NCBI GenBank assembly: GCA_001899175.1
Contig: MKVH01000024.1
Coordinates: forward strand, 372,001-436,000
Direction: 5' to 3'
Source: Candidatus Kapaibacterium thiocyanatum
GTDB lineage: Bacteria; Bacteroidota; Ignavibacteria; Kapaibacteriales; Kapaibacteriaceae
Length of the DNA: 64,000 nucleotides
This document shows, piece by piece, positions 1 to 64,000 of this stretch (within the stretch, counting starts at the first letter, position 1; every line of letters starts with the position of its first letter). The notes under the pieces were generated by a model that was given only the letters and a program-made list of their open reading frames with translations, ran no database searches and was not told where the DNA came from. The position numbers were made by a program, and so were the translations under genes.

Positions 1-1
1 A

Positions 2-880
2 CTGTTCGGCACCGCCGTCGGAAAGGCGATCAACGCCTATGCGAAGGCCGATGGCTTCCCCCGCACCCAGGGCCTGCCGGATTGGGAGTGGCCTCGTTGC
101 GATTCCTGCTGGGAGCCGACTCCACCGAACTTCGCGAAGCCCCTCTCCCCATACTGCGGCACGGTCCGTACGATCGTCCTGAAGAAGGCCGAGCAGTTCC
201 CCGTGGAGCCGAACGTGCCGTTCAGCACACGCAAGGGCTCTCCGTTCTACAAGGCCGCCTACGAAGTGTACATGACGGGCAAGAACCTGACGCCGGAGCA
301 GAAGGAGATCGCCAACTTCTGGAACGACAACCCCGTGGTCACGAGCTACCGTGGGCACTTCGTCTACAATTCCAGACAGATCTCGCCCGGTGGCCACTGG
401 ATGAACATCGCCCAGGAGGTGATGCTGAAGGAAAAGACGGGCATGGTCAAGAGCATGGAAGTCTATACCATGCTGGCCAGCGCCCTGTTCGACGCATTCA
501 CGGCGTGCTGGGCGGAAAAATTCAAGAGCAACCTGATTCGTCCTGTTACCTACATCAACAAGTACATCGACGTCAGTTGGGAACCGTTCCTGCAGACGCC
601 GCCGTTCCCGGAGCATGCCAGCGGTCATAGTACGATCACGGCGGCTGCGGCCGTGGTGCTCACCCACCACTTCGGCGACATGCCCTTCGTGGATTCCACG
701 GAAGTGCCGTTCGGCTTTCCGCCGCGTTCGTTCAAGAGTTTCAAGCACGCTTCCGAGGAAGCAGGCATCTCCAGAATGTATGGCGGTATTCACTACAGGC
801 GCGCCTGCGACGCCGGTGCCCAGCATGGGACCATGATCGGCAATGAAGTGGTTGCCGTGATGAAGATGAAGGAGGAATGA
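2..880 (+). CDS. Vanadium-dependent haloperoxidase / PAP2-like protein (5' end cut off)
   Basis: The reading frame is open from the first bases of the window and ends at TGA 878-880, so only about 292 C-terminal residues are present. The three signature blocks of the vanadium haloperoxidase/acid phosphatase fold occur in order: a K-X6-RP block (KFKSNLIRP), an ASGH block (PEHASGHST, where the family usually has PSGH) and an SR-X5-H block (SRMYGGIH). In the family these residues bind vanadate or phosphate, and the histidines are catalytic. Bacterial members may be haloperoxidases or phosphatases, and sequence alone does not decide. The stop lies just before the start of the HmuY-like lipoprotein gene, and the two are probably cotranscribed. 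Signal peptide and N-terminal helices are outside the window. Confidence 0.8.
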   Translation: MFGTAVGKAINAYAKADGFPRTQGLPDWEWPRCDSCWEPTPPNFAKPLSPYCGTVRTIVLKKAEQFPVEPNVPFSTRKGSPFYKAAYEVYMTGKNLTPEQKEIANFWNDNPVVTSYRGHFVYNSRQISPGGHWMNIAQEVMLKEKTGMVKSMEVYTMLASALFDAFTACWAEKFKSNLIRPVTYINKYIDVSWEPFLQTPPFPEHASGHSTITAAAAVVLTHHFGDMPFVDSTEVPFGFPPRSFKSFKHASEEAGISRMYGGIHYRRACDAGAQHGTMIGNEVVAVMKMKEE

Positions 881-885
881 GAGAT

Positions 886-1509
886 ATGACGAAGACGACG
901 ATCATCGCCGGCATGCTCGGACTGGCCGTTCTCCTGGCGCCGGGCTGCAGCAGCGACACGACGACGGGCCCCGGGCCCGCACCCGTCGTGCAGACGAAGA
1001 CCAACATGCGTCCTGACAGTACCGAGGGATGGCTCTACTATTCGTTCGACGGCGATTCCATCGTTCCGGCTTCGAAGAAGGCGACCGATGAGTGGGACGT
1101 ACGCTTCGCCTACCTGCAAGGGGAGGGCCGTACGCGTACCGTCGACATCGAGCTGAATTCCGGAACGGTCGGCATCGGTGTGACGCAAGGCGCCGTCGTG
1201 ACGTCGCGCTTCGAAGGCTTCGTCAGTATCGACGCGGCACCTGCCTTGCGGTCCGACGACACCGCAGCCGCCAATCGCGTCGTGCCGAACTGCGTGACGT
1301 GCCCCAATGCACTCTTCGTCTACGATCCACTACGACATACGATCAATCCGAGTCCGGACAAGGTCGTACTGGTCCGTACCGGCAAGGGCGGATACGTGAA
1401 GTTCCAGGTGACGAGCATCTACAAGGATGCGGAGGCCAATCCCACGATGCTGACGCCGATGGGATATTATCATCTGCGGTATCAGCATGCGCAGAGCGGG
1501 AAATTCTGA
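886..1509 (+). CDS. HmuY-like lipoprotein
   Basis: A 207-residue lipoprotein precursor: a short basic N-terminus, a hydrophobic stretch and a lipobox LAPGC with the lipidated Cys at about residue 21. An earlier ATG at 877 overlaps the previous stop, but the GGAGG at 871-875 is only one base from it and ten from the ATG at 886, so 886 is preferred. The mature part follows the HmuY pattern: a W-x-YYSF block near the start, a WDVRF block, and a C-terminal block in which VVLVRT is followed by GGYVKFQV and a final YYHLRY strand. HmuY of Porphyromonas is a surface haem-binding protein. Haem binding here is inference, since the axial His residues cannot be checked without alignment. It is probably cotranscribed with the haloperoxidase-like gene. 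Confidence 0.75.
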   Translation: MTKTTIIAGMLGLAVLLAPGCSSDTTTGPGPAPVVQTKTNMRPDSTEGWLYYSFDGDSIVPASKKATDEWDVRFAYLQGEGRTRTVDIELNSGTVGIGVTQGAVVTSRFEGFVSIDAAPALRSDDTAAANRVVPNCVTCPNALFVYDPLRHTINPSPDKVVLVRTGKGGYVKFQVTSIYKDAEANPTMLTPMGYYHLRYQHAQSGKF

Positions 1510-1542
1510 TGCTAACCAACGCAAGTAATCGAGGAGAATGTC

Positions 1543-2526
1543 ATGTACGGTAATCTGAGCATGGTCGAAGCTCCCACGGCGGAGCAGCTCGACGAGGATG
1601 CCGGGAAGCTGGCCGAATTCGAGGAACGCATCGCACGCGGAGAGAAGATCGAACCGCATGACTGGATGCCGAAGGAATACCGGCGTCAGCTCGTCCGCAT
1701 GATCGAACAGCATGCCCATTCCGAAATCATCGGTGCCCTGCCCGAAGGAACATGGATCACCCGTGCACCGGGCTTCAAGCGGAAGCTGGCCCTCATGGCG
1801 AAGGTCCAGGATGAAGTGGGCCATGCCCAGCTTCTCTACAGCGCTGCCGAGACGCTCGGCAAGCCGCGCGAGAAGATGATCGACGATCTCCTCAACGGAA
1901 AGTCGAAATATTCGAACGTCTTCAACTATCCTGCGATGACGTGGGCCGATACGGCCGTGATCGCATGGCTCATCGACGCCGCCGCCATCATCAACCAGGT
2001 GGCGAATTCGAAGGGCTCCTATGCACCGTACTGCCGTGCGCTCGAACGCATCTGCCAGGAGGAATCCTTCCACCTGAAGTACGGTTACGATAACGTCGTG
2101 ACGCTCGCGACCGGAACGCCGAAGCAGCGCGAGATGGTGCAGGCCGCCCTGAACCGCTGGTGGCGTCCGATCATGCACTTCTTCGGTCCGCCCGACACCA
2201 TGAGCCAGCATACGGAGAAGCTCATGAAGTGGAAGGTCAAGATGGCCACCAACGACGATATGCGTCAGCAGTTCTTCAACCAGTACGTACCGAAGATCTG
2301 GGAACTGGGGCTCACCGTGCCCGATCCCGAGCTGAAGAAGGATCCCGTCACGGGTATCTGGGCCTACGGGGATCCGGACTGGGACGAGTTCAAGCGTGTG
2401 ATCAACGGCGACGGCCCGTGCAACAAGGAACGTCTTGCCGTGCGTCGCATGAGCGAGGAACAGGGTGAATGGGTGCGCCGCGCCCTCGCCAAGCCGAATC
2501 AGAAATACGTCGTGCCGTTGTCCTAA
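1543..2526 (+). CDS. paaA: 1,2-phenylacetyl-CoA epoxidase subunit A (PaaA)
   Basis: A 327-residue protein that aligns by eye along its length with E. coli PaaA (309 residues), sharing blocks such as [51 protein letters not shown] and VINGDG-CN-ERL. The ferritin-like diiron ligands are visible as E61, the E91-x2-H94 pair and the E174-x2-H177 pair. In the known complex PaaA is the catalytic subunit that epoxidises the aromatic ring of phenylacetyl-CoA, needing PaaC as partner and PaaE as reductase. None of paaB, C, D or E is beside it. GAGGAG lies seven bases before the ATG. The next gene starts 15 bases after the stop, so an operon with the following membrane proteins is likely. Confidence 0.93.
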
Positions 2527-2541
2527 CCTTCCTGCGGGCTG

Positions 2542-3804
2542 ATGAGTATGAACGGCCTGTTCAATTCCTCTGCGTGGAATCCATGGGTGGCACTCATGGA
2601 GGCCTTGCTGATCGGTCTGCTGATCGGCGCGCAGCGGGAAACGGCCAAGACGGGAAGCAGCATCGGTCTGCGGGACATGATGCTGATCGCAGCCATCGCC
2701 TTCGTCTGCGGATGGCTGCAGGTGACGGGGCTGACGATCGTATGCGTCATTGCCATCGTGACGATGCTCATCGCCCTGCGCCTACGCGACCGGGATCATG
2801 TAGGCATCACGACGGAACTGGCAGGCCTCGCCGTCTTCGGCCTGGCCTATATGGTGTCCGTGCCGTCGGCTTCGGATTACGTCGAAGTCGTGATCGCTCT
2901 GGCAGTCGTGCTGACCCTCGTCCTCGAAGCGAAGGCGCGCGTCAAGAAGTTCTTCCGCGAGACGATCACCGATATCGAATTCACCGATACGGTGAAGTTC
3001 CTCGCCCTCATCTTCGTCATCTATCCCATCCTCCCGAACGGACGCTACGGCCCGAACGAGTTCTTTTCGCCTGCGGGTCTATGGACCGCCGTCATTCTCG
3101 TCACGGGCGTCTCATGGGTCGGATACTTCCTCGAAAAATTCCTTGGTCCTTCGCTCGGCAAGAAGATCGTCGCAATCCTCGGAGGCCTCGCCTCGACGAC
3201 GGCGTCGACGTCGGCCTTCGCCGGCGAAGTACGTCGTGACGGTACGCAGTTGAACAGTTGCTGGCAGGCCGCCACACTGTCGAACGCCATGCAGTTTCCG
3301 CGCGTGCTCGTGCTGCTTGCCGTCTTCCTTCCCGATCTCGCATGGAGCTTCGTCGTGCCGTTGATGACGGCCTTCGTGGCTGGAGTGGTCCTGAGCTTCG
3401 TCATCGGTCTGCGAGGCAACGGAAGCAAGGAAGCCGTGCCGATGGAACTGCGCAATCCGCTGTCCTTCGTTCCTGCGATCTTCTTCGCCGTCCTGCTCGC
3501 GGCCGTCTCCTTCGTGAGTACGGCAGCCACGCAGTACTATGGAGGTTCGGCCTTCATGGTGACGAGTGCGATCGGCGGTCTGGTCGATGCCGACGTCATC
3601 ACGCTGACGGCAGCCGATCTCCTCCGCGGTGGGCACATCGATGCGGCCATGGCCCGCAATGCCATCTTCATCGCCATCGCAGCCAATGCCGTCGTGAAGA
3701 ACGTCATCGCCCTCGTGAGCGGTACGCCGGCCTTCGCATGGCGCATGCTGATCACGTTCTGCGTCCTGCTGGCATTCACCCTGTTGCCGATGCTGTTCCT
3801 ATGA
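2542..3804 (+). CDS. MgtC/SapB family membrane protein with DUF4010
   Basis: A 420-residue integral membrane protein with roughly a dozen hydrophobic segments. The N-terminal third has the MgtC signature (EALLIGLLIGAQRE followed by GLRDMMLI). The C-terminal two thirds correspond to DUF4010, with the conserved GGLASTTASTSA block near residues 213-224 and a GGLVDADVITL block near residue 350. The two-domain form belongs to the COG3174 type, whose function is not established. MgtC itself modulates the F-type ATPase and magnesium stress in other bacteria, which should not be transferred here. The gene ends in an ATGA overlap with the following outer-membrane protein gene. Confidence 0.85.
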   Translation: MSMNGLFNSSAWNPWVALMEALLIGLLIGAQRETAKTGSSIGLRDMMLIAAIAFVCGWLQVTGLTIVCVIAIVTMLIALRLRDRDHVGITTELAGLAVFGLAYMVSVPSASDYVEVVIALAVVLTLVLEAKARVKKFFRETITDIEFTDTVKFLALIFVIYPILPNGRYGPNEFFSPAGLWTAVILVTGVSWVGYFLEKFLGPSLGKKIVAILGGLASTTASTSAFAGEVRRDGTQLNSCWQAATLSNAMQFPRVLVLLAVFLPDLAWSFVVPLMTAFVAGVVLSFVIGLRGNGSKEAVPMELRNPLSFVPAIFFAVLLAAVSFVSTAATQYYGGSAFMVTSAIGGLVDADVITLTAADLLRGGHIDAAMARNAIFIAIAANAVVKNVIALVSGTPAFAWRMLITFCVLLAFTLLPMLFL

Positions 3805-5165
3805 TGCATCGCATCCTCGTCCTGCTGGCGATATGCGCGTCGGTATCGGTCCATGCCCAGGACTCGCACTACTGGAATATCCACTACGGCACGTCGGGCA
3901 CGCTGCTCGGTGGTGCCGTCATCGGCAGCGCCCGCGATCTCAGCGCCATCTTCTACAATCCCGGAGCGCTCGGGGGGCATGTATCGCCCGGTCTCAGTCT
4001 CGGTACGCAGGTCTTCGAGCTCAGCAATCTGAGCGTCAACAATGCCGGTGACGGCGGCAGCAGTATCGATTATCTGAGTATAGATCCCACGAGTGGCCTG
4101 GTGGCGGGTCAGCTCCGGTTCGATACGACGCTCGTCGATCGCTGGACGTACGGACTGCTCGCTCGCCAGGTCTTCTCCTTCCGCCTGAACGACAGACGTC
4201 AGGACGTGCTCGACGTGGACGACCAGCGCTATGGCCTGTATCGGGACATCTTCGTCACCCAGGACATGTCCGAATACTGGGGCGGGATCTCATGGGCACG
4301 CCCACTCAACGGCAACATCAGCGTAGGAGTGACGATGTTCGGTGCCTTCCGCAGTCATAACCGTCGTGGCGAGTTGCGCGCCATCCTCACGCAACGCGAG
4401 GGCAAGGTCAGCGGTCTCGATGACGTCGGTCACCTTCAGTATTTCGCCGCACGTCTGCTTTGGAAAGCCGGCGTCTCCATCCACTACGGGCGCTGGTCGT
4501 TCGGTGCCACGTTCACCACGCCGGGCCTGCACGTTCTCGGCAGTGGCGATGCCTACGTCTCCAACCACGTCATCGGCTTCAGCGTTCTCGATTCCACCAT
4601 CAAGGATGTATCGATGGTGACGGATCAACGGGATATCGCCGCCCGCCACAATTCGCCGATGTCGGTGGGGGTCGGTGCCGCCTATCTCTTCGGCAACAGG
4701 ATGCGTCTGCACTGCAGTGCGGAATGGTTCGATGGAGTGCGTTCCTACGACGTCGTGGATACCCATCCGGACACCACGCTCGTCAGCGGAACGCCCGTCG
4801 TACCGGTCGTGCGCGAACAACTCCGCAGTGTGCTCAACGCCGGTATCGGACTGGAATACATGCCAACCGATCTGAGGACGTACTTCTTCAGTATCGTCTC
4901 GGACATGAGTGCCGTCGATCCGGGTGCCGAAGCATCGCTCGCCATCTCGACCTGGAACATCATCCATCTGACCGGTGGAGCGGTCTTCGCCTTCGGGCCC
5001 TTCACCGTCACGGCCGGACTCGGTTATGCTTTCGGCAGTTCGTCGGAGTTTCCCCGCACCGTCGCCACGACCGTGCTCGACGACATCCTCAACGGTTCCG
5101 ATCGGCCGGCGACGGTCCGATGGCAGCGCCTGCGGCTGCTCGCCGGTGTGGGATATACGATGTAG
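3801..5165 (+). CDS. FadL/OmpP1-like outer-membrane protein
   Basis: A 454-residue exported protein with a signal peptide ending near VSVHAQ. Shortly after it comes the block SARDLSAIFYNPGALGG, which resembles the N-terminal hatch region of FadL/TodX-type hydrocarbon channels (the family has a similar ...AMFFNPA). The remainder alternates short amphipathic strands, has GVGAAYLF and GIGLEYMP blocks, and ends in aromatic-methionine (GYTM) as a barrel terminus would. The ATG at 3801 overlaps the preceding stop (ATGA), so it should be coupled to the DUF4010 gene. FadL relatives move fatty acids or aromatic hydrocarbons across the outer membrane, which would fit a nearby PaaA, but substrate and family membership are inferred. 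Confidence 0.6.
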   Translation: MMHRILVLLAICASVSVHAQDSHYWNIHYGTSGTLLGGAVIGSARDLSAIFYNPGALGGHVSPGLSLGTQVFELSNLSVNNAGDGGSSIDYLSIDPTSGLVAGQLRFDTTLVDRWTYGLLARQVFSFRLNDRRQDVLDVDDQRYGLYRDIFVTQDMSEYWGGISWARPLNGNISVGVTMFGAFRSHNRRGELRAILTQREGKVSGLDDVGHLQYFAARLLWKAGVSIHYGRWSFGATFTTPGLHVLGSGDAYVSNHVIGFSVLDSTIKDVSMVTDQRDIAARHNSPMSVGVGAAYLFGNRMRLHCSAEWFDGVRSYDVVDTHPDTTLVSGTPVVPVVREQLRSVLNAGIGLEYMPTDLRTYFFSIVSDMSAVDPGAEASLAISTWNIIHLTGGAVFAFGPFTVTAGLGYAFGSSSEFPRTVATTVLDDILNGSDRPATVRWQRLRLLAGVGYTM

Positions 5166-5248
5166 CATGTTCCGCTGATCATGATGCGGACCGTTTCCGT
5201 AATTTCGTCGGGCTTCGTCGTCTTTTTCATCATTTCCACGATCAAGTC

Positions 5249-6046
5249 ATGCGTCCCATTCCGCATCCTGCCGATCCGTCGGATACGCTTCAGTATTTCG
5301 CGGCCTTCGTGGAGCTCGTACGGATCCTGCGTGCGGACTGTCCGTGGGACATGAAACAGACGCACGAGTCCATCTCCCATCTCCTGATAGAAGAAGCCTA
5401 CGAAACGCTGGAAGCCATCTCTTCCGGCAACGACAAGGAATTCTCGAAGGAGCTCGGAGATCTCCTCCTGCACGTCGTCATGCATGGCGTGATGGCCGAG
5501 CAGCGCGGTGCCTTCTCGCTGAGGGACGTGATCCATAACGAATTCACCAAGCTCGTGAATCGTCATCCCCACGTTTTCGGCGACGAAGTGGCCGAGAACG
5601 AGGCCAAGGTGCTGGAGAACTGGGAAAAGCTCAAGATGAACGAAGGTCGTACGTCGATCCTCGACGGTGTGCCGAAGTCCCTGCCAGCGGCCCTGCGCGC
5701 CCAGCGCGTACAGGACAAGGCGGCCAACGTGGGCTTCGACTGGCACGATCGCAGGGACGTATGGGCGAAGGTCGACGAAGAACTGCAGGAGCTGAAGGTC
5801 GAGATCGATGCGGACGACAAGGGCGGTGTGAAGCGTGAGTTCGGTGACGTCCTGTTCGCCCTCGTCAATGCGGCGCGTCATGAAGGCATTATCGCCGAGG
5901 ATTCGCTGCACATGACCATCAATACCTTCATGCGCCGTTTTCAACATATCGAAGCGCGTGCGCGCGAACACAACAGAGCCCTGACCGACATGAATCTGGA
6001 AGAGATGGATCGGTACTGGGATGAGGCCAAAAGAGCTGAGAAATGA
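5249..6046 (+). CDS. mazG: Nucleoside triphosphate pyrophosphohydrolase MazG
   Basis: A 265-residue protein of the usual length for two-domain MazG (E. coli 263). The N-terminal domain carries the family blocks LRADCPWDMKQTHESI, LIEEAYETLEAI (the EExxE metal site) and ELGDLLLHVVMH (ExxD). The C-terminal domain repeats them as KVDEELQELKVEI and EFGDVLFALVNAARH. MazG hydrolyses NTPs to NMP plus pyrophosphate in the cytoplasm and lowers (p)ppGpp or oxidised nucleotides in other bacteria. The start chosen is the ATG before RPIPHP, after an 83-base gap from the outer-membrane protein gene. The stop overlaps the next start as ATGA. Confidence 0.95.
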   Translation: MRPIPHPADPSDTLQYFAAFVELVRILRADCPWDMKQTHESISHLLIEEAYETLEAISSGNDKEFSKELGDLLLHVVMHGVMAEQRGAFSLRDVIHNEFTKLVNRHPHVFGDEVAENEAKVLENWEKLKMNEGRTSILDGVPKSLPAALRAQRVQDKAANVGFDWHDRRDVWAKVDEELQELKVEIDADDKGGVKREFGDVLFALVNAARHEGIIAEDSLHMTINTFMRRFQHIEARAREHNRALTDMNLEEMDRYWDEAKRAEK

Positions 6047-7260
6047 AGCATATACTGACCCTTGCCTTCCTTCTGTCGATCATCGCGGCCCTTGCCGCCT
6101 GCACATCGGATACCAGCGATAAGCGGCCTGCCGACGCAGCCCGCACCACGGGTGACACGGCTGCGGCCGATACCGTGAAGAAGGCGAAACGGCTGAATGC
6201 CGACGGTATCGATACCGTGACGTTCAATGTCACGGATACCACCATCACGCTGAAGCAGCAGAACTTCCCGACACCGGGCGGACGGGTCGTGAACGTCATG
6301 GTCACCGGCGTGGATTCTCGTCTCGGCGATCCCATGGGCCATGCCGATGCCAACCACCTCGTGCGCTTCTTCCTCGATTCGGGTTTCGTCGAAATCATCT
6401 CCATTCCACGCGATACGCCGAGCGATGCCGGATTCGACGATACGACAGGATTGAACAAACTCACGAACGTGCGTGCGAATCGCGGACGCAACTCCTATCT
6501 GAAGGCAGTCTGCGAGATCGCCAACGTGCCGAAGATCGACTATTACGTCGAATTCGGATTCTCGCAGGCCATCGGCCTGCTCGAAATGCTCGGATACAAG
6601 GACAACGCAGCGAGCACGTTGCGTGTGCTCCGGTCGCGTCAGGCCTATAGCGCCGGAGATTTTCAACGTGTTTATAATCAGGGGCAGTTTATGCGCCAGA
6701 TCATGCTCAGGCACTTCGAGAAGACGGATGGCCTGATCGGGGATCTCGCCCTGCGAGCCGCACTGGCACTGGTGGAGACGAACCTGTCCTACGATGCCTG
6801 CTCGAACGTCCTCGACGAACTGCGCAGCCACGGCTTCGGAACGGATGCCTCACGCGTATGGGTCCGGCTGAAGCCCGCCATGATCTCGAAATTCACGGTC
6901 TACGACTTCAGCGTGGAGAACGTCAACGAAATCAACAAACAGATCGATCACAAGATCCATCGTCTCGGTCTGGACAGTGTGCAGATCAACGAGGATACCT
7001 ACGAACGACGTCTGTCGCGCCTTGTCGAGAAAGCGGCGGCAGACAGCGCCAGGTCACCGGGTAGCGTGATACGTCTGCTGCGCCGTGCATACGAACAGCG
7101 TGCCTGGCTTCAGGTGTCGGAACAGGGCAGGCGCCGTCAGTATCGCGATCGTATGTGCGGTCTGCTCGGAAGCGCCTATCGTCGCACGAAGAACCATGCG
7201 GCCGCCCAGGCCATCGATTCCTACCTCCAGTTGGAGAACGGCGTCAGCGGAGATAGGTAA
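6043..7260 (+). CDS. LytR-CpsA-Psr (LCP)-like lipoprotein
   Basis: A 405-residue lipoprotein precursor with lipobox LAAC (Cys20). Residues about 75-230 follow the LCP order: VMVTGVDSR at the start, a DANHLVRFF block in place of the usual RSDTMML, IISIPRDT, LNKLTNV, a KIDYYVEFGFSQAIGLLEMLG block and finally AGDFQRVYNQGQFMRQIM. In Gram-positives LCP enzymes transfer undecaprenyl-phosphate-linked glycopolymers to peptidoglycan. Here the lipid anchor would hold the domain on the periplasmic side, and its substrate is unknown. The C-terminal 170 residues are helical and Arg/Ala-rich, possibly TPR-like. The gene overlaps mazG by ATGA, and its last 17 bases overlap the end of the opposing EnvC-like gene. 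Confidence 0.7.
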   Translation: MKHILTLAFLLSIIAALAACTSDTSDKRPADAARTTGDTAAADTVKKAKRLNADGIDTVTFNVTDTTITLKQQNFPTPGGRVVNVMVTGVDSRLGDPMGHADANHLVRFFLDSGFVEIISIPRDTPSDAGFDDTTGLNKLTNVRANRGRNSYLKAVCEIANVPKIDYYVEFGFSQAIGLLEMLGYKDNAASTLRVLRSRQAYSAGDFQRVYNQGQFMRQIMLRHFEKTDGLIGDLALRAALALVETNLSYDACSNVLDELRSHGFGTDASRVWVRLKPAMISKFTVYDFSVENVNEINKQIDHKIHRLGLDSVQINEDTYERRLSRLVEKAAADSARSPGSVIRLLRRAYEQRAWLQVSEQGRRRQYRDRMCGLLGSAYRRTKNHAAAQAIDSYLQLENGVSGDR

Positions 7261-8512
7261 GGGGATTCAGCCGTTCACGTCCCCGCCATAACTCGAAGTG
7301 GACGAAGGTGCCGTCCACCGACTCGCCGCTCGTCCCCACGAGCGTCCCGGAACGTACGGTGCTACCGCTCCGCACGTTGACCGTGGCGAGATTGGCATAG
7401 ACGGAGCGGAAACCGTTGTGATGATCGACGATGACGAGGGAGCCGAAGCCGGGCAACCAGCTTACGGACGAAACCTCTCCTGCGCCGACGCACAGGACGC
7501 TGGTGCCGAGGGCACACCGGATGTCGATACCGGGATTCTCCAGCACGGTGCCGGTTTCGGGATTACTGTAGCTGCCATATCCATGAACCAGTGCGCGTGA
7601 AGCCGTAGGCCACGGAAGGGACTTCGCCCCGAATCCGCCGGTGATCGGTCCTCCCGTCGATACATCGTCTTCCATGGGCTGGTTTCCTGGCTTCGCCGAC
7701 GCACGTGGCGTCTTCTTCGAGTTCCGCGCCAGGGCTTCCCTGCGCTTCCTTTCGCGCTCCGCGGCGCGTGCGGCTTCACGCGCACGACGATCGCGCTCGG
7801 CGCGGGCCACCAGATCTCCGATGATCGAGCGCATACGTTGCGCGCTTTCCTTCTTCTTCTGCAGTTCCTGTACCAGCAGGCGTTTGTCGGACTGGATACG
7901 GCGTATCTGCTTCTGGCTGCCCGCGATGGTGGAGGAAAGGCGCTGCTGTTCCTGTTCCTTGGATGTCAGGACCTGATTCTTCGTCGTCGCATACTCGTTC
8001 AGCAGTTCCTGCTGTGAGGCCAGGGAATCGCGGAGACTCGACATGCGTGCGCGATAGGCCGAGACCTGTGCCGAGATGGAGCGGAAAAGTTCGTTCGTCG
8101 TCGTGGAGCGGGGCGGAAGGCCTTTCCGCGTGGCGCGCAGTTCGATGAGACTGCGTGCCGCACGTTCATAGGCGTCTTCCGTCTTCTGCAATGCATTCCG
8201 TGTGGAGGCGATCTGCGTTTCCAGTGTCGATGCCGAATCCTGCAGGGACTGAAGTTCAGCTTCGAGCGTGGCGATGAAGGAAGATACCCTGTGCTGCTGA
8301 CGCTGGGCCGAGCCGAGAGTCCGCATGGCCTTCGACTCGTTGCCGCTCAGGGCATCGATCTTCTTCTTCGTTGCCGTGATCGATGAACGCAGGCGTTCCA
8401 GCTCACGCTTCTTCGTCGAGATCTGCGACTGCGCCGAAAGTGGTACGCAGTACGCTGCAAGCAGCATGCAGATGACGGTGAAGAGCGTATGGCGTGCGGA
8501 ATACCTGGTCAT
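7244..8512 (-). CDS. EnvC-like murein hydrolase activator (degenerate LytM/M23 domain)
   Basis: A 422-residue periplasmic protein: a signal peptide ending near LSAQSQ, about 220 residues of coiled coil rich in Gln, Lys, Arg and Glu, a basic Ala/Arg-rich linker, and a C-terminal LytM domain at about 305-422. The M23 zinc motif HxxxD appears as NPGID (His to Asn), and the HxH motif as FVH (first His to Phe), so the domain should not bind zinc. This matches E. coli EnvC, whose non-catalytic LytM domain activates the amidases AmiA/B at division sites. That role is inferred from architecture. The gene lies eight bases downstream of murA and is probably cotranscribed with it. Confidence 0.82.
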   Translation of the reverse strand: MTRYSARHTLFTVICMLLAAYCVPLSAQSQISTKKRELERLRSSITATKKKIDALSGNESKAMRTLGSAQRQQHRVSSFIATLEAELQSLQDSASTLETQIASTRNALQKTEDAYERAARSLIELRATRKGLPPRSTTTNELFRSISAQVSAYRARMSSLRDSLASQQELLNEYATTKNQVLTSKEQEQQRLSSTIAGSQKQIRRIQSDKRLLVQELQKKKESAQRMRSIIGDLVARAERDRRAREAARAAERERKRREALARNSKKTPRASAKPGNQPMEDDVSTGGPITGGFGAKSLPWPTASRALVHGYGSYSNPETGTVLENPGIDIRCALGTSVLCVGAGEVSSVSWLPGFGSLVIVDHHNGFRSVYANLATVNVRSGSTVRSGTLVGTSGESVDGTFVHFELWRGRERLNPLTYLR

Positions 8513-8520
8513 ATCGTGAT

Positions 8521-9783
8521 TCAGAACTCTTCGGTGCGTTCCCGCTTGATCTTCGCGCCGAGCGAATTCAGCTTCTTCTCGACGGATTCGTAGCCGCGGT
8601 CGAGATGGTAGACGCGCAGGATTTCCGAACGTCCTTCGGCGATGAGCGCTGCCATCACGAGGCTGACGCTTGCGCGCAGGTCACTCGACATCACCGCTGC
8701 ACCCGTGAGAGGACGACCACCCTTGATGATGGCCGTGTTCTCGACGACTTCGACGTCGGCACCGAGACGATGGAGTTCGGGAACGTAGCCGAAGCGCGTG
8801 GGATAGATGTTGTCCGTGATGCGCGCCGCACCCTTGGCGCGCAGCATGAAGGCCGCCCACTGTGCCTGCGTGTCGGTCGGGAAACCCGGATACGGTGCCG
8901 TCGTGATGTCGACCGGATTGGGGTCGTCGTTCATCGTGATGCGTACCGTCTCACCGGTGATGTCCAGTTCGCAGCCGGCATCCTCGAGTTTCTGGATGAC
9001 GGACGTGAGGTGATAGGGGTTGACGTTGTCGAGGATGACGTCGCCCTTCGTCATCGCGGCGGCGATGAGGAACGTGGCGGCTTCGATGCGGTCGGGAATC
9101 GTCTCTTCGTTGACGGCATGGAGGTCGTCCACGCCTTCGATCTCGAGCGTCGTCGTGCCGATACCGTCGATCTTCGCGCCCATCTTCACCAGCATGCGTG
9201 CGAGGGACGTCACTTCGGGTTCGACGGCCGCATTGGTCAGCGTGGTGTGCCCCTTGGCCAGCACGGCTGCGGTGAGGATGTTGACCGTGGCTCCGACGCT
9301 GGAGATGTCGAAGTGGAAACGCGCTCCCTCGAGTCGGGGGCTCTTCGCGATGATGTAACCACCTTCGAGGCTGATCTCCGCGCCGAGTTTCTCCAGACCC
9401 TTGAGGTGGAGGTCGACGGGGCGGGGACCGAAGTTGCAGCCACCCGGCATGGACACGCGCGCCTCGCCGTAGCGTGCCACGAGCGGCCCGAGTACGTAGA
9501 TCGACGCCCGCATCTTCTTCACGTGATCGTACGGAGCTTCATGACTCGTGATGTTGGTCGAGTCGAGCAGGAGCGTGTTGTTGTTCAGTTCCGCATGGAC
9601 ACCCATCGAGCCGAGCAGGCGGCTCATCGTCCATACGTCACGATTGTTCGGCGTATTTCCCAGATGGTAGACGCCCGGAGCCAGCAGGCAGGTAGGCAGC
9701 AGAGCCAGGGAAGCGTTCTTCGCTCCCGAAATCGACACGCGGCCCTGAAGCCGCACGGGGCCTTCGACGATGAATTTGTCCAT
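8521..9783 (-). CDS. murA: UDP-N-acetylglucosamine 1-carboxyvinyltransferase MurA
   Basis: A 420-residue cytoplasmic enzyme that adds enolpyruvate from PEP to UDP-GlcNAc, the first committed step of peptidoglycan synthesis. The substrate-binding K22-N23 pair is in SISGAKNAS, and the mobile loop reads MPGGCNFGPRPVDLH with the catalytic, fosfomycin-reactive Cys at residue 116. Other family blocks are VGATVNILTAAVLA and FPTDTQAQ. The frame stays open ten codons further upstream, but the ATG before DKFIVEGP matches the usual MurA N-terminus and is chosen. The EnvC-like gene follows on the same strand, making a cell-wall unit. Confidence 0.96.
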   Translation of the reverse strand: MDKFIVEGPVRLQGRVSISGAKNASLALLPTCLLAPGVYHLGNTPNNRDVWTMSRLLGSMGVHAELNNNTLLLDSTNITSHEAPYDHVKKMRASIYVLGPLVARYGEARVSMPGGCNFGPRPVDLHLKGLEKLGAEISLEGGYIIAKSPRLEGARFHFDISSVGATVNILTAAVLAKGHTTLTNAAVEPEVTSLARMLVKMGAKIDGIGTTTLEIEGVDDLHAVNEETIPDRIEAATFLIAAAMTKGDVILDNVNPYHLTSVIQKLEDAGCELDITGETVRITMNDDPNPVDITTAPYPGFPTDTQAQWAAFMLRAKGAARITDNIYPTRFGYVPELHRLGADVEVVENTAIIKGGRPLTGAAVMSSDLRASVSLVMAALIAEGRSEILRVYHLDRGYESVEKKLNSLGAKIKRERTEEF

Positions 9784-9856
9784 GGATGATCGGCAACCGA
9801 AAAGTGTGGGCATCGGCGCGTGACGGATATGCCGCTTCGGCGCCGGACGAATGCTG

Positions 9857-9864
9857 CAAAGATA
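9857..9864 (-). promoter_or_regulatory. Candidate -7 element (TAnnTTTG type) upstream of murA
   Basis: On the minus strand these bases read TATCTTTG, an exact match to the Bacteroidota -7 consensus TAnnTTTG, 74 bases upstream of the murA start. No clear TTTG -33 box lies at the expected 19-21 base distance, so support is partial. It lies in the 310-base gene-free interval 9784-10093, which otherwise holds the TPP riboswitch of the divergent receptor gene. Confidence 0.3.
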
Positions 9865-9932
9865 GTGAGCGATGGAACGAACGGCAGGTATCCTTCATTG
9901 TCGTTAGACGTTTTTTGCCGAAGTTCGTGCGC

Positions 9933-10017
9933 TCCGTTAGAGGTGCTGCCCGAAGTACGGGCGGCTGAGATCATACTCTGGTACCTGATCCGGATAATGC
10001 CGGCGAAGGGAAACGGA
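9933..10017 (+). ncRNA. TPP (thiamine pyrophosphate) riboswitch, THI element
   Basis: The conserved core is plain: GAGGTGCTGCCCG, then GGCTGAGATCATAC, ACCTGATCCGGATAATGCC and GGCGAAGGGAAA, in the order of the THI element. The closing P1 helix is TCCGTT (9933-9938) with AACGGA (10012-10017). The P3 region is a short variable stem (GCCCGAAGTACGGGC). It precedes the TonB-dependent receptor start by about 77 bases. A second copy of AACGGA (10052-10057) lies beside CCGTT (10045-10049), which could also pair with 10012-10017 and so compete with P1, a possible expression platform. A small hairpin (ATCCTT/AAGGAT, 10018-10034) lies between. There is no T-run, so translational control is more likely than termination. 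Confidence 0.93.
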
Positions 10018-10093
10018 ATCCTTCCTTCAAGGATATCCTGCCTACCGTTCTAACGGACGTTCTCTTGTGTCACACACACTCAGGGACCGTCCC

Positions 10094-12484
10094 ATGTCTC
10101 CACGTCTTGCCCTTGCCGCCACGGTGCTGGCGGCCTGTTTCACTCCATCCATTGCGGCCGCTGCCGAAGCCGATTCAGTCCGCAGTCAACGCGATACGAT
10201 CCGTATCTATTCGGTGCCGAGCATGACCGTCACCACGCTCCGTGCGCGAGAACGGCAGACGCCCGTCGTCTTCAGCGAGATCACCCGGGCGGACCTCGAT
10301 CTCTCCCATACGGTGAACGATCTGCCGAAGCTGCTGGCCGACATGCCGTCGACGATGTTCTATTCCGAGAACGGCAACGCCGTAGGCTACAGTAATCTGT
10401 CCATCCGGGGCTTCGATCAGCGCCGCATCGCCGTTCTGGTGAATGGTATTCCGCAGAACGATCCCGAAGACCACAACGTCTACTGGATCAACTTTCCCGA
10501 TCTCGCGAGCAACGTCGAGAACATCCAGGTCCAGCGCGGTGCCGGGATGGTCAACTACGGAGCCGCCGCCATCGGCGGCAGCGTGAACCTCACCACGTCG
10601 AACTTCGCGAGCCAGCGCCAGGTCAAGATCACGACCGGTGTGGGCTGGCAGGAAGGCCTGCCGTCGGCACAGAATACCGTCGATCCCTTCACGCGCAGTG
10701 TCCAGCCGGCCCTTGCGAAGTATTCGCTGGAAGTATCGTCGGGAATGATCGACCGCTATGCCGTCTACGGCCGTATCTCGCGCATCAACTCGCAAGGCTA
10801 TCGTGACCAGTCGTTCTCCGAACTCACCAGCTGGTTCTTCAGCGCGGCCCGTTTCGACGATCATGTGACGACGCAGATCAACGTCTTCGGCGGGCCTGTC
10901 GCGGATGGCCTGGCCTATACGGGACTTCCGAAGGAATGGGCGCTCGATCCAATCCTGCGTCGCCGGAATCTCAGCGACTTCGGCTACGAAGCCGACGGCC
11001 GCACGTTGTCCTATACGGCCACGCGCCGGCCACAGGAAGTGGAGAACTTCTCGCAGCCCCACTATGAATTGCTGAACGACTGGGATATCGCCGAGGGCCT
11101 CACCTTCAAGTCGTCGCTGTTCTACTACTCCGGTGAAGGCTTCTTCGACTACGATGCTTCCTGGGCCTCGGCCAGCTCCTTCGGTATCGACCCGACGAAG
11201 GCTCCCGGCTTCGCCAACGCCATCGTACGGGCCAACGTCGACAATCGTCATGGGGGCTGGATCCCGCGTATCGTGTGGGACAATGCCTACGGCCAGTTGA
11301 CCGCCGGTGCCGAGTTCCGCATCCATCGCAGCGATCACTGGGGCAAGATCCGCTATGCAGAAGGTCTCCCCGAAGGCTACGATCCGGATGCCAAGTTCTA
11401 TTCGTACAATGGCGCCCGCGACGTGATCTCCGGCTTCGCACGTCAGGTATGGGCCGTGGCCGACGACTTCACGGTGAACACCGAACTCCAGGTGGTATCG
11501 CATCGATACAATCTCTCCAATGAACGTCGTAACGGCGAATTCACGCAGTATGACGGCGTCGACGGAGTCGTGGGCAACGGCGGCGACCTCTTCAACGTCC
11601 ATTACCTCTTCGCCAATCCGCGCATCGGCGCCAACTGGAACATCAACGAAGAACAGAATGCCTTCGTCGCAGTGGCCTATACGTCACGCGAGCCTCGCCG
11701 CAACAACCTCTATGCGGCATCCGATTCGTGGTACGGTCCTACGCCCCGCTTCGCCGTCGATACGACGGGCGGCGTCACACGCTACGATTTCAGCAAGCCC
11801 CTCGTCAAGCCCGAGCACATGCTCGATATCGAAGCGCAGTGGGCGATCGCCGTCGGACGCTTCAAGGGCAGCGTGACCGGATACTACATGAACTTCACCG
11901 ACGAGCTCGTGAAGAACGGCCAGCGTGACATCTTCGGTCTGCCCATCGAAGGCAACGCCCCGCGCACCGTGCACATGGGCCTGGAGTTCCAGGCCTCGGC
12001 CATGGTGCTGTCGTCCGCCTCCGCGGGTGCACTGCAGGTATGGGGTAATCTTTCGATCAGCCGGAACAGGATCGTGGACTTCACCTTCGTCACGGACGCT
12101 TCGACGATGTCGCTGAAGGACAATCCGATCGCCGGTTTTCCGGATCTGCTCGCCAATGTCGGGCTCACGTATTCCGTCGGCGATCTCCGTGCGATCGCCA
12201 CGTTGAAGCATATGGGCAGGATGTATACCGATAACTTCGGTGATCGTAACCGTTCGGAAGAATACCGGACGATGGTGCTGAATGCCACCGGTTATGACGA
12301 TAACCTGATCGATGCCGCGACGGTCGTGAACCTCAACGCATCGTATGCGATACTGAAGTCCGTACGGCTGAATATTCAGGTCAACAACCTCTTCGATCAT
12401 CGCTACATCGCCGGCGGAAACGGCAAGGAATTCTTCCCGGCGGCACAACGAAATATCTTCGTCGGTGCGGAGCTTGTCCTCTAG
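10094..12484 (+). CDS. TonB-dependent outer-membrane receptor, probably for thiamine or a thiamine precursor
   Basis: A 796-residue receptor: signal peptide (MSPRLALAATVLAACF... to about SIAAAAE), a plug domain at about 45-165 (VFSEITRADL near its start, SNLSIRGFDQRRIAVLVNGIPQNDP, then VENIQVQRGAG and NYGAAAIGGSVN), and a large beta-barrel ending with NLFDHRYIAGG and a C-terminal AELVL. A GTG at 10067 is in frame, but the ATG at 10094 begins a normal signal peptide and has AGGGA eight bases upstream. The TPP riboswitch directly upstream implies repression when thiamine is plentiful, which argues for uptake of thiamine or a derivative. Riboswitch-controlled outer-membrane receptors of this kind are known from Bacteroidota. 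No inner-membrane partner is adjacent. Confidence 0.9.
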   Translation: MSPRLALAATVLAACFTPSIAAAAEADSVRSQRDTIRIYSVPSMTVTTLRARERQTPVVFSEITRADLDLSHTVNDLPKLLADMPSTMFYSENGNAVGYSNLSIRGFDQRRIAVLVNGIPQNDPEDHNVYWINFPDLASNVENIQVQRGAGMVNYGAAAIGGSVNLTTSNFASQRQVKITTGVGWQEGLPSAQNTVDPFTRSVQPALAKYSLEVSSGMIDRYAVYGRISRINSQGYRDQSFSELTSWFFSAARFDDHVTTQINVFGGPVADGLAYTGLPKEWALDPILRRRNLSDFGYEADGRTLSYTATRRPQEVENFSQPHYELLNDWDIAEGLTFKSSLFYYSGEGFFDYDASWASASSFGIDPTKAPGFANAIVRANVDNRHGGWIPRIVWDNAYGQLTAGAEFRIHRSDHWGKIRYAEGLPEGYDPDAKFYSYNGARDVISGFARQVWAVADDFTVNTELQVVSHRYNLSNERRNGEFTQYDGVDGVVGNGGDLFNVHYLFANPRIGANWNINEEQNAFVAVAYTSREPRRNNLYAASDSWYGPTPRFAVDTTGGVTRYDFSKPLVKPEHMLDIEAQWAIAVGRFKGSVTGYYMNFTDELVKNGQRDIFGLPIEGNAPRTVHMGLEFQASAMVLSSASAGALQVWGNLSISRNRIVDFTFVTDASTMSLKDNPIAGFPDLLANVGLTYSVGDLRAIATLKHMGRMYTDNFGDRNRSEEYRTMVLNATGYDDNLIDAATVVNLNASYAILKSVRLNIQVNNLFDHRYIAGGNGKEFFPAAQRNIFVGAELVL

Positions 12485-12501
12485 GCGTATATTCGCGCCC
12501 T

Positions 12502-13002
12502 ATGAAGAGACACTCCATTCCCGTGACGGCACAATGTGCCTACGAAGGTCCCAACGGTCGTTGCAAGCGTATGACGACGATTACCCATCCGTACTGCGGC
12601 AAGCATACGCAGGACGTATACGGACTGAAGGTCGCGAAGAGCAATATCCCGGGCGCAGGTCTGGGATTGTTCGCCCTGCGTCCCTTCGCTCTGGGAGAAC
12701 ATATCGTCGAATATTACGGCGAGAAGATGACGCAGAAGGAGTATAACCTCAAATACGACGACGACGCGCTCGGAGCCTACGGCATCGAGCTCAACAGCAG
12801 GTACGTCCTCGACGCTGCGAAGACGTCATGTGGTATCGCACGCTATGCGTGCGACTATCATGGCTCGCGCCGCAAGCCCAATGCGGAATACGTTTCCGAC
12901 AAGGGGCGCATCTGGGTCGTCGCCGTCCGTCCGATCAAGGCCGGAGACGAGATCCTGACGGACTACGGAGATGAAATGCACAGGGCTCTAGGATTGAAGT
13001 AA
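12502..13002 (+). CDS. SET-domain protein (putative lysine methyltransferase)
   Basis: A 166-residue protein, essentially a bare SET domain behind a short Cys/His-containing leader (CAYEGPNGRCKR, then HPYCGKHT). SET motifs occur in order: AGLGLFALRPFALGEHIVEYYGE near residue 55, an ACDYHGSRRKPNAEYV block where eukaryotic enzymes have NHSCxPN, and GDEILTDYGDE near the end with the catalytic-type Tyr. In eukaryotes and some bacteria SET enzymes methylate lysines using S-adenosylmethionine, and the bacterial targets are mostly unknown. It begins 17 bases after the receptor stop and its last 15 bases overlap the opposing GNAT gene. Confidence 0.82.
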   Translation: MKRHSIPVTAQCAYEGPNGRCKRMTTITHPYCGKHTQDVYGLKVAKSNIPGAGLGLFALRPFALGEHIVEYYGEKMTQKEYNLKYDDDALGAYGIELNSRYVLDAAKTSCGIARYACDYHGSRRKPNAEYVSDKGRIWVVAVRPIKAGDEILTDYGDEMHRALGLK

Positions 13003-13569
13003 TGCCGCGAGGATCGGTCCGGGGCGTACTTCGCCCGATCTGAAGTGGAGAGCCTGACGACGAAGGTCGTTGAAGAAATAGGACAGGACAACCATGGTGC
13101 CGTGACGATCCGACAGCTCCATGCCGGTGATGTGAAAGCCGGCCTTGAGTTTCGGAACGATCACGGCATTGTTTGTCGCGGCATGCCGGCTGTAGGCGAC
13201 CTGGAAGCCGTGTTCACCCAGGTTGCGCAGCACATGAGGTAGCAGGGCGGAGTAGAGACCTTTTCCCCGGTGCTCCCGCTCGATGGCCGTGTTGCACATG
13301 TAGAACCGCTCGGCATTCTCCTGGAATCCGTAGGTCCAGCCGATGAATCGGCGGCCATGGCGAATGGCCCATCGTATCGAATACATCGCAGGCATGTCCT
13401 GCGCCAGCTCGCGTTTCCGCTGACGCTCCTGCGCACTGAGCGCCGCTTCCGCATCGAATTCGAGGCTATGAGGAAACATCTCGGCACGGCGTTCGCGGAA
13501 CAGTGCTCCGAACGTGGCCGGATCGACATCGACCAGCGTATATCCCGGCAGCAGACGGATCGTTTTCAT
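12988..13569 (-). CDS. GNAT-family N-acetyltransferase
   Basis: A 193-residue protein with the acetyl-CoA-binding motif A of GNAT enzymes, EREHRGKGLYSALL, near residues 117-130 (the R/Q-x-x-G-x-G/A pattern), preceded by the strand RRFIGWTYGF and followed by FQVAYSRHAATNNAVIVPKLKAGFHI, the usual motif B region. The acceptor substrate is unknown. It shares a strand and a two-base gap with the upstream pbpC gene, so it is likely translated from the same message. Confidence 0.82.
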   Translation of the reverse strand: MKTIRLLPGYTLVDVDPATFGALFRERRAEMFPHSLEFDAEAALSAQERQRKRELAQDMPAMYSIRWAIRHGRRFIGWTYGFQENAERFYMCNTAIEREHRGKGLYSALLPHVLRNLGEHGFQVAYSRHAATNNAVIVPKLKAGFHITGMELSDRHGTMVVLSYFFNDLRRQALHFRSGEVRPGPILAALLQS

Positions 13570-13571
13570 GG

Positions 13572-15890
13572 TTACCAGTACCGTACGGTGAATGCGACCT
13601 TCGTCGAACGTCCCTTGTTGTCGAGACAGCTCACCTCGTGACGTCCCTTGCCCGGTTCGATGAAGACGACGCCCGACGAAGGAGCGGAGGTGAGGAAGAC
13701 ATCGTCAAGATACCAATAGACCGTCTCGACGTCGTTCATCGTTGCGCAACGCAATTGTAGCCTGGACTCGCCGTCGGTCTCGAGGATGTATTCCTTCCCG
13801 GGTAACGGGCTCACGATGCCGATGGTTCCATCGGTGAACATCCGTGTGCACGATGGATTGTGCGGAGGAGGGATGCGTACGGGAATGTTCTCACCGCGAT
13901 AGAAGGCGAGGAGGGGAGGGGGTAGATCGGGATAGATGACGCGCCGATAGCCCGTCGGGGGGAGACACGAGGTGCAGTAACTCATGCGGCCGTCCGCGCT
14001 GATCGCCATCTCCCTGAGATGTTCGCACCGCTTGCCGCTGGAGACGCCGGGATGGTAGACGTCGATGATGCGGTCCTGACAGGAATCCGCCGGCAGAAGG
14101 CCCGTTACGCTGCAGACAAGGCGCTCGTCGAGTTCCTGCGGCATGGCCGTCCACCGGTCATCCTGCGAACGGTCGATGGTGTTGACGATGTCGAAGAGCA
14201 ATGGCGTGGCGCTCGTCGATCCCGTGAGGTCCTGGACACCGTTGCCGCTGAAGTTGCCCACCCATACGCCGATCGTGTAGCGTCTGTTGTAGCCGATGCT
14301 CCACGCATCCCTGCGTCCGTACGAGGTGCCGGTCTTCCATGCGATCTTCGGTATGCGCGCTCCGGCCTCCACGCCGTTCGGAAGATCGGGCCGCGTGAGC
14401 TGCGTGAGGCTTTCGGTGACGATCCATGCGGCGCCCGGACTGAGCAGGCGTACGGTGTCGGACGATCGTGGGGTGCCGTGGATCCATCGCAGGGGACGTA
14501 TCTCGCCTTCATGGGCGAGGCCCGCGTAGAGGCGGACGAGTTCGTCCAGACGCGTGCCGCATCCACCGAGGATGACGGACAGACCGAGGTCCTTCCTCTT
14601 CCGTCCGATCGACGTGCATCCTGCACGCGCCAGGGCATCGACGAAGGCCGCGACGCCCACCTGATGGAGCGTCGTCACGGCCGGTACGTTCAGCGAACGT
14701 GCCAGAGCCTGCTCCATCGATACGGCACCGTTGAAGTGGCGGTCGTAGTTCTCCGGTGCGTAGCCGTCATAGTTCACCGGGACGTCGGAAAGCATCGTCT
14801 TCGGTGTGAGCAGGCCGCGGTCGAAGGCCATGCCGTAGACGAAGGGCTTCAGCGTGGAACCCGGTGACCGTACGGCCCGTACTCCGTCTACCTGCCCCGA
14901 GTGCTCGACGTCGGTGGGGTCGGCGGAGCCGACGTAGGCCACGACATCCATCGTCCTGTTGTCCACGACGACGACGGACGCATTGTAGATGCCGTAGGGG
15001 CGCAGGCGCTGGATATGATTGTAGGCCAGCGTTTCCACCTGGTCCTGCATCTCCGCGCGGATGGTGGAACGGATCGTCACGGCATTGGGGTCGGCCTGAC
15101 GGAGCCGCACGGCGAGATGCCATGCCTTGCGAGGCGTCTCGATACGGCGTACGACGAGCGGCTCGCGGACGGCGTCGTCGTAGTCGTCCTGGCCTATCTC
15201 ACCGTCGTCGTACATCAGGCGCAGCCAGCGGTCTCGCTCGTTCTGGAGGGCCCCGTTCGCAGCGCCGAGACGTAACGAGGTCGGACGGTTGGGAATGATG
15301 GCCAGCGTCGTGATCTCACCAAGGCTGAGGCGCTTCGGCATCTTGTCGAAGAAGAGCACGGATGCTGCCTTCACGCCCTCTATATTGCCGCCGTAGGGAA
15401 CCAGGTTGAGGTAGAGCCGCAGGATCTCGTCCTTCGAATGATGCAGTTCGAGCTGGAATGAATGGACGATTTCGAGGACCTTGTTGTACCAGGTTCGAGG
15501 TTTGGGATTGAGAAGGCGCGCGACCTGCATCGTGATCGTCGATGCACCCGACGTTCTTTTCCCCGTCGTAACATTATTCCATGCTGCACGTAGGAGGGCC
15601 CCGGGATTGACGCCGGGATGCCAGCGGAACCACTTGTCCTCCTTGTAGATGATGGTCATGCGCAGGTCTTCGGAAATGTCGTCGAGTTCGGTGGGAAGCC
15701 GCCATTTGTCGTCGGAACTCAAGAATATCGTCAGAACTCGTCCGTCAACGTCGGTCACTGCACGCGCATAGGGGATGTCGGTCCTGAACGGAACGATCAG
15801 GTCCCAGCACAGGAACAGGAGCAGTGGTGAAAGGACCAGGAGCGTCCGGCGGCCCCATCGGGAATTGATGACGGATCGTAAAGCATTCAC
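13572..15890 (-). CDS. pbpC: Penicillin-binding protein 1C (bifunctional glycosyltransferase/transpeptidase)
   Basis: A 772-residue class A penicillin-binding protein (E. coli PBP1C has 770). One N-terminal membrane helix (about residues 13-30) precedes a GT51 domain with EDKWFRWHPGVNP and the GASTITMQVARLL block. The transpeptidase has all three active-site motifs: SxxK in SPGSTLKPF, SLN in ARSLNVPA and KTGTS. A C-terminal BiPBP_C domain of about 100 residues completes the PBP1C layout. The frame continues upstream, but a GTG at 15890 gives N-terminus MNALRSVINSRWGRR and the right length, with AGGA ten bases before it. It polymerises and crosslinks peptidoglycan in the periplasm. It is divergent from the hydroxylase gene, 51 bases away. 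Confidence 0.95.
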   Translation of the reverse strand: MNALRSVINSRWGRRTLLVLSPLLLFLCWDLIVPFRTDIPYARAVTDVDGRVLTIFLSSDDKWRLPTELDDISEDLRMTIIYKEDKWFRWHPGVNPGALLRAAWNNVTTGKRTSGASTITMQVARLLNPKPRTWYNKVLEIVHSFQLELHHSKDEILRLYLNLVPYGGNIEGVKAASVLFFDKMPKRLSLGEITTLAIIPNRPTSLRLGAANGALQNERDRWLRLMYDDGEIGQDDYDDAVREPLVVRRIETPRKAWHLAVRLRQADPNAVTIRSTIRAEMQDQVETLAYNHIQRLRPYGIYNASVVVVDNRTMDVVAYVGSADPTDVEHSGQVDGVRAVRSPGSTLKPFVYGMAFDRGLLTPKTMLSDVPVNYDGYAPENYDRHFNGAVSMEQALARSLNVPAVTTLHQVGVAAFVDALARAGCTSIGRKRKDLGLSVILGGCGTRLDELVRLYAGLAHEGEIRPLRWIHGTPRSSDTVRLLSPGAAWIVTESLTQLTRPDLPNGVEAGARIPKIAWKTGTSYGRRDAWSIGYNRRYTIGVWVGNFSGNGVQDLTGSTSATPLLFDIVNTIDRSQDDRWTAMPQELDERLVCSVTGLLPADSCQDRIIDVYHPGVSSGKRCEHLREMAISADGRMSYCTSCLPPTGYRRVIYPDLPPPLLAFYRGENIPVRIPPPHNPSCTRMFTDGTIGIVSPLPGKEYILETDGESRLQLRCATMNDVETVYWYLDDVFLTSAPSSGVVFIEPGKGRHEVSCLDNKGRSTKVAFTVRYW

Positions 15891-15905
15891 GACACGAAAA
15901 TCCTG

Positions 15906-15913
15906 TATTTTTG
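15906..15913 (+). promoter_or_regulatory. Candidate -7 element for the fatty-acid hydroxylase gene
   Basis: TATTTTTG matches the Bacteroidota -7 consensus TAnnTTTG exactly and lies 28 bases before the ATG at 15942 in the 51-base interval between the divergent pbpC and hydroxylase genes. A TTTG -33 box is not evident at the normal distance, which would fall inside pbpC. Confidence 0.35.
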
Positions 15914-15941
15914 ATCCAATACCACTATTCGATACGGAATC

Positions 15942-16589
15942 ATGGGAGCGAAATTCGTTTCCAATAAGGATGAGACGGTGAGGCTGTTCAAGAACCCCGT
16001 TCTTGAATACTTCTCCCACATCCATTGGTGGCTGCCAGCGGTTGTCTATGTACCGGTGCTCACCGCTGCCGCCGTTCTCAGCATCATGGCAACGTCCATT
16101 CTGGCGACCATAGGTGTCTTTCTCGGCGGTATCCTGTTATGGACCCTGACGGAATACGTCATCCACCGGTTCGCCTTCCACATCCATCCGACGTCCGACC
16201 TCGGCAAGAAGCTGCACTTCCTCGTCCACGGCGTGCACCACGACTATCCGCGCGACTCCACGCGCCTCGTGATGCCGTTGCTTGTCAGCGTGCCGTTGGC
16301 GATATTGTTCTTCGTCCTGTTCAGGACGGTGGCAGCTCCCTATCATATGGGGCTGTTCAGCGGGTTCCTGTTCGGCTACGTGGCGTACGACACGATCCAC
16401 TACGCCACGCATCACTGGAACATGAACAACAAGGCGGGACGATTCCTCAAGGAATATCACATGAAGCACCACTATGTCGATGAACAGACGGCATACGGTG
16501 TGAGCAATCCGTTGTGGGACTACGTGTTCAACACGGTACCGGAATGGGCGCGTCAGCGTGCGCGTCGGCAGAAGAAGATCACTACGTAA
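15942..16589 (+). CDS. Fatty acid hydroxylase superfamily membrane protein (FA2H-like)
   Basis: A 215-residue membrane protein with about four hydrophobic segments and the eight-histidine diiron pattern of the sterol desaturase/fatty acid hydroxylase superfamily: HRFAFH near 68-73, HGVHHDYP near 95-102, HYATHH near 148-153 and HMKHHY near 172-177. Spacing and the DYP after the second cluster resemble fatty acid 2-hydroxylases. Such enzymes use O2 to hydroxylate acyl chains of sphingolipids or other lipids in the membrane. 2-hydroxylated acyl chains in the envelope lipids of this organism would be the expected product, which is inference. The next gene, nuoC, starts 17 bases downstream. Confidence 0.85.
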   Translation: MGAKFVSNKDETVRLFKNPVLEYFSHIHWWLPAVVYVPVLTAAAVLSIMATSILATIGVFLGGILLWTLTEYVIHRFAFHIHPTSDLGKKLHFLVHGVHHDYPRDSTRLVMPLLVSVPLAILFFVLFRTVAAPYHMGLFSGFLFGYVAYDTIHYATHHWNMNNKAGRFLKEYHMKHHYVDEQTAYGVSNPLWDYVFNTVPEWARQRARRQKKITT

Positions 16590-16606
16590 ACGAAGGACGA
16601 CTATCC

Positions 16607-17128
16607 ATGGCCCTCAATAACGACGCCATCCTGACCGTAGCCCGCAACGTGGCGGCCGGTGTACAATCCGTGGAGCATCACGGTGACTTCACCCTCATCG
16701 TACGGAACGAGGAACTGATCGACGTGCTGTCGGAACTCAAGGAAAATCCGGCCATGCGCTTCGATCAGCTCATCGACGTCACGGCCATCGACTGGGCGCG
16801 TCCGACGGATCGTTTCGAAGTCGTCTACTTCCTCTATTCGATTCCCAACAAGACGCATTTGCGCGTGAAAACCGCCGTTCAGGAACGTCATCCCCATGTT
16901 CCGTCGACGGTCGAACTCTGGGAAAGCGCCAACTGGTACGAGCGCGAAGCCTACGACATGTACGGTATCATCTTCGACGGACATCCCGACCTGCGCCGCT
17001 TCTACATGCCCGAGGACTTCATGGACGAGCAGGGTGAACCTCTCTATCCGCTGCGCAAGGATTTCCCGCTGATGGGCCTTCCCGGCTCGCTGCCGCTGCC
17101 GGAAAAGCCCGAAGCCAGGAACAATTAA
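16607..17128 (+). CDS. nuoC: NADH-quinone oxidoreductase subunit C (30 kDa subunit)
   Basis: A 173-residue protein with the complex I 30-kDa signature: FDQLIDVTAIDW, FEVVYFLYSIPNKTHLRVK, the block SANWYEREAYDMYGIIFDGHPDLRRFYMPEDF and the closing YPLRKDFPL. The start is the ATG at 16607 with GAAGGA upstream. NuoC sits in the peripheral arm of complex I in contact with NuoD and the N2 cluster subunit. No other nuo gene lies within the window, which is unusual because nuoC normally sits inside a nuo operon. Its last four bases overlap the end of the opposing STAS gene. Confidence 0.95.
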   Translation: MALNNDAILTVARNVAAGVQSVEHHGDFTLIVRNEELIDVLSELKENPAMRFDQLIDVTAIDWARPTDRFEVVYFLYSIPNKTHLRVKTAVQERHPHVPSTVELWESANWYEREAYDMYGIIFDGHPDLRRFYMPEDFMDEQGEPLYPLRKDFPLMGLPGSLPLPEKPEARNN

Positions 17129-17469
17129 TCGGCCTGGAGCCAGGTGATGGCGTCGGCCAGCGTCGGATGGAATTCGAACAGGTATTCGATCTGCGAGATA
17201 CGGAACAGGTTGCGTACCTGATCCTGCATGCCGACGAGGATGACGAAGCCTTCCGCTTCCGACATCTGGCGATGTGCCAGCAGGAGCGAACTCAGGCCCT
17301 GTGAATCGCAGAAATGTACCATCGACATGTCGATGACGAGGGCCTTGACGTTCGGCTGACACAGGATCAGCAGCTCGCTCTTCACTTCGGGGGCGTTGGT
17401 GGAATCGAGTGACGGTTCCTTGATGGTGAAGATGACGAGTTCATCGTCCTGTTCTACGGAAAACTTCAT
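17125..17469 (-). CDS. STAS-domain anti-sigma factor antagonist (SpoIIAA/RsbV-like)
   Basis: A 114-residue single STAS domain. The signature is VHFCDSQGLSSLLLAHRQM, with D55-S56 in the place where RsbV carries the serine phosphorylated by its anti-sigma kinase. The flanking strands (VKALVIDMS and FVILVG) also fit. The start is the ATG at 17469, although the frame runs open further upstream across the opposite gene. In other bacteria such proteins sequester an HPK-like anti-sigma kinase by partner switching. No kinase, phosphatase or sigma factor is adjacent, so the partner is unknown. Confidence 0.85.
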   Translation of the reverse strand: MKFSVEQDDELVIFTIKEPSLDSTNAPEVKSELLILCQPNVKALVIDMSMVHFCDSQGLSSLLLAHRQMSEAEGFVILVGMQDQVRNLFRISQIEYLFEFHPTLADAITWLQAD

Positions 17470-17529
17470 GGTGAGCGTACTGCGGGGGATGGAACAATCG
17501 ACGCGGCAAATATCCCAAAAAAACGGCGT

Positions 17530-18546
17530 ATGCAATCCATTCTCGTGATCAGGCTGTCGTCGATGGGTGACGTGATCCTCGCCACACCACTGATACGACA
17601 GCTCCGGCATACCTATCCCGATGCTATCATCGACGTCGCCGTGGCGAGTCGCTTCGCCGGTGTCCACGCCGACAATCCCCGCATCCGGAAGGTGTGGAAG
17701 ATCGAGCCCCGTACCAGCCCCGACCCCGAACTGGACGACGTGAAACTCGCCATGCGCGAATCCGTGCCAGGCGGTCACTACGACCTCGTCGTCGACCTGC
17801 AGAACAACTTCCGTTCCGCCGCTCTGCGCAAGGGACTCGGCCGGGACGCCGTGCGGGCACCGAAGCATCGTCTCGAGAAACTCGCCCTCGTCTATCTCAA
17901 ACGGCGTCCGCAGCCCATCATCCCCGTCGTGGCGCGGTACCGCAAGTCCGTGGCCCATCTGCCGCTGGCATTCGACAGCGACGGTCCGGAAGTATGGCTG
18001 CCCGAAGAGAGGACGCTCGGCTACTATCCGCCCGATGCCCATACCGCTGTCGTTCGCGGTCGTATCGCCGTCGCTCCTGGTGCCCATCATGCCACGAAAC
18101 GCTGGCCGGCCGTACGTTTCGCCGAATTGTGTCGCCGTCTTGTGGAGGAGCAGGGCCTGGTGCCCGTCCTGGTGGGAGGGCCGGACGACCGGGAACTGTG
18201 CGACGGAATCGCCGCATCGAGTGGCGTTCCGGTGGAGCGCGCCGATGGAATCGGCGGCATCCAGGACACTGCGCGCGTTCTCGATACCTGCGACGCCATC
18301 GTCACGAACGACACGGGTGTGATGCATCTGGCATCGGCACGGCGTTTGCCTGTCGTAGCCATATTCGGGTCGACCGTTCCCGAGCTCGGCTTCGCACCGT
18401 ATGGCGTTCGTCACGTCATCGTGCAGCATGATCTCGGTTGCAGGCCCTGCAGTCATATCGGGCGGGCGGCATGTCCCAAAGGTCACTTCCTGTGCATGAA
18501 CGGCATCACCGTGCAGGAAGTCCTGGAGGCACTGCAGAAGCCGTAG
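17530..18546 (+). CDS. Glycosyltransferase family 9 (heptosyltransferase-like)
   Basis: A 338-residue GT-B enzyme of family GT9. The N-terminus has ILVIRLSSMGDVILATPLIRQL, in which the Asp after SSMG corresponds to the catalytic Asp of WaaC/WaaF. The C-terminal sugar-nucleotide domain has IAVAPGAHHATKRWP, VLVGGPDD and TNDTGVMHLASA, followed by the Cys-containing tail often seen in WaaF relatives (CRPCSHIG, ACPKGHFLCM). It probably adds heptose or another sugar to the lipopolysaccharide core at the cytoplasmic face. The donor is not determinable here. It begins 60 bases from the divergent STAS gene. Confidence 0.9.
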   Translation: MQSILVIRLSSMGDVILATPLIRQLRHTYPDAIIDVAVASRFAGVHADNPRIRKVWKIEPRTSPDPELDDVKLAMRESVPGGHYDLVVDLQNNFRSAALRKGLGRDAVRAPKHRLEKLALVYLKRRPQPIIPVVARYRKSVAHLPLAFDSDGPEVWLPEERTLGYYPPDAHTAVVRGRIAVAPGAHHATKRWPAVRFAELCRRLVEEQGLVPVLVGGPDDRELCDGIAASSGVPVERADGIGGIQDTARVLDTCDAIVTNDTGVMHLASARRLPVVAIFGSTVPELGFAPYGVRHVIVQHDLGCRPCSHIGRAACPKGHFLCMNGITVQEVLEALQKP

Positions 18547-18577
18547 ATTTGCCCATCATCATCCACGATCCGCTCGT

Positions 18578-19588
18578 ATGCAATCAATCGGTGTAGTCCT
18601 GATCGGCGCAGGGAACATTGCGCAGAACATCCATCTTCCGATCCTCGCCGCCATGCCCGGCGTCAAGCTGCTGGGCATCGCCGATCGCCAGATCTCGAAG
18701 GCGCGGATCCTCGCGGAACGGTACAAGGTGCCCCATGCCGTGCGGACCGTCGAGGACGCACTGGCTATACCCGGTGTCCAGGCCGTGGTGGTGACGACGA
18801 GTACGGACGGGCACCACGACGTGGCCCTGCAGGCCATCCAGGCCGGTAAGGACGTCTTCGTGGAACGCCCCGTCGGCCGTACGCTGCAGGAGGCGATGGA
18901 CATCAAGGTCGCGGCACAGGAGCACAACGTCCAGGTCATGGTGGGAATGAATCACCGCTTCCGCCCGGACGTCGTCAACATGAAGAATGCCGTGGACCGT
19001 GGCGACATCGGTCCCGTCTTCTACGTCAAGGCCGGCTGGGTGAAGCAGCGGAGCACGGATGCCCGATGGCTCGCGCAGGCCGACAAGAGCGGCGGCGGAG
19101 TGCTGATCGATCTCGGCATCACCGTCATCGACATGATTCTCCACGTCTTCAACTTCGGCCGCGTACGCAGCGTCGTGGGCAGCACCTTCCACCACGAGAC
19201 GAAGAGCGTCGAGGACGTCGTCGTGGCCATGCTGCATTTCGAGAACGGCAGCGTCGCCACGGTCGAAACGAGCTGGTCCCTCATGCGTGCCGAAGACCTC
19301 TACTACTGCAACGTCTTCGGAAAGAAGGGCAGCGCCTTCATCAATCCGTTCAAGCTCGTCAAGCGTCAGGGCAACACCTTCAATACGACCACTCCGGCTC
19401 CGCCGAAGTCGCAACAGCAGCAGCTCGTCTACCGCAAGAGCTATGAAGCCGAGCTCAAGCACTTCGTGAACGCCGTGAAGGGTCTGGTGCCGATGATCTC
19501 CACCGTCGGCGAGGCTGTCGAGCGTATGAAGATCGTCGAAGCCCTCTATGCCAGCGCGGAACTTCAGCGCGAAATCGTCATTCCATAG
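18578..19588 (+). CDS. Gfo/Idh/MocA-family NAD(P)-dependent oxidoreductase
   Basis: A 336-residue enzyme with an N-terminal Rossmann motif VLIGAGNIAQNIHLP, the TSTDGHHDVALQAIQAGKDVF region and the C-terminal alpha/beta domain typical of the family (GGGVLIDLGITVIDMILHVF, where the DxGxHxxD pattern has become DLGITVID). The family's EKP motif, whose Lys contacts cofactor and substrate, is here E96-R97-P98. Members oxidise or reduce sugar hydroxyls, often for surface polysaccharide sugars. Following a GT9 gene by 31 bases it may contribute to an envelope glycan. Altered motifs mean substrate and even activity are uncertain. Confidence 0.85.
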   Translation: MQSIGVVLIGAGNIAQNIHLPILAAMPGVKLLGIADRQISKARILAERYKVPHAVRTVEDALAIPGVQAVVVTTSTDGHHDVALQAIQAGKDVFVERPVGRTLQEAMDIKVAAQEHNVQVMVGMNHRFRPDVVNMKNAVDRGDIGPVFYVKAGWVKQRSTDARWLAQADKSGGGVLIDLGITVIDMILHVFNFGRVRSVVGSTFHHETKSVEDVVVAMLHFENGSVATVETSWSLMRAEDLYYCNVFGKKGSAFINPFKLVKRQGNTFNTTTPAPPKSQQQQLVYRKSYEAELKHFVNAVKGLVPMISTVGEAVERMKIVEALYASAELQREIVIP

Positions 19589-19814
19589 CGCCTGGTGCGC
19601 ATCCTTCGGGAAAACCGGTGCATATCCGCGCAGGGCGGTGGATAACCCGCACCGGACAGGTGAACAACCGGAGACGACGCAGTGCATAACGATGCGGATC
19701 CGCTGTAGAATGGGTCAGCAACGGTGTGCTGCCGGCGCCGTTTCCTTTTGATAAACTTGCAGTCTTGCATTCCGCCCGACGAACACACTCACAGCATATC
19801 ATCGGCAGTCCTCC

Positions 19815-21272
19815 ATGGCATCGAACGATCGCACGAAACGACCCTCCACGGCAGCACAGGTATTGGCACTCGACGAACTGACGGGACACATACCACCGCA
19901 TTCGACGGATGCGGAAGTGGCCGTGCTCGGTGCCATGCTGGTGGACAAGGACGCGGTGAGCAAGGTCGTGGAAGTGCTCGATCCCGACTGCTTCTATCAC
20001 GACAAGCATCAGACGATCTTCACGGCCATGATCGCCATGTTCGAGCGCGGGGTGCAAATCGACCTCGTGACCCTGAACAACGAGCTGAGCCGTAACGGAA
20101 CGCTGGAGCGGGTGGGCGGCATGTATACGCTCACCGACATCTCCGCGCGGACGGTCACGGCCGCGAACGTCGAACATCATGCGCGCATCGTTCTCGAACG
20201 CTACCTGAAGCGCCAGTTGATCAAGGTCGCCGGTGAGATCATCACCGACTGCTACGACGAAACGTCCGACGCACTGGATGAAGTGGACCGTGCCGAGCAG
20301 CGCATCTTCGACGTGGCCGAGAAACGTCTGAAGCGCTCCTATTCGGGCATGAAGAAGCTCACCAAGGAAGCCATCGAGCGCATCTTCGCCCTGGCCTCCG
20401 GTGACGGTAACGGCGTGACGGGCGTACCTACGGGCTTCACCGCGCTGGACGAGAAGTTGAGCGGACTGCAGCCGTCGGATCTCATCATTGTCGCGGCGCG
20501 GCCATCGATGGGAAAGACGGCCTTCGCGCTGAGCATCGCCCGCGAAGCTGCCCGCGAAGGTCATGCCGTGGGCTTCTTCTCGCTCGAAATGTCCGCACAA
20601 CAGCTCGTCTTGCGTCTGATCTCGGCCGATGCCGAGGTCAATCTGCAGGCCCTGCGCTCCGGCCGTCTGTCGCAGAAGGAAATGCACGACATCGTGGCGC
20701 GCATCGACAAGCTGATGAACGCCCCGATCTACATCGACGATTCGGCCGCCCTGTCGCCCGTGGAGTTCAGGGCGAAGTGCCGGCGGATGAAAATGGAGCA
20801 CAAGATCGAGCTCATCATCGTCGACTACCTCCAGCTCATGCATGCCCCGAAGGCGGAGAGCCGTGAACGCGAAATCTCCGTCATTTCCCATACGCTCAAG
20901 CAGGTGGCCAAGGAATTGAACATTCCTATCGTGGCCCTTTCGCAGTTGAACCGTACGCTCGAGCAACGTGCCGACAAACGTCCGATGCTCTCCGACCTTC
21001 GTGAATCAGGATCGATCGAGCAGGATGCCGACGTCGTGATGTTCGTGCACCGCCCGGAATACTACAAGATCGAGACGTTCGAGGACGGACGTTCGACGGA
21101 GAACATCGCCGAAATCATCGTCGGCAAGCAGCGGAACGGTCCCGTAGGCGACGTACGCCTCCATTACAACAAGGAGCTGGCCCGGTTCCACAATCTCAGT
21201 TATCACGACGCTCAGTTCGATTCGGGGAACGACCACGGCTTCATCGGTGGGGGACCCGACGTTCCGTTCTGA
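19815..21272 (+). CDS. dnaB: Replicative DNA helicase DnaB
   Basis: A 485-residue hexameric helicase. The N-terminal domain begins with PPHSTDAEVAVLGAML, and the RecA-like domain has Walker A ARPSMGKT at 228-235, the SLEMSAQQLVLRL block, Walker B IIVDYLQLM and the ALSQLNR and DLRESGSIEQDAD blocks. No intein interrupts it. It unwinds DNA ahead of the replication fork. The 226 bases upstream (19589-19814) hold no gene. A TAAACTTG at about 19752-19759 is one mismatch from TAnnTTTG but lacks a matching upstream box, so I do not call a promoter. The neighbouring CDF-like gene converges, with four bases between the stops. Confidence 0.97.
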   Translation: MASNDRTKRPSTAAQVLALDELTGHIPPHSTDAEVAVLGAMLVDKDAVSKVVEVLDPDCFYHDKHQTIFTAMIAMFERGVQIDLVTLNNELSRNGTLERVGGMYTLTDISARTVTAANVEHHARIVLERYLKRQLIKVAGEIITDCYDETSDALDEVDRAEQRIFDVAEKRLKRSYSGMKKLTKEAIERIFALASGDGNGVTGVPTGFTALDEKLSGLQPSDLIIVAARPSMGKTAFALSIAREAAREGHAVGFFSLEMSAQQLVLRLISADAEVNLQALRSGRLSQKEMHDIVARIDKLMNAPIYIDDSAALSPVEFRAKCRRMKMEHKIELIIVDYLQLMHAPKAESREREISVISHTLKQVAKELNIPIVALSQLNRTLEQRADKRPMLSDLRESGSIEQDADVVMFVHRPEYYKIETFEDGRSTENIAEIIVGKQRNGPVGDVRLHYNKELARFHNLSYHDAQFDSGNDHGFIGGGPDVPF

Positions 21273-21276
21273 TCCT

Positions 21277-22278
21277 TCAGGGCGTCGACGGCGGGGCGGC
21301 CAGCGATCGTTTGATGGGACAGGTACTCGTGCCGTGAAGTTCGCACGAGCCGTCGCAGGGCGTCACGTAGACGCGCGGAATAGCCGTAGGGAAGCGCGCA
21401 TGCAGGGCATCCAGGATCTGCTTCTCCAGCTCGTAGAGCTGCTGCAGGGTATAGTCGTACGGCATCACCAGGTCGATCTCGATGAAAATGTCCTTGCCCG
21501 ACTGCCGCGTGTGCACGCTCCTGAATTCGCACATACGTGTGAAATTTTCGGCGATGATGGCAAGGATCTCGTACTGCATCTCGTCCGGTAGCGTACGATC
21601 CAGCAACTGACGGAACGCTTCGCGTCCGTGCTGCAGCGGCACCTTGAGCGTGACGAGGATGAGGGCGATGGAGACGACGCTGTCGAGCACCGCTGCCACA
21701 CCGAACCATTTGATGCCGTGCAGGGCTGCGCTGGCACCCAGGCCGACGACGACGCCGATCTCGACGAACGAGTCCACACGCCACAGCTCGGCATCGTAGT
21801 GCAGCATGGGCATGTGATAGCGCTGGGCATAGCGTTCGAGCAGACGGGCCGTCCATCGCATCACGATGAAGGAGATGACGCTCCACACCACGAGGATGAT
21901 GTTGTTGCGCATTTCCGGTGGCCGCTGGAACAGCGAGAACGCCTCGCCGAGCGTGAATACCGTCAGGACGAGGAGAAGATTGGCGCTGACCAGGATGGCC
22001 AGGCTCTCGTATTTGCCGTAGCCGTAGTTGAAGGTGAGGTCGGGCCTGCGCATGCTGCGCTGCACGGCAGCGAGGAAGAGCAGGGAGTTACCGATGTCGA
22101 TCAGCGTCAGATATCCGTTCGTCTGCATGATCAGCGAATGCTGGACCAGGCCGAGCACGATGCTGCCGAGGGCCAGGATCATGCATGCCATGAGCGAGAC
22201 GACGGAAGCGTATTCCGCGGACTGCCTGCGGAAGAGGCTCCGGAGGCGACGACGTGCCGTGGAGAGCCAGGCGAACAT
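21277..22278 (-). CDS. Cation diffusion facilitator (CDF)-like membrane protein with altered metal site
   Basis: A 333-residue protein with six predicted membrane helices and a cytoplasmic C-terminal domain like CDF zinc/iron exporters. Family landmarks are NYGYGKYESLA (usually HxFGHGKAE), the helix TLIDIGNSLLFL and helix DAELWRVDSFVEIG. Compared with E. coli YiiP, only two of the four transport-site ligands remain: D61 and D169. The other two positions are L57 and L165. The C-terminus adds a Cys-rich tail (CDGSC, then CELHGTSTC pattern) not usual for the family. The start at 22278 overlaps the stop of the upstream UXS gene by one base (TGATG), so the pair is coupled. Transport activity is uncertain. 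Confidence 0.75.
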   Translation of the reverse strand: MFAWLSTARRRLRSLFRRQSAEYASVVSLMACMILALGSIVLGLVQHSLIMQTNGYLTLIDIGNSLLFLAAVQRSMRRPDLTFNYGYGKYESLAILVSANLLLVLTVFTLGEAFSLFQRPPEMRNNIILVVWSVISFIVMRWTARLLERYAQRYHMPMLHYDAELWRVDSFVEIGVVVGLGASAALHGIKWFGVAAVLDSVVSIALILVTLKVPLQHGREAFRQLLDRTLPDEMQYEILAIIAENFTRMCEFRSVHTRQSGKDIFIEIDLVMPYDYTLQQLYELEKQILDALHARFPTAIPRVYVTPCDGSCELHGTSTCPIKRSLAAPPSTP

Positions 22279-23222
22279 CAGGCACCGATTCCGAGTGCCT
22301 TGCGGAAGTAGGCCAGCGTATGGCGCAGCCCTTCGGCCCTGTCCACCTTCGGCGTCCAGCCGAGTTGCGTGGTCGCCGTCGTGATGTCGGGTTGGCGCAC
22401 CTTGGGATCGTCCTGGGGCAGGTCCTTGTACGAAATGGTGCTCGACGAGCCGGTGAGGGCGATGATCTCTTCCGCGAGCTTCTTCATCGTGATCTCGTCG
22501 GGGTTGCCGACGTTCACGGGATCGTTGATCGAGCTGTGGAGGAGGCGATAGATGCCGTCCACGAGATCGTCGACGTAGCATACGGACCGTGTCTGCGAGC
22601 CGTCCCCGAACACCGTGAGGGGCTCGCCGCGCAGGGCCTGGCTCATGAAGGCAGGAATGGCGCGGCCGTCTTCGACGCGCATTCGCGGACCGTACGTGTT
22701 GAAGATGCGGATGATGCGTGTATCGACGTTGTGATAGCGGTGATAGGCCATCGTCATGGCTTCGGCGAAGCGCTTGGCCTCGTCATAGACGCCGCGGATG
22801 CCCACCGGATTCACGTTGCCCCAGTACGATTCGGGCTGGGGATGGATCATCGGATCGCCGTAGACCTCGCTGGTACTCGCGAGCAGGAAGCGGGCTCCCT
22901 TGGCCTTGGCCAGACCGAGTGCCTTATGCGAGCCGAGCGAGCCGACCTTCAGGGTCTGGATCGGGAACTTGAGATAGTCGATGGGGGATGCCGGCGATGC
23001 GAAGTGCAGGATGGCGTCGAGCTGGCCATCGACGTACATGTAGTTCGTCACGTCGTACTGCACGAGTTCGAATCGCTCCAGGCCGATGAGGTGGCCGACG
23101 TTGTCCGGCGAACCCGTGATGAAGTTGTCCATGCAGACGACGTGATAGCCTTCCGCAATGAAGCGATCGCAGAGATGCGATCCGAGAAAACCGGCGCCGC
23201 CGGTGATGAGAACACGTTTCAT
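22278..23222 (-). CDS. UDP-glucuronate decarboxylase / UDP-xylose synthase (extended SDR)
   Basis: A 314-residue extended short-chain dehydrogenase. It has the NAD motif [35 protein letters not shown] (the UXS-type variant of the sugar-binding loop), STSEVYGDP and the catalytic YDEAK (Tyr-x3-Lys), then [16 protein letters not shown] and NVGNPDEIT. These match UXS1-type enzymes that oxidise and decarboxylate UDP-glucuronate to UDP-xylose. The ATG at 23222 is preferred over an in-frame TTG three codons upstream. UDP-xylose would feed an envelope or exopolysaccharide glycan. No glycosyltransferase is adjacent. Confidence 0.9.
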
Positions 23223-23296
23223 GGGGCGCAATATACGGCGCAGCCTTGCGGATAATCGGTATCATCCGCGAGAAAGACCGCGCCGTTCGCGTTGGA

Positions 23297-25396
23297 TTAC
23301 TTTCTGGTGATGACGAACTCGACGCGACGGTTCAACTGGCGTCCTTCGTCCGTCTTGTCCATCGACTGCGGCTTCGTCTCTCCGTAGCCCTTCGCCGAGA
23401 TGCGAGAGGCGTCGATGCCATGTTCCGTGATGTAGGTCATGACGGCCTTGGCCCGGTTGTCCGAGAGGGTGAGGTTGTCCTTGTCCTTGCCGACGTCGTC
23501 CGTATGCCCGCCGAGTTCGATGGCGATGGTGGCATTGGACTTCAGGAAGGCTACGAGGCGATCGAGGTCCGGACGCGATTCCGGGCGCAGGTCGCTCTTG
23601 CCGACGTCGAAGAAGAGGTTGTTGATGCGGATACCGCGGCCGATGACGACAGGTTCGAGCGTGAGGTCCTGCTTGATTTCCTTGTACGTCGTGAGGTCCT
23701 TCGTCGAAAGGCTGCGGCTCACGGCATAGTAGTCCTGGGCATCCGCACGGAAGCCGTATTCCTCGCCGCCCGTGAGCACGATCTTGTAGGCGCCCGTGGC
23801 GGGATCGGACATGGCGGTGCCGAGTTCCGCACCGTCGCTGAGCCGTTCGTACCGGATGCGTGCGGCCATCGGTTTCTGCGTCGATGCGTCCGTGACGATG
23901 CCGCTGACGATGACGACGGGCCGCGGACGCAGGCTCGGCGGAAGGTCGACCTGCCAGATGTCGAGCGAACCGGACGGACCGTTGGCGATGAGATAGGCGT
24001 AGGCGCCATCGGCCGGTACGTTGAAGTAGGCGTCCCATCCCCTGGTATTGATGATGGGGCCGAGGTTCTCCGGTTCCGACCAGTTCCTCCACGTATCGTC
24101 GAGACGGCGGGACATGAAGATGTCCGAACTGCCGAAGCCGCTGTGGCCGGCCGACGTGAAGTAGAGCGTGATGCCGTCGGCGGCGAGGAAGGGTGCCGCT
24201 TCGTCGAGGTAGGAGTTGATGGTGTTGCCGGTATGCTGCGGACGCGACCACCTGCCGTCCTCGTGCTTGAAGCTCACGAAGATGTCGCGCTCGCCAAGGC
24301 AACTGTCGCGCTCCACCGTCATGAGCAGCGTGCCGCCGTCGGCGGAGAGGCAGGCCTCGATGTACTTGTTGTGGTTCACGTAGTCGTCGATCTCGACGGT
24401 CCTGGGCATCGACCAGCCGTCGATCGTACGCTCGCTGATGGAGAAGCCCGAACCCTTCGGCGATCCGTCGCCGTTATACGTGTTGCCGAGCAGGAGCGTG
24501 TTGTTGTCGGGCGTGGAGGATACGACGAAGTTGTGTCCATCGTTGTTGATCGGCCGACCGATGTTGCGGGCAGTGCTCCACGTTCCATCAGCCATCTTCT
24601 GCGAGAGATAGACTTCGCTGTTTACCTTGTCGATCGGGCTCTGATCGTACTTCTCCCGCGTGACGTAGAGGATCGTCCCGTCGGGAGAGATGAGGGGGCT
24701 CTTCTCCGTCGAGGACGAGTTAACGGCGTCGGAGAGCCGCGTACGCTTGAGGGATGCAGGCAGGTTCTTCGCGAGGTTGATGGGCTTGCGGTTCGTGCGG
24801 AGGACGAAGTAGTCCATGGCCACCGTCATGCGCTCGTTGACGTGGAACCCCATCATCGTGCCCGTCGTGCGCGGGGCCGGACATCTGTAGACTTCCTCGT
24901 TGTTGAGGAAGAAGGTGAACTCCGAACCGCGTTTGCGCACGCGCAGGATGTTCGTCTGCTTCATCGGCTTGACGTATCCCGACTCCTTCCATGCCAGCAC
25001 GTCCTTGTACTCGTTGTTGACCCACTTGTTGATGCGGATGTAGCCGTTCGACGAAACGACGAAGTTCCAGCTGTTGTCGAGGTTGGGGCCGTGGAAGGTG
25101 AGGCCGTAGCCGTGGTTCTCCACGCCGGCGATCTGCGTGAGCGAGGTCTCGATCTCGTAGTCCTTGTCCTGCTCGATGAACTCGCCGATCGTCACGTGCC
25201 AGTTGCCTGTCTCCGAGCGTTTGTCGAGGACGAAGTACCCGTCGATGATCTTCTGCGTGATGTCCTGGGTCTGATAGTCGCCCCATTCCGTACTCGTCGA
25301 GTCGAAGTCTTCGCGATAGGCGATGGGCAGGTCCTGTCCCTGTACTGCGGCGAAGGCGAGAAACAGCATCAGTGCGGCGATGGAGAACGGTTTCAT
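23297..25396 (-). CDS. PorE-like periplasmic/outer-membrane OmpA protein with PD40 propeller
   Basis: A 699-residue exported protein. Domains in order: signal peptide (to about AVQGQ), a concanavalin/DUF1080-like beta-sandwich at about 28-205 (WNFVVSSNGYIRINKW region), a WD40-like PD40 propeller at about 225-475 (repeats such as SPDGTILYVT, LSADGGTLLMT and LAADGITLYFTSAG), a carboxypeptidase-regulatory-like domain at about 490-570 (VSGIVTDASTQKPM) and a C-terminal OmpA domain (LGGHTDDVGKDKDNLTLSDNRAKAV, then RRVEFVI) that should bind peptidoglycan. The propeller-CRD-OmpA order is that of the T9SS component PorE, although PorE is a lipoprotein and this has no lipobox and an extra N-terminal sandwich. 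A T9SS anchoring role is inference. Confidence 0.75.
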   Translation of the reverse strand: MKPFSIAALMLFLAFAAVQGQDLPIAYREDFDSTSTEWGDYQTQDITQKIIDGYFVLDKRSETGNWHVTIGEFIEQDKDYEIETSLTQIAGVENHGYGLTFHGPNLDNSWNFVVSSNGYIRINKWVNNEYKDVLAWKESGYVKPMKQTNILRVRKRGSEFTFFLNNEEVYRCPAPRTTGTMMGFHVNERMTVAMDYFVLRTNRKPINLAKNLPASLKRTRLSDAVNSSSTEKSPLISPDGTILYVTREKYDQSPIDKVNSEVYLSQKMADGTWSTARNIGRPINNDGHNFVVSSTPDNNTLLLGNTYNGDGSPKGSGFSISERTIDGWSMPRTVEIDDYVNHNKYIEACLSADGGTLLMTVERDSCLGERDIFVSFKHEDGRWSRPQHTGNTINSYLDEAAPFLAADGITLYFTSAGHSGFGSSDIFMSRRLDDTWRNWSEPENLGPIINTRGWDAYFNVPADGAYAYLIANGPSGSLDIWQVDLPPSLRPRPVVIVSGIVTDASTQKPMAARIRYERLSDGAELGTAMSDPATGAYKIVLTGGEEYGFRADAQDYYAVSRSLSTKDLTTYKEIKQDLTLEPVVIGRGIRINNLFFDVGKSDLRPESRPDLDRLVAFLKSNATIAIELGGHTDDVGKDKDNLTLSDNRAKAVMTYITEHGIDASRISAKGYGETKPQSMDKTDEGRQLNRRVEFVITRK

Positions 25397-25421
25397 GGAT
25401 GATCTGAAGGTTGAAGAGATG

Positions 25422-25898
25422 TCAGAATTTGACCTTGAAGGATCCGCCGGTGACGGACTTCGTGGAACCGGCCATGTTACGTGCAGTGAAGGAGAACGTT
25501 CCTTCGGCCTCGGTGCTGCTGAGTTTCGTGAGCGTGACGGTACCGTTGCCGACGCCGATCATCGTCGTATACATGTCATTCTGCGTCGTACCCATCGTAA
25601 CCTGGCACATGTGCGGATTGGTGGCCGTACCGCCGATCGGATAATCGCCCGTACCGCTCGGATTGAGCAGGCGGATCTGGATCTGGCGTACGTTGTTGTC
25701 CTGTCCTGCGATGGCCAGGACTCCACTGCTGTATACTCCGCTCACCGTCAGCGATCCGCTCCAGTCCGAGCCGTCGATCTTCGCCGCCATCGTGTTTCCC
25801 GAGGACGGAGAAGGGGTGTTCGACGAATCGTCCTTGCTGCATGCAGTGGTGAAGACCGTGATGACCAGTGCGAAAATAAGAATGTGGAAGTGGTTCAT
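25422..25898 (-). CDS. DUF6252-like lipoprotein
   Basis: A 158-residue lipoprotein precursor with lipobox FTTAC (Cys20), a Ser/Asn/Pro-rich linker and a small beta-rich domain. The layout (MAAKIDGSDWSGS at the start, DYPIGG in the middle, a strand with GTFSFTARNM, then a closing GGSFKVKF) is that of DUF6252, a domain common in Bacteroidota lipoproteins with no established function. GGAG lies eight bases before the ATG. It is downstream of the TPR-LuxR gene and 25 bases upstream of the PorE-like gene on the same strand. Confidence 0.7.
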   Translation of the reverse strand: MNHFHILIFALVITVFTTACSKDDSSNTPSPSSGNTMAAKIDGSDWSGSLTVSGVYSSGVLAIAGQDNNVRQIQIRLLNPSGTGDYPIGGTATNPHMCQVTMGTTQNDMYTTMIGVGNGTVTLTKLSSTEAEGTFSFTARNMAGSTKSVTGGSFKVKF

Positions 25899-25924
25899 GG
25901 CAGCGCTCCGTTTGTCATTGATAT

Positions 25925-25948
25925 ACCGTTAGGCTGCGAACCTACGGT
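25925..25948 (-). terminator. Hairpin after the TPR-LuxR gene
   Basis: A stem of ACCGT-AGG with CCT-ACGGT (one bulged A) around a seven-base loop lies 22 bases past the stop of the TPR-LuxR gene and just upstream of the lipoprotein gene. No T-run follows, so it may be a weak terminator or a processing hairpin. Confidence 0.3.
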
Positions 25949-25969
25949 TCCATGACGGCGGCTGCCGTA

Positions 25970-27691
25970 CTACCTTTCTACTACTGCACGCTCGAGGAAG
26001 GTGACGATGTTGACCTTCGGATCGAGGCCGAGCTTACGGCGGATGTTGTAGCGATGTTTCTCGATGGCGCGCTCCGTGACGTGGAGCAGGCTGGACATGT
26101 CCTTCGTTGCCAGGCCAAGCTTGAGCATCGAACAGATGCGCAGTTCCATGGGCGTGAGGTCCGGACATCGCAGTGCGAGGCGTTCGGTGAACCTGTTGTT
26201 CAGGGTGTTGAACTTGTCCTGGAACATGGTCCACGATGCCGATTTCGTTTCGTCACGCGACGTCTTCCTGCCCTGCTGCAGTTCGGCGATCTGCAGCGTC
26301 ATGGACGTGAGTTCCTGGAGCTTCCGGTCCACTTCCGCACGCAGTCGTTCGTTCTGGAGGCGCAGGATCTCCCTGTCGCGCTCCGCGACGGCGAGCCGCA
26401 GTTCGGCGGCATGGAGTTCCATTCGCCGCGATGCATCCTCGCGGTGCTGCCGCTCGAAGGCCTCGTACCGTTCCCGCTGCAGTGCCAGAGCCTTGCGGTA
26501 CTGCTTCAGTGCTTCGTAGACGCGCGTGCCGAGGTCGAGCAGCATGACCGTGTAGGAGCGGCTGTCCGACGTTGCCGCACGGGCATACGCTTCGTCGAAG
26601 AGTGCTCGTGCCTGGGTAGCATCGCCGGAGGTGAGCAGTGCCTCGATGTGCGCCGTACAGGAATGGAGCAGCAGGCGCGTGTCGTCGAGTACCCTGGCTT
26701 CGGCCAGCCCGAGTGCGCTTTCCTCGACGGCCTGTGCGATGCGGCCGAGTCTGAGCAGCGACGTCCCACGGCCGCAGCGGGCGACGATGGCTTCGCGGAT
26801 GTGGCCCGACTGCTGGCAGATGCGCAGTGCTTCTTCGTACATGACGAGGGCATCGGCGGGACGCTCTGCGAAGAGCAGCCGGCCGGCCAGGTTGTTGAGC
26901 AGCGTTCCCTCGCCATACCTGTTTCCGAGCGAGCGATGGATGGCCAGGGCCTGTTCGATCATCGTCGTCGACTCTTCGGCATACCCCGCATTGTAGAGAG
27001 CGGTCGCGGCGTTGGCGATGGCATTGCCTTCCATGAACCTGTCGCCGAGATCCCGTGCCCTGGCCGCTGCCTTGCGGTGCAGCTCCACGGCACGCTCGTA
27101 TTCCGCACGCTGCTCGTAAAGGGCACCGAGGCTGGTGTAGCATCCGGCCTCGATGGTGCTGAGGCCGCTGTTCCTCGCGATGTTCAGTGCTTCGTTGTAG
27201 GCTTCCAGCGACTGCATGAGATCGTCGCGACGTCCGTACAGCATCCCAAGGTTGTAGGTCGTCATCGCGACGCCTTCGTCATGGCCCGTGCGGTCGAACG
27301 TATTGCGGGCTTCGGTCAGGTACGCTTCGGCGAGGTCGAGATCGCCGATCAGCATTTCATGACTGCCGCACGAGAGCAGGCATTTGGCCAGTGTGCGGTC
27401 GTCACCCAGGGCCCGTGCTTCGCGCAGGGCGGTCTTGCCCGCATGACGTGCTGCGTCGGGTTCACCATTGAAATGATAGTGCTGGGCCAGGATGCGCAGG
27501 GCGGCGATACGTTCCGTAACGATCGTCGTACGGTCGGAGGGAGAAAGGGACGCTTCGTCCAGGAGCCTGTCGGCCAACACGAGCGCATCGTTCGCTGTGC
27601 GCGCGGCCGTAGCCGGATCCTTGTTGTAGTCGGCCACGGCAGTATCGAGCATGCGCGACAGACGCCTGATGGTGCGTTCCGTCGTCGTCAC
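25970..27691 (-). CDS. TPR-repeat transcriptional regulator with LuxR-type HTH
   Basis: A 573-residue cytoplasmic protein. About ten TPR-like helical repeats fill residues 40-385 (for example AMTTYNLGMLYGRRDDLMQS, TSLGALYEQRAEYERAVEL and NNLAGRLLFAERPADALVM). A coiled coil follows at about 395-475, and a C-terminal HTH of LuxR/GerE type covers about 510-565 (LTPMELRICSMLKLGLATKDMSSLL, then TERAIEKHRYNIRRKLGL). There is no receiver domain or transmembrane segment. TPR-coiled coil-HTH proteins are common in Bacteroidota, where the repeats are thought to sense a protein or peptide partner. The start overlaps the stop of the small membrane protein gene (ATGA), so they are coupled. Confidence 0.85.
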   Translation of the reverse strand: MTTTERTIRRLSRMLDTAVADYNKDPATAARTANDALVLADRLLDEASLSPSDRTTIVTERIAALRILAQHYHFNGEPDAARHAGKTALREARALGDDRTLAKCLLSCGSHEMLIGDLDLAEAYLTEARNTFDRTGHDEGVAMTTYNLGMLYGRRDDLMQSLEAYNEALNIARNSGLSTIEAGCYTSLGALYEQRAEYERAVELHRKAAARARDLGDRFMEGNAIANAATALYNAGYAEESTTMIEQALAIHRSLGNRYGEGTLLNNLAGRLLFAERPADALVMYEEALRICQQSGHIREAIVARCGRGTSLLRLGRIAQAVEESALGLAEARVLDDTRLLLHSCTAHIEALLTSGDATQARALFDEAYARAATSDSRSYTVMLLDLGTRVYEALKQYRKALALQRERYEAFERQHREDASRRMELHAAELRLAVAERDREILRLQNERLRAEVDRKLQELTSMTLQIAELQQGRKTSRDETKSASWTMFQDKFNTLNNRFTERLALRCPDLTPMELRICSMLKLGLATKDMSSLLHVTERAIEKHRYNIRRKLGLDPKVNIVTFLERAVVER

Positions 27692-28149
27692 GATGCGATC
27701 ATGCGGATGGCGTTGACGTACTGCATGACGATGAGGCAGGCGGCGACAGCGAGGCCGGCGAGGTTGACGAGGGGCATGATGAAGGGAGCCTTGCCCGCTC
27801 CTTTAGGACGCAGGATGCTGAAGGCTCCGAGGCGCTTGCCGTCGATATCGGCGGTCATCACCGCATCGGGGCGTACATCGCGTCCGTTCGCCGTCTCGAT
27901 CACGATCTTCAGGCGTCGTTCCTCGCGGAGATAGTCCACACCCCACAGCGTCATGAGGATGAGGTAGATGACGGTCTGCCCCGCGCGCAGCGTCAGTGCA
28001 TCGGCTGCGGCATCGGGAGTGAGGTCGAATCCTACGATGGCATAGATGACCAGCCAGTAGAGCCCTGCCATGGTGAAGCAAAGGGCGAGCATACGTTTGA
28101 AGCGTTTACGCTCGACGACGTAGAGATCGCGCAATGTTTGATGGAGCAT
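27688..28149 (-). CDS. Small membrane protein of unknown function
   Basis: A 153-residue protein I do not recognise. It has a basic N-terminal 20 residues (RDLYVVERKRFKRM), a hydrophobic helix at about 22-40, a second at about 58-76, a soluble stretch with two beta-like segments (LKIVIETANGRDV and VMTADIDGKRLGAF), and a final helix at about 125-146. The ATG at 28149 is preferred to an in-frame TTG two codons earlier. It is the first gene of a two-gene unit with the TPR-LuxR regulator. A sensory or anchoring role with the regulator is conceivable but unsupported by motifs. Confidence 0.7.
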   Translation of the reverse strand: MLHQTLRDLYVVERKRFKRMLALCFTMAGLYWLVIYAIVGFDLTPDAAADALTLRAGQTVIYLILMTLWGVDYLREERRLKIVIETANGRDVRPDAVMTADIDGKRLGAFSILRPKGAGKAPFIMPLVNLAGLAVAACLIVMQYVNAIRMIAS

Positions 28150-28163
28150 GTGCAAACTTCAGC

Positions 28164-28208
28164 AGAAAAAGGAAAACGCGCAGGCTCCGACGTTGGAACC
28201 TGCGCGTT
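28164..28208 (-). terminator. Rho-independent terminator downstream of rpsP
   Basis: On the minus strand a ten-base perfect stem AACGCGCAGG/CCTGCGCGTT (28175-28208) is followed by TTCCTTTTTC. It lies 19 bases past the rpsP stop and 15 bases before the start of the next minus-strand gene, and should separate the ffh-rpsP message from the membrane protein/LuxR unit. Confidence 0.85.
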
Positions 28209-28226
28209 ATGATAGGCGGAAGGGAA

Positions 28227-28688
28227 TTATTCTGCTGCTTCTGCCGGTGCTTCGGCTTCCGCGGCCGGTTCTTCGGCTGCGGGAGCGGGCGCTTCGACGG
28301 GGGCTGCAGCGGCTGCTGCCTTGGCCTTGGCACGATCGGCACGACGTTGCTTCAGGCGCGTATGACGTGCCGATGCCTTGTCGCGGTGTTGTGCTACGGC
28401 GGCTTCGATCTCGGCTTCGCTGTGTCCCTTGAGGGCAAGGTGACGGCGGAGCAGGACGCCTTCGCGGCTCAGGATCTGGCGGACGACGTCGGTCGGCTGT
28501 GCGCCGACGCCCAGCCAGTAGAGGGCGCGTTCGGAACTGAGGACGACGGTTTTGGGCGAGGTCATCGGATCGATGTACCCTACCCGTTCGATCGATGCGC
28601 CGTCACGACGGGCGCGTCCGTCGATCGCTACGATGTCGTAGAAGGGGTGCTTCTTACGACCACGGCGACGCAAGCGGAGTTTGACCAT
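28227..28688 (-). CDS. rpsP: 30S ribosomal protein S16 with long C-terminal extension
   Basis: The first about 85 residues are ordinary S16: MVKLRLRRRGRKKHPFY, VAIDGRARRDGASIERVGYIDP and the LSSERALYWLGVGAQPTDVVRQIL block. S16 is an assembly protein of the small subunit. At 153 residues it is nearly twice the usual 80-90. The extra part has a basic stretch (about 95-122) and then a low-complexity Ala/Pro/Glu tail of about 30 residues. The gene is 30 bases downstream of ffh, and a strong terminator follows it. Confidence 0.95.
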   Translation of the reverse strand: MVKLRLRRRGRKKHPFYDIVAIDGRARRDGASIERVGYIDPMTSPKTVVLSSERALYWLGVGAQPTDVVRQILSREGVLLRRHLALKGHSEAEIEAAVAQHRDKASARHTRLKQRRADRAKAKAAAAAAPVEAPAPAAEEPAAEAEAPAEAAE

Positions 28689-28718
28689 GGGGGTCTCCTA
28701 ATGGGAAAATGTGGTTGA

Positions 28719-30047
28719 TCAGCGACGCACGGGGGATTGAGGGCCGAACATGTTGGCCATCTTTCCGCGCGTCATATTCTTCATCATCTTCTGCATGTCT
28801 TCGAACTGCTTGATCAGGCGGTTGACGTCCTGAACGGAAGAGCCGCTGCCGTCGGCGATGCGCTTGCGGCGCGAGCCGTTGAGCAGGCGGGGATTCTGGC
28901 GCTCTTCGATCGTCATCGACAGGACCATCGCCTCGACGCGGGAGAATGCCTTCTCGTCGATCTGGACGTTCCTCATCGCCTTGTCCATTCCGGGAATCAT
29001 GCCCAGAAGGTCACGCAGTGAACCCATCTTCTTGATCAGTCGCATCTGTTCGAGGAAGTCCTCGAACGTGAACTGGTTCTTCTTGAGTTTCTCTTCGAGC
29101 TTGGCGGCTTCCTTCTCGTCGATCTGCTGCTGGGCCTTTTCGACGAGGGTGATGATGTCGCCCATGCCGAGGATACGCGATGCGATCCGCTCCGGATAGA
29201 ACGGTTCGAGTGCGTCGACCTTCTCACCGACGCCGACGAACTTGATCGGCTTGCCGGTGACGGCACGGATGGACAGGGCGGCACCGCCGCGCGTATCGCC
29301 ATCGAGCTTGGTGAGCACGACGCCGGTGAGTTCGAGGCGCTCGTGGAAGGCCTGGGCCGTGTTCACGGCATCCTGACCCGTCATGGCGTCGCATACGAAC
29401 AGCACTTCGTGCGGCTTGAGATTGCTCTTGAGGTCGGCGACCTCCTGCATCATCTCTTCGTCGATCGTCAGACGACCGGCCGTGTCGACGATCACGACGT
29501 CGCGGCCGAATTTCTTCGCGTACTGGACCGCTTCCTGGGCGATCTCCAGCGGCTTGGCGTCATCCTTGGAGAAGACGGGCAGGGAGATGGACTGTCCCAG
29601 GGTCTTGAGCTGGTCGATGGCTGCCGGACGGTAGATGTCGCAGGCAACGAGCAGGGGCTGACGCCCCTTCTTCTTCAGCATGAAGGCCAGCTTGGAGCAG
29701 AAGGTCGTCTTGCCCGAACCCTGCAGACCGGCGACCATGATGATGGTAGGCGCCTGGGCCGCAACGGCGATGTCCGACTTCGTCGAGCCCATCAGGGCTA
29801 CGAGTTCGTCGTGGATCAGCTTGATCATGAGCTGACCGGGCAGGACGTTACCCTTGACTTCCAGGCCGAGGGATTTCTCCTTGACGTCGTCGATGAACTT
29901 CTTCGTGACGTTGAAGTTCACGTCGGCGTCGAGCAGGGCACGGCGGACTTCGGCGAGAGCTTCACCGATGTTCTCTTCCGTGATCTTGGACTGTCCCCGG
30001 ATGCGCTTGAGCGCTTCCTCGAGTTTTTCGCTTAGACTTTCGAACAT
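28719..30047 (-). CDS. ffh: Signal recognition particle protein Ffh (SRP54)
   Basis: A 442-residue SRP GTPase with the N domain (MFESLSEKLEEALKRIRGQ), the G1 loop GLQGSGKT, DIYRPAAIDQL, the G3 block DTAGRLTIDEEMMQE, TKLDGDTRGG, and a Met-rich M domain ending in KMMKNMTRGKMANMFG for signal peptide and 4.5S RNA binding. The ATG at 30047 matches the universal Ffh N-terminus. An in-frame TTG eight codons upstream is not needed. Ffh brings nascent membrane proteins to FtsY. It is cotranscribed with rpsP. A strong hairpin lies between its likely promoter and its start. Confidence 0.97.
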   Translation of the reverse strand: MFESLSEKLEEALKRIRGQSKITEENIGEALAEVRRALLDADVNFNVTKKFIDDVKEKSLGLEVKGNVLPGQLMIKLIHDELVALMGSTKSDIAVAAQAPTIIMVAGLQGSGKTTFCSKLAFMLKKKGRQPLLVACDIYRPAAIDQLKTLGQSISLPVFSKDDAKPLEIAQEAVQYAKKFGRDVVIVDTAGRLTIDEEMMQEVADLKSNLKPHEVLFVCDAMTGQDAVNTAQAFHERLELTGVVLTKLDGDTRGGAALSIRAVTGKPIKFVGVGEKVDALEPFYPERIASRILGMGDIITLVEKAQQQIDEKEAAKLEEKLKKNQFTFEDFLEQMRLIKKMGSLRDLLGMIPGMDKAMRNVQIDEKAFSRVEAMVLSMTIEERQNPRLLNGSRRKRIADGSGSSVQDVNRLIKQFEDMQKMMKNMTRGKMANMFGPQSPVRR

Positions 30048-30071
30048 GGCCTGCTTGAGTGCTGTTGACAA

Positions 30072-30103
30072 CGCAAGACCCCGCCCTTCGGGGCGGGGTC
30101 TTG
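30072..30103 (-). terminator. Perfect 14-bp hairpin between the DUF4397 gene and ffh
   Basis: GCAAGACCCCGCCC, a TTCG tetraloop, and the exact complement form a very stable stem. It lies 25 bases past the stop of the minus-strand DUF4397 T9SS gene and 25 bases before the ffh start. No T-run follows, so it is either a factor-assisted terminator of the upstream gene or, if the ffh promoter at 30116-30146 is used, a structured 5' leader of ffh. Confidence 0.6.
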
Positions 30104-30115
30104 CTGGAAGAACGA

Positions 30116-30146
30116 CAAATATAAAGACTTAGCGAGAAATAACGAA
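30116..30146 (-). promoter_or_regulatory. Candidate promoter for ffh-rpsP
   Basis: Minus strand: TTCG (30146-30143), a 19-base spacer, then TATATTTG (30123-30116). The second box matches the Bacteroidota -7 consensus TAnnTTTG exactly, and the first is one mismatch from the -33 TTTG. Part of it overlaps the 3' end of the DUF4397 gene. Transcription would begin near 30110, leaving the 14-bp hairpin in the leader. Confidence 0.5.
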
Positions 30147-31907
30147 GCGCGTCGTGCCGATGGTCCGACCGTCGGGCATCGTGGCGCGTACGAGGTAGGT
30201 ACCCGTCGCGAGCGTGGATCCGGGGATGACGGCGGAGGCGGCATCCGCACCGGCGGCGATCCAGCTACCGACGAACATGCCGGCAGCATCGTAGACGTCG
30301 AAACGGGCCGGACCGACCAGCGAGGCCGCGACGCTCAGCGTCACGTCACCGGATGCCGGAACGGGCGATACCGTCCATGCCGAGGCGGGAACCATGCCTT
30401 CTTCGGCCACGGATGTCGAGGTGTCGGGAGGGGCGACTTCGAGCAGCGATGCATTCACCGTGCCGTTGGGATCGACGAGGATGATCTTGAAGGTGGCGCT
30501 GGGGGCGGCGCTGGTGAGATCGAACATGCCGCTGGCGAGCGCCAGTGTCGCACGGTTGGTACCGCGGAGGTCGGCGACCCAGCCACGGAGGATCTTGTTG
30601 TTCGCATCGCGTACCCAGAGTGTATCGACGCGGGGTTCCATACCCTTGTATGCCGCCATGAAGTCACCATAGCGTGCGCCGGAGAAGAGGTTCGTATCGG
30701 CACGCGTGATGATGTCCATTTCCGGCGCGTTCGGCGAGTTGTCGACGATACGGAGAACCGTCCTGCCGTCTTCGTTCGAGGTTTCGAGGGCGTTGTCCAC
30801 GATCAGAGCCGTGAGATTCAGATCGCGGCTGTCGGGATTGACGGGGAACTTCGTCGTGTCGACGAGGCCTTGCAGGACGATCGTATAGCTACGTCCGGCG
30901 CGCAGGGCGGGAAGCGTGACGGTCTTGATCGTATCGCGATAGCTCGTGGCCGTCGCGGGGGCGAAGCCGATGACGAGGGGTTGGCCTGCAGCCAGATTGG
31001 CGAAGCCCGTAGCCTTGCGATAGGCGAAGTTGTCCATGCTGGTGTTCTTGACCGTGTTGATCCAGATGTCGACCACACCCACGGCAGGATCCGGAGCGTT
31101 ATGGACGAACTGGACGCGGGCCGTCTGCGAGCCGGCAAGGATGGGACACTTGACGACGCTTCCATTCTCGAGCACTGCGAGCAGGGACAGCGTATCCATG
31201 CTGTTGTGATTATCTTCCGGCGTCTTGAATCCCGAAAGGGTCAGGACGATGACCTGTCCGGCCAGCGTTCCGAGATCGACTTCGAACGATCCCGTCACGC
31301 GCGTCTTGTCTCCTGCCTTCGTATAGTCGAGCGTGATGCGTTCACGGTCGAGGAGCAGAGGCTGTGTCGAATTCATCCCGTACTTCAGGCTCGTCATCGC
31401 TGCCTGTGCACGGCCTCGGACGTAGAGGTCGCCGATTTCCAGGTCGGTGGCTCCATGGACGAAGTAGAGGCCGGCCTTCACAGGGTCCGAAATCTGACGT
31501 GCCACTTCGAAGATCTGGAGGTTCAGCGTGATGTTCTGTCCGTCAGGATTCGCAACGAATCCCGTGGTTTCGCGGACGCCGCGGAAGATGGCCATGTAGG
31601 CCTTCTCCTGCGTGGGGAGCAGGTTGTAGGTGGCGACGGGATTGCTGGCATCCGAGCTGTTGCCGAGTGCGATGGCGAACGTGACTTCGAGGTCATCGAA
31701 GATGGCGATGCCGTCGAGGTTGTTGGCGGCCTGGAATTCGATGTCCTCGAACTTGACCGTGTTGCCCGCCTGGGTGACGTACAGGTCGATGGTGCTCAGA
31801 GACGGATCCGGCGAGTTGTGCAGGAACGTCACGTTGGAAAGTTGTGCCGAAGCACCTGCCGTCATTACGCCCAATGCCACCAACAGCGTACAAAGACGAA
31901 TCATCAT
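30129..31907 (-). CDS. T9SS-secreted protein with three DUF4397 domains
   Basis: A 592-residue exported protein with a signal peptide ending near AGASAQ. Three DUF4397-like repeats follow, each opening with a V-x-F-x-HNSPDP-type motif: VTFLHNSPDPSLSTIDLYV at about 26, VQFVHNAPDPAVGVVDIWI at about 267, and a third, weaker VDNSPNAPEMDIIT near 393. The last 80 residues are a type A T9SS sorting domain (WTVSPVPASGDVTLSV, FDVYDAAGMFVGSWI, LATGTYLVRA, ending TTRFVISR). The protein should cross the outer membrane by the type IX system and stay on the surface or be released. GGAG lies before the ATG. Its binding partner or ligand is unknown. Confidence 0.88.
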   Translation of the reverse strand: MMIRLCTLLVALGVMTAGASAQLSNVTFLHNSPDPSLSTIDLYVTQAGNTVKFEDIEFQAANNLDGIAIFDDLEVTFAIALGNSSDASNPVATYNLLPTQEKAYMAIFRGVRETTGFVANPDGQNITLNLQIFEVARQISDPVKAGLYFVHGATDLEIGDLYVRGRAQAAMTSLKYGMNSTQPLLLDRERITLDYTKAGDKTRVTGSFEVDLGTLAGQVIVLTLSGFKTPEDNHNSMDTLSLLAVLENGSVVKCPILAGSQTARVQFVHNAPDPAVGVVDIWINTVKNTSMDNFAYRKATGFANLAAGQPLVIGFAPATATSYRDTIKTVTLPALRAGRSYTIVLQGLVDTTKFPVNPDSRDLNLTALIVDNALETSNEDGRTVLRIVDNSPNAPEMDIITRADTNLFSGARYGDFMAAYKGMEPRVDTLWVRDANNKILRGWVADLRGTNRATLALASGMFDLTSAAPSATFKIILVDPNGTVNASLLEVAPPDTSTSVAEEGMVPASAWTVSPVPASGDVTLSVAASLVGPARFDVYDAAGMFVGSWIAAGADAASAVIPGSTLATGTYLVRATMPDGRTIGTTRFVISR

Positions 31908-31988
31908 GGAAATCTCCAGAAAAGCGGAATGTTTAGCCCATTAAGATCTGATGATCTAGAGGAGTGACATCGGGAAAGGTAAAAAGTT

Positions 31989-34544
31989 TCAGCCGATATC
32001 CGCATAGGTCGCTCGCATCGCGTCGGCCGTATGCACGAAGAGAGGATGTGCAGGAACGGCCCGGACGGTGCAGCCCTGCATGCCGCTTTCCTCGCATGCG
32101 TAGTCGCCTTCGTAGTAGGTCGTGGATCCTTCCTTGCGCACGGCACCGAGCGTCGTCGTATGTGCGGGCGAGATGTCTCCCTTGCTGTCCACACGGCCAT
32201 AGATGGCCTGGACGAGGACGTCGTCCGGAGAGAGCGCCCCCAGCATGAGCTCGGCCGTCACGTGAATGCGTTTCCCGACGTGGGCGCCGGTCGTGCCGTG
32301 GATGGCCACCGGACCGATACGGACCTGCTTCCAGCGGGCGTCGATCATGCCGATATGACGTACGAGGGCGCGGGCCTGCTCGGCCTGGTTCGCGATCATG
32401 ACGTAGTGCTGTTCGACGGCGGGGATGTAGGCCTCGACGGCGTAGTCGTGGACCATCCGTACGGCGGAGAACCGGCCGCCGAGCGTACGGATACTGTTCT
32501 TCATGAGGGCGATCCAGCGCTCGGGGACGCGGCTCTTGCCGATGTCGTAGAACATCGGGACGATGGTATGCTCGAGCATGTCGTAGAGCGTTTCCGCATC
32601 CGTGACGTCCTGCTGCTCGTTGTCGAACTGCTCCCCGCGGCCGATGGCGAAACCGTTGTAGCCATCGAAGCCTTCGGCCCACCATCCGTCCAGGATACTG
32701 CAATGGAGGGCTCCATTCAGGACGGCCTTCATGCCGCTGGTGCCGCTCGCCTCGTAGGGGCGGCGAGGTGTGTTCAGCCAGACGTCGCATCCGCGGACCA
32801 TGAGTCGTGCGACGTCGATGTCGTAGTCCTCGAGGAAGACGATGCGTTGCTCGAGTCCGTGACGCTTGATGTTCTGCAGGACGCGCTGGATGAGCTCCTT
32901 GCCTTCGGTATCGCGCGGATGGGCCTTGCCGGCGAGGACGAACTGGACCGGACGTTTCGGATCGTGTACAAGGCGGGCCAGCCGCTCGATGTCGTGCATC
33001 AGCAGATCGGCGCGCTTGTACGAGGCGAACCGTCGTGCGAAGCCGATCGTGAGGACGTCGGGATCCAGATAGTCGTGGATGCTGTTGATCTGTTCCTGCG
33101 TGAGAGACGTGCTGTGTTTGCTGAGGATATGCTGCCGTGCTCCGAGGACGAGACGTTCGCGGCGGCGTTGATGGGCGCGCCACAGTTCGAAGCTCGGAAT
33201 GGCGTCGACGTTCTTCCACGACTCCTCGAGGTCGGGGCGGGTGCGCCAGGTCGGCGACAGATAGCGGTCGTAGAGGTCGGCGATTTCGGGGGCGATCCAC
33301 GACTGCGTATGGATGCCGTTCGTGACGGCGCCGATGGGCACTTCGGAACGTGCGAACTCCGACCATACGTCCCGCCACATCGTGCGGGCCACCTCGCCGT
33401 GGAGCTTGCTCACGCCGTTGCGATACACCGCCCCTCGCAGACCCAGTACGGTCATCGAAAAGCCTATGTCGGACGACGGGGCACTTTGCGATCCGAGTGA
33501 CAGGAACTCGACCCACGATATGCCCAGGGCTTCGACGTACGATCTGAGATAGGTCTCCATGATGTCGAACCGGAATACCTCGTTACCCGCGGGTACGGGC
33601 GTATGGGTCGTGAAGACGCTCGACTGCTGCGTGATCTGCCATGCCTCGCGGAACGTCACGCTGAAACGATCCATGAACTGCCTGCTCCGTTCGAGCAGGC
33701 AGAACGCTGCATGACCTTCGTTGATGTGGCATACGGCGGGTTCGATGCCGATGGCCTGCAGTGCGCGCATGCCTCCGATGCCGAGCATCATTTCCTGCAT
33801 GACGCGTGTGTCCACTGTACCGCCATAGAGGCGGTCCGTGACGTCGCGCAGACGTTCATCCGTGTTCTGCGGCACGTTCGTATCGAGCAGGTAGAGGGGG
33901 ACGCGGCCGACGTTCATACGCCAGATCTGGGCATGGCAGCGGCCGAGGGGCAGGTCCACGGAAATCGTGATGGGCGTACCGTCGGCACGGGTGACGGGCG
34001 TGAGCGGCAGGGAGAAGAAGTCGACTTCGAGATACTGTTCGTTCTGCCAGCCATTCTGCGTGAGATACTGGCGGAAGTAGCCTTCCTGATAGAGGAGACC
34101 CATGGCCACGAGAGGGAGGCCGAGATCGCTTGCCGATTTCAGGTGATCGCCCGCGAGGACGCCCAGACCGCCGGAATAGCAGGAAAAGCTCTCGTGGATG
34201 CCGAACTCGGCGCAGAAATAGGCGATGTAGGAGCCCGGCTTGGGATCCTGGGACGCGTACCAGCCCCGATCGTCCATGTACCGACGGAACTGCGCATATA
34301 CTTCCCTCACCTGGTTCACGTATTCGACACGATCCGCCATGGCCTGCAATTGTGCGTGGGACAGACGTGTGAGCAGGGCAACGGGATTGTGATGTACTTC
34401 TTCCCACAAGGCGGGATCGATACGTCGGAAGAGTTCCACGGCATCGGGATTCCAGCACCACCAGTAGTTGTAAGCCAGCTCCTTGAGAGGTGCGAGCGCA
34501 TCGGGCATGGTGGGGGAAACCACGAAGGTTGTTACTGGCCGCAT
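31989..34544 (-). CDS. glgP: Alpha-glucan (glycogen) phosphorylase, DUF3417 type
   Basis: An 851-residue phosphorylase of the AGP/DUF3417 subgroup (the N-terminal LKELAYNYWWCWNPDAVELFRRI is diagnostic). Core blocks include YFCAEFGIHESFSCYSGGLGVLAGDHLKSA, CHINEGHAAF, TTHTPVPAGNEVF, TNGIHTQSWIAPEI, FARRFASYKRADLL and EASGTSGMKAVLNGAL, the last with the pyridoxal-phosphate lysine. It releases glucose 1-phosphate from glycogen or maltodextrin in the cytoplasm. The ATG at 34544 gives 12 residues before a second in-frame ATG, and neither has a strong ribosome site. It is divergent from the peptide-binding lipoprotein gene, 33 bases away. Confidence 0.95.
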   Translation of the reverse strand: MRPVTTFVVSPTMPDALAPLKELAYNYWWCWNPDAVELFRRIDPALWEEVHHNPVALLTRLSHAQLQAMADRVEYVNQVREVYAQFRRYMDDRGWYASQDPKPGSYIAYFCAEFGIHESFSCYSGGLGVLAGDHLKSASDLGLPLVAMGLLYQEGYFRQYLTQNGWQNEQYLEVDFFSLPLTPVTRADGTPITISVDLPLGRCHAQIWRMNVGRVPLYLLDTNVPQNTDERLRDVTDRLYGGTVDTRVMQEMMLGIGGMRALQAIGIEPAVCHINEGHAAFCLLERSRQFMDRFSVTFREAWQITQQSSVFTTHTPVPAGNEVFRFDIMETYLRSYVEALGISWVEFLSLGSQSAPSSDIGFSMTVLGLRGAVYRNGVSKLHGEVARTMWRDVWSEFARSEVPIGAVTNGIHTQSWIAPEIADLYDRYLSPTWRTRPDLEESWKNVDAIPSFELWRAHQRRRERLVLGARQHILSKHSTSLTQEQINSIHDYLDPDVLTIGFARRFASYKRADLLMHDIERLARLVHDPKRPVQFVLAGKAHPRDTEGKELIQRVLQNIKRHGLEQRIVFLEDYDIDVARLMVRGCDVWLNTPRRPYEASGTSGMKAVLNGALHCSILDGWWAEGFDGYNGFAIGRGEQFDNEQQDVTDAETLYDMLEHTIVPMFYDIGKSRVPERWIALMKNSIRTLGGRFSAVRMVHDYAVEAYIPAVEQHYVMIANQAEQARALVRHIGMIDARWKQVRIGPVAIHGTTGAHVGKRIHVTAELMLGALSPDDVLVQAIYGRVDSKGDISPAHTTTLGAVRKEGSTTYYEGDYACEESGMQGCTVRAVPAHPLFVHTADAMRATYADIG

Positions 34545-34577
34545 GGGTACTTGACACGGGAGTGATACATTGTCGTC

Positions 34578-36314
34578 ATGAAGAATGGAAAGTTAGCGTA
34601 TCTGGTGCTATGTGCCATGCTCGTAGCATGCGTGTCCCGCAACGGTAAACACCACGCCGGAACGGCACTGCGTCCGGCCAACGGCGGCAAGACCTACGGT
34701 GGTACCTTCCGGTTGAACATGGTGAGAGGTTCGCCGAATGCCCTCGACCCCATCAAGATCGTGAGCAAGGTAGGGGACGATCTCGCCCTCCAGATCTTCG
34801 ACCGTCTGATCACGTTCGATTCCACCCTGCAGGTGAAGGGCGAACTCGCACGGTCGTGGGATATCTCACCCGATGGACGTACCTATACGTTCCACCTGCG
34901 CACGAACGTGCGGTTCCACGACGATCCCTGTTTCCCCGGAGGCCGTGGACGTCTCCTGACGGCGAAGGACTTCGTCTATTCCTTTACACGCTGCTGCGAC
35001 CCGACGTCGGGCTCCCTGACCTACTGGGCCTTCAAGGAGCGCGTCGTCGGTGTGGACCGATATCATGCGGAGCGCGCGACCAACCCCGCCGCCGCCCTTC
35101 CCGAAGGATTCCAGGCCCCCGACGATTCCACCTTCATCGTCCGTCTGGTGGAGCCGCAGGCCCCCTTCCTCCTCGTCCTCGCCAATGGTCTCGGGTGCCC
35201 CGTTCCCAGGGAAGCCATCGAACACTACGGCAAGGACATCTTCCGCCATCCCGTCGGAACGGGTCCGTTCCGCCTCACGAAATGGGAAGAGGACCGGGTC
35301 ATCGTCCTCGACCGCAATGCCGGATACTGGCAGACGGACGAACACGGCAACCGTTTGCCCTATCTGGATCGCATCGAAGTATCCTTCATCAAGGACGACA
35401 ACGTCCAGTTCTCCGCATTCCGGCAGGGGGACCTGGACGAGAACTTCACGATTCCCACGGAAGTGTTCCCCGTACTCGTGGAACCCGGAACGGGCAAGCT
35501 CCAGGGGCGTTTCGCACAGTTCCAGTTGCAGCGTATTCCCGCCCTGTGTACCTGGTTCGTGGACTTCCAGTGCACGAAGGCGCCCTTCGACGACCGTCGT
35601 GTGCGTCGTGCCCTGGCCCTGAGCGTGGACCGTCACCGCATCGTGCGATACGTATTGCAGGGGTCGCCGTGGGGGCCCGCCAATCACGGCATCACACCAC
35701 CCGTGCTGCCCGACTATCCCATCGACGACATCCCGGGAGTCGGCTTCGATCCCGAGGCGGCCCGCAGGGAGCTCGCTGCCGCCGGATATCCGAACGGGCA
35801 GGGCTTCCCGGCCATCGAGATGACGATCTATCCGGAGCCGCGTCTGAAGCAGACCGCCGAGGCCCTTCAACAGATGTGGAAGGAGCATCTCGGAGTGAAC
35901 ATCGGTATCCGTATGCTCAACTTCGCACAGTTCCTGGAACAGACGGAGAGCGGTACGCTGCCGATGTGGGGGACCCGCTGGTACGGTGATTATCCGGATC
36001 CCGAGACGTTCCTCGGACTGTACAATGGCGCCCTCCTGCCGGCCGATCCGACCGCACCGTCCTATCCCAACAGCGTGCGTTACGACGATGCCGAAGTCAC
36101 GAGCCTGATCAAGCGTGCGATGATGGAACCTGCCGCCGATCTGCGCCACGACCTGTATCGTCAGGCCGAACGCAAGCTCACGCAAGACGCCCCGTCCATC
36201 ATGCTCTTCTACGAGATGCATTACCGTCTGCTGCAACCCTGGGTGCGCGGCTATGCCCTCGATCCGATGGCCCGGAACGTCCTGAAGCATGCATACTTCG
36301 TCGGTGCATCATGA
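34578..36314 (+). CDS. Solute-binding lipoprotein, oligopeptide type (SBP_bac_5)
   Basis: A 578-residue family 5 solute-binding protein with lipobox LVAC (Cys18). Typical blocks: GGTFRLNMVRGSPNALDPIK, LITFDSTLQVKGELARSWDISPDGRTYTFHLR, a NVRFHDDP block, and the central VRRALALSVDRHRIVRYVLQG. Such proteins bind peptides, nickel or other solutes in the periplasm and hand them to ABC permeases. None of the permease or ATPase genes (OppBCDF-like) is in the neighbourhood. It ends in an ATGA overlap with the tsaC/sua5 gene and so is translationally coupled to an RNA-modification gene, which is an odd partner. Confidence 0.92.
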   Translation: MKNGKLAYLVLCAMLVACVSRNGKHHAGTALRPANGGKTYGGTFRLNMVRGSPNALDPIKIVSKVGDDLALQIFDRLITFDSTLQVKGELARSWDISPDGRTYTFHLRTNVRFHDDPCFPGGRGRLLTAKDFVYSFTRCCDPTSGSLTYWAFKERVVGVDRYHAERATNPAAALPEGFQAPDDSTFIVRLVEPQAPFLLVLANGLGCPVPREAIEHYGKDIFRHPVGTGPFRLTKWEEDRVIVLDRNAGYWQTDEHGNRLPYLDRIEVSFIKDDNVQFSAFRQGDLDENFTIPTEVFPVLVEPGTGKLQGRFAQFQLQRIPALCTWFVDFQCTKAPFDDRRVRRALALSVDRHRIVRYVLQGSPWGPANHGITPPVLPDYPIDDIPGVGFDPEAARRELAAAGYPNGQGFPAIEMTIYPEPRLKQTAEALQQMWKEHLGVNIGIRMLNFAQFLEQTESGTLPMWGTRWYGDYPDPETFLGLYNGALLPADPTAPSYPNSVRYDDAEVTSLIKRAMMEPAADLRHDLYRQAERKLTQDAPSIMLFYEMHYRLLQPWVRGYALDPMARNVLKHAYFVGAS

Positions 36315-37339
36315 CGACGGACATTCTCGACGCTCTTTCCGATCCCGACGGGGCGGTCCGCCGTGCCGGCGAACTGCTCCGTGGCGGACAGCTCGTGGCC
36401 ATTCCGACGGAGACGGTCTATGGTCTGGCTGCACGCATCGACGATACCGAGGCGCTCGGACGGATCTTTCGCGTGAAGGGAAGGCCGCAGGACAATCCGC
36501 TCATCGTCCACTGCTCGGCACGCGAACAGGTGGATGAGGTCGTGGACTGGTCCGTGGTCGACACCGCGGACCGAACGATCGTCGAACGACTGATGGAGGC
36601 GTTCTGGCCGGGGCCGCTCACGCTCGTCCTTCCCCGCACCGCCGTCGTCGATGCCATCGTCAGTGCCGGTCTCGACACCGTCGCCGTACGGATTCCCGGA
36701 CTCGATATCACACGCAGGATCATCGAAGAGGCCGGTATGCCACTGGCCGCACCATCGGCCAACCGTTCGGGCCGACCGAGTCCGACCACCGCCGAGCATG
36801 TCATGGACGACCTGCAGGCGACCATCGCCGCCGTCGTCGATGGTGGCCCGTGCCAGGAAGGGCTCGAATCCACCGTCGTGCGCGTCGTCGGCGGGCGGAT
36901 CGTCGTCCTGCGTCCGGGCAGCGTCACGCGGGTCCAGCTTCACGAAGTGTCCGGTGCCGCCGTCGTCGATCCGGAGCGGGTGGACGATACGGCACATTCG
37001 CCCGGAACCAGGTACAGACATTACGCTCCCGTAGCATCGATGATATTGGTCGATTCCGTGGACGAAATCGGGACTTCGTACGTCAACGTGGCCTCCGCCG
37101 GCGACGGTACGGAACCACTCCGTATCGTCATGCTCGCCACGTCGGATCCGGGACTTCCCGGCATCGAATGGCGGCCTCTGCTGCCCTCTACGCTCTTCGC
37201 CGAGCTGAGGCGTGCGGACCGGTTGCATGTGGAAAAAATAATCGTACTTTGTGACGAGGCTGTTCGCCGCAACGAGGCGCTGATGAATCGGCTCCGGAAG
37301 GCGGCAGAGCCCACGCACGGAACTAGCGAGACGAAATGA
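36311..37339 (+). CDS. L-threonylcarbamoyladenylate synthase (Sua5/YwlC type)
   Basis: A 342-residue enzyme that makes threonylcarbamoyl-AMP from Thr, bicarbonate and ATP for the t6A37 modification of tRNAs decoding ANN. The N-terminal YrdC domain (to about 205) has GGQLVAIPTETVYGLAARIDD, IFRVKGRPQDNPLIVHC, FWPGPLTLVL and LAAPSANRSGRPSPTTAEHV. The added C-terminal Sua5 domain contains SPGTRYRHYAP, the linker closing over the active site. This two-domain form is the Sua5 rather than TsaC type. The start overlaps the binding-protein stop and the stop overlaps the ptsH start, both as ATGA. Confidence 0.94.
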   Translation: MTTDILDALSDPDGAVRRAGELLRGGQLVAIPTETVYGLAARIDDTEALGRIFRVKGRPQDNPLIVHCSAREQVDEVVDWSVVDTADRTIVERLMEAFWPGPLTLVLPRTAVVDAIVSAGLDTVAVRIPGLDITRRIIEEAGMPLAAPSANRSGRPSPTTAEHVMDDLQATIAAVVDGGPCQEGLESTVVRVVGGRIVVLRPGSVTRVQLHEVSGAAVVDPERVDDTAHSPGTRYRHYAPVASMILVDSVDEIGTSYVNVASAGDGTEPLRIVMLATSDPGLPGIEWRPLLPSTLFAELRRADRLHVEKIIVLCDEAVRRNEALMNRLRKAAEPTHGTSETK

Positions 37340-37602
37340 TCACGACGACGGTACGGGTGACCAACAGAGCGGGTTTGCACACGCGCCCGGCAGCGATGCT
37401 GGTGAAGCTGGCCGCCCAATACAAAAGCGACATCTACCTCATCCGCGACGGATTCAACATCAACGCCAAGAGCATCATCGGCGTGATGACGCTCGCGGCG
37501 GAACAGGGCTGCGATCTCGGACTTCATGTCGACGGCCCCGACGAGTCCACTGCGGCAGCCGCTATCGCCGATCTTTTCGCTTCCGGATTCGGAGAGCCCT
37601 GA
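37336..37602 (+). CDS. ptsH: Phosphocarrier protein HPr
   Basis: An 88-residue HPr of standard length. The active-site loop NRAGLHTRPAAM has the phosphorylated His15, and NINAKSIIGVMTLA has Ser46, the site of HPr kinase in bacteria that have one. It carries phosphate from enzyme I to sugar-specific EII proteins or to regulatory targets. Enzyme I follows 47 bases later, but no EIIA, EIIB or EIIC gene is present in the window. It is coupled to the upstream Sua5 gene by ATGA. Confidence 0.95.
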   Translation: MITTTVRVTNRAGLHTRPAAMLVKLAAQYKSDIYLIRDGFNINAKSIIGVMTLAAEQGCDLGLHVDGPDESTAAAAIADLFASGFGEP

Positions 37603-37649
37603 ACGATGGCGATACTACCCTGCATCCTTGTCCATTCACGGAATGGAGT

Positions 37650-39446
37650 ATGCGCGACGGACTGCAGATACGACGACCGGCGGAGTTCATGATACGTACC
37701 ACGGCTCCCTATGGTCAGCATATCCTGAAAGGCGTTCCGGCCAGCCCCGGCATCGCCATCGGTCATGCCTTCGTGCTCAGTATCGACTCTCCGTCGGTCT
37801 CGCAGGACCACATCTCTCCGGACCGCGTCACCGACGAAGTAGGGCGCTTCCGCGTCGCCATGGAAGCGATGGCCGCGGAGCTCGTCAACGCCATCGATCT
37901 TGCCCGTGTCGAATCCACGAGCGTCAGCACGATCATCGAATCCTACCTGCTGATCGTGAGCGATCCCATCATCACGGGGTCGATCGTCAAACGCATCGAA
38001 ACCGGTCTCCTCGCCGAGTCCGCCGTCGTCCAGGAATTCGACGTCCACAGGAACATCCTGCACTCCGCACGCGATACCATCCTGCGTGAACGCGCCCAGG
38101 ACTTCGAACACGTCAAGGAACGGCTCATCGCCACGCTCCGGAACCGTACGCTCGTCCATGCAGCGGCACGCAACAGCGTCGTCGTCGCCGGCAGCATCAC
38201 GCCGCAGGACATGCTGTTCTTCAAGCAGACGCAGACGCTCGGATACGTGACGGAGATCGGCGGTATCAACTCGCATTCGTGCATCCTCGCCCGCGATCTC
38301 GGTATTCCCGCCGTCATCGGCATCCGCAATGCGACGGGCGAGATCTCTTCGAATACGACCATCATCATCGACGGTTATGCCGGCATCGTCATCGTCGATC
38401 CCGATGAACGGCACCTCCGCGAATACAGGAACAAGCTCGATCGTGAAGCCGACTACCGGCAGCGCCTGGGAGCCCTGATCAAGCAGCCGACCGTTACCAC
38501 CGATGGTGTGACGGTGACGCTCCATGCCAACATCGACACACCGGAACAGGTCGGAGCCGCCCTCGTATCGGGTGGCGACGGTATCGGTCTCGTGCGGACG
38601 GAATATCTGCTGATGCAGCGCGGACATTATCCGACGGTGGAAGAGCAGACCGCATGGTATCGCGATATCGCAGAACGTGCCTTCCCGTTGCCCGTGACCT
38701 TCAGGGCCTTCGACGTCGGCAGCGACAAGTTCCGCGACGGCATCCCAAATCATGAAGACAATCCGGCCCTCGGCCTGCGGGGAATACGCTTCCTGCTCTA
38801 TCGTCCGGATCTTTTCGAACAGCAGGTCACGGCCGTGCTCCGCGCATCGGTCAACAGGAACATCCGCTTCATGCTGCCGATGGTCAGTGTCCTGGAAGAA
38901 GTCGAACAGGCACGCGAGATCGTCGAGTCGTGCAAGCGCCGGCTCACCGATGCGGGTATCGACTTCGATTCCGCCATGCCGCTCGGAGTGATGATCGAAA
39001 CACCTGCGGCCGCGATGATGGCCGACTCCTTCGCCAAGGTCGCCGACTTTCTCAGTATCGGAACGAACGACCTGGCGCAGTATGCCCTCGCCACGGACAG
39101 GACGAACGAGCTCGTCGCCGATATCTTCGATGCCCTGCACCCGGCCGTTCTTCGGATGGTAGCCATGATCGTGGATGCCGCTCGCCGCAACGACAAGTCG
39201 GTCAGCGTCTGCGGTGAAATGGCAGGTCATGCCGCGGCGACGGAAATGCTCGTCGGCCTCGGCCTCAATGAATTGTCCGTCGCTCCCGGACTCATCCTCG
39301 AACTCAAGCATCGCATCCGTTCGGTATCCTATGCCGACTGCGCCGACCTCGTGCAGCGCGTCCTCGATTGTACGACCACACCGCAGGTCTATGCCGAGCT
39401 GGCTGCCATCCAGCAGCTCAGACAGGAGGATGGTCGTCCTGCATGA
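37650..39446 (+). CDS. ptsI: Phosphoenolpyruvate-protein phosphotransferase (PTS enzyme I)
   Basis: A 598-residue enzyme I that moves phosphate from PEP to HPr. The phosphohistidine domain has GGINSHSCILARDLGIPAV (active His about 209), and the PEP-binding barrel has GIGLVRTEYLLM, FRAFDVGSDKF, MLPMVSVLEEVEQA, FLSIGTNDLAQYALATDRTN and the catalytic Cys in SVCGEMAG. Two ATG codons are possible: 37650 (GGAG one base away) and 37689 (GGAG three bases away). Both leave the conserved ILKGVPASPGIAIG intact. I keep the longer form with low certainty on the start. The stop overlaps the start of the outer-membrane protein gene (ATGA). Confidence 0.95.
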   Translation: MRDGLQIRRPAEFMIRTTAPYGQHILKGVPASPGIAIGHAFVLSIDSPSVSQDHISPDRVTDEVGRFRVAMEAMAAELVNAIDLARVESTSVSTIIESYLLIVSDPIITGSIVKRIETGLLAESAVVQEFDVHRNILHSARDTILRERAQDFEHVKERLIATLRNRTLVHAAARNSVVVAGSITPQDMLFFKQTQTLGYVTEIGGINSHSCILARDLGIPAVIGIRNATGEISSNTTIIIDGYAGIVIVDPDERHLREYRNKLDREADYRQRLGALIKQPTVTTDGVTVTLHANIDTPEQVGAALVSGGDGIGLVRTEYLLMQRGHYPTVEEQTAWYRDIAERAFPLPVTFRAFDVGSDKFRDGIPNHEDNPALGLRGIRFLLYRPDLFEQQVTAVLRASVNRNIRFMLPMVSVLEEVEQAREIVESCKRRLTDAGIDFDSAMPLGVMIETPAAAMMADSFAKVADFLSIGTNDLAQYALATDRTNELVADIFDALHPAVLRMVAMIVDAARRNDKSVSVCGEMAGHAAATEMLVGLGLNELSVAPGLILELKHRIRSVSYADCADLVQRVLDCTTTPQVYAELAAIQQLRQEDGRPA

Positions 39447-41056
39447 TGTGTCGTCTCCTCTCCTGTTCGATCCTCATCCTTCTCCTGTGCTCCAGTGTCG
39501 ACGCGTTCGCCCAGCCGGTCATCCGTGATATCGTGCTGGATCAGCGGGACGTGTTCGACCGTCGGCACAACGACTGGTTCTTCGCGGGAGATATCCTGAA
39601 CGCCTTCCATACGATGACGAAGCCCTATCTCATCGAGGACGAACTGCTGTTCGAAGAGGGAGACGATCTCGATACCGTGGACCTGCTGGAAACGGAGCGC
39701 AACCTGCGCCGTACCGGACTCTTCAGCGCTGTGCGCGTCTATACCGAACCGGTAGGAGCGGACAGCGTCGACGTCGTCGTCTACTGCCAGGATCGCTTCT
39801 CGCTGCGTCCCGCCATCCTCTTCGGCACGGGCGGCGGCATCACGAACATCGGTGGCAAGGTCGACGAGATCAACGTCGCAGGTACGGGTACGAAGATCCT
39901 CGTCCAGGGGCTCTACCGCACCGAGAACGACATCGGATGGGAAGGTCTCGTCCAGCTCTACCAACGCCGGCTGTTCCGCACCGAGTTGAGCCTGAATGCG
40001 TCGCTGATGGCGAACCAGTACCGTACGGACCAGACACTCGGCATCACGCGTCCCTTCCGTACGTTGTCCACACCGGTGGCCTACAGCATTTCGGGAACGA
40101 ATGCGTTCGGACGCGATTTCGCCTACGTGAACAAGCAGCCGATCCTGCTGCCGTTCCATCAACGCAGCCTCAACACATGGATATCGCAGGCCTACGGCGA
40201 TCGTGATCGTCTCTTCATGACGGGCTCGGTCTCGGCCGACTGGGTCCAGCGTACCATTCCCAGCTCGCGTCAGGCTTTCGACAACACGGCACGACTGCTC
40301 GTCGCGTTTTCCTCGATCCGTCAGAACTTCCAGCGGTCCGTCTTCCTGAATGGATACGAGACGGAAGATCTGCAGACCGGTGCATGGGGCACGGCTGTCA
40401 TGGGCCGCGTCTTTTCGATGGGTAACGGCGGGGAATCGATGTGGTACATTGGCGGGCAGGCCGAACAATCGGCCTACGTCGCCAAGGACGTGTATCTCTT
40501 CGGTCGTGTCGGCGCAGGATCAGGATTCGGCGACCGTCGTGCGAAATACACCTATCTCGAAGTGATGGGACTCGGACATCTGCGCATCTCGCCGCACGTC
40601 GTCATCGCGGCTCGCCTCCGGAGCCAGACGGCGTGGAACTGGAGCGCCTTCCGTCAGCTTGTCCTCGACAACGATGCGGGCCTTCGCGGCTATGCTGCCA
40701 ACCAGCTCGCGGGCGATAACAGGTTGATCGGCAACGCGGAGTTCCGCTGGTTCCCGGACTGGAAGGTCTGGATCCTCGGTCTTTCGGGAGCCTTGTTCTA
40801 TGACGGCGGGACGGTATGGAATCAGGGCACCGGCCTCAACGGAACACGCTTCCATCATGCCGTCGGTTTCGGCATCCGCTTCCACAACCTGAAGGCGAGT
40901 GGCGAGGATGCGACATTCCGTTTCGACTTCGCCTACAATCTCGATGAGCGCCGGTTCACGGGAATCATCTTCACGACGGACCAGCTCTTCTCCGCCTTCG
41001 GACAACATCAGTTCAAGGTTCCCGACGTCTTCGGCCGGGACATCGACGTGGAGTGA
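39443..41056 (+). CDS. Omp85/BamA-superfamily outer-membrane protein with short POTRA region
   Basis: A 537-residue protein with a signal peptide ending near DAFAQ. Residues about 25-125 look like one POTRA domain (LIEDELLFEEGDDLDTVDLLETERNLRRTGLFSAVRV followed by a DSVDVVVYCQDRF strand). The rest is a beta-barrel, with the conserved inner-barrel motif LRGYAANQLAGDNRLIGNAEFRWF near 410-433 whose RGY is the Omp85 hallmark. Full BamA has five POTRA domains and about 800 residues, so this is a shorter relative, perhaps a TamA- or FhaC-like transporter or assembly factor. It overlaps ptsI by ATGA. Substrate unknown. Confidence 0.75.
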   Translation: MMCRLLSCSILILLLCSSVDAFAQPVIRDIVLDQRDVFDRRHNDWFFAGDILNAFHTMTKPYLIEDELLFEEGDDLDTVDLLETERNLRRTGLFSAVRVYTEPVGADSVDVVVYCQDRFSLRPAILFGTGGGITNIGGKVDEINVAGTGTKILVQGLYRTENDIGWEGLVQLYQRRLFRTELSLNASLMANQYRTDQTLGITRPFRTLSTPVAYSISGTNAFGRDFAYVNKQPILLPFHQRSLNTWISQAYGDRDRLFMTGSVSADWVQRTIPSSRQAFDNTARLLVAFSSIRQNFQRSVFLNGYETEDLQTGAWGTAVMGRVFSMGNGGESMWYIGGQAEQSAYVAKDVYLFGRVGAGSGFGDRRAKYTYLEVMGLGHLRISPHVVIAARLRSQTAWNWSAFRQLVLDNDAGLRGYAANQLAGDNRLIGNAEFRWFPDWKVWILGLSGALFYDGGTVWNQGTGLNGTRFHHAVGFGIRFHNLKASGEDATFRFDFAYNLDERRFTGIIFTTDQLFSAFGQHQFKVPDVFGRDIDVE

Positions 41057-41087
41057 TGGACCTCCCGTCGTTCGATAGAGGAATCCC

Positions 41088-41741
41088 ATGCATTTGAATA
41101 CTACCATCGATCATACGCTGCTGAAGCCCGATGCCACCGTCGAACAGATCGACAGGCTCTGTGCGGAAGCACGAGAACATGCCTTCGCGAGCGTCTGCGT
41201 CCTTCCATGGTACGTCGAACGCGCCGCCGCCATGCTGGCGGATACTCCGGTCGCGACCTGCACCGTCATCGGCTTTCCTCTCGGAGGAACGTTCACGCAG
41301 ACGAAGGTCGCCGAAGCCATGCTCGCGATGGATCGCGGAGCCACCGAGCTGGATATGGTCATCAATATCTCCGCGTTGAAGAGCGGCGAGATCGATGTCG
41401 TGGAAGCCGATATCGCCGCGGTCGTATCGGCCGTTCACGGCCGGAAGGGAATCGTGAAGGTCATCATCGAAACAAGCCTCCTTACCGATGCCGAGAAGGT
41501 CGGGATGTGCCACGTCGTCACGCGGATACGGGCGGACTACATCAAGACGTCGACGGGATTCTCCACGGGTGGGGCGACGCTCGACGATGTCCGTCTGCTA
41601 CGCGCCAACGTCGGTGCCGACGTCCGTGTCAAGGCATCCGGTGGCATCCGTGACCGAGCCACGGCCGAGGCGATGCTCGAGGCCGGTGCTTCCAGGCTCG
41701 GTACATCGGCCGGAGTCTCCATCGTCCGTGAACGTCACTAG
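41088..41741 (+). CDS. deoC: Deoxyribose-phosphate aldolase
   Basis: A 217-residue class I aldolase that splits 2-deoxyribose 5-phosphate into acetaldehyde and glyceraldehyde 3-phosphate in deoxynucleoside breakdown. Family blocks: IDHTLLKPDAT, VIGFPLG, ELDMVINI with D89, IETSLL, the Schiff-base K153 in DYIKTSTGFSTGGAT and K182 in VKASGGIRD. The 203-base interval that follows (41742-41944) has no gene but carries the yceI promoter region. No other deoxynucleoside genes are nearby. Confidence 0.95.
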   Translation: MHLNTTIDHTLLKPDATVEQIDRLCAEAREHAFASVCVLPWYVERAAAMLADTPVATCTVIGFPLGGTFTQTKVAEAMLAMDRGATELDMVINISALKSGEIDVVEADIAAVVSAVHGRKGIVKVIIETSLLTDAEKVGMCHVVTRIRADYIKTSTGFSTGGATLDDVRLLRANVGADVRVKASGGIRDRATAEAMLEAGASRLGTSAGVSIVRERH

Positions 41742-41871
41742 ACACGGGCACGCCGGCCGAGCGCACATGCAGCCACATGCAACCGCCCTTCGGATCCCGT
41801 CCGAACCATGCGGAGTGACCTCGTTTCCAGGAGCGGATGAAGTCGACAATAAGCTCCCCATAGCGACGTCC

Positions 41872-41902
41872 TTTGCAATGTGTGTTTAAACACGTATATT
41901 CG
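41872..41902 (+). promoter_or_regulatory. Candidate promoter of the yceI-pirin operon
   Basis: TTTG (41872-41875), a 19-base spacer, then TATATTCG (41895-41902). This is the Bacteroidota -33/-7 arrangement with one mismatch in the TAnnTTTG box. The start of transcription would be near 41907, 38 bases before the yceI ATG, which has GGGAG six bases upstream. Confidence 0.55.
41882..41893. promoter_or_regulatory. Operator-like palindrome, site 1 (yceI promoter)
   Basis: GTGTTTAAACAC is a perfect 12-base palindrome lying in the spacer between the -33 and -7 boxes. It shares the half-sites GTGT-N4-ACAC with a second site 20 bases downstream. A dimeric repressor bound here would block RNA polymerase. 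The regulator is not identified. Confidence 0.5.
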
Positions 41903-41913
41903 TGTCGTAACAC
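41902..41913. promoter_or_regulatory. Operator-like palindrome, site 2 (yceI promoter)
   Basis: GTGTCGTAACAC has the same GTGT and ACAC half-sites as site 1 and begins exactly 20 bases later, about two helical turns, so both would face the same side of the DNA. It overlaps the end of the -7 box and the predicted transcription start. Confidence 0.45.
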
Positions 41914-41944
41914 ATTCCATCCATCACAATACTGGGAGACGGGC

Positions 41945-42472
41945 ATGTCAACGTGGGCAATCGACGCAGCGCACAGCGAAGTGCAATTCAAGATCAAGCA
42001 CCTCATGATCAACACGGTCACGGGTGAATTCACGTCGTTCAAGGGCGAAGTCGTCAGCGAGACCGATGATTTCTCCGAGGCGCACATCAAGTTCGAAGCC
42101 GATGTGAATTCCATCAACACGAAGGTGGAGATGAGGGACAATCACCTCAAGAGCGACGACTTCTTCAATGCGGAGAAGTATCCGACGCTGAGCTTCGTTT
42201 CGAAGGAATTCAGGAAGTTGCCCAACGGAGAATACAGCCTGGTGGGTGATCTCACGATCCGCGACATCACAAAGCCGGTGACGCTCGATGTCGACTTCGG
42301 TGGCACGGCTACCGACTTCTATGGCAATGCGAAGGCCGGTTTCGAGCTGAAGGGCAAGATCAACCGGAAGGACTTCGGTCTTATGTGGAACGGTGTCACG
42401 GAAGCCGGAGGAATCGTCGTGAGCGATGATGTCCGCTTGTACATGAACGTACAGCTTCAAAAAACCATCTGA
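41945..42472 (+). CDS. YceI-family protein
   Basis: A 175-residue lipocalin-like protein: TWAIDAAHSEVQFKIKHLMINTVTGEF at the start, EADVNSINTKVEMRDNHLKSDDFFNAEKYPTLSF in the middle, and ITKPVTLDVDFGG then NRKDFGLMWN and VSDDVRLYMNVQ at the end. YceI proteins bind isoprenoid or polyprenyl lipids in a beta-barrel pocket. E. coli YceI is periplasmic, but this one has no signal peptide and should be cytoplasmic. The ATG at 41945 with GGGAG is chosen over an open extension upstream. The pirin gene follows within 12 bases, a pairing seen in many bacteria under redox or stress control. Confidence 0.93.
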   Translation: MSTWAIDAAHSEVQFKIKHLMINTVTGEFTSFKGEVVSETDDFSEAHIKFEADVNSINTKVEMRDNHLKSDDFFNAEKYPTLSFVSKEFRKLPNGEYSLVGDLTIRDITKPVTLDVDFGGTATDFYGNAKAGFELKGKINRKDFGLMWNGVTEAGGIVVSDDVRLYMNVQLQKTI

Positions 42473-42484
42473 TTGGTTCAAGTC

Positions 42485-43354
42485 ATGGCAACGAAACGAC
42501 GGGGCGTGCGCACGGTCGTGTACGCCCCCGAATTCCCGATGGGGCCTATGAGAGTGAAACAGCCCCTTCCTTCACAGACACTGGACCAGGTGAGTCCCTT
42601 CGTGCTGCTGCACCACGCCAGTCCACAGAAGTACGAGCAAGGCGCCACGGCACACCGCATCGAGCCGCATCCGCACCGGGGCTTCGAGCCCGTGACCTTC
42701 GTCTTCCAGGGCGAAGTGTATCACCGGGATTCCCGCGGCAACGAAGGGATCGTCGGTGCCGGTGAGGTCCAGTGGATGACGGCCGGCAGTGGCATACTGC
42801 ACAGTGAAGGGCCTTCTCCGCGGTTCGTCGAACGGGGCGGAACGCTCGAACTGGTCCAGTTGTGGATCAACCTGCCGCGCGCCTACAAGATGATGGAGCC
42901 GAAGTATCAGGATATCCATCGCGGCGACATTCCCGTGGTGATGCTGGCCGACGGCGCTGCACGGGCCCATGTCGTGGCAGGCAGCCTCGGCGACGTCACT
43001 GGGCCAGCCACGACCAGCACACCGATCAACGCCATCATGCTCTACATGGACGCGGGTGCATCGTTCGAGCTGGACTTCGGGTCCCATACATCGGCGATGC
43101 TCTATCTGCTCAAGGGCAGCATCAACGTGAACGGTTCGCACGACGTCGGTGAGCACTACCTGACCGTCTTCGACGAAACGACCGGTGTCGTCACCGTCAC
43201 CGCCAGGGAAGCCGGTTATGCGCTCGTCCTCAGTGGCGAACCCATCGACGAACCCGTCGTCGCCTCCGGTCCGTTCGTCATGAACTCGCAGGACGAGATC
43301 CGCGCGGCCTGGCGCGACTTCGTCGCAGGAAAGATGGGGCAGCTCGTGGATTGA
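42485..43354 (+). CDS. Pirin-family protein
   Basis: A 289-residue bicupin. The N-terminal metal site is H62-x-H64 in PHPHRGFEPVTFVF plus H106 and E108 in GSGILHSEGPS, with spacing as in human pirin (H56, H58, H101, E103). The C-terminal region carries the pirin_C domain (NAIMLYMDAGASFELDF, LYLLKGSINVNG, VLSGEPIDEPVVASGPFVMNS). Bacterial pirins act as quercetinases or redox-linked regulators, and which applies here is unknown. An in-frame TTG at 42473 directly after the yceI stop is possible, but the ATG at 42485 is chosen. It is cotranscribed with yceI. It ends 17 bases before the opposing frameshifted T9SS gene. Confidence 0.92.
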   Translation: MATKRRGVRTVVYAPEFPMGPMRVKQPLPSQTLDQVSPFVLLHHASPQKYEQGATAHRIEPHPHRGFEPVTFVFQGEVYHRDSRGNEGIVGAGEVQWMTAGSGILHSEGPSPRFVERGGTLELVQLWINLPRAYKMMEPKYQDIHRGDIPVVMLADGAARAHVVAGSLGDVTGPATTSTPINAIMLYMDAGASFELDFGSHTSAMLYLLKGSINVNGSHDVGEHYLTVFDETTGVVTVTAREAGYALVLSGEPIDEPVVASGPFVMNSQDEIRAAWRDFVAGKMGQLVD

Positions 43355-43371
43355 CCGGTATCCGGTAACGA

Positions 43372-43700
43372 CTAGGCAAGTTTCATGATCCGCAGGTCAT
43401 GGCGCTCGTACGGCGTCATGACCTGCAATACGTATGTACCGGAACCCAGGGCCGATGTCTCCATGAGGAAGGGGGAGGCCGACCTACCCGTCATTCGAGC
43501 TACGACCCGACCGCAATATCGACCATGAAGAAGTCGACGACTTCGTCGCGGGACGTTCCGATGGTACCGTTACGATCGTCATGCCACGGTAGCGGGTGAA
43601 CGGCGATGCTGTTGACGATGCCGGAAATGGACTGCTCCCCGGCATGGACCGTAGCGATCGTAGCCAGAACGATGATCCAGACGGATGCGAAATGTGCCAT
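43372..43700 (-). pseudogene. Frameshifted mini-protein: signal peptide plus T9SS sorting domain only
   Basis: The ATG at 43700 has GGGAG seven bases upstream and begins a signal peptide (MAHFASVWIIVLATIATVHA). The frame then reads ISGIVNSIAVHPLPW ... VVDFFMVDIA and stops at TAG 43502-43500. In the next frame, from 43512 down to TAG 43374-43372, the sequence continues GRVVARMTGRSASPF, TSALGSGTYVLQVMT and DLRIMKLA, the second half of a type A T9SS sorting domain. Adding one base at about 43512 joins them as ...VDIA-GRVVAR... into a 109-residue protein. It would consist of a signal peptide and a sorting domain with almost no cargo. Whether the missing base is a sequencing error, a true mutation or programmed slippage cannot be told here. 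It lies 86 bases downstream of prfC. Confidence 0.72.
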
Positions 43701-43785
43701 TGCTGGTCTCCCGTACGCGATGCGGATCCGCGACGACAACAATGCAACGTGCCGTCAGGTTACAGCCGTCTCCTATGCACGCGCG

Positions 43786-45348
43786 TCAGGCGTCGGGCTT
43801 CTCGTTCAGTATCAGGTCCTTGGTCCGTTCCAGTGCGTAGTTGATTTCCCATTCGTTCTTGAAGACGGCGACGGGGCGTTGCTGATCGTCGAAGATGATG
43901 GGAACGGCAGTGGCGGGACGTACCTCGCTGCCCAGCCATCGGGTGCGCGTATAGGGCAGACGTTCGAGCTTGACCTTCTCGTTGTATTCGTTCTCCATGC
44001 GCCATGCGAACAGTTCGAGCTGGAGCTCGCCCACGGCCGCTACGAGGGGAACGGGATTGCCGTCGGACTCCGTGAAGATCTGCACCACACCTTCTTCCGC
44101 CAACTGGTCGATACCCTTGCGGAAGGACTTGCTGAAGGAGCCCATGGCCGGGAAGACCTTGGCATAGATTTCGGGTGCGAAGCGCGGGAAGTTCGGAATC
44201 GTGGCATCGCTCTTCGTCGTGATCGTATCGCCTACGCGGAAGAGTCCGGGATTCGTGAGGCCGATGACGTCGCCCGGGAACGCTTCGTCGATGATCTCGC
44301 GGTCCCGGCCGAAGATCTGGAACGGATAGTTGAGCTTCGTCTCCTTGCCGCTGCGCGGATGGAAGGCCGTCATGCCACGTTCGAAACGGCCGCTCACGAT
44401 GCGGACGAAGGAAATGCGGTCCCGGTGTGCCTTGTTCATGTTGGCCTGGACCTTGTAGACGAAGCCGGTGAATTCGGACGATTCGGGTTTGACGGATCCC
44501 GTCGACATGTCGAAGGCCTGCGGCGCCGGAGCGAGTTGCAGGAGCTGCTGCAGGAAGTGCTCCAGGCCGAAGTTCGTGATGGCCGAGCCCCAGTATACCG
44601 GCGTGCAGCGCTCGTGGAGATATTCGTCACGGTCGAAGGCGGGAATGACGTGGTCGACGAATTCCAGGTCCTCCAGCAGCTTGTCGTGCATCATAGGTCC
44701 GAGGGACGACCGCAGGTGTTCGCTGCGGATGTCGCCTACCTTCATCGGAGCCTTGTACTTGTTGCCTACCGTACGCTCGAACTCGTAGAACTGCTCCGCA
44801 TCACGGTCGTAGATACCTCTGAAGTCCTGCCCGTCACCGATCGGCCAGGTGCGCGGTATGGCCGTGATACCGAGTACCTGTTCGACTTCGTCCAGCAGTT
44901 CGAGCGGATTGCGGGCCGGGCGGTCCAGCTTGTTCATGAAGGTGATGATGGGAATGCCGCGGTCGCGGCAGACCTTGAAGAGCTTGATGGTCTGTTCCTG
45001 CACGCCACGGCCTGCGTCGAGAAGCATGATGGCCGAGTCCACGGCCATGAGCGTCCGATACGTATCCTCGGAGAAGTCCTGGTGACCCGGAGTGTCGAGG
45101 ATGTTCAGGAGGTGACCGTCGTATTCGACGCGCATGGCGCTCGACGAAACGGAGATACCGCGCTGCTGTTCGATCTCCATCCAGTCCGACGTCGTGGACG
45201 AGTGCTTGCCACCGGTCACGGCGCCGGCCTGGTGGATGGCCCCGGAATAGAGCAGCAGCTTCTCCGTCAGCGTCGTCTTGCCGGCGTCGGGGTGGGAGAT
45301 GATGGCCACGGTACGGCGGCGGCCTATTTCCTGTATGATGTCTGACAT
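43786..45348 (-). CDS. prfC: Peptide chain release factor 3
   Basis: A 520-residue translational GTPase (E. coli RF3 529) that recycles RF1/RF2 after termination. The G1 loop is SHPDAGKTT at 19-27, followed by GGKHSSTTSDWMEIEQQRGISVSSSAM, the G3 block DTPGHQDFSEDTYRTL, NKLDRP and the RF3-specific middle and C-terminal domains (VYWGSAITNFGLEHFL, VFPAMGSFSKSFRKGIDQL, AVGELQLELFAWRMENEY). The start is the ATG before SDIIQEIGRRR. The frame stays open upstream without matching the family. Confidence 0.96.
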   Translation of the reverse strand: MSDIIQEIGRRRTVAIISHPDAGKTTLTEKLLLYSGAIHQAGAVTGGKHSSTTSDWMEIEQQRGISVSSSAMRVEYDGHLLNILDTPGHQDFSEDTYRTLMAVDSAIMLLDAGRGVQEQTIKLFKVCRDRGIPIITFMNKLDRPARNPLELLDEVEQVLGITAIPRTWPIGDGQDFRGIYDRDAEQFYEFERTVGNKYKAPMKVGDIRSEHLRSSLGPMMHDKLLEDLEFVDHVIPAFDRDEYLHERCTPVYWGSAITNFGLEHFLQQLLQLAPAPQAFDMSTGSVKPESSEFTGFVYKVQANMNKAHRDRISFVRIVSGRFERGMTAFHPRSGKETKLNYPFQIFGRDREIIDEAFPGDVIGLTNPGLFRVGDTITTKSDATIPNFPRFAPEIYAKVFPAMGSFSKSFRKGIDQLAEEGVVQIFTESDGNPVPLVAAVGELQLELFAWRMENEYNEKVKLERLPYTRTRWLGSEVRPATAVPIIFDDQQRPVAVFKNEWEINYALERTKDLILNEKPDA

Positions 45349-45373
45349 GGATCTTCGCGATTCATTGGGAAGC

Positions 45374-45409
45374 CACAAAAATACGAGAGCCGACGCGAGG
45401 TCGGCTCTC
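45374..45409 (-). terminator. Rho-independent terminator after the 45.4-51.3 kb operon
   Basis: A ten-base stem GAGAGCCGAC/GTCGGCTCTC around a five-base loop (45385-45409) is followed on the minus strand by GTATTTTTGTGG. It lies 37 bases past the stop of the outer-membrane barrel gene and 26 bases upstream of prfC, so it ends the secreted-protein operon. Confidence 0.85.
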
Positions 45410-45446
45410 CGGGTCGTCATTAGAAGATGACTGGTCCTGAATGGGA

Positions 45447-46292
45447 TCAGCGTCCAGGCCTCAGCGGATCGCTGTTCCCCGGAGTCGTCATGATCGTGTA
45501 GAGTACGCTGATACCCGCACGGAAGGCCGAGACGCTCCACGGGACGTTCTTCGCGACGTCCGTGAACATCGGCGCATAGGTGACCTCCGGGACGAGGGCC
45601 AGCGTGCCCATGGCGTTCAGCGACATCCAGTAGCGTGCGCCCACGACGATGCCGAACTGCAGGGCGTTGACGTCCTTGACGTCGCCCGACGACGCATTGA
45701 ACGTACTGCCGCCCGTGCCGTAGTCATAGGGCAGCGTGGGGTCGGCCAGCTCTTCCTTCTGGTCGTAGGTCACGCCCGTCAGCGTACCGAGCCGCAGACC
45801 ACCCATGAGGCCGAACCTGGAATTGATGCGGTACTCCACGGCCGGTTCGAGCATGAGGGCCGTCATGGACGTGACGAGCGTATGTCGTAGCGCCGTGGTC
45901 ACGGCCTGGGAGCCGACGCGGACCGTCGTGGCCTCGTCCTTCCGCATCGTCGCACCCGACGGTGCGAACGAGAGGCGGGCGAGGATGGAGAGGTTCGTTC
46001 CGACGGGAAGTCCACCTTCGATGCCGAAGGCGATACCCGCTTTCGACGTTCCGTCGTAACCGGAGCAGCACGTCGGTGCCTGGGGCAGCGTCATGTTGCT
46101 CGCCGAATGCATGGAGAGCTGGAGGCCGCCGCCGACTCCGAGCCACAGCAACGGTGTGGCGGGTGCGTACGAGACGGGTTCCGGTTCGGGATCGGTCGGC
46201 CGGGCCGACATCGCCTCCTGTGCATGGAGCGTCGTCATCGGGAGAAGAAGCGCCACGCACGCCGTCATGATGGTCGTGATGAATGTCTGCAT
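45447..46292 (-). CDS. Outer-membrane beta-barrel protein
   Basis: A 281-residue exported protein with a signal peptide ending near TTLHAQ and a short acidic/Pro linker (RPTDPEPEPVSY). Amphipathic strands then alternate with turns (LLWLGVGGGLQLSMH, AGIAFGIEGGLPVGTNLSILARLSF, LEPAVEYRINSRFGLMGGLRLG, LQFGIVVGARYW, ALVPEVTYAPM, VSAFRAGISVLYTI). This is the pattern of PorT/OMP_b-brl barrels common in Bacteroidota. A CC pair near residue 75 is unusual. It begins ten bases after the 1659-residue T9SS protein gene and is surely cotranscribed with it. Function unknown. Confidence 0.72.
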   Translation of the reverse strand: MQTFITTIMTACVALLLPMTTLHAQEAMSARPTDPEPEPVSYAPATPLLWLGVGGGLQLSMHSASNMTLPQAPTCCSGYDGTSKAGIAFGIEGGLPVGTNLSILARLSFAPSGATMRKDEATTVRVGSQAVTTALRHTLVTSMTALMLEPAVEYRINSRFGLMGGLRLGTLTGVTYDQKEELADPTLPYDYGTGGSTFNASSGDVKDVNALQFGIVVGARYWMSLNAMGTLALVPEVTYAPMFTDVAKNVPWSVSAFRAGISVLYTIMTTPGNSDPLRPGR

Positions 46293-46302
46293 GGTTCGCT
46301 CC

Positions 46303-49300
46303 TTAGCGGGTGATGAGTACGGGCATCGAGAACATCGTGCCGTGTGCCGTGATGGTGAGGACGTACGTACCAGCCGCGATGCTTTTCACGTCGACGAGTG
46401 TATGGCCGGTTCCCGATGCATCGGGTTGGAACGTTCCCGCCGCCACTTCGCGGCCGATGGACGAATGCATGGTCCACATGGCCCCTTCCTTACCGAGCCC
46501 TTCGAGATCGATCGTCATCTCGTCCGCAGCAGGCACGGGATGGATGCCGATGCGCAGGCCGTTCGCCTTCGGAACGAGATAACGTCCACCATCGACCGGA
46601 CAGATGTCCGTGATCGTGACATGCCCATCGACGAGTGTCATGGTCGCATCGGGAGCATCGGACCAGGTGAATCCGACCAGCTTCACATCGGAGTGACTGG
46701 TATTGCCCAGCACTGCGGTGAAGTCGAGTTCCGTGAGTGTTCCCGTCGTATCGGTCGTCGTTCCGGTAAGCGTGATGGTACATGGTCCCGCCTGGCCTGC
46801 CGTGAAACAGTCCGGCGTCGTTCCCGAACCGACGAGAATGGCCGGATCGTAGGCGATGTCGGCCGACCATGCCTTGTTCGCGAGAGCGGAAAGGCCGGTG
46901 GACGAGACGAGTCGTATCGGCAGGCGGAAGCGTTGCCCCGTCGTTACGGCGACGGTGTCGACGACGATGGTGCCGCCGATGCTGACCGGTACGTCGTCCG
47001 AGCATCGTGCGGTGATGACCGTCTTCGTCGCCGAGGCGCACTCCGGTGCGGTGGCGGAGGCGAAGTCCGCACGGATCGTATCGGAAACGTCGGTACGTCC
47101 ATCGCACACCGTCCGGTAATCGATGTCGATGACGGCGCCGGGTGCCAGCGTAGCGGGTAGTGCCGGGCGCGTGGCCGTGATGGTCGTCGTGGCGGGTGAC
47201 GTCAGCACGACGCCGATCGGGGCCGTTCCGTCGTTCGTGAATCGCACGGTTCCGGATGTCGTCTGTGCGATCGTTCCCGCATTGACGACCGGTGTCTCGG
47301 CTCTGAGCGATGGTGTGGTTGCGGAACCCTTCACGACGATGACATGGCGAATGTCGCATGGCTGAAGGACGATGACGATACTGTCGAGATACGCGCCGGT
47401 ACGCGTCGGGCGCCATGTCACGGCAAATGCTACCCGTGTGTCGGGCGGGAACTGCATCCCCTCGGTCAATGTCGTCGTGAAGTCTGCGGGAAGCCGAAGG
47501 GAGGCGATGCTTGCAGTACCCTCGATACCGTTGATGTAGAACATGCTGTCACGCCGGACGCTGGCATCGTTGAATGGAGGACACCATGCCACTTCGCCGA
47601 AATCGAGGATATATGGTGCGGACAGTACCATCCCCTGTTTCGTGATGGTACCTTTCACTGCGATCGTCTGATCACATGGCCGGACCTTGAACGTGAACGT
47701 TTCGGATGTCTGGCCCTCCAACGCAGGTCGGGCTTCGATGCGCACCTGCGCCGAGTTCCGGGCGGGAATGGTGATCGGGCCTGATGGACTGACCGCCCAC
47801 CAGCCATTGGGCTGGGGGCTGAGTTCGACCGTGACGGGAACGTCCGAATCGTTGAAGAGCGTGAGCGTCGTATCCCTCGTGGTCTCGCATCCCTTGAGCT
47901 CGGGCATGACGAACGACGACGGCTCGATACGTACCGCGACGTTTGCGCGCGTCGCATTCAGGTTGACGCGCAGCGTATCGCGGCATGCTCCGGCTTGGAA
48001 TGCGAGGCGGACGACGTCGTTGAAGGTGCCGTTCGCCGTCGGCGTGTAGCGGATACGTACCGCGAGCGTCTCTCCGGCTGCGAGCGTCGTCGGTGTCGTA
48101 GGTTCGATGACATTGAACGGTGCGGCGACGAGGCCGGGTTCGACCGTCATCGTTCCTGTACTTCCGTTACGGATGATGACGACGGTGTCGCGTACGACGG
48201 TCTCGCAGGACGTGCTCGATCCGAAACCGATGGAGCCGGGCTGTACCGTAGCGGTGAGGGACTGTCGTGTACCCCTGTACGGAACGGCGAGTGACCACGA
48301 GCATGGCGTTCCGACGAGACGGAACGTGCCCGTCGTCGTACCCGTCGCGGCAGGGGAGAAGCGCACGCGGATCGTCGTCGAGCCCGATGCGGGAATCGTG
48401 ATGGCGGGCGACAGCGACGTGAGGAGGCTGACGTCGGCCTTGTCCGCGATGAAGTTCGTCAATGCGATCTCGTAGAGCATGGGATTGGTGATCGTCACCG
48501 TCGTATCGCGGTAGGATGCGCAGGCTTCCACAGCGCCGAAGTCGACGGATGCCGGACTGAACGTCGGTCTCGGATCGACGATGGAGACGGCGACGGTGTC
48601 CCGTGCGGTGCATCCAGCCGCATCGGTGACCAGCACTTCGTAGCGCGATGCCGTCGGCGGATAGACCTTCGGCGATGGAATCGTATCCGAGTCGATGTAG
48701 TCGGGTCCGCTCTCGATCCTGTTCCACTTGTAGCGATACGGGGCGGTGCCTCCGCTCGCGTCGGCGGTGAGGACGATCATGGAATCGCGGCAGCCGCTGA
48801 CGTCGTTTCCGGCGCGGACGACTGGCCGGGGATTCCTCGTGATCACGATGGTGTCGCGATAGCGGCAGCCCTGCTGCGTACGGCACATCACGATGTACGA
48901 ACCCGTATCCGAGACGGTGATGGTGCGCGTGGTGTCGCCCGTAGACCAGCGATACTGCGCGAAGCCCGTCGGTGCGAGCAGTTGTCGCGCTTCGTTTGCA
49001 CAGAGCACGGCAGGACCATTGGAGACGATGTCGATGACGGAGTCACGGCAATCCGACAGATAGCCGACGAAGGCATTGTAGCGGAGTGTGTCCTGCTGGA
49101 TGTGGGCGGAATCCTGATAGGCGCCTGGCGTTACGGGCATGCGGAACGTACGGGTGAGCGTACCCATGACGATGTAGGCATCGGCATCGCAGGCGATGGC
49201 GTCACCGAAGTCATCGCCGAAGTCCGTGTTCATGGTAGCGGGAACGGCGGGAGGAACCGGATGCTGCGGGTCGCCGCAGAAGTAGGATGCATAGAGACGT

Positions 49301-51282
49301 GTCGTGCCTGCGGGATTCAATTTCACGATGTAGCTGTCCGAGCCGCTTTCCGTGGAAGGCTGCGTACGGAATGCATCGGGCGTCGTGGGGAGGTTGCTTT
49401 CGAAACCCGTGAACCCGCTCAGCCATATGTTGTTCGACCGGTCGACGGCGACGCTCTTCATGCCGTCCATCTTGTTCCCGCCGATATAGGAGAGGAACTG
49501 GACGTTGCCCAGACCGTTGTACTTGGCCACGAAGCCATCGAGGAACGAACCGCCATAGGCAGGCTGGATGGCGTTGGCGACGGGAAGATTCTGGCTGGCG
49601 GTCTGGCCTGCGACGATGACGTTGCCGATGCCGTCGGCAGCGATGCCGTTCACCTGATCCACCTTGTCGCCGCCGATCACCGTCACGAACAACCGCTGAC
49701 CGGTCGGAGAGAATTTCAGGATGACACCGTCGATGTCGCCTCTCAGCGCCGTACCGTCCGTCGTGGGGAAGGGGGCACTCACACCGAGATCTTCCACATT
49801 GCCGGCGACCAGGACGTTGCCTTGGGGGTCGTAGGCGACGCCCTGTGCGAAGTCGTCGTTGCCGCTGCCGTAGAAGGTCAGCCAGTCGTTCGTCCAACGG
49901 TCCGTCGAGTTGACGCGTGGCTTGACCTGGCAGATGAACATCTCCGTCTGATTGTAGTTGTTCAGCGGATTGAAGAGATAGGGCGTTCCGTACAGACCGC
50001 CGAGTTTCGGACTTCGTGTATAGCCGCAGATGGCGATGCGATCCTTGCGGATGGCGATACCCGTCGCGACATCTGCACCACGACCGTAGATGAGCCAGCT
50101 GTCGTTCCAGCTACCGTCGGGATTCAGCTTGACGATGAGCGCTTCGGGCGAAGGGTCGACGGAATCGGGATCGCCATATGCGCCACTGCCCTGCAGGACG
50201 CCTCCGTTACGGTAGGGCAGGTTGCCGCTGCTCGTCGTACCGCAGAGCCAGATGCAATTCTTCGCATCGGTCTTCACGTCGAAGAAGATGTCTTCCTTGT
50301 CGCCGCCGTAGTACGTGTGCCAGACGAGATTGCCGCGGTCGTCGAACTTCGTCGCGAATCCGTCGTTCCCGCCCTTGATCCTGTTCTGGATGACACCCGT
50401 CGAACGTGGCAGGTTGGCCACCGGTGTGGTACCGGCGAGGATGACGTTGCCATCGCCGTCGAACGCCACCTTCGCGTTGTAGAAATCTCCCGCACCGCCG
50501 TAGTAGGTGGCCCAGACGCGCTGGGGGTCGATGACGAGAACGTCGTTCCCGCTATAGTCTCCGAGAGCGAAGCGAACCGCTGCGCCGTCGACATCGTACC
50601 GTGCCCTCACGGATGTCCGCACGGCCGACGTGGCGGATGGAATCGTATAGCAGACCGGTGCATCCTCGGATAACGTACCGAGGCCGGTCGACGCTTCGAG
50701 GCGGCCGGTCGACGTGACTTTCAGCCTGTCCACGCCGTCGTACCGCATGACGATGCGTCCCGGGTCGGCACCGGGATGGACGATGAAGTCATACTTGAGT
50801 CCTGCCGTGGTGACGTACATCCGTACGTCGATACCCGGCCATACGTCGTGATAGGTCATCGTCGTATACGAGCGCGTCGTCTGGGCGGCCGGATCGATGC
50901 TTCCTTTCAGGTAGCGCACGCTATGCGGATGGGGCGAAGCGTAGTCGACGCGGGCCATCGGATTGGCTCCGACGAAGACGATGTCCGAACGAAGGACGTC
51001 GGCTTCCGTTTCTTCGTAGGGGCGCGCAGGAAGGCGGTGCACCCGTTGCTGTACGACGTGCATCCCTTCTGGATGGATGAAGGCCGTCGTGCCGTTCCAC
51101 GTGAACGTGGCCTGCACGTGCGGTGCGGGCTCTCCGTCGCCCCAGTGTACCTGGCCGATGTTAGGGACGAAGCCTGCGGGAAGAGGACGATCCGTTCGTA
51201 CCGGCGGGCGGGTCGTAGGACCGGCCAGCATGAGGGCCGGCAACAGCAGGAAGAGAAACGTGAGAGCGTAGCATCGAACCAT
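46303..51282 (-). CDS. Giant T9SS-secreted protein: DUF7948, SBBP repeats, choice-of-anchor repeats
   Basis: A 1659-residue exported protein. Order: signal peptide (MVRCYALTFLFLLLPALMLAG); a DUF7948 region opening with FVPNIGQVHW and containing DVWPGIDVRMYVTTAGLKYDF (to about 250); about eight SBBP beta-propeller repeats to about 740 (WATYYGG, WHTYYGGDKEDIF, FLSYIGGNKMDGM type); PKD/Ig-like modules (QYRWSTGDTTRTI, APYRYKW); four or more choice-of-anchor/ASPM-like repeats (VDFGAVEACASYRDTTVTI pattern); a cohesin-like domain near 1460-1560; and a T9SS sorting domain (RIGIHPVPAADEMTIDLEG, then AAGTYVLTI). The ATG at 51282 with GGAG is preferred to a GTG seven codons upstream. Its role is probably surface or matrix, with unknown target. 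Confidence 0.9.
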   Translation of the reverse strand: MVRCYALTFLFLLLPALMLAGPTTRPPVRTDRPLPAGFVPNIGQVHWGDGEPAPHVQATFTWNGTTAFIHPEGMHVVQQRVHRLPARPYEETEADVLRSDIVFVGANPMARVDYASPHPHSVRYLKGSIDPAAQTTRSYTTMTYHDVWPGIDVRMYVTTAGLKYDFIVHPGADPGRIVMRYDGVDRLKVTSTGRLEASTGLGTLSEDAPVCYTIPSATSAVRTSVRARYDVDGAAVRFALGDYSGNDVLVIDPQRVWATYYGGAGDFYNAKVAFDGDGNVILAGTTPVANLPRSTGVIQNRIKGGNDGFATKFDDRGNLVWHTYYGGDKEDIFFDVKTDAKNCIWLCGTTSSGNLPYRNGGVLQGSGAYGDPDSVDPSPEALIVKLNPDGSWNDSWLIYGRGADVATGIAIRKDRIAICGYTRSPKLGGLYGTPYLFNPLNNYNQTEMFICQVKPRVNSTDRWTNDWLTFYGSGNDDFAQGVAYDPQGNVLVAGNVEDLGVSAPFPTTDGTALRGDIDGVILKFSPTGQRLFVTVIGGDKVDQVNGIAADGIGNVIVAGQTASQNLPVANAIQPAYGGSFLDGFVAKYNGLGNVQFLSYIGGNKMDGMKSVAVDRSNNIWLSGFTGFESNLPTTPDAFRTQPSTESGSDSYIVKLNPAGTTRLYASYFCGDPQHPVPPAVPATMNTDFGDDFGDAIACDADAYIVMGTLTRTFRMPVTPGAYQDSAHIQQDTLRYNAFVGYLSDCRDSVIDIVSNGPAVLCANEARQLLAPTGFAQYRWSTGDTTRTITVSDTGSYIVMCRTQQGCRYRDTIVITRNPRPVVRAGNDVSGCRDSMIVLTADASGGTAPYRYKWNRIESGPDYIDSDTIPSPKVYPPTASRYEVLVTDAAGCTARDTVAVSIVDPRPTFSPASVDFGAVEACASYRDTTVTITNPMLYEIALTNFIADKADVSLLTSLSPAITIPASGSTTIRVRFSPAATGTTTGTFRLVGTPCSWSLAVPYRGTRQSLTATVQPGSIGFGSSTSCETVVRDTVVIIRNGSTGTMTVEPGLVAAPFNVIEPTTPTTLAAGETLAVRIRYTPTANGTFNDVVRLAFQAGACRDTLRVNLNATRANVAVRIEPSSFVMPELKGCETTRDTTLTLFNDSDVPVTVELSPQPNGWWAVSPSGPITIPARNSAQVRIEARPALEGQTSETFTFKVRPCDQTIAVKGTITKQGMVLSAPYILDFGEVAWCPPFNDASVRRDSMFYINGIEGTASIASLRLPADFTTTLTEGMQFPPDTRVAFAVTWRPTRTGAYLDSIVIVLQPCDIRHVIVVKGSATTPSLRAETPVVNAGTIAQTTSGTVRFTNDGTAPIGVVLTSPATTTITATRPALPATLAPGAVIDIDYRTVCDGRTDVSDTIRADFASATAPECASATKTVITARCSDDVPVSIGGTIVVDTVAVTTGQRFRLPIRLVSSTGLSALANKAWSADIAYDPAILVGSGTTPDCFTAGQAGPCTITLTGTTTDTTGTLTELDFTAVLGNTSHSDVKLVGFTWSDAPDATMTLVDGHVTITDICPVDGGRYLVPKANGLRIGIHPVPAADEMTIDLEGLGKEGAMWTMHSSIGREVAAGTFQPDASGTGHTLVDVKSIAAGTYVLTITAHGTMFSMPVLITR

Positions 51283-51354
51283 GAACCTCTCCGCGATTAT
51301 CACGTGACCAAATCATAACGAAGCGTACAGAATACCAAGGACAACCGACATTCA

Positions 51355-51385
51355 CAAAGATGACGGCAACAGGGCGAGATGGAAA
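51355..51385 (-). promoter_or_regulatory. Candidate promoter of the giant T9SS protein operon
   Basis: Minus strand: TTTC (51385-51382), a 19-base spacer, then CATCTTTG (51362-51355), each one mismatch from the Bacteroidota TTTG and TAnnTTTG boxes. It lies 73 bases upstream of the ATG at 51282 in the 124-base interval shared with the divergent GldL-like gene. Confidence 0.4.
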
Positions 51386-51406
51386 ATTCCCTATCATTGA
51401 TCCGTC

Positions 51407-52219
51407 ATGACCCAACTCGAAACGTTGTCCAGCGTCCAGGGGCGCACCCTCCTCCGCGACATCTATCGCGAGCTGCGCTTCGAACGGCAGCTCAGCGCCG
51501 TTGCAACTCTCAAGATCACCTGGCAGATATGCACGACGGAGCGTGAGCTGTTCCGCCTCACGCGGCGTAACGTCGTCGTCCTCCACCCGCTCGGGCTGTG
51601 GGCAGGTACGTCGTTGTGGATGCAGGAAGTGGTGAACCGGTTCTACTACGCTCCGATCAATGCCTTCGTCTATTTCGGTGCCGCCATGCTGCTGGTGGCC
51701 GTCGGTCTGAACCGTACGCGCGTCGTCGAGACGCCGGCCCTCGTCGTTGCAGGCGTCATCCTCGAAGCACTGCTTCTCGTGGCCCTGTTCGGCGTGATGT
51801 TCTTCACCCCACCCGAAGAACCGGATGCCGGGGCGACGGGCAACGGTGGAAGTTCGTCGATGACGGACGAGCTGCTTCGCGAGCTCGGCGAGATCGGACG
51901 CGACTATGCCGCGATGGCCGTTCAGCTCGAAGCCATCTCGACGTCGCTGATGGACATCGTCGAACGTCAGGATCAGATGATCGGCTCGGTCAGGGATTCC
52001 GTGCAGTCGGCCGTCCAGGCCGTCGCACCCAATCCCGAACTCCTGATATCGATGAAGGAAACGACCCTCGCCCTCGGTCAGTTCGCCTCCAGTGTCGGAA
52101 TTCTCGCCGAACGCCTGAACGCCGTGGAACGCCAGGAAGTCGAACGCCTCGTTCGCACGGAACTGGACCGTATCCTTTCCAAGACCATCCTGCAGCGCGA
52201 TGACCGCCCGACCCCGTAA
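51407..52219 (+). CDS. GldL/PorL-like T9SS motor protein
   Basis: A 270-residue inner-membrane protein. A basic, helical N-terminal 75 residues precedes two membrane helices (about 83-101 and 108-134) and a cytoplasmic-type C-terminal coiled coil. The second helix reads VVAGVILEALLLVALFGVMFF with a buried Glu at 120, then TPPEEPD. GldL of Flavobacterium has two helices with a similar ...EAL... glutamate followed by an F-x-P-x-E region, and a coiled C-terminus. The following gene looks like GldM, the obligate partner. The extra N-terminal 75 residues are atypical. GldL and GldM form the proton-driven motor of type IX secretion and gliding. The assignment rests on topology, the Glu and context. 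Confidence 0.55.
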   Translation: MTQLETLSSVQGRTLLRDIYRELRFERQLSAVATLKITWQICTTERELFRLTRRNVVVLHPLGLWAGTSLWMQEVVNRFYYAPINAFVYFGAAMLLVAVGLNRTRVVETPALVVAGVILEALLLVALFGVMFFTPPEEPDAGATGNGGSSSMTDELLRELGEIGRDYAAMAVQLEAISTSLMDIVERQDQMIGSVRDSVQSAVQAVAPNPELLISMKETTLALGQFASSVGILAERLNAVERQEVERLVRTELDRILSKTILQRDDRPTP

Positions 52220-53693
52220 CCGCCGGCGGGTCGAGATCTACTTCGTACTGTACGTCGTGGCCCTCGTATTGCTGATGCCCGATCCGTCGGACCAGACCCA
52301 GCCGACCGGGCCGTCCCCCTATGACTATTCGCGTCTCGATCTGCAACCGGAGCGTGTCCGCCTCGAGAGCAGAGCCGTACGCGATACGGGCAATCAACTG
52401 ATCCTCGTCCAGCAGGACTCCCTGAACGTCATCCGATACACGGGTGCCGTTACGGACGTCCGCGTTTCGGCCACCGTCTTCGACGAGACGACGGGCAAGG
52501 ATATCGTCATCAATGCCGGTGATACGGCGACGCAACTGTTCTCCCTCGTTCACGATCCCTCGCGCAGCGCGGCCGTCTTCCGCTGGCGCCCGGCACTGAT
52601 GCAGAGCGGCATCGGCCGGACGTTCCGCGTAACGTTGACGGCGATGGGCGTGCCGACGTCCGTTTCCACGGCCAATGCCAACGAATCCGACAACGTACCG
52701 TCGGGCCTGCGCATCCAGGGAAGTACGCAGTTCATGCTGTCCTATGTCGTCGACGACAAGCCCGCTCCGAATGCCATCGTCCAGTTGCCTGGCAAGGTCG
52801 ATACGATCAGGATCCGGGAAGGGGGGCCGTCATTCGGCGGCGAGACCATGCTGGGAGAATTCTGGGTGCAGCCTGCCCGTGAACGCGTCACGGTGCTGCA
52901 CGGAACGCGGTGGACGAATCGTATCAGCGTGGGCGGTGCCGACGTGTCGCGTGATCTGGCCAATGCTCCTGCCGTGAAGGCTTCGGGCGATGGCTCGGCG
53001 TCCGTGCGTTCCTATGTGGACGCCGCGACCCGTACGGTCGTACTCGACGGTATCGCACCGAGATCGGGGACGCTGAACGTGGACGTGACGCTGCTGCGGC
53101 GCGACGGGCAGAGCAGAAGCGCTTCCTTCGTCGTATCCGCCGAACCTCTTGCGGCCCTGGCCCTCCCGGAAGCGATCTATCCGGGGGTCGAGGCCGAACT
53201 GGCGACCCGTCTGCCGTCCATGCCGGGCGTCGAGGTCGTGGCCATCCTGAAGGGTGAACGTGGTGAGATACAGCGCACGACGGGCGATGTGATCCGGTAT
53301 ACTCCCTCCGTCTCCGATACGAACAAGACCATCTATCTCGAGCGCTACGTCGACGACCAACGCGTCGGCAGCCCGGTGCCGATCCGCATCCGTTCGTTCG
53401 ATGCGCCGGAAATCCTGGCGGCGAAGGATGTCGCCGGTGGCACGAAGAAACGTATCGTCGTCAAGTACTTCGGTCCGAAGATGGACCGTCCGGTGCTCGA
53501 CATCCTGGACGGCAACGTCGGACGCATCCAGACGCTCTACGGCAACAACTACCGGGCGAACGACAGGGATCCGGCTGCACCTGCATGGATCATCGAATTC
53601 GATATCGAACGCAAGGACGGGTCACGCCCGTTCTCCTTCCGTATCCAGGCGCGCGACAAGAGGGGAATGAGGTCACGGGCGTGGAGCGAGTGA
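52200..53693 (+). CDS. GldM/PorM-like T9SS motor protein
   Basis: A 497-residue protein (GldM about 515) with a short basic cytoplasmic N-terminus (TARPRNRRRVE), a single membrane helix at about 12-27, and a periplasmic remainder with no hydrophobic segment. The remainder is beta-rich, in several Ig-like blocks of about 85-100 residues, as in the four periplasmic domains of GldM. One block begins LPEAIYPGVEAELATRL, recalling the LYxGxxN-type motif of GldM domain 3. The start lies inside the last 20 bases of the GldL-like gene, so the two are tightly coupled. Its 3' end overlaps the opposing mltG by 21 bases. Identification is by pairing, length and topology, not by high similarity. Confidence 0.5.
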   Translation: MTARPRNRRRVEIYFVLYVVALVLLMPDPSDQTQPTGPSPYDYSRLDLQPERVRLESRAVRDTGNQLILVQQDSLNVIRYTGAVTDVRVSATVFDETTGKDIVINAGDTATQLFSLVHDPSRSAAVFRWRPALMQSGIGRTFRVTLTAMGVPTSVSTANANESDNVPSGLRIQGSTQFMLSYVVDDKPAPNAIVQLPGKVDTIRIREGGPSFGGETMLGEFWVQPARERVTVLHGTRWTNRISVGGADVSRDLANAPAVKASGDGSASVRSYVDAATRTVVLDGIAPRSGTLNVDVTLLRRDGQSRSASFVVSAEPLAALALPEAIYPGVEAELATRLPSMPGVEVVAILKGERGEIQRTTGDVIRYTPSVSDTNKTIYLERYVDDQRVGSPVPIRIRSFDAPEILAAKDVAGGTKKRIVVKYFGPKMDRPVLDILDGNVGRIQTLYGNNYRANDRDPAAPAWIIEFDIERKDGSRPFSFRIQARDKRGMRSRAWSE

Positions 53694-54695
53694 CCGGTTC
53701 CTGCGGTAACGGCGTACGTTCAGCAGATGTTCCTGGCCGTTCCGTGCGAAGGTATGCAGGCCAGAACCATCACCCCGTGCCACGAAGAACAGGTAGTCGT
53801 GCTCTTCGGGGCGCAGTGCCGCGCGCAATGCTTCGAGTCCTGGATTGTTGATGGGACCTGGCGGCAGCCCTTCCACCACGTAGGTATTGTACCGGCTCGC
53901 ATCGTCGAGATCGCGATAGAGCAGACGCCGACGCTGGCCGAGTCCGTACTGTACCGTGGGGTCGGCTTCCAGGCGCATGCCGCGTGACAGACGGTTCGCA
54001 TACACTCCGGCGATACGCGGCATTTCGGACGTCGTGGCGGCTTCGGCCTGGACGATCGATGCCAGTGTGACGATCTCGTGTTTCGTCCGGCCACTTGATG
54101 CCAGAAGTCCTTCGCATTCCCGATTCCACATCGACTGGAATTCGCGGGCCATGCGGGTCACGACGACGGTGGCGTCTTCACGCCAGAAGAATTCGTAGGT
54201 ATCAGGTTTGAGGTAGCCCTCCATGGACGTTCCCTCGACACCGAAGGAGCGCTGGACGGAATCGCGTTCGGCGATGTCGACGAAGCTCGCCGAGTCGATG
54301 TCGAGTGCCCGGGCTACGATGCCACCGATCTCGCGGATGTGCAGTCCTTCGGGAATCGTAACGCGTCGTGTCGGACGCAGATGTCCGCTGAAGAGGGCCT
54401 TGAGGACGTCGAGCTGCGTCGAGGTATCCGTGAACACGTACCAGCCCGACTGTATCGTCCGGCCGCTGAGGCGCGCGAGCACCCGTGCGCTCAACGAGAC
54501 GAGGGAAGCCGACGGCAGGGAGCATTGGGCGTCGATCGTGTCGACGGCTGCGACGACACTCGAGCCGCGCGGGACATACACGAATCGTTGCGGGTCATCC
54601 GTTATCCTACGTGACAACTGCCACCATAGAACGGCCGCTGCGAGTGCGAGAAGGACGGCGGCGGCGAGAATGAAACGGACGAGACGATTACGCAT
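53673..54695 (-). CDS. mltG: Endolytic murein transglycosylase MltG
   Basis: A 340-residue YceG/MltG protein (E. coli 340) with one N-terminal membrane helix (about 8-25). The LysM-like subdomain and catalytic domain show RVTIPEGLHIREIGGIVARAL, GYLKPDTYEFFWRED, the VTLASIVQAEA block with the catalytic Glu, MPRIAGVYANRLSRGMRLEADPTVQYGLG, NTYVVEGLPPGPINNPGLEALRAAL and the closing DYLFFVARGDGSGLHTFA. It cuts nascent glycan strands in the periplasm and so sets their length. Its start is three bases from the start of the divergent exported-protein gene, so each promoter must lie within the other gene. Confidence 0.95.
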   Translation of the reverse strand: MRNRLVRFILAAAVLLALAAAVLWWQLSRRITDDPQRFVYVPRGSSVVAAVDTIDAQCSLPSASLVSLSARVLARLSGRTIQSGWYVFTDTSTQLDVLKALFSGHLRPTRRVTIPEGLHIREIGGIVARALDIDSASFVDIAERDSVQRSFGVEGTSMEGYLKPDTYEFFWREDATVVVTRMAREFQSMWNRECEGLLASSGRTKHEIVTLASIVQAEAATTSEMPRIAGVYANRLSRGMRLEADPTVQYGLGQRRRLLYRDLDDASRYNTYVVEGLPPGPINNPGLEALRAALRPEEHDYLFFVARGDGSGLHTFARNGQEHLLNVRRYRRNRSLAPRP

Positions 54696-54698
54696 GAT

Positions 54699-55268
54699 AT
54701 GTGCAAGATAGCCGCTGTATTCGGATCGATGATGCTGTTACTCGCGACGGGTAGCGATGCCCTTGCCCAGCAGCGGAAGAAGGCAGAAGTCGAGCTTGTG
54801 CTTGGATCGCTGCTCGCATCCGTCGATTCCGCTGGTGTGACGACTTCGCACGGCAGCGTCGGTGTGGGCATCGGAGTCGTCGCTCCGCTCCATCAGGCGG
54901 GAGGTATCACATTGTCCGCGATGGTCCAGCCCGTCGCAGGCTTCGGCCTGGCATCCGGGCTGTCGGTGGACCAGATCCATATTCCCGTCGGTTTCCGGTT
55001 GAGCACGGAAGAATGGACGGATGAACGGACGTCGCCCATCATCGGAGGGGCCATAGGCGCCGGCGCCATGCTGTCGGGTTCGCGATATGCCGGTGGCCGT
55101 GGTGCGGCGGACATCAGACCCTTCATCTGTGCCGATCTCTACATCGGCACGTTCCAGCGCGGAGTCCTGCGGCTGCGGTACTTCTATGCACTCGGACAAT
55201 ATCATCCCGTTCCGCAGACGTCCATCGGCTATCACGGTCTCTTCATCGTGGGCACGACGGCCTGGTGA
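54699..55268 (+). CDS. Small exported protein, probable outer-membrane barrel
   Basis: A 189-residue protein I do not recognise. It has a signal peptide (MCKIAAVFGSMMLLLATGSDALAQ) and then a chain of glycine-rich amphipathic strands (GVGIGVVAPLHQAGGITLSAMVQPVAGFGLA, HIPVGFRLS, IGGAIGAGAMLSG, GVLRLRYFYALGQ, GYHGLFIVGTTAW), ending in Trp as barrel proteins often do. Eight strands would be possible. An internal ATG pair at 54729 is an alternative start but leaves a signal peptide without positive charge. It is head-to-head with mltG (three bases between starts) and converges on the ABC ATPase gene with a three-base gap. Confidence 0.6.
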   Translation: MCKIAAVFGSMMLLLATGSDALAQQRKKAEVELVLGSLLASVDSAGVTTSHGSVGVGIGVVAPLHQAGGITLSAMVQPVAGFGLASGLSVDQIHIPVGFRLSTEEWTDERTSPIIGGAIGAGAMLSGSRYAGGRGAADIRPFICADLYIGTFQRGVLRLRYFYALGQYHPVPQTSIGYHGLFIVGTTAW

Positions 55269-55271
55269 CCC

Positions 55272-56168
55272 TTACGCCTGCTTCACCGTTTCGATGAAGA
55301 TGTCGTGCAGCGACGGTTCGGCCACTTCGAACCGCGTGACGTGGACGAGGTCCACGGCCTTGCGGAGGACGGCATCGCTCGTCGTCGTTTCATCGAAGCG
55401 CAGCTCGGCACGACCCATGGATGACGAGATGACGGATGTGCCCGCGATCGTGGAAAGGGCTTCACCGTTCCCGTCGAAGTTGAAATGGATGCGGTTCTGT
55501 CGTTGACGGGCCTTTACCTCGCGCACCGAGCCCTCGAGCATGATCCGTCCCTTGTTGATCAGGACGATGTCATCGCAGAGTTTTTCCACCTGATCCATCT
55601 GATGCGTCGAAAGCAGGATCGTGGTGCCGCGCTGCTGCAGCTCCTTGATGACGCCGATCAGGACGTCGGCATTCAGCGGGTCGAGTCCGCTGAACGGTTC
55701 GTCGAGAATCAGCAGTGACGGTTCGTGCAGGATGGTGGAGATGAACTGGACCTTCTGCTGCATGCCCTTCGACAGTTCCTGGACCTTCTTCGTCTCCCAG
55801 CCGTTGGCGTCCATGCGGTTCAGCCACCACAGTGCACGTTGCAGGGCATCGGCTGCGGTCAATCCCTTCAGACGTCCGAAATAGACGAGCTGATCTCCTA
55901 CCTTCAGTTTCTTGTACAGGCCGCGTTCTTCGGGCAGGTAGCCGATGAAGTTCTGCTGTACGGCGGATACCGGATTGCCGTTCAGGAGCAACTGGCCTTC
56001 GTCCGGCATGATGATGTTCGTGATCATGCGGATGAGCGTCGTCTTGCCGGCACCGTTGGGTCCGAGAAGGCCGAAGATGCGTCCCGGTTCGACGGAAAAA
56101 CTCACATCGTCGTTGGCCAGGTGGGTGCCGAATCGTTTGGTGACATTCGAGACGCTGAGAAAAGGCAT
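55272..56168 (-). CDS. ABC transporter ATP-binding protein (ABC-2 export type)
   Basis: A 298-residue ATPase: Walker A LLGPNGAGKTT, a Q-loop region at NFIGYLPEERGLYKKLKVGDQL, the signature LSKGMQQKVQ, Walker B LLILDEPFSGLDP, an H-loop STHQMDQ, and a C-terminal DUF4162-like domain ending at DIFIETVKQA. This layout is that of the NatA/YhaQ group that pairs with ABC-2 permeases (NatB-type). No permease gene is adjacent on either side. The start is the ATG before PFLSVSNVTKRFG. The frame stays open far upstream without family similarity. Substrate unknown. Confidence 0.9.
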   Translation of the reverse strand: MPFLSVSNVTKRFGTHLANDDVSFSVEPGRIFGLLGPNGAGKTTLIRMITNIIMPDEGQLLLNGNPVSAVQQNFIGYLPEERGLYKKLKVGDQLVYFGRLKGLTAADALQRALWWLNRMDANGWETKKVQELSKGMQQKVQFISTILHEPSLLILDEPFSGLDPLNADVLIGVIKELQQRGTTILLSTHQMDQVEKLCDDIVLINKGRIMLEGSVREVKARQRQNRIHFNFDGNGEALSTIAGTSVISSSMGRAELRFDETTTSDAVLRKAVDLVHVTRFEVAEPSLHDIFIETVKQA

Positions 56169-56346
56169 GCTGTGTCCGGAGGCAATGGAATGATGATCGA
56201 GGGGCAAGTTACGACGGCCGGGAATGAAGGTTGCAGCGTCTTCATCGGGACGTTCTCCGTGCCTTTCGTAACTTTGGCGGCACTTCTGGGCGTGCGGAGT
56301 GTTCAGGGAGCCGGTGCACGCAGGACTACAACGTACGAGGACATAC

Positions 56347-57030
56347 ATGAGAGCGTTTTCGGAGGTATGGCGATCCACGATTTTTACCAAGTGGGTGATG
56401 GCCATTACCGGGATCATGCTGGTGCTGTTTCTGGTGGCGCATCTGAGCGGGAACCTGCTGGTGTTCCTGGGGGCCGAACACACCAACGCCTATGCCGTGG
56501 AACTTCGCGAAATGCTGCATGGCTCGGCGATATGGGTAGCGAGATCGGGGCTGGTCGTCGCCTTCATCCTGCACATTCTTTCGGCATTCAGTCTGGCGTC
56601 ACGTAACCGTGCCGCTCGCCCCGAGAAGTACGTGAAGGTGGAACCCAGGCGCTCCACGCTCGCCTCGCGCACGATGCTGCTGTCGGGCACCATGCTGCTC
56701 GTCTATCTCCTCTACCACCTCGCTCATTTCACGTGGGGAATCGCTCATCCGGACTACTCGCATCACGTCGATGCGCTCGGACGTCACGACGTCTACCGGA
56801 TGGTCGTGGAGAGCTTCCACGAACCGCTGATCGCCATCCTCTACATCGTTGCGATGATCCTGATGGGAATGCACCTCAACCATGCCGTATCGAGCGCATT
56901 CCAGACGCTGGGTATCACCAATCCCCGCGTCACTCCCGTGATACGTACGATCGGCCCGGCGCTCGGACTGCTGCTGACCCTCGGCTTCAGTTCGATTCCG
57001 GTAGCTATTCTGTTCGGACTTGTGAAATAA
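56347..57030 (+). CDS. sdhC: Succinate dehydrogenase cytochrome b subunit (type B)
   Basis: A 227-residue membrane protein with five helices, as in single-subunit type B succinate:quinone reductases. Candidate haem ligands are His residues in the helices around VAHLSGN, ILHILSA, YHLAHF and MHLNHAV, enough for two haems b. The block SEVWRSTIFTKWVMAITGIML opens the protein as in Bacteroidota SdhC. GAGGA is six bases before the ATG. It passes electrons from SdhB to quinone. sdhA begins 22 bases downstream and sdhB follows by overlap. Confidence 0.93.
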   Translation: MRAFSEVWRSTIFTKWVMAITGIMLVLFLVAHLSGNLLVFLGAEHTNAYAVELREMLHGSAIWVARSGLVVAFILHILSAFSLASRNRAARPEKYVKVEPRRSTLASRTMLLSGTMLLVYLLYHLAHFTWGIAHPDYSHHVDALGRHDVYRMVVESFHEPLIAILYIVAMILMGMHLNHAVSSAFQTLGITNPRVTPVIRTIGPALGLLLTLGFSSIPVAILFGLVK

Positions 57031-57051
57031 GGGAAGAGAGTCAGGAAACCC

Positions 57052-58965
57052 ATGGAATTGAAGAGCAATATTCCCAGCGGCCCCATCGAACAGAAATGGG
57101 ACAAGCACAGAGCCGATCTGAAGCTCGTGAATCCGGCCAACAAGCGGAAGTATACCGTCATCGTCGTCGGCACCGGCCTGGCCGGTGGCTCGGCAGCGGC
57201 AACGCTGGCCGAACTCGGATATAACGTCCACGCCTTCACGTATCACGACTCCGCGCGCCGCGCCCACTCCATCGCAGCACAGGGCGGCATCAATGCCGCC
57301 AAGAACTACCAGAACGACGGCGACAGTATCTGGCGTCTGTTCTACGATACGGTCAAGGGCGGAGACTTCCGCGCACGCGAGGCCAACGTCTACCGTCTGG
57401 CCCAGGTCAGCGTCAACATCATCGACCAGTGCGTCGCACAAGGTGTGCCGTTCGCCCGTGAATACGGCGGCTATCTGGCCAACCGTTCGTTCGGTGGCGC
57501 CCAGGTGTCGCGGACGTTCTACGCGCGGGGGCAGACGGGCCAGCAGCTCCTCCTCGGAGCCTATCAGGCCCTGAGCCGTCAGGTGGGCCTCGGCAAGGTG
57601 CATCTCCACAACAAGAAGGAGATGATGGACCTCGTCATGGTCAACGGACGTGCCCGCGGTATCGTGACTCGCGACCTCGTGACCGGAAAGATCGAGACGC
57701 ACATGGCCGATGCCGTCATCCTCGCGACCGGCGGCTATGGTAACGTCTTCTACCTGTCGACGAATGCCAAGGCCTGCAACGTCACGGCCACATATCGTGC
57801 CCACAAGCGCGGTGCTCTCTTCGCGAATCCCTGCTATACGCAGATCCACCCAACGTGCATTCCCCAGAGTGGCGACTATCAGTCCAAGCTCACCCTCATG
57901 TCGGAGTCGTTGCGTAATGACGGCCGTATCTGGGTGCCCAAGAAGAAGGGGGATACCCGCTCGCCCGATCAGATTCCCGAAAGCGAACGGGACTATTATC
58001 TCGAACGCAAGTATCCGTCGTTCGGCAATCTCTCGCCCCGCGATATCGCATCGCGTGCGGCGAAGGAAGCCTGCGACGACGGTCGTGGCGTAGGCCCGGG
58101 CGGTCTGGGCGTCTATCTCGACTTCTCCGATGCCATCAAGCGCCTCGGCCAGGAAGTCATCGAGGACCGCTACGGCAACCTGTTCGAGATGTACGAACGG
58201 ATCACGGGCGAAAACCCCTACAACGTCCCCATGCGGATCTATCCCGCCGTCCACTATACGATGGGCGGTCTGTGGGTCGACTACGACCTCATGAGCAACG
58301 TCCCGGGCCTCTTCGTCCTGGGCGAAGCCAACTTCTCCGACCACGGTGCCAACCGTCTCGGCGCATCGGCACTCATGCAGGGTCTGGCCGACGGCTACTT
58401 CGTCATTCCCTACACCATCGGCGGATACTTCGCCCAGGGTGGTCTCGAGAAGGTCGATGCCGGCATGCCCGAAGCGCGTGCGGCAGCCAGGGAAGCCGAA
58501 GACAGGATCAAGCTCCTGCTGTCGATCAACGGCAAGCGTACGCCTACATCCTTCCACCGCGAGCTCGGCAAGATCATGTGGGACCAGTGCGGTATGGCAC
58601 GGAACGAAGCCGGTCTGAAGGACGCACTGCAACGCATTCCCGCACTGCGCGAGGAATTCTATCAGAACCTCCACATCCCCGGTACAGGCGAGTCGCTGAA
58701 CCAGACGCTCGAACTGGCGACGCGCGTGGCCGACTTCCTCGAATTCGGCGAGCTGCTCTGCTACGATGCCCTCCATCGCAACGAGTCATGCGGTGGCCAT
58801 TTCCGTACTGAATATCAGACGGAAGACGGTGAGGCGCGCCGGAACGACCAGGACTATTGCTATGCAGCCGCCTGGGAGTACACGGGTGTGGGCAGCAAGC
58901 CCGTCCTGCACAAGGAGGCCCTCGAATTCGAAAATGTGCACCTCGCAACCAGGAGTTACAAGTAA
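57052..58965 (+). CDS. sdhA: Succinate dehydrogenase flavoprotein subunit
   Basis: A 637-residue flavoprotein of the Bacteroidota/epsilonproteobacterial type B group. FAD-binding block [22 protein letters not shown]; the [18 protein letters not shown] block, whose His covalently holds [39 protein letters not shown] cited here only as the substrate-loop region (about residues 265-300); and the catalytic-region blocks [18 protein letters not shown] and [20 protein letters not shown]. It oxidises succinate to fumarate at the cytoplasmic face. Its TAA stop overlaps the sdhB ATG by one base. Confidence 0.96.
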
Positions 58966-59714
58966 TGAGACTACGCCTGCATATCTGGCGTCAGGCCGGA
59001 CCGAACGCTTCAGGCATGTTGAAGTCCTATGACCTCGACAACGTCAGCGAACACATGAGCTTCCTGGAAATGCTCGACGTTCTCAACGAAGAACTGCTCG
59101 GCAAGGGCGAGGATCCTGTGGCCTTCGACCACGACTGTCGTGAAGGGATATGCGGCACGTGCGGTATGGTGATCAACGGCCGCCCTCATGGACCGATGGC
59201 CCGTACGACCGCATGCCAACTGCACATGCGTTCGTTCAAGGACGGAGACGAAATCTATATCGAGCCGTGGCGCGCGAAGGCCTTCCCGGTATTGCGCGAC
59301 CTCGTCGTCGACCGCGGATCCTTCGACCGCATCATCCAGAGAGGTGGCTTCGTTACCGTGAATACGGGCAATGCCCAGGACGGCAATTCCATTCCGATCT
59401 CGAAGCACGATGCCGATCGCGCGATGGACGCCGCCGCCTGCATCGGTTGCGGTGCCTGCGTCGCCGCCTGCCCGAATTCGTCGGCCATGCTCTTCGTCGG
59501 TGCAAAGGTCGGCCACCTTGCATCCCTTCCCCAGGGACAGGCCGAACGTTCGACGCGTGCCATGAACATGGTGCTGCAGATGGATTCCGAAGGATTCGGT
59601 TCCTGTACGAATCACTACGAATGCGAAGCCGCCTGCCCGAAGGGCATCAGTGCCGAATTCATCGCCCAGATGAACCGGGACTTCGTCAAGGCATCGCTCG
59701 CGGGCCGCGACTAG
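58965..59714 (+). CDS. sdhB: Succinate dehydrogenase iron-sulfur subunit
   Basis: A 249-residue protein with the three-cluster layout of SdhB. The [2Fe-2S] site is C58, C63, C66 (CREGICGTC) with C84 (ACQLH). The two C-terminal clusters use [12 protein letters not shown] and the later C-x5-C-x3-C region ([14 protein letters not shown]). The spacing fits type B enzymes. It carries electrons from SdhA to the haems of SdhC. It starts within the sdhA stop (TAATG). A strong terminator follows 28 bases past the stop, which closes the sdhCAB operon. Confidence 0.96.
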
Positions 59715-59741
59715 GACGTTCTCATTATCCGGATACGATGC

Positions 59742-59781
59742 GAGCCGACTCCCTTATGCAGGGAGTCGGCTCGTCTGTTTT
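59742..59781 (+). terminator. Rho-independent terminator of sdhCAB
   Basis: A perfect 12-base stem GAGCCGACTCCC/GGGAGTCGGCTC with loop TTATGCA (59742-59772) is followed by GTCTGTTTT. It lies between the converging sdhB and pdxJ genes. No T-run is found on the pdxJ side. Confidence 0.88.
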
Positions 59782-59794
59782 CCGCCGGTCGCCA

Positions 59795-60523
59795 TCAGGA
59801 ATTGGGTACTGCGGCGATGGCCTCGATCATTTCCCGTACAGCGCGCTCCATACCCAGGAAGACGGCCCTCGATATCAGGCTGTGTCCGATGGACACTTCT
59901 TCGATCTGGGGAATGCCGCAGACAGGGCCGATGTTCCGGATATCCAGGCCATGTCCTGCCGTCACGATCAGCCCCGCGTCCTGCGCCATTTCGGCGGCGA
60001 GGCGCAGGCGCGTAAGTTCCGCCTCGGCTGCCGTCCGCGTGCGGGCATTGGCATAGGTTCCCGTGTGCAGCTCGATGATCTCGGCTCCCGTCCGGGCCAC
60101 GGCTTCGATCTGTGCGGGAACGGGGTCGATGAAGTAGCTCACCTGGATCAGCTTGTCGTGCATCAGCGAGCACAGGTCCTTGTAGAAATGGGGCTGCGCG
60201 GCGACGTCCAGGCCGCCTTCCGTCGTCAGTTCCTCACGTTTTTCAGGCACGATCGTGACAAGGTCCGGTACGACGTCCAGGGCGATGGAGATGATCTCGT
60301 CCACGGCTGCCATTTCCAGGTCGAATTTCGTGCTGACGGTGTCACGCAGGACGCGGACGTCCCGGTCGTTCACGTGGCGCCTGTCCTCCCTCAGGTGGCA
60401 TACGATGCCCGACGCTCCGGCCAGTTCGGCGAGTACGGCCGCATGGACGGGATCGGGCTCCAATCCGCCTCTGGCCTCGCGAATCGTGGCCACATGATCA
60501 ATATTCACCGCAAGTCGTATCAT
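59795..60523 (-). CDS. pdxJ: Pyridoxine 5'-phosphate synthase
   Basis: A 242-residue PdxJ that condenses 3-amino-1-hydroxyacetone phosphate with 1-deoxyxylulose 5-phosphate in vitamin B6 synthesis. Family blocks: RLAVNIDHVATIREARGG, GIVCHLREDRRHV (with the catalytic His), LVPE-type TIVPEKREELTTEGGLD, SYFIDPVPAQI, ELHTGTYAN and TAGHGLDIRN, ending with EEVSIGHSLISRAVFLGM. The ATG before IRLAVNID is the family start, although the frame is open upstream. It is convergent with sdhB and divergent from the SBBP protein gene 85 bases away. Confidence 0.96.
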   Translation of the reverse strand: MIRLAVNIDHVATIREARGGLEPDPVHAAVLAELAGASGIVCHLREDRRHVNDRDVRVLRDTVSTKFDLEMAAVDEIISIALDVVPDLVTIVPEKREELTTEGGLDVAAQPHFYKDLCSLMHDKLIQVSYFIDPVPAQIEAVARTGAEIIELHTGTYANARTRTAAEAELTRLRLAAEMAQDAGLIVTAGHGLDIRNIGPVCGIPQIEEVSIGHSLISRAVFLGMERAVREMIEAIAAVPNS

Positions 60524-60608
60524 TGTGTTTCCGATTGGTAACGAAACGCTCTGTCCGTTGTTCTTACTGGTTGGAGTTCGGGGCAAAAATACTTCAGTGG
60601 AGGGATGT

Positions 60609-63600
60609 GTGATCAGTTGTGTACGCCATTCTTTAGGGGCCAGGAAAGCAATGGCCATCATCTTGGGGATCGTAGCGATGGTGGGGATAAGCGCCGCTAC
60701 GACGATGCCGTCCACGGTCCGTAAGGTCGGCTTCCTCATGAACAAGGGGCAATGGCCGGAAGAGGTGCTCTTCATGGCCAGGACGCCGAATCTCAATGTA
60801 TGGATCACCAGGAAAGGTCTGGTATTCGACCAGTTCCTGATCCAGGCCGCGAGCGCGACGCGCGAAGGCCATGTCATCAGGGCCGTATGGAAGGGTATCG
60901 ACGAATCCCGCGCCTCGGTGGTCGGCGAAGGTGAAGCTCGTGCCCGCGTGAACTACATCACGTCCCAGCGCCCCGAGCAATGGAGCCAGGAAGTTCCGAT
61001 CTACAAGCGCGTCCGTATCCGCGACCTCTATCCCGGCATCGACGCAGTCTATTACATCGAAAACGGCAACGTGCGCTACGACCTCGACATCCGTCCAGGC
61101 GCCGATCTGCGCAAGGTCAACCTGGCCTTCGAGGGTCATCCGAGCGTCGACGTCGAGAACACGACGCTGAAGGTCGGTACGCGCTTCGGCCAGATCATCA
61201 TGTCCGATCTCTTCGCCTATCAGGAAGGGAACAAGGCCAAGGGCGTGAATGCACGGTTCATGGCGACTGGTGACGGCATACGCTTCGACATTCCCGACTA
61301 TAACACGTCACGACATCTCACGATCGATCCCGTCGTCTACGGTTCCTACATCGGTGGCGACAACGAAGACCGTGTCGTGGCCATCAAGAGGATGCCGGGC
61401 GGCAACATCGCCGTCGCCGGATGGACGTGGAAGATCAGCTTCCCCGAAAGTGCCGGTGAGTACAGCAGCACGATGAAGGGCGGACAGGACGCCTACGTCG
61501 CCATCATGGATCCCACGCTGTCCCGCGTCCTGCACTACACCTTCCTCGGTGGTGCCAACGACGACAGGGCCGCCGATCTCGACGTCGACGCGCAGGGCAA
61601 CATCTATGTCACGGGCGAGACGGTATCGACGGACTTCCCGGTGACGTCCGGTTCCGTAGGCCAGATGTACGTGGGCGGTACCGACGTCTTCGTCGCAAAG
61701 CTCGACGCCACGGCCACGAATCTCCTGCTCGGCACGTACGTCGGCGGAGGCAAGGAAGACATCCCCTATGCCATGGCCGTCGACGACCAGGGTAACATCA
61801 TCATCTGCGGTTCGACGACCTCTGTCACCGGATTCCCGACGACGAACGGATATCAACGGACGTTCGGCGGACAGACGGATGGCTTCCTCACCAAGATCGC
61901 CACGGCCGGTGCTACCTACAGGTTCTCGACGTACTTCGGCAAGGACGGGATCGAGTACTTCACCGACGTCGCCGTCGACGGCACGGGAGCGATCTTCCTG
62001 ACGGGTCTGACGAATTCGACGACGTTCGAGACGTTCCCCAAGCCTACCATGTGGAACCAGAACCAGCGTCCGTACGACCGTACCTATAACGGCGGTGCGT
62101 CCGACGCCGTCATCGTGAAGTTCCGTGCCAATGACGGTGGACTGGAATTCTCGACCTACTTCGGCGGTGCAGGCGACGATGTCGGCAGGGGAGTCTATAC
62201 CGACGCCCTGAGCCGTGTCTATGCCGTCGGTGAAACCACGTCCAACGACCTTCCTGCAACGGCCGGATTCCAGCAGACCAGGGCCGGTGGCAAGGATGCC
62301 TTCTTCACGATCATTTCCGACGACGGCAAGGAACTCGTGGGCTGTACCTACTATGGTGGTACGGGCGACGAAATCGTGGCCCGGTGCGAGCCGGATGCCG
62401 CCAACGGAGCCGTGATCGTCGGAACGACGACATCGGTTGGTCTCAAGGTCGAAGGCGCCGGTTCCAGCAGCGAACGCAAGGGCGGTGTGGATGCCTTCGT
62501 GGCCTCGGTCTCGACGGCGGCCCTGAAGTTCGCCACGGTATTCGGCGGCAGTGGCAACGACACGCCGACGGACGTCGTCGTCGACGCCAACGACGACTAT
62601 TACGTCGGAGGTTATACGACATCGACCGACGTGCCTTCCGGCCTCACGCCCTTCCAGGGTGGATACGGCGGAGGTGCGACCGACGGCTTCCTCATGAAGT
62701 ACGCCAAGGGCACGATGGACCTGCAGGTTCCGCGTGGTGGAGAAGCATGGTGCATCGGTACGAACCAGGCGATTTCGTGGGGCGTCCTCGAAGGAGCCGT
62801 GGATACGTACATGCTCGAGCTTTCTCCGGACAACGGTCAGACCTGGAAGGAACTGGCCAAGGACATCACGGCGAAGACCTATCTCTGGAAGCCCGACACG
62901 TCGCTGGTTCCCGGAGGTCAGTACAAGATCCGTCTCTGGTCTTCGCGCGGCCATCTCAGCGTCAGTGCTGCGACGTTCACGCTGAACGCACCGCCGGCCA
63001 TCACGACGCAGCCGCAGGCAGTCTCCGGTTGCGAAGGTGCCGAGGCCAGGCTTTCCGTAGATGTGAAGGGCACGAATATCCGCTATCAATGGCGCCGTAA
63101 CGGCGGCAACATCAACGGTGCGATCGCTGCTACCTACGTCATTCCGTCCCTGTCCGCCGCGAGCGCCGGCAAGTACGACGTCGTCGTGACCGGTGCCTGC
63201 AATCCGTCGGTGACGAGCCATCAGGTGGAAGTTTCGGTCTCTGCGGCGACGGCCATCACGAAGCAGCCGGAGAACGTCACCGTCGAGAAGAACTCTCCCT
63301 TCACGCTTTCCGTGGAAGCGTCGGGCGGGGGACTGACCTATCAATGGAAACTCAACGACGAGAACATTCCCGCACCGAAGGGTACGGCCCGTCAGTTGAC
63401 GGTGTCGTCCGCACAGCAGTTCGATGAAGGATCCTACAAGTGCGTCGTGACCGGTACATGCGGAACCGCTACGTCCGACGCGGTGACGGTGAGCGTTACG
63501 ACCGTAGGCGTCGATGAAGAGCCTGCCGTCGCCGCTTCGGCCATCCGTCTGCTCGGTCCCACGCCTGCCTCCGACGTCGTCCGCATCCAATGCACGTTCC

Positions 63601-63794
63601 GCACCTCTTCCGCAGCTACGCTGCGCGTCGTGGACGAGCGTGGCCGCGTCGTGTCGGTGGTCGATCTCGGTAACGTCGATGCGGGCCTGCGCACACTCGA
63701 CATTCCGGTCGGCGAGCTGGGCGGGGGCGTCTATCTCTTCGAGATCAACGGCGGTGGTCTCCATGATGCAGTTCGTGGAGTCGTGGCACGATGA
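60609..63794 (+). CDS. T9SS-secreted SBBP beta-propeller protein
   Basis: A 1061-residue exported protein. I choose the GTG at 60609: GGAGG ends five bases upstream and it gives a signal peptide with a basic n-region (RHSLGARK) before AIILGIVAMVGIS. The ATG at 60651 would lack that charge. A DUF7948 region (VGFLMNKGQWPEEVLFMAR, LYPGIDAVYYIENGNVRYDLDI) is followed by seven or more SBBP repeats (for example GSYIGGDNEDRV, GTYVGGGKEDIPYA, STYFGGAGDDVGRG), two Ig-like domains with QWRRNGG and QWKLNDE, and a T9SS sorting domain (LLGPTPASDVVRIQC, LRVVDERGRVVSVV, GGGVYLFEI). It parallels the 46.3-51.3 kb protein in its first half and is probably a paralogue. Confidence 0.9.
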   Translation: MISCVRHSLGARKAMAIILGIVAMVGISAATTMPSTVRKVGFLMNKGQWPEEVLFMARTPNLNVWITRKGLVFDQFLIQAASATREGHVIRAVWKGIDESRASVVGEGEARARVNYITSQRPEQWSQEVPIYKRVRIRDLYPGIDAVYYIENGNVRYDLDIRPGADLRKVNLAFEGHPSVDVENTTLKVGTRFGQIIMSDLFAYQEGNKAKGVNARFMATGDGIRFDIPDYNTSRHLTIDPVVYGSYIGGDNEDRVVAIKRMPGGNIAVAGWTWKISFPESAGEYSSTMKGGQDAYVAIMDPTLSRVLHYTFLGGANDDRAADLDVDAQGNIYVTGETVSTDFPVTSGSVGQMYVGGTDVFVAKLDATATNLLLGTYVGGGKEDIPYAMAVDDQGNIIICGSTTSVTGFPTTNGYQRTFGGQTDGFLTKIATAGATYRFSTYFGKDGIEYFTDVAVDGTGAIFLTGLTNSTTFETFPKPTMWNQNQRPYDRTYNGGASDAVIVKFRANDGGLEFSTYFGGAGDDVGRGVYTDALSRVYAVGETTSNDLPATAGFQQTRAGGKDAFFTIISDDGKELVGCTYYGGTGDEIVARCEPDAANGAVIVGTTTSVGLKVEGAGSSSERKGGVDAFVASVSTAALKFATVFGGSGNDTPTDVVVDANDDYYVGGYTTSTDVPSGLTPFQGGYGGGATDGFLMKYAKGTMDLQVPRGGEAWCIGTNQAISWGVLEGAVDTYMLELSPDNGQTWKELAKDITAKTYLWKPDTSLVPGGQYKIRLWSSRGHLSVSAATFTLNAPPAITTQPQAVSGCEGAEARLSVDVKGTNIRYQWRRNGGNINGAIAATYVIPSLSAASAGKYDVVVTGACNPSVTSHQVEVSVSAATAITKQPENVTVEKNSPFTLSVEASGGGLTYQWKLNDENIPAPKGTARQLTVSSAQQFDEGSYKCVVTGTCGTATSDAVTVSVTTVGVDEEPAVAASAIRLLGPTPASDVVRIQCTFRTSSAATLRVVDERGRVVSVVDLGNVDAGLRTLDIPVGELGGGVYLFEINGGGLHDAVRGVVAR

Positions 63795-63872
63795 TCGGTA
63801 CCCAACTCACGGAAGAACCACCAGTGGAAAGGTCGATGTAGTTATTATCAACCTTTTTCGTTTATTGCGAGC

Positions 63873-64000
63873 ATGCTACACCTCTCTACAATCCGGGCAC
63901 GTGTCGGGAGACACGTAATTGTTGTGGTGGCATTCGCCGCCGCTATGTGTGTGACCGCCAGGGCGAATACGGCGGGAAAACCACTCGTTCATGCAAGACT
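63873..64000 (+). CDS. Start of an exported protein (cut by the window end)
   Basis: An ATG at 63873 opens a frame that stays open to the last base. It encodes a signal peptide (MLHLSTIRARVGRHVIVVVA, then a hydrophobic run to about TARA) followed by NTAGKPLVHAR. Only 42 residues are visible, so no family can be named. It follows the SBBP T9SS gene by 78 bases on the same strand, and a secreted or outer-membrane product is likely. Confidence 0.6.
   Translation, partial: MLHLSTIRARVGRHVIVVVAFAAAMCVTARANTAGKPLVHAR

Follow-up and report, generated by a model that had tools for sequence, protein, structure and literature searches.

We conclude that the short, broken open reading frame (ORF) at 43372 to 43700 is a decaying pseudogene, a reading to which we give a probability of roughly 0.86. 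It would comprise the start and end of an AgmC-like T9SS cargo gene, left together by an internal deletion and carrying a one-base frame offset. The ORF lies on the minus strand of the window, by which we mean the whole 64,000-nucleotide stretch analyzed here, between prfC and a pirin gene:

43786 to 45540, minus strand: prfC, release factor 3 (RF3_C domain, Pfam); intact upstream neighbor, with its alignment to genome G001 starting at 45348
43708 to 43712, minus strand: GGGAG, ribosome-site-like, 7 nt upstream of ATG 43700, by direct reading
43372 to 43700, minus strand: the remnant as a whole, with the start and end of a T9SS cargo gene and a break in frame near 43512
43641 to 43700, minus strand: putative signal peptide of 20 aa, ending in VHA before GEQ, read by eye
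43608 to 43637, minus strand: EQSISGIVNS, mature N-terminal signature of AgmC_N-type cargos, ranking first among 3149 ORFs
43515 to 43607, minus strand: first half of a type A sorting domain (IAVHPLPWHD...VDI), from profile scores
43500 to 43514, minus strand: frame break, with the TAG stop of the first frame at 43500-43502, from reading the sequence
43372 to 43512, minus strand: second half of the sorting domain in the neighboring frame (GRVVAR...GTYVLQV...RIMKLA), from profile scores
42473 to 43354, plus strand: pirin gene (Pfam Pirin), intact convergent neighbor that also flanks the large cargo in relatives

The first frame opens at ATG 43700, runs for 66 codons on the minus strand and reads MAHFASVWIIVLATIATVHA, then GEQSISGIVNSIAVHPLPWHDD...VDIAVGS, before the stop at 43500-43502. 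The second half, GRVVARM...GTYVLQV...RIMKLA, is in the neighboring frame with its stop at 43372, and the two frames are offset by a single base near 43512. A first-pass annotation of this DNA had described a signal peptide, a GGGAG ribosome site and ATG 43700, followed by the first half of a type A sorting domain; all of these are present, the signal peptide as judged by eye. GC content by codon position was 0.59/0.41/0.71 for the first half and 0.57/0.49/0.72 for the second, each in its own frame, compared with 0.61/0.40/0.82 for prfC as a reference. Both halves thus look coding-like in their own frames.

A large cargo gene occupies the same slot in relatives

The remnant follows prfC directly on the same strand, and the pirin gene is convergent beyond it, 17 bp from its end. 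A DNA-level search of 40 genomes, including the source genome, located the 3' end of prfC in 17 others. The next same-strand gene after prfC encodes a large secreted protein in 9 of these 17 (G003, G010, G012, G013, G014, G016, G018, G019 and G022). Six of the proteins are complete, at 1139, 1142, 1144, 1145, 1149 and 1182 aa, while contig ends truncate those of G013, G014 and G018. The slot is empty in two genomes (G001 and G006), holds other ORFs in four (G004, G005, G007 and the distant G033) and is ended by a contig edge in two (G002 and G020). Two more genomes came from searching the family at the protein level: G008, with a complete copy of 1143 aa, and G021, with a cut one; in each the large protein comes right after a prfC-like ORF. 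The DNA similarity search matched prfC only, and no match outside the source genome reached the remnant.

As in the window, a pirin gene is convergent beyond the cargo in G003, G012, G016, G019 and G022, and in G008 as judged by the C-terminal end of pirin; Pfam confirms pirin in the window and in G012. The cargo ends 14 bp from pirin in G003 and 4 bp in G012, which favors the remnant reading; against it, the spacing is not constant, at 108 bp in G022 and 128 bp in G016, and the two genes overlap in G019. No pirin gene was present in the 273 bases that follow the cargo in G010 up to the contig end.

We then placed these slots on a prfC tree of 17 genomes, comprising the source genome and 16 of the 17 others (G020 was left out), with the midpoint root beside the distant G033. 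The window's genus, with its remnant and the empty slot of G001, falls next to the clade in which the nine large copies occur; support is moderate (93/84 and 90/83), and 3 of 14 inner branches are well supported. The simplest reading would be that the large gene stood in this slot in the family's ancestor and was then lost or reduced several times. Its former presence in the window's own genus is something we infer, because G001, the only other genome of that genus in the set, lacks the gene and has 3 bp between prfC and pirin. Elsewhere in G001 (C8:59441-63271), a 1276-aa protein is a relative of the large cargo along almost its full length, in two stretches; it is perhaps a moved copy or a paralogue. 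Taken together, the slots point to a large AgmC-like T9SS cargo family that is kept beside prfC in at least two genera and is absent from the slot in others. Our literature search, made in one open library, found no paper on AgmC-like T9SS cargos of this kind, none joining AgmC to the T9SS and none on frameshifted or truncated T9SS CTD pseudogenes.

The remnant resembles both ends of the large cargo

Two of the large slot proteins, those of G012 and G003, were scanned against family models. NF047640 (AgmC N-terminal domain) matched residues 28-378 of the former at 186 bits and residues 26-380 of the latter at 212 bits, both below the 275-bit cut-off, and the C-terminal matches to CTD models were above cut-off in G003 and just below it in G012. 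The relatives and paralogues share a mature N-terminus, QTxIGGIVNxYxxV (21 sequences); the source genome's own paralogue on contig C25 starts QPSISGIVNDY. The N-termini of G010 and G008 are shorter at the signature (QQIVNDY and QTIVNDY) and are not among the 21. We built a signature matrix from the 21 sequences and scored 3149 ORFs of at least 60 codons in all six frames of the window and 66 loci. The window ORF carries its IGGIVN-like N-terminus just past the signal peptide and ranked first of the 3149 at 12.4 bits, with the next ORF at 8.7.

Past the SISGIVNS signature the window ORF goes directly into the sorting domain, with no cargo body residues in between, and the frame is kept across the junction of signal peptide and CTD. 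No NCBIfam model matched an AgmC_N domain in the window ORF, an absence that we read as deletion. The remnant resembles the AgmC_N-type T9SS cargos beside prfC (G003, G012, G016, G019, G022 and others) in slot, strand, putative signal peptide, IGGIVN signature, C-terminal type A sorting domain and the pirin gene beyond, but it lacks about 1,030 body codons and its sorting domain is split over two frames.

For alignment and domain scoring we used a read-through sequence, in which the two halves are joined with an X at the frame break. We compared it by BLASTP with the six complete large relatives; the E-values are for a six-protein search without composition correction. In G019, remnant residues 9-33 aligned to 52-75 (E 1.2) and 29-93 to 1103-1167 (6e-6); in G003, 7-33 aligned to 9-35 (E 0.5) and 15-93 to 1046-1127 (2e-5); in G012, 25-33 aligned to 27-35 (E 5.4) and 32-94 to 1065-1127 (0.046). 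Hence the start and end of the remnant align in order to both ends of these three proteins and skip about 1,030 residues. Against our reading, the same search gave only weak N-terminal pieces for G022 and G010, with no CTD alignment, and no clear pair for G016. The N-terminal pieces are not significant alone, amounting to some 8 to 11 residues with a signature common to paralogues elsewhere in the source genome, and draw their weight from the slot and the signature rank.

Does the split C-terminal part truly resemble a sorting domain? No NCBIfam or Pfam model matched either half by itself. TIGR04183 matched residues 44-107 of the read-through sequence at 16.9 bits (E 0.0045), below the 23-bit cut-off; PF18962 gave 13.0 bits (E 0.13) against a cut-off of 27. 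On the CTDs of same-slot relatives, TIGR04183 scored 16.4 bits in G012 and 28.6 bits in G003. Using a model built from 30 CTDs of the source genome, we obtained 31.9 bits for the read-through sequence, 4.8 for the first half, 15.4 for the second and 7.4 for the best of 500 shuffles, which bears out the earlier claim of a second half displaced by one base. Because the read-through score is far above the shuffles and the composition is coding-like, the resemblance goes beyond chance. The 30 CTDs used in building scored 55.6 to 88.7 bits and the six relatives' CTDs 36.8 to 47.0; a decayed or divergent copy would be expected to score lower, as the remnant does. Once read through, its layout agrees with a type A sorting domain (TIGR04183 / PF18962), but it lies under both curated cut-offs and not in one frame. 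An intact type A cargo, with a body and a CTD scoring above cut-off in one frame, is not what the window ORF encodes.

A model of the six in-place relatives' CTDs gave the remnant 27.9 bits and the 30 other CTDs of the source genome 10.9 to 56.4, with 17 of the 30 above the remnant. By this model the remnant CTD does not side with the in-place relatives over the other CTDs of its own genome, which counts against our reading. Orthology from the CTD alone was rejected, since the model failed to separate the two.

A proposed history of deletion and frame break

We directly observe both ends and the order in which they stand, how the slot is filled in relatives, and the frame offset. From these, the history of the remnant would have run as follows. 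A cargo gene some 1,140 codons long would once have stood between prfC and the pirin gene, encoding a Sec signal peptide, an AgmC-like N-terminal domain, Ig-like stretches and a type A T9SS sorting domain. A single internal loss of about 3.1 kb would have joined the signal peptide and first mature residues to the sorting domain in frame. The sorting domain would have been split into two frames by a change of one base, at the same time or afterwards. No intermediate between a full-length cargo and the remnant was found among the genomes compared.

The coded product now ends after 66 residues. A review (PMC10202324) states that efficient secretion depends on the final 13 CTD residues and that the final 22 are enough in one CTD. 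The 66-residue product lacks the C-terminal motifs read by the T9SS; if made, it would therefore get no further than Sec export and be lost in the periplasm, and it presumably has no function. "A remnant of a larger cargo" was one of three options that had been offered for this ORF, and the relatives' slot, the N-terminal signature and the colinear BLASTP pieces all favor it. The accompanying view that the damage is recent rather than old decay holds in part: the frame break may be recent, but on our reading it came atop, or together with, the loss of some 1,030 codons. The history is ordinary, but readable, and it warns that a seemingly "cargo-less" export signal can be what is left of the two ends of a gene that collapsed, as the slot in relatives reveals.

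The frame break is probably real

Perhaps the internal deletion is real and the frame break comes from a sequencing or assembly error, such that the genome carries an intact, possibly inert, frame of signal peptide and CTD? The break does consist of a single base, the halves joined by X still fit the CTD model, and at least three other T9SS cargos of the source genome look frame-broken (C21:140065, C24:3708 and C24:355437), which could reflect indel errors. To set against this, we compared the window with G001, in which 115 ORFs were called in 160 kb and 46 matched the window (tblastn, E 1e-10), in an order colinear with most of it. These 46 are not a gene count, since they include ORFs read antisense to real genes and ORFs that align only in part. 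In none of the 46 did the alignment continue in another frame at the same place, which makes an error-ridden assembly unlikely. There is also no homopolymer of four or more at the break. Given the lack of frame-shifted G001 matches, of a homopolymer at the break and of a slippery heptamer in the first 200 nt, these comparisons suggest that the frame break is probably real, and we regard an error as an unlikely explanation.

A functional mini-protein is not supported

A more speculative reading would give the remnant a past function. The deletion would first have made an in-frame, expressed protein of 109 residues, signal peptide plus CTD, that passed cargo-free through the T9SS and took up its shuttle or sortase, and the frame break would now silence it, reversibly or only in the assembly. 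We consider this very unlikely.

We give slightly less credence still to a functional cargo-less T9SS mini-protein, be it a decoy, a sortase regulator or a PorA-like signal, made by programmed frameshifting. Such a protein would fit the in-frame junction of signal peptide and CTD and the coding-like composition of both halves. However, the first 200 nt hold no slippery heptamer of the X XXY YYZ type as used in programmed -1 frameshifting, which counts against the slippage that had been suggested; no intact short homologue is among the matches listed from other genomes; and the same-genus slot, that of G001, is empty. PorA of Porphyromonas gingivalis is likewise a CTD protein with a proposed regulatory role, affecting PorXY-SigP signaling, but as described in PMC7712824 it has a FimH-like N-terminal domain of its own, whereas the window ORF has none. 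The source genome has 124 TIGR04183 matches at E up to 1, which do not include the window ORF; frames shorter than 200 codons account for only 2 of them, each a fragment that is shifted in frame against the ORF upstream of it. We conclude that the window ORF is probably not a purpose-built mini-protein.

These two short frames, of 80 and 82 codons, were considered as fellow mini-proteins and rejected for being out of frame with the upstream ORF; a short CTD frame in G022 (124 codons) was set aside because it is at a contig end. Finally, chance resemblance within an intergenic stretch would explain why each half alone matches no library model, but it is next to negligible against 31.9 bits over a shuffle maximum of 7.4, a signature ranking first of 3149 and a matching large gene in the relatives' slot.

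Other cargos of the source genome

The T9SS cargo set of the source genome is rich, and several further loci are described here. At C21:139308-140378, a 356-codon ORF with a signal-peptide-like start and no Pfam match overlaps a T9SS sorting domain that lies in another frame, one of 82 codons at C21:140065-140235; this cargo, too, seems to be frame-broken. At C24:2899-3887, a 270-codon ORF, also without a Pfam match, ends where an out-of-frame sorting-domain ORF starts, an apparent frame break just before the CTD. At C24:354931-355670, an L-type lectin body is split over two overlapping ORFs: the first matches PF18483 and positions 60-134 of PF00139, and the second, which carries the CTD, matches positions 211-236 of PF00139; these matches are below the Pfam cut-offs. 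Lastly, C21:135300-139217 holds a tandem pair of units, about 2,000 bp apiece, that encode similar T9SS cargos of 440-447 aa; each unit also has an upstream minus-strand ORF starting VNKGMMTGVKDLLPCQQ, and that of the first unit resembles an integrase fragment.
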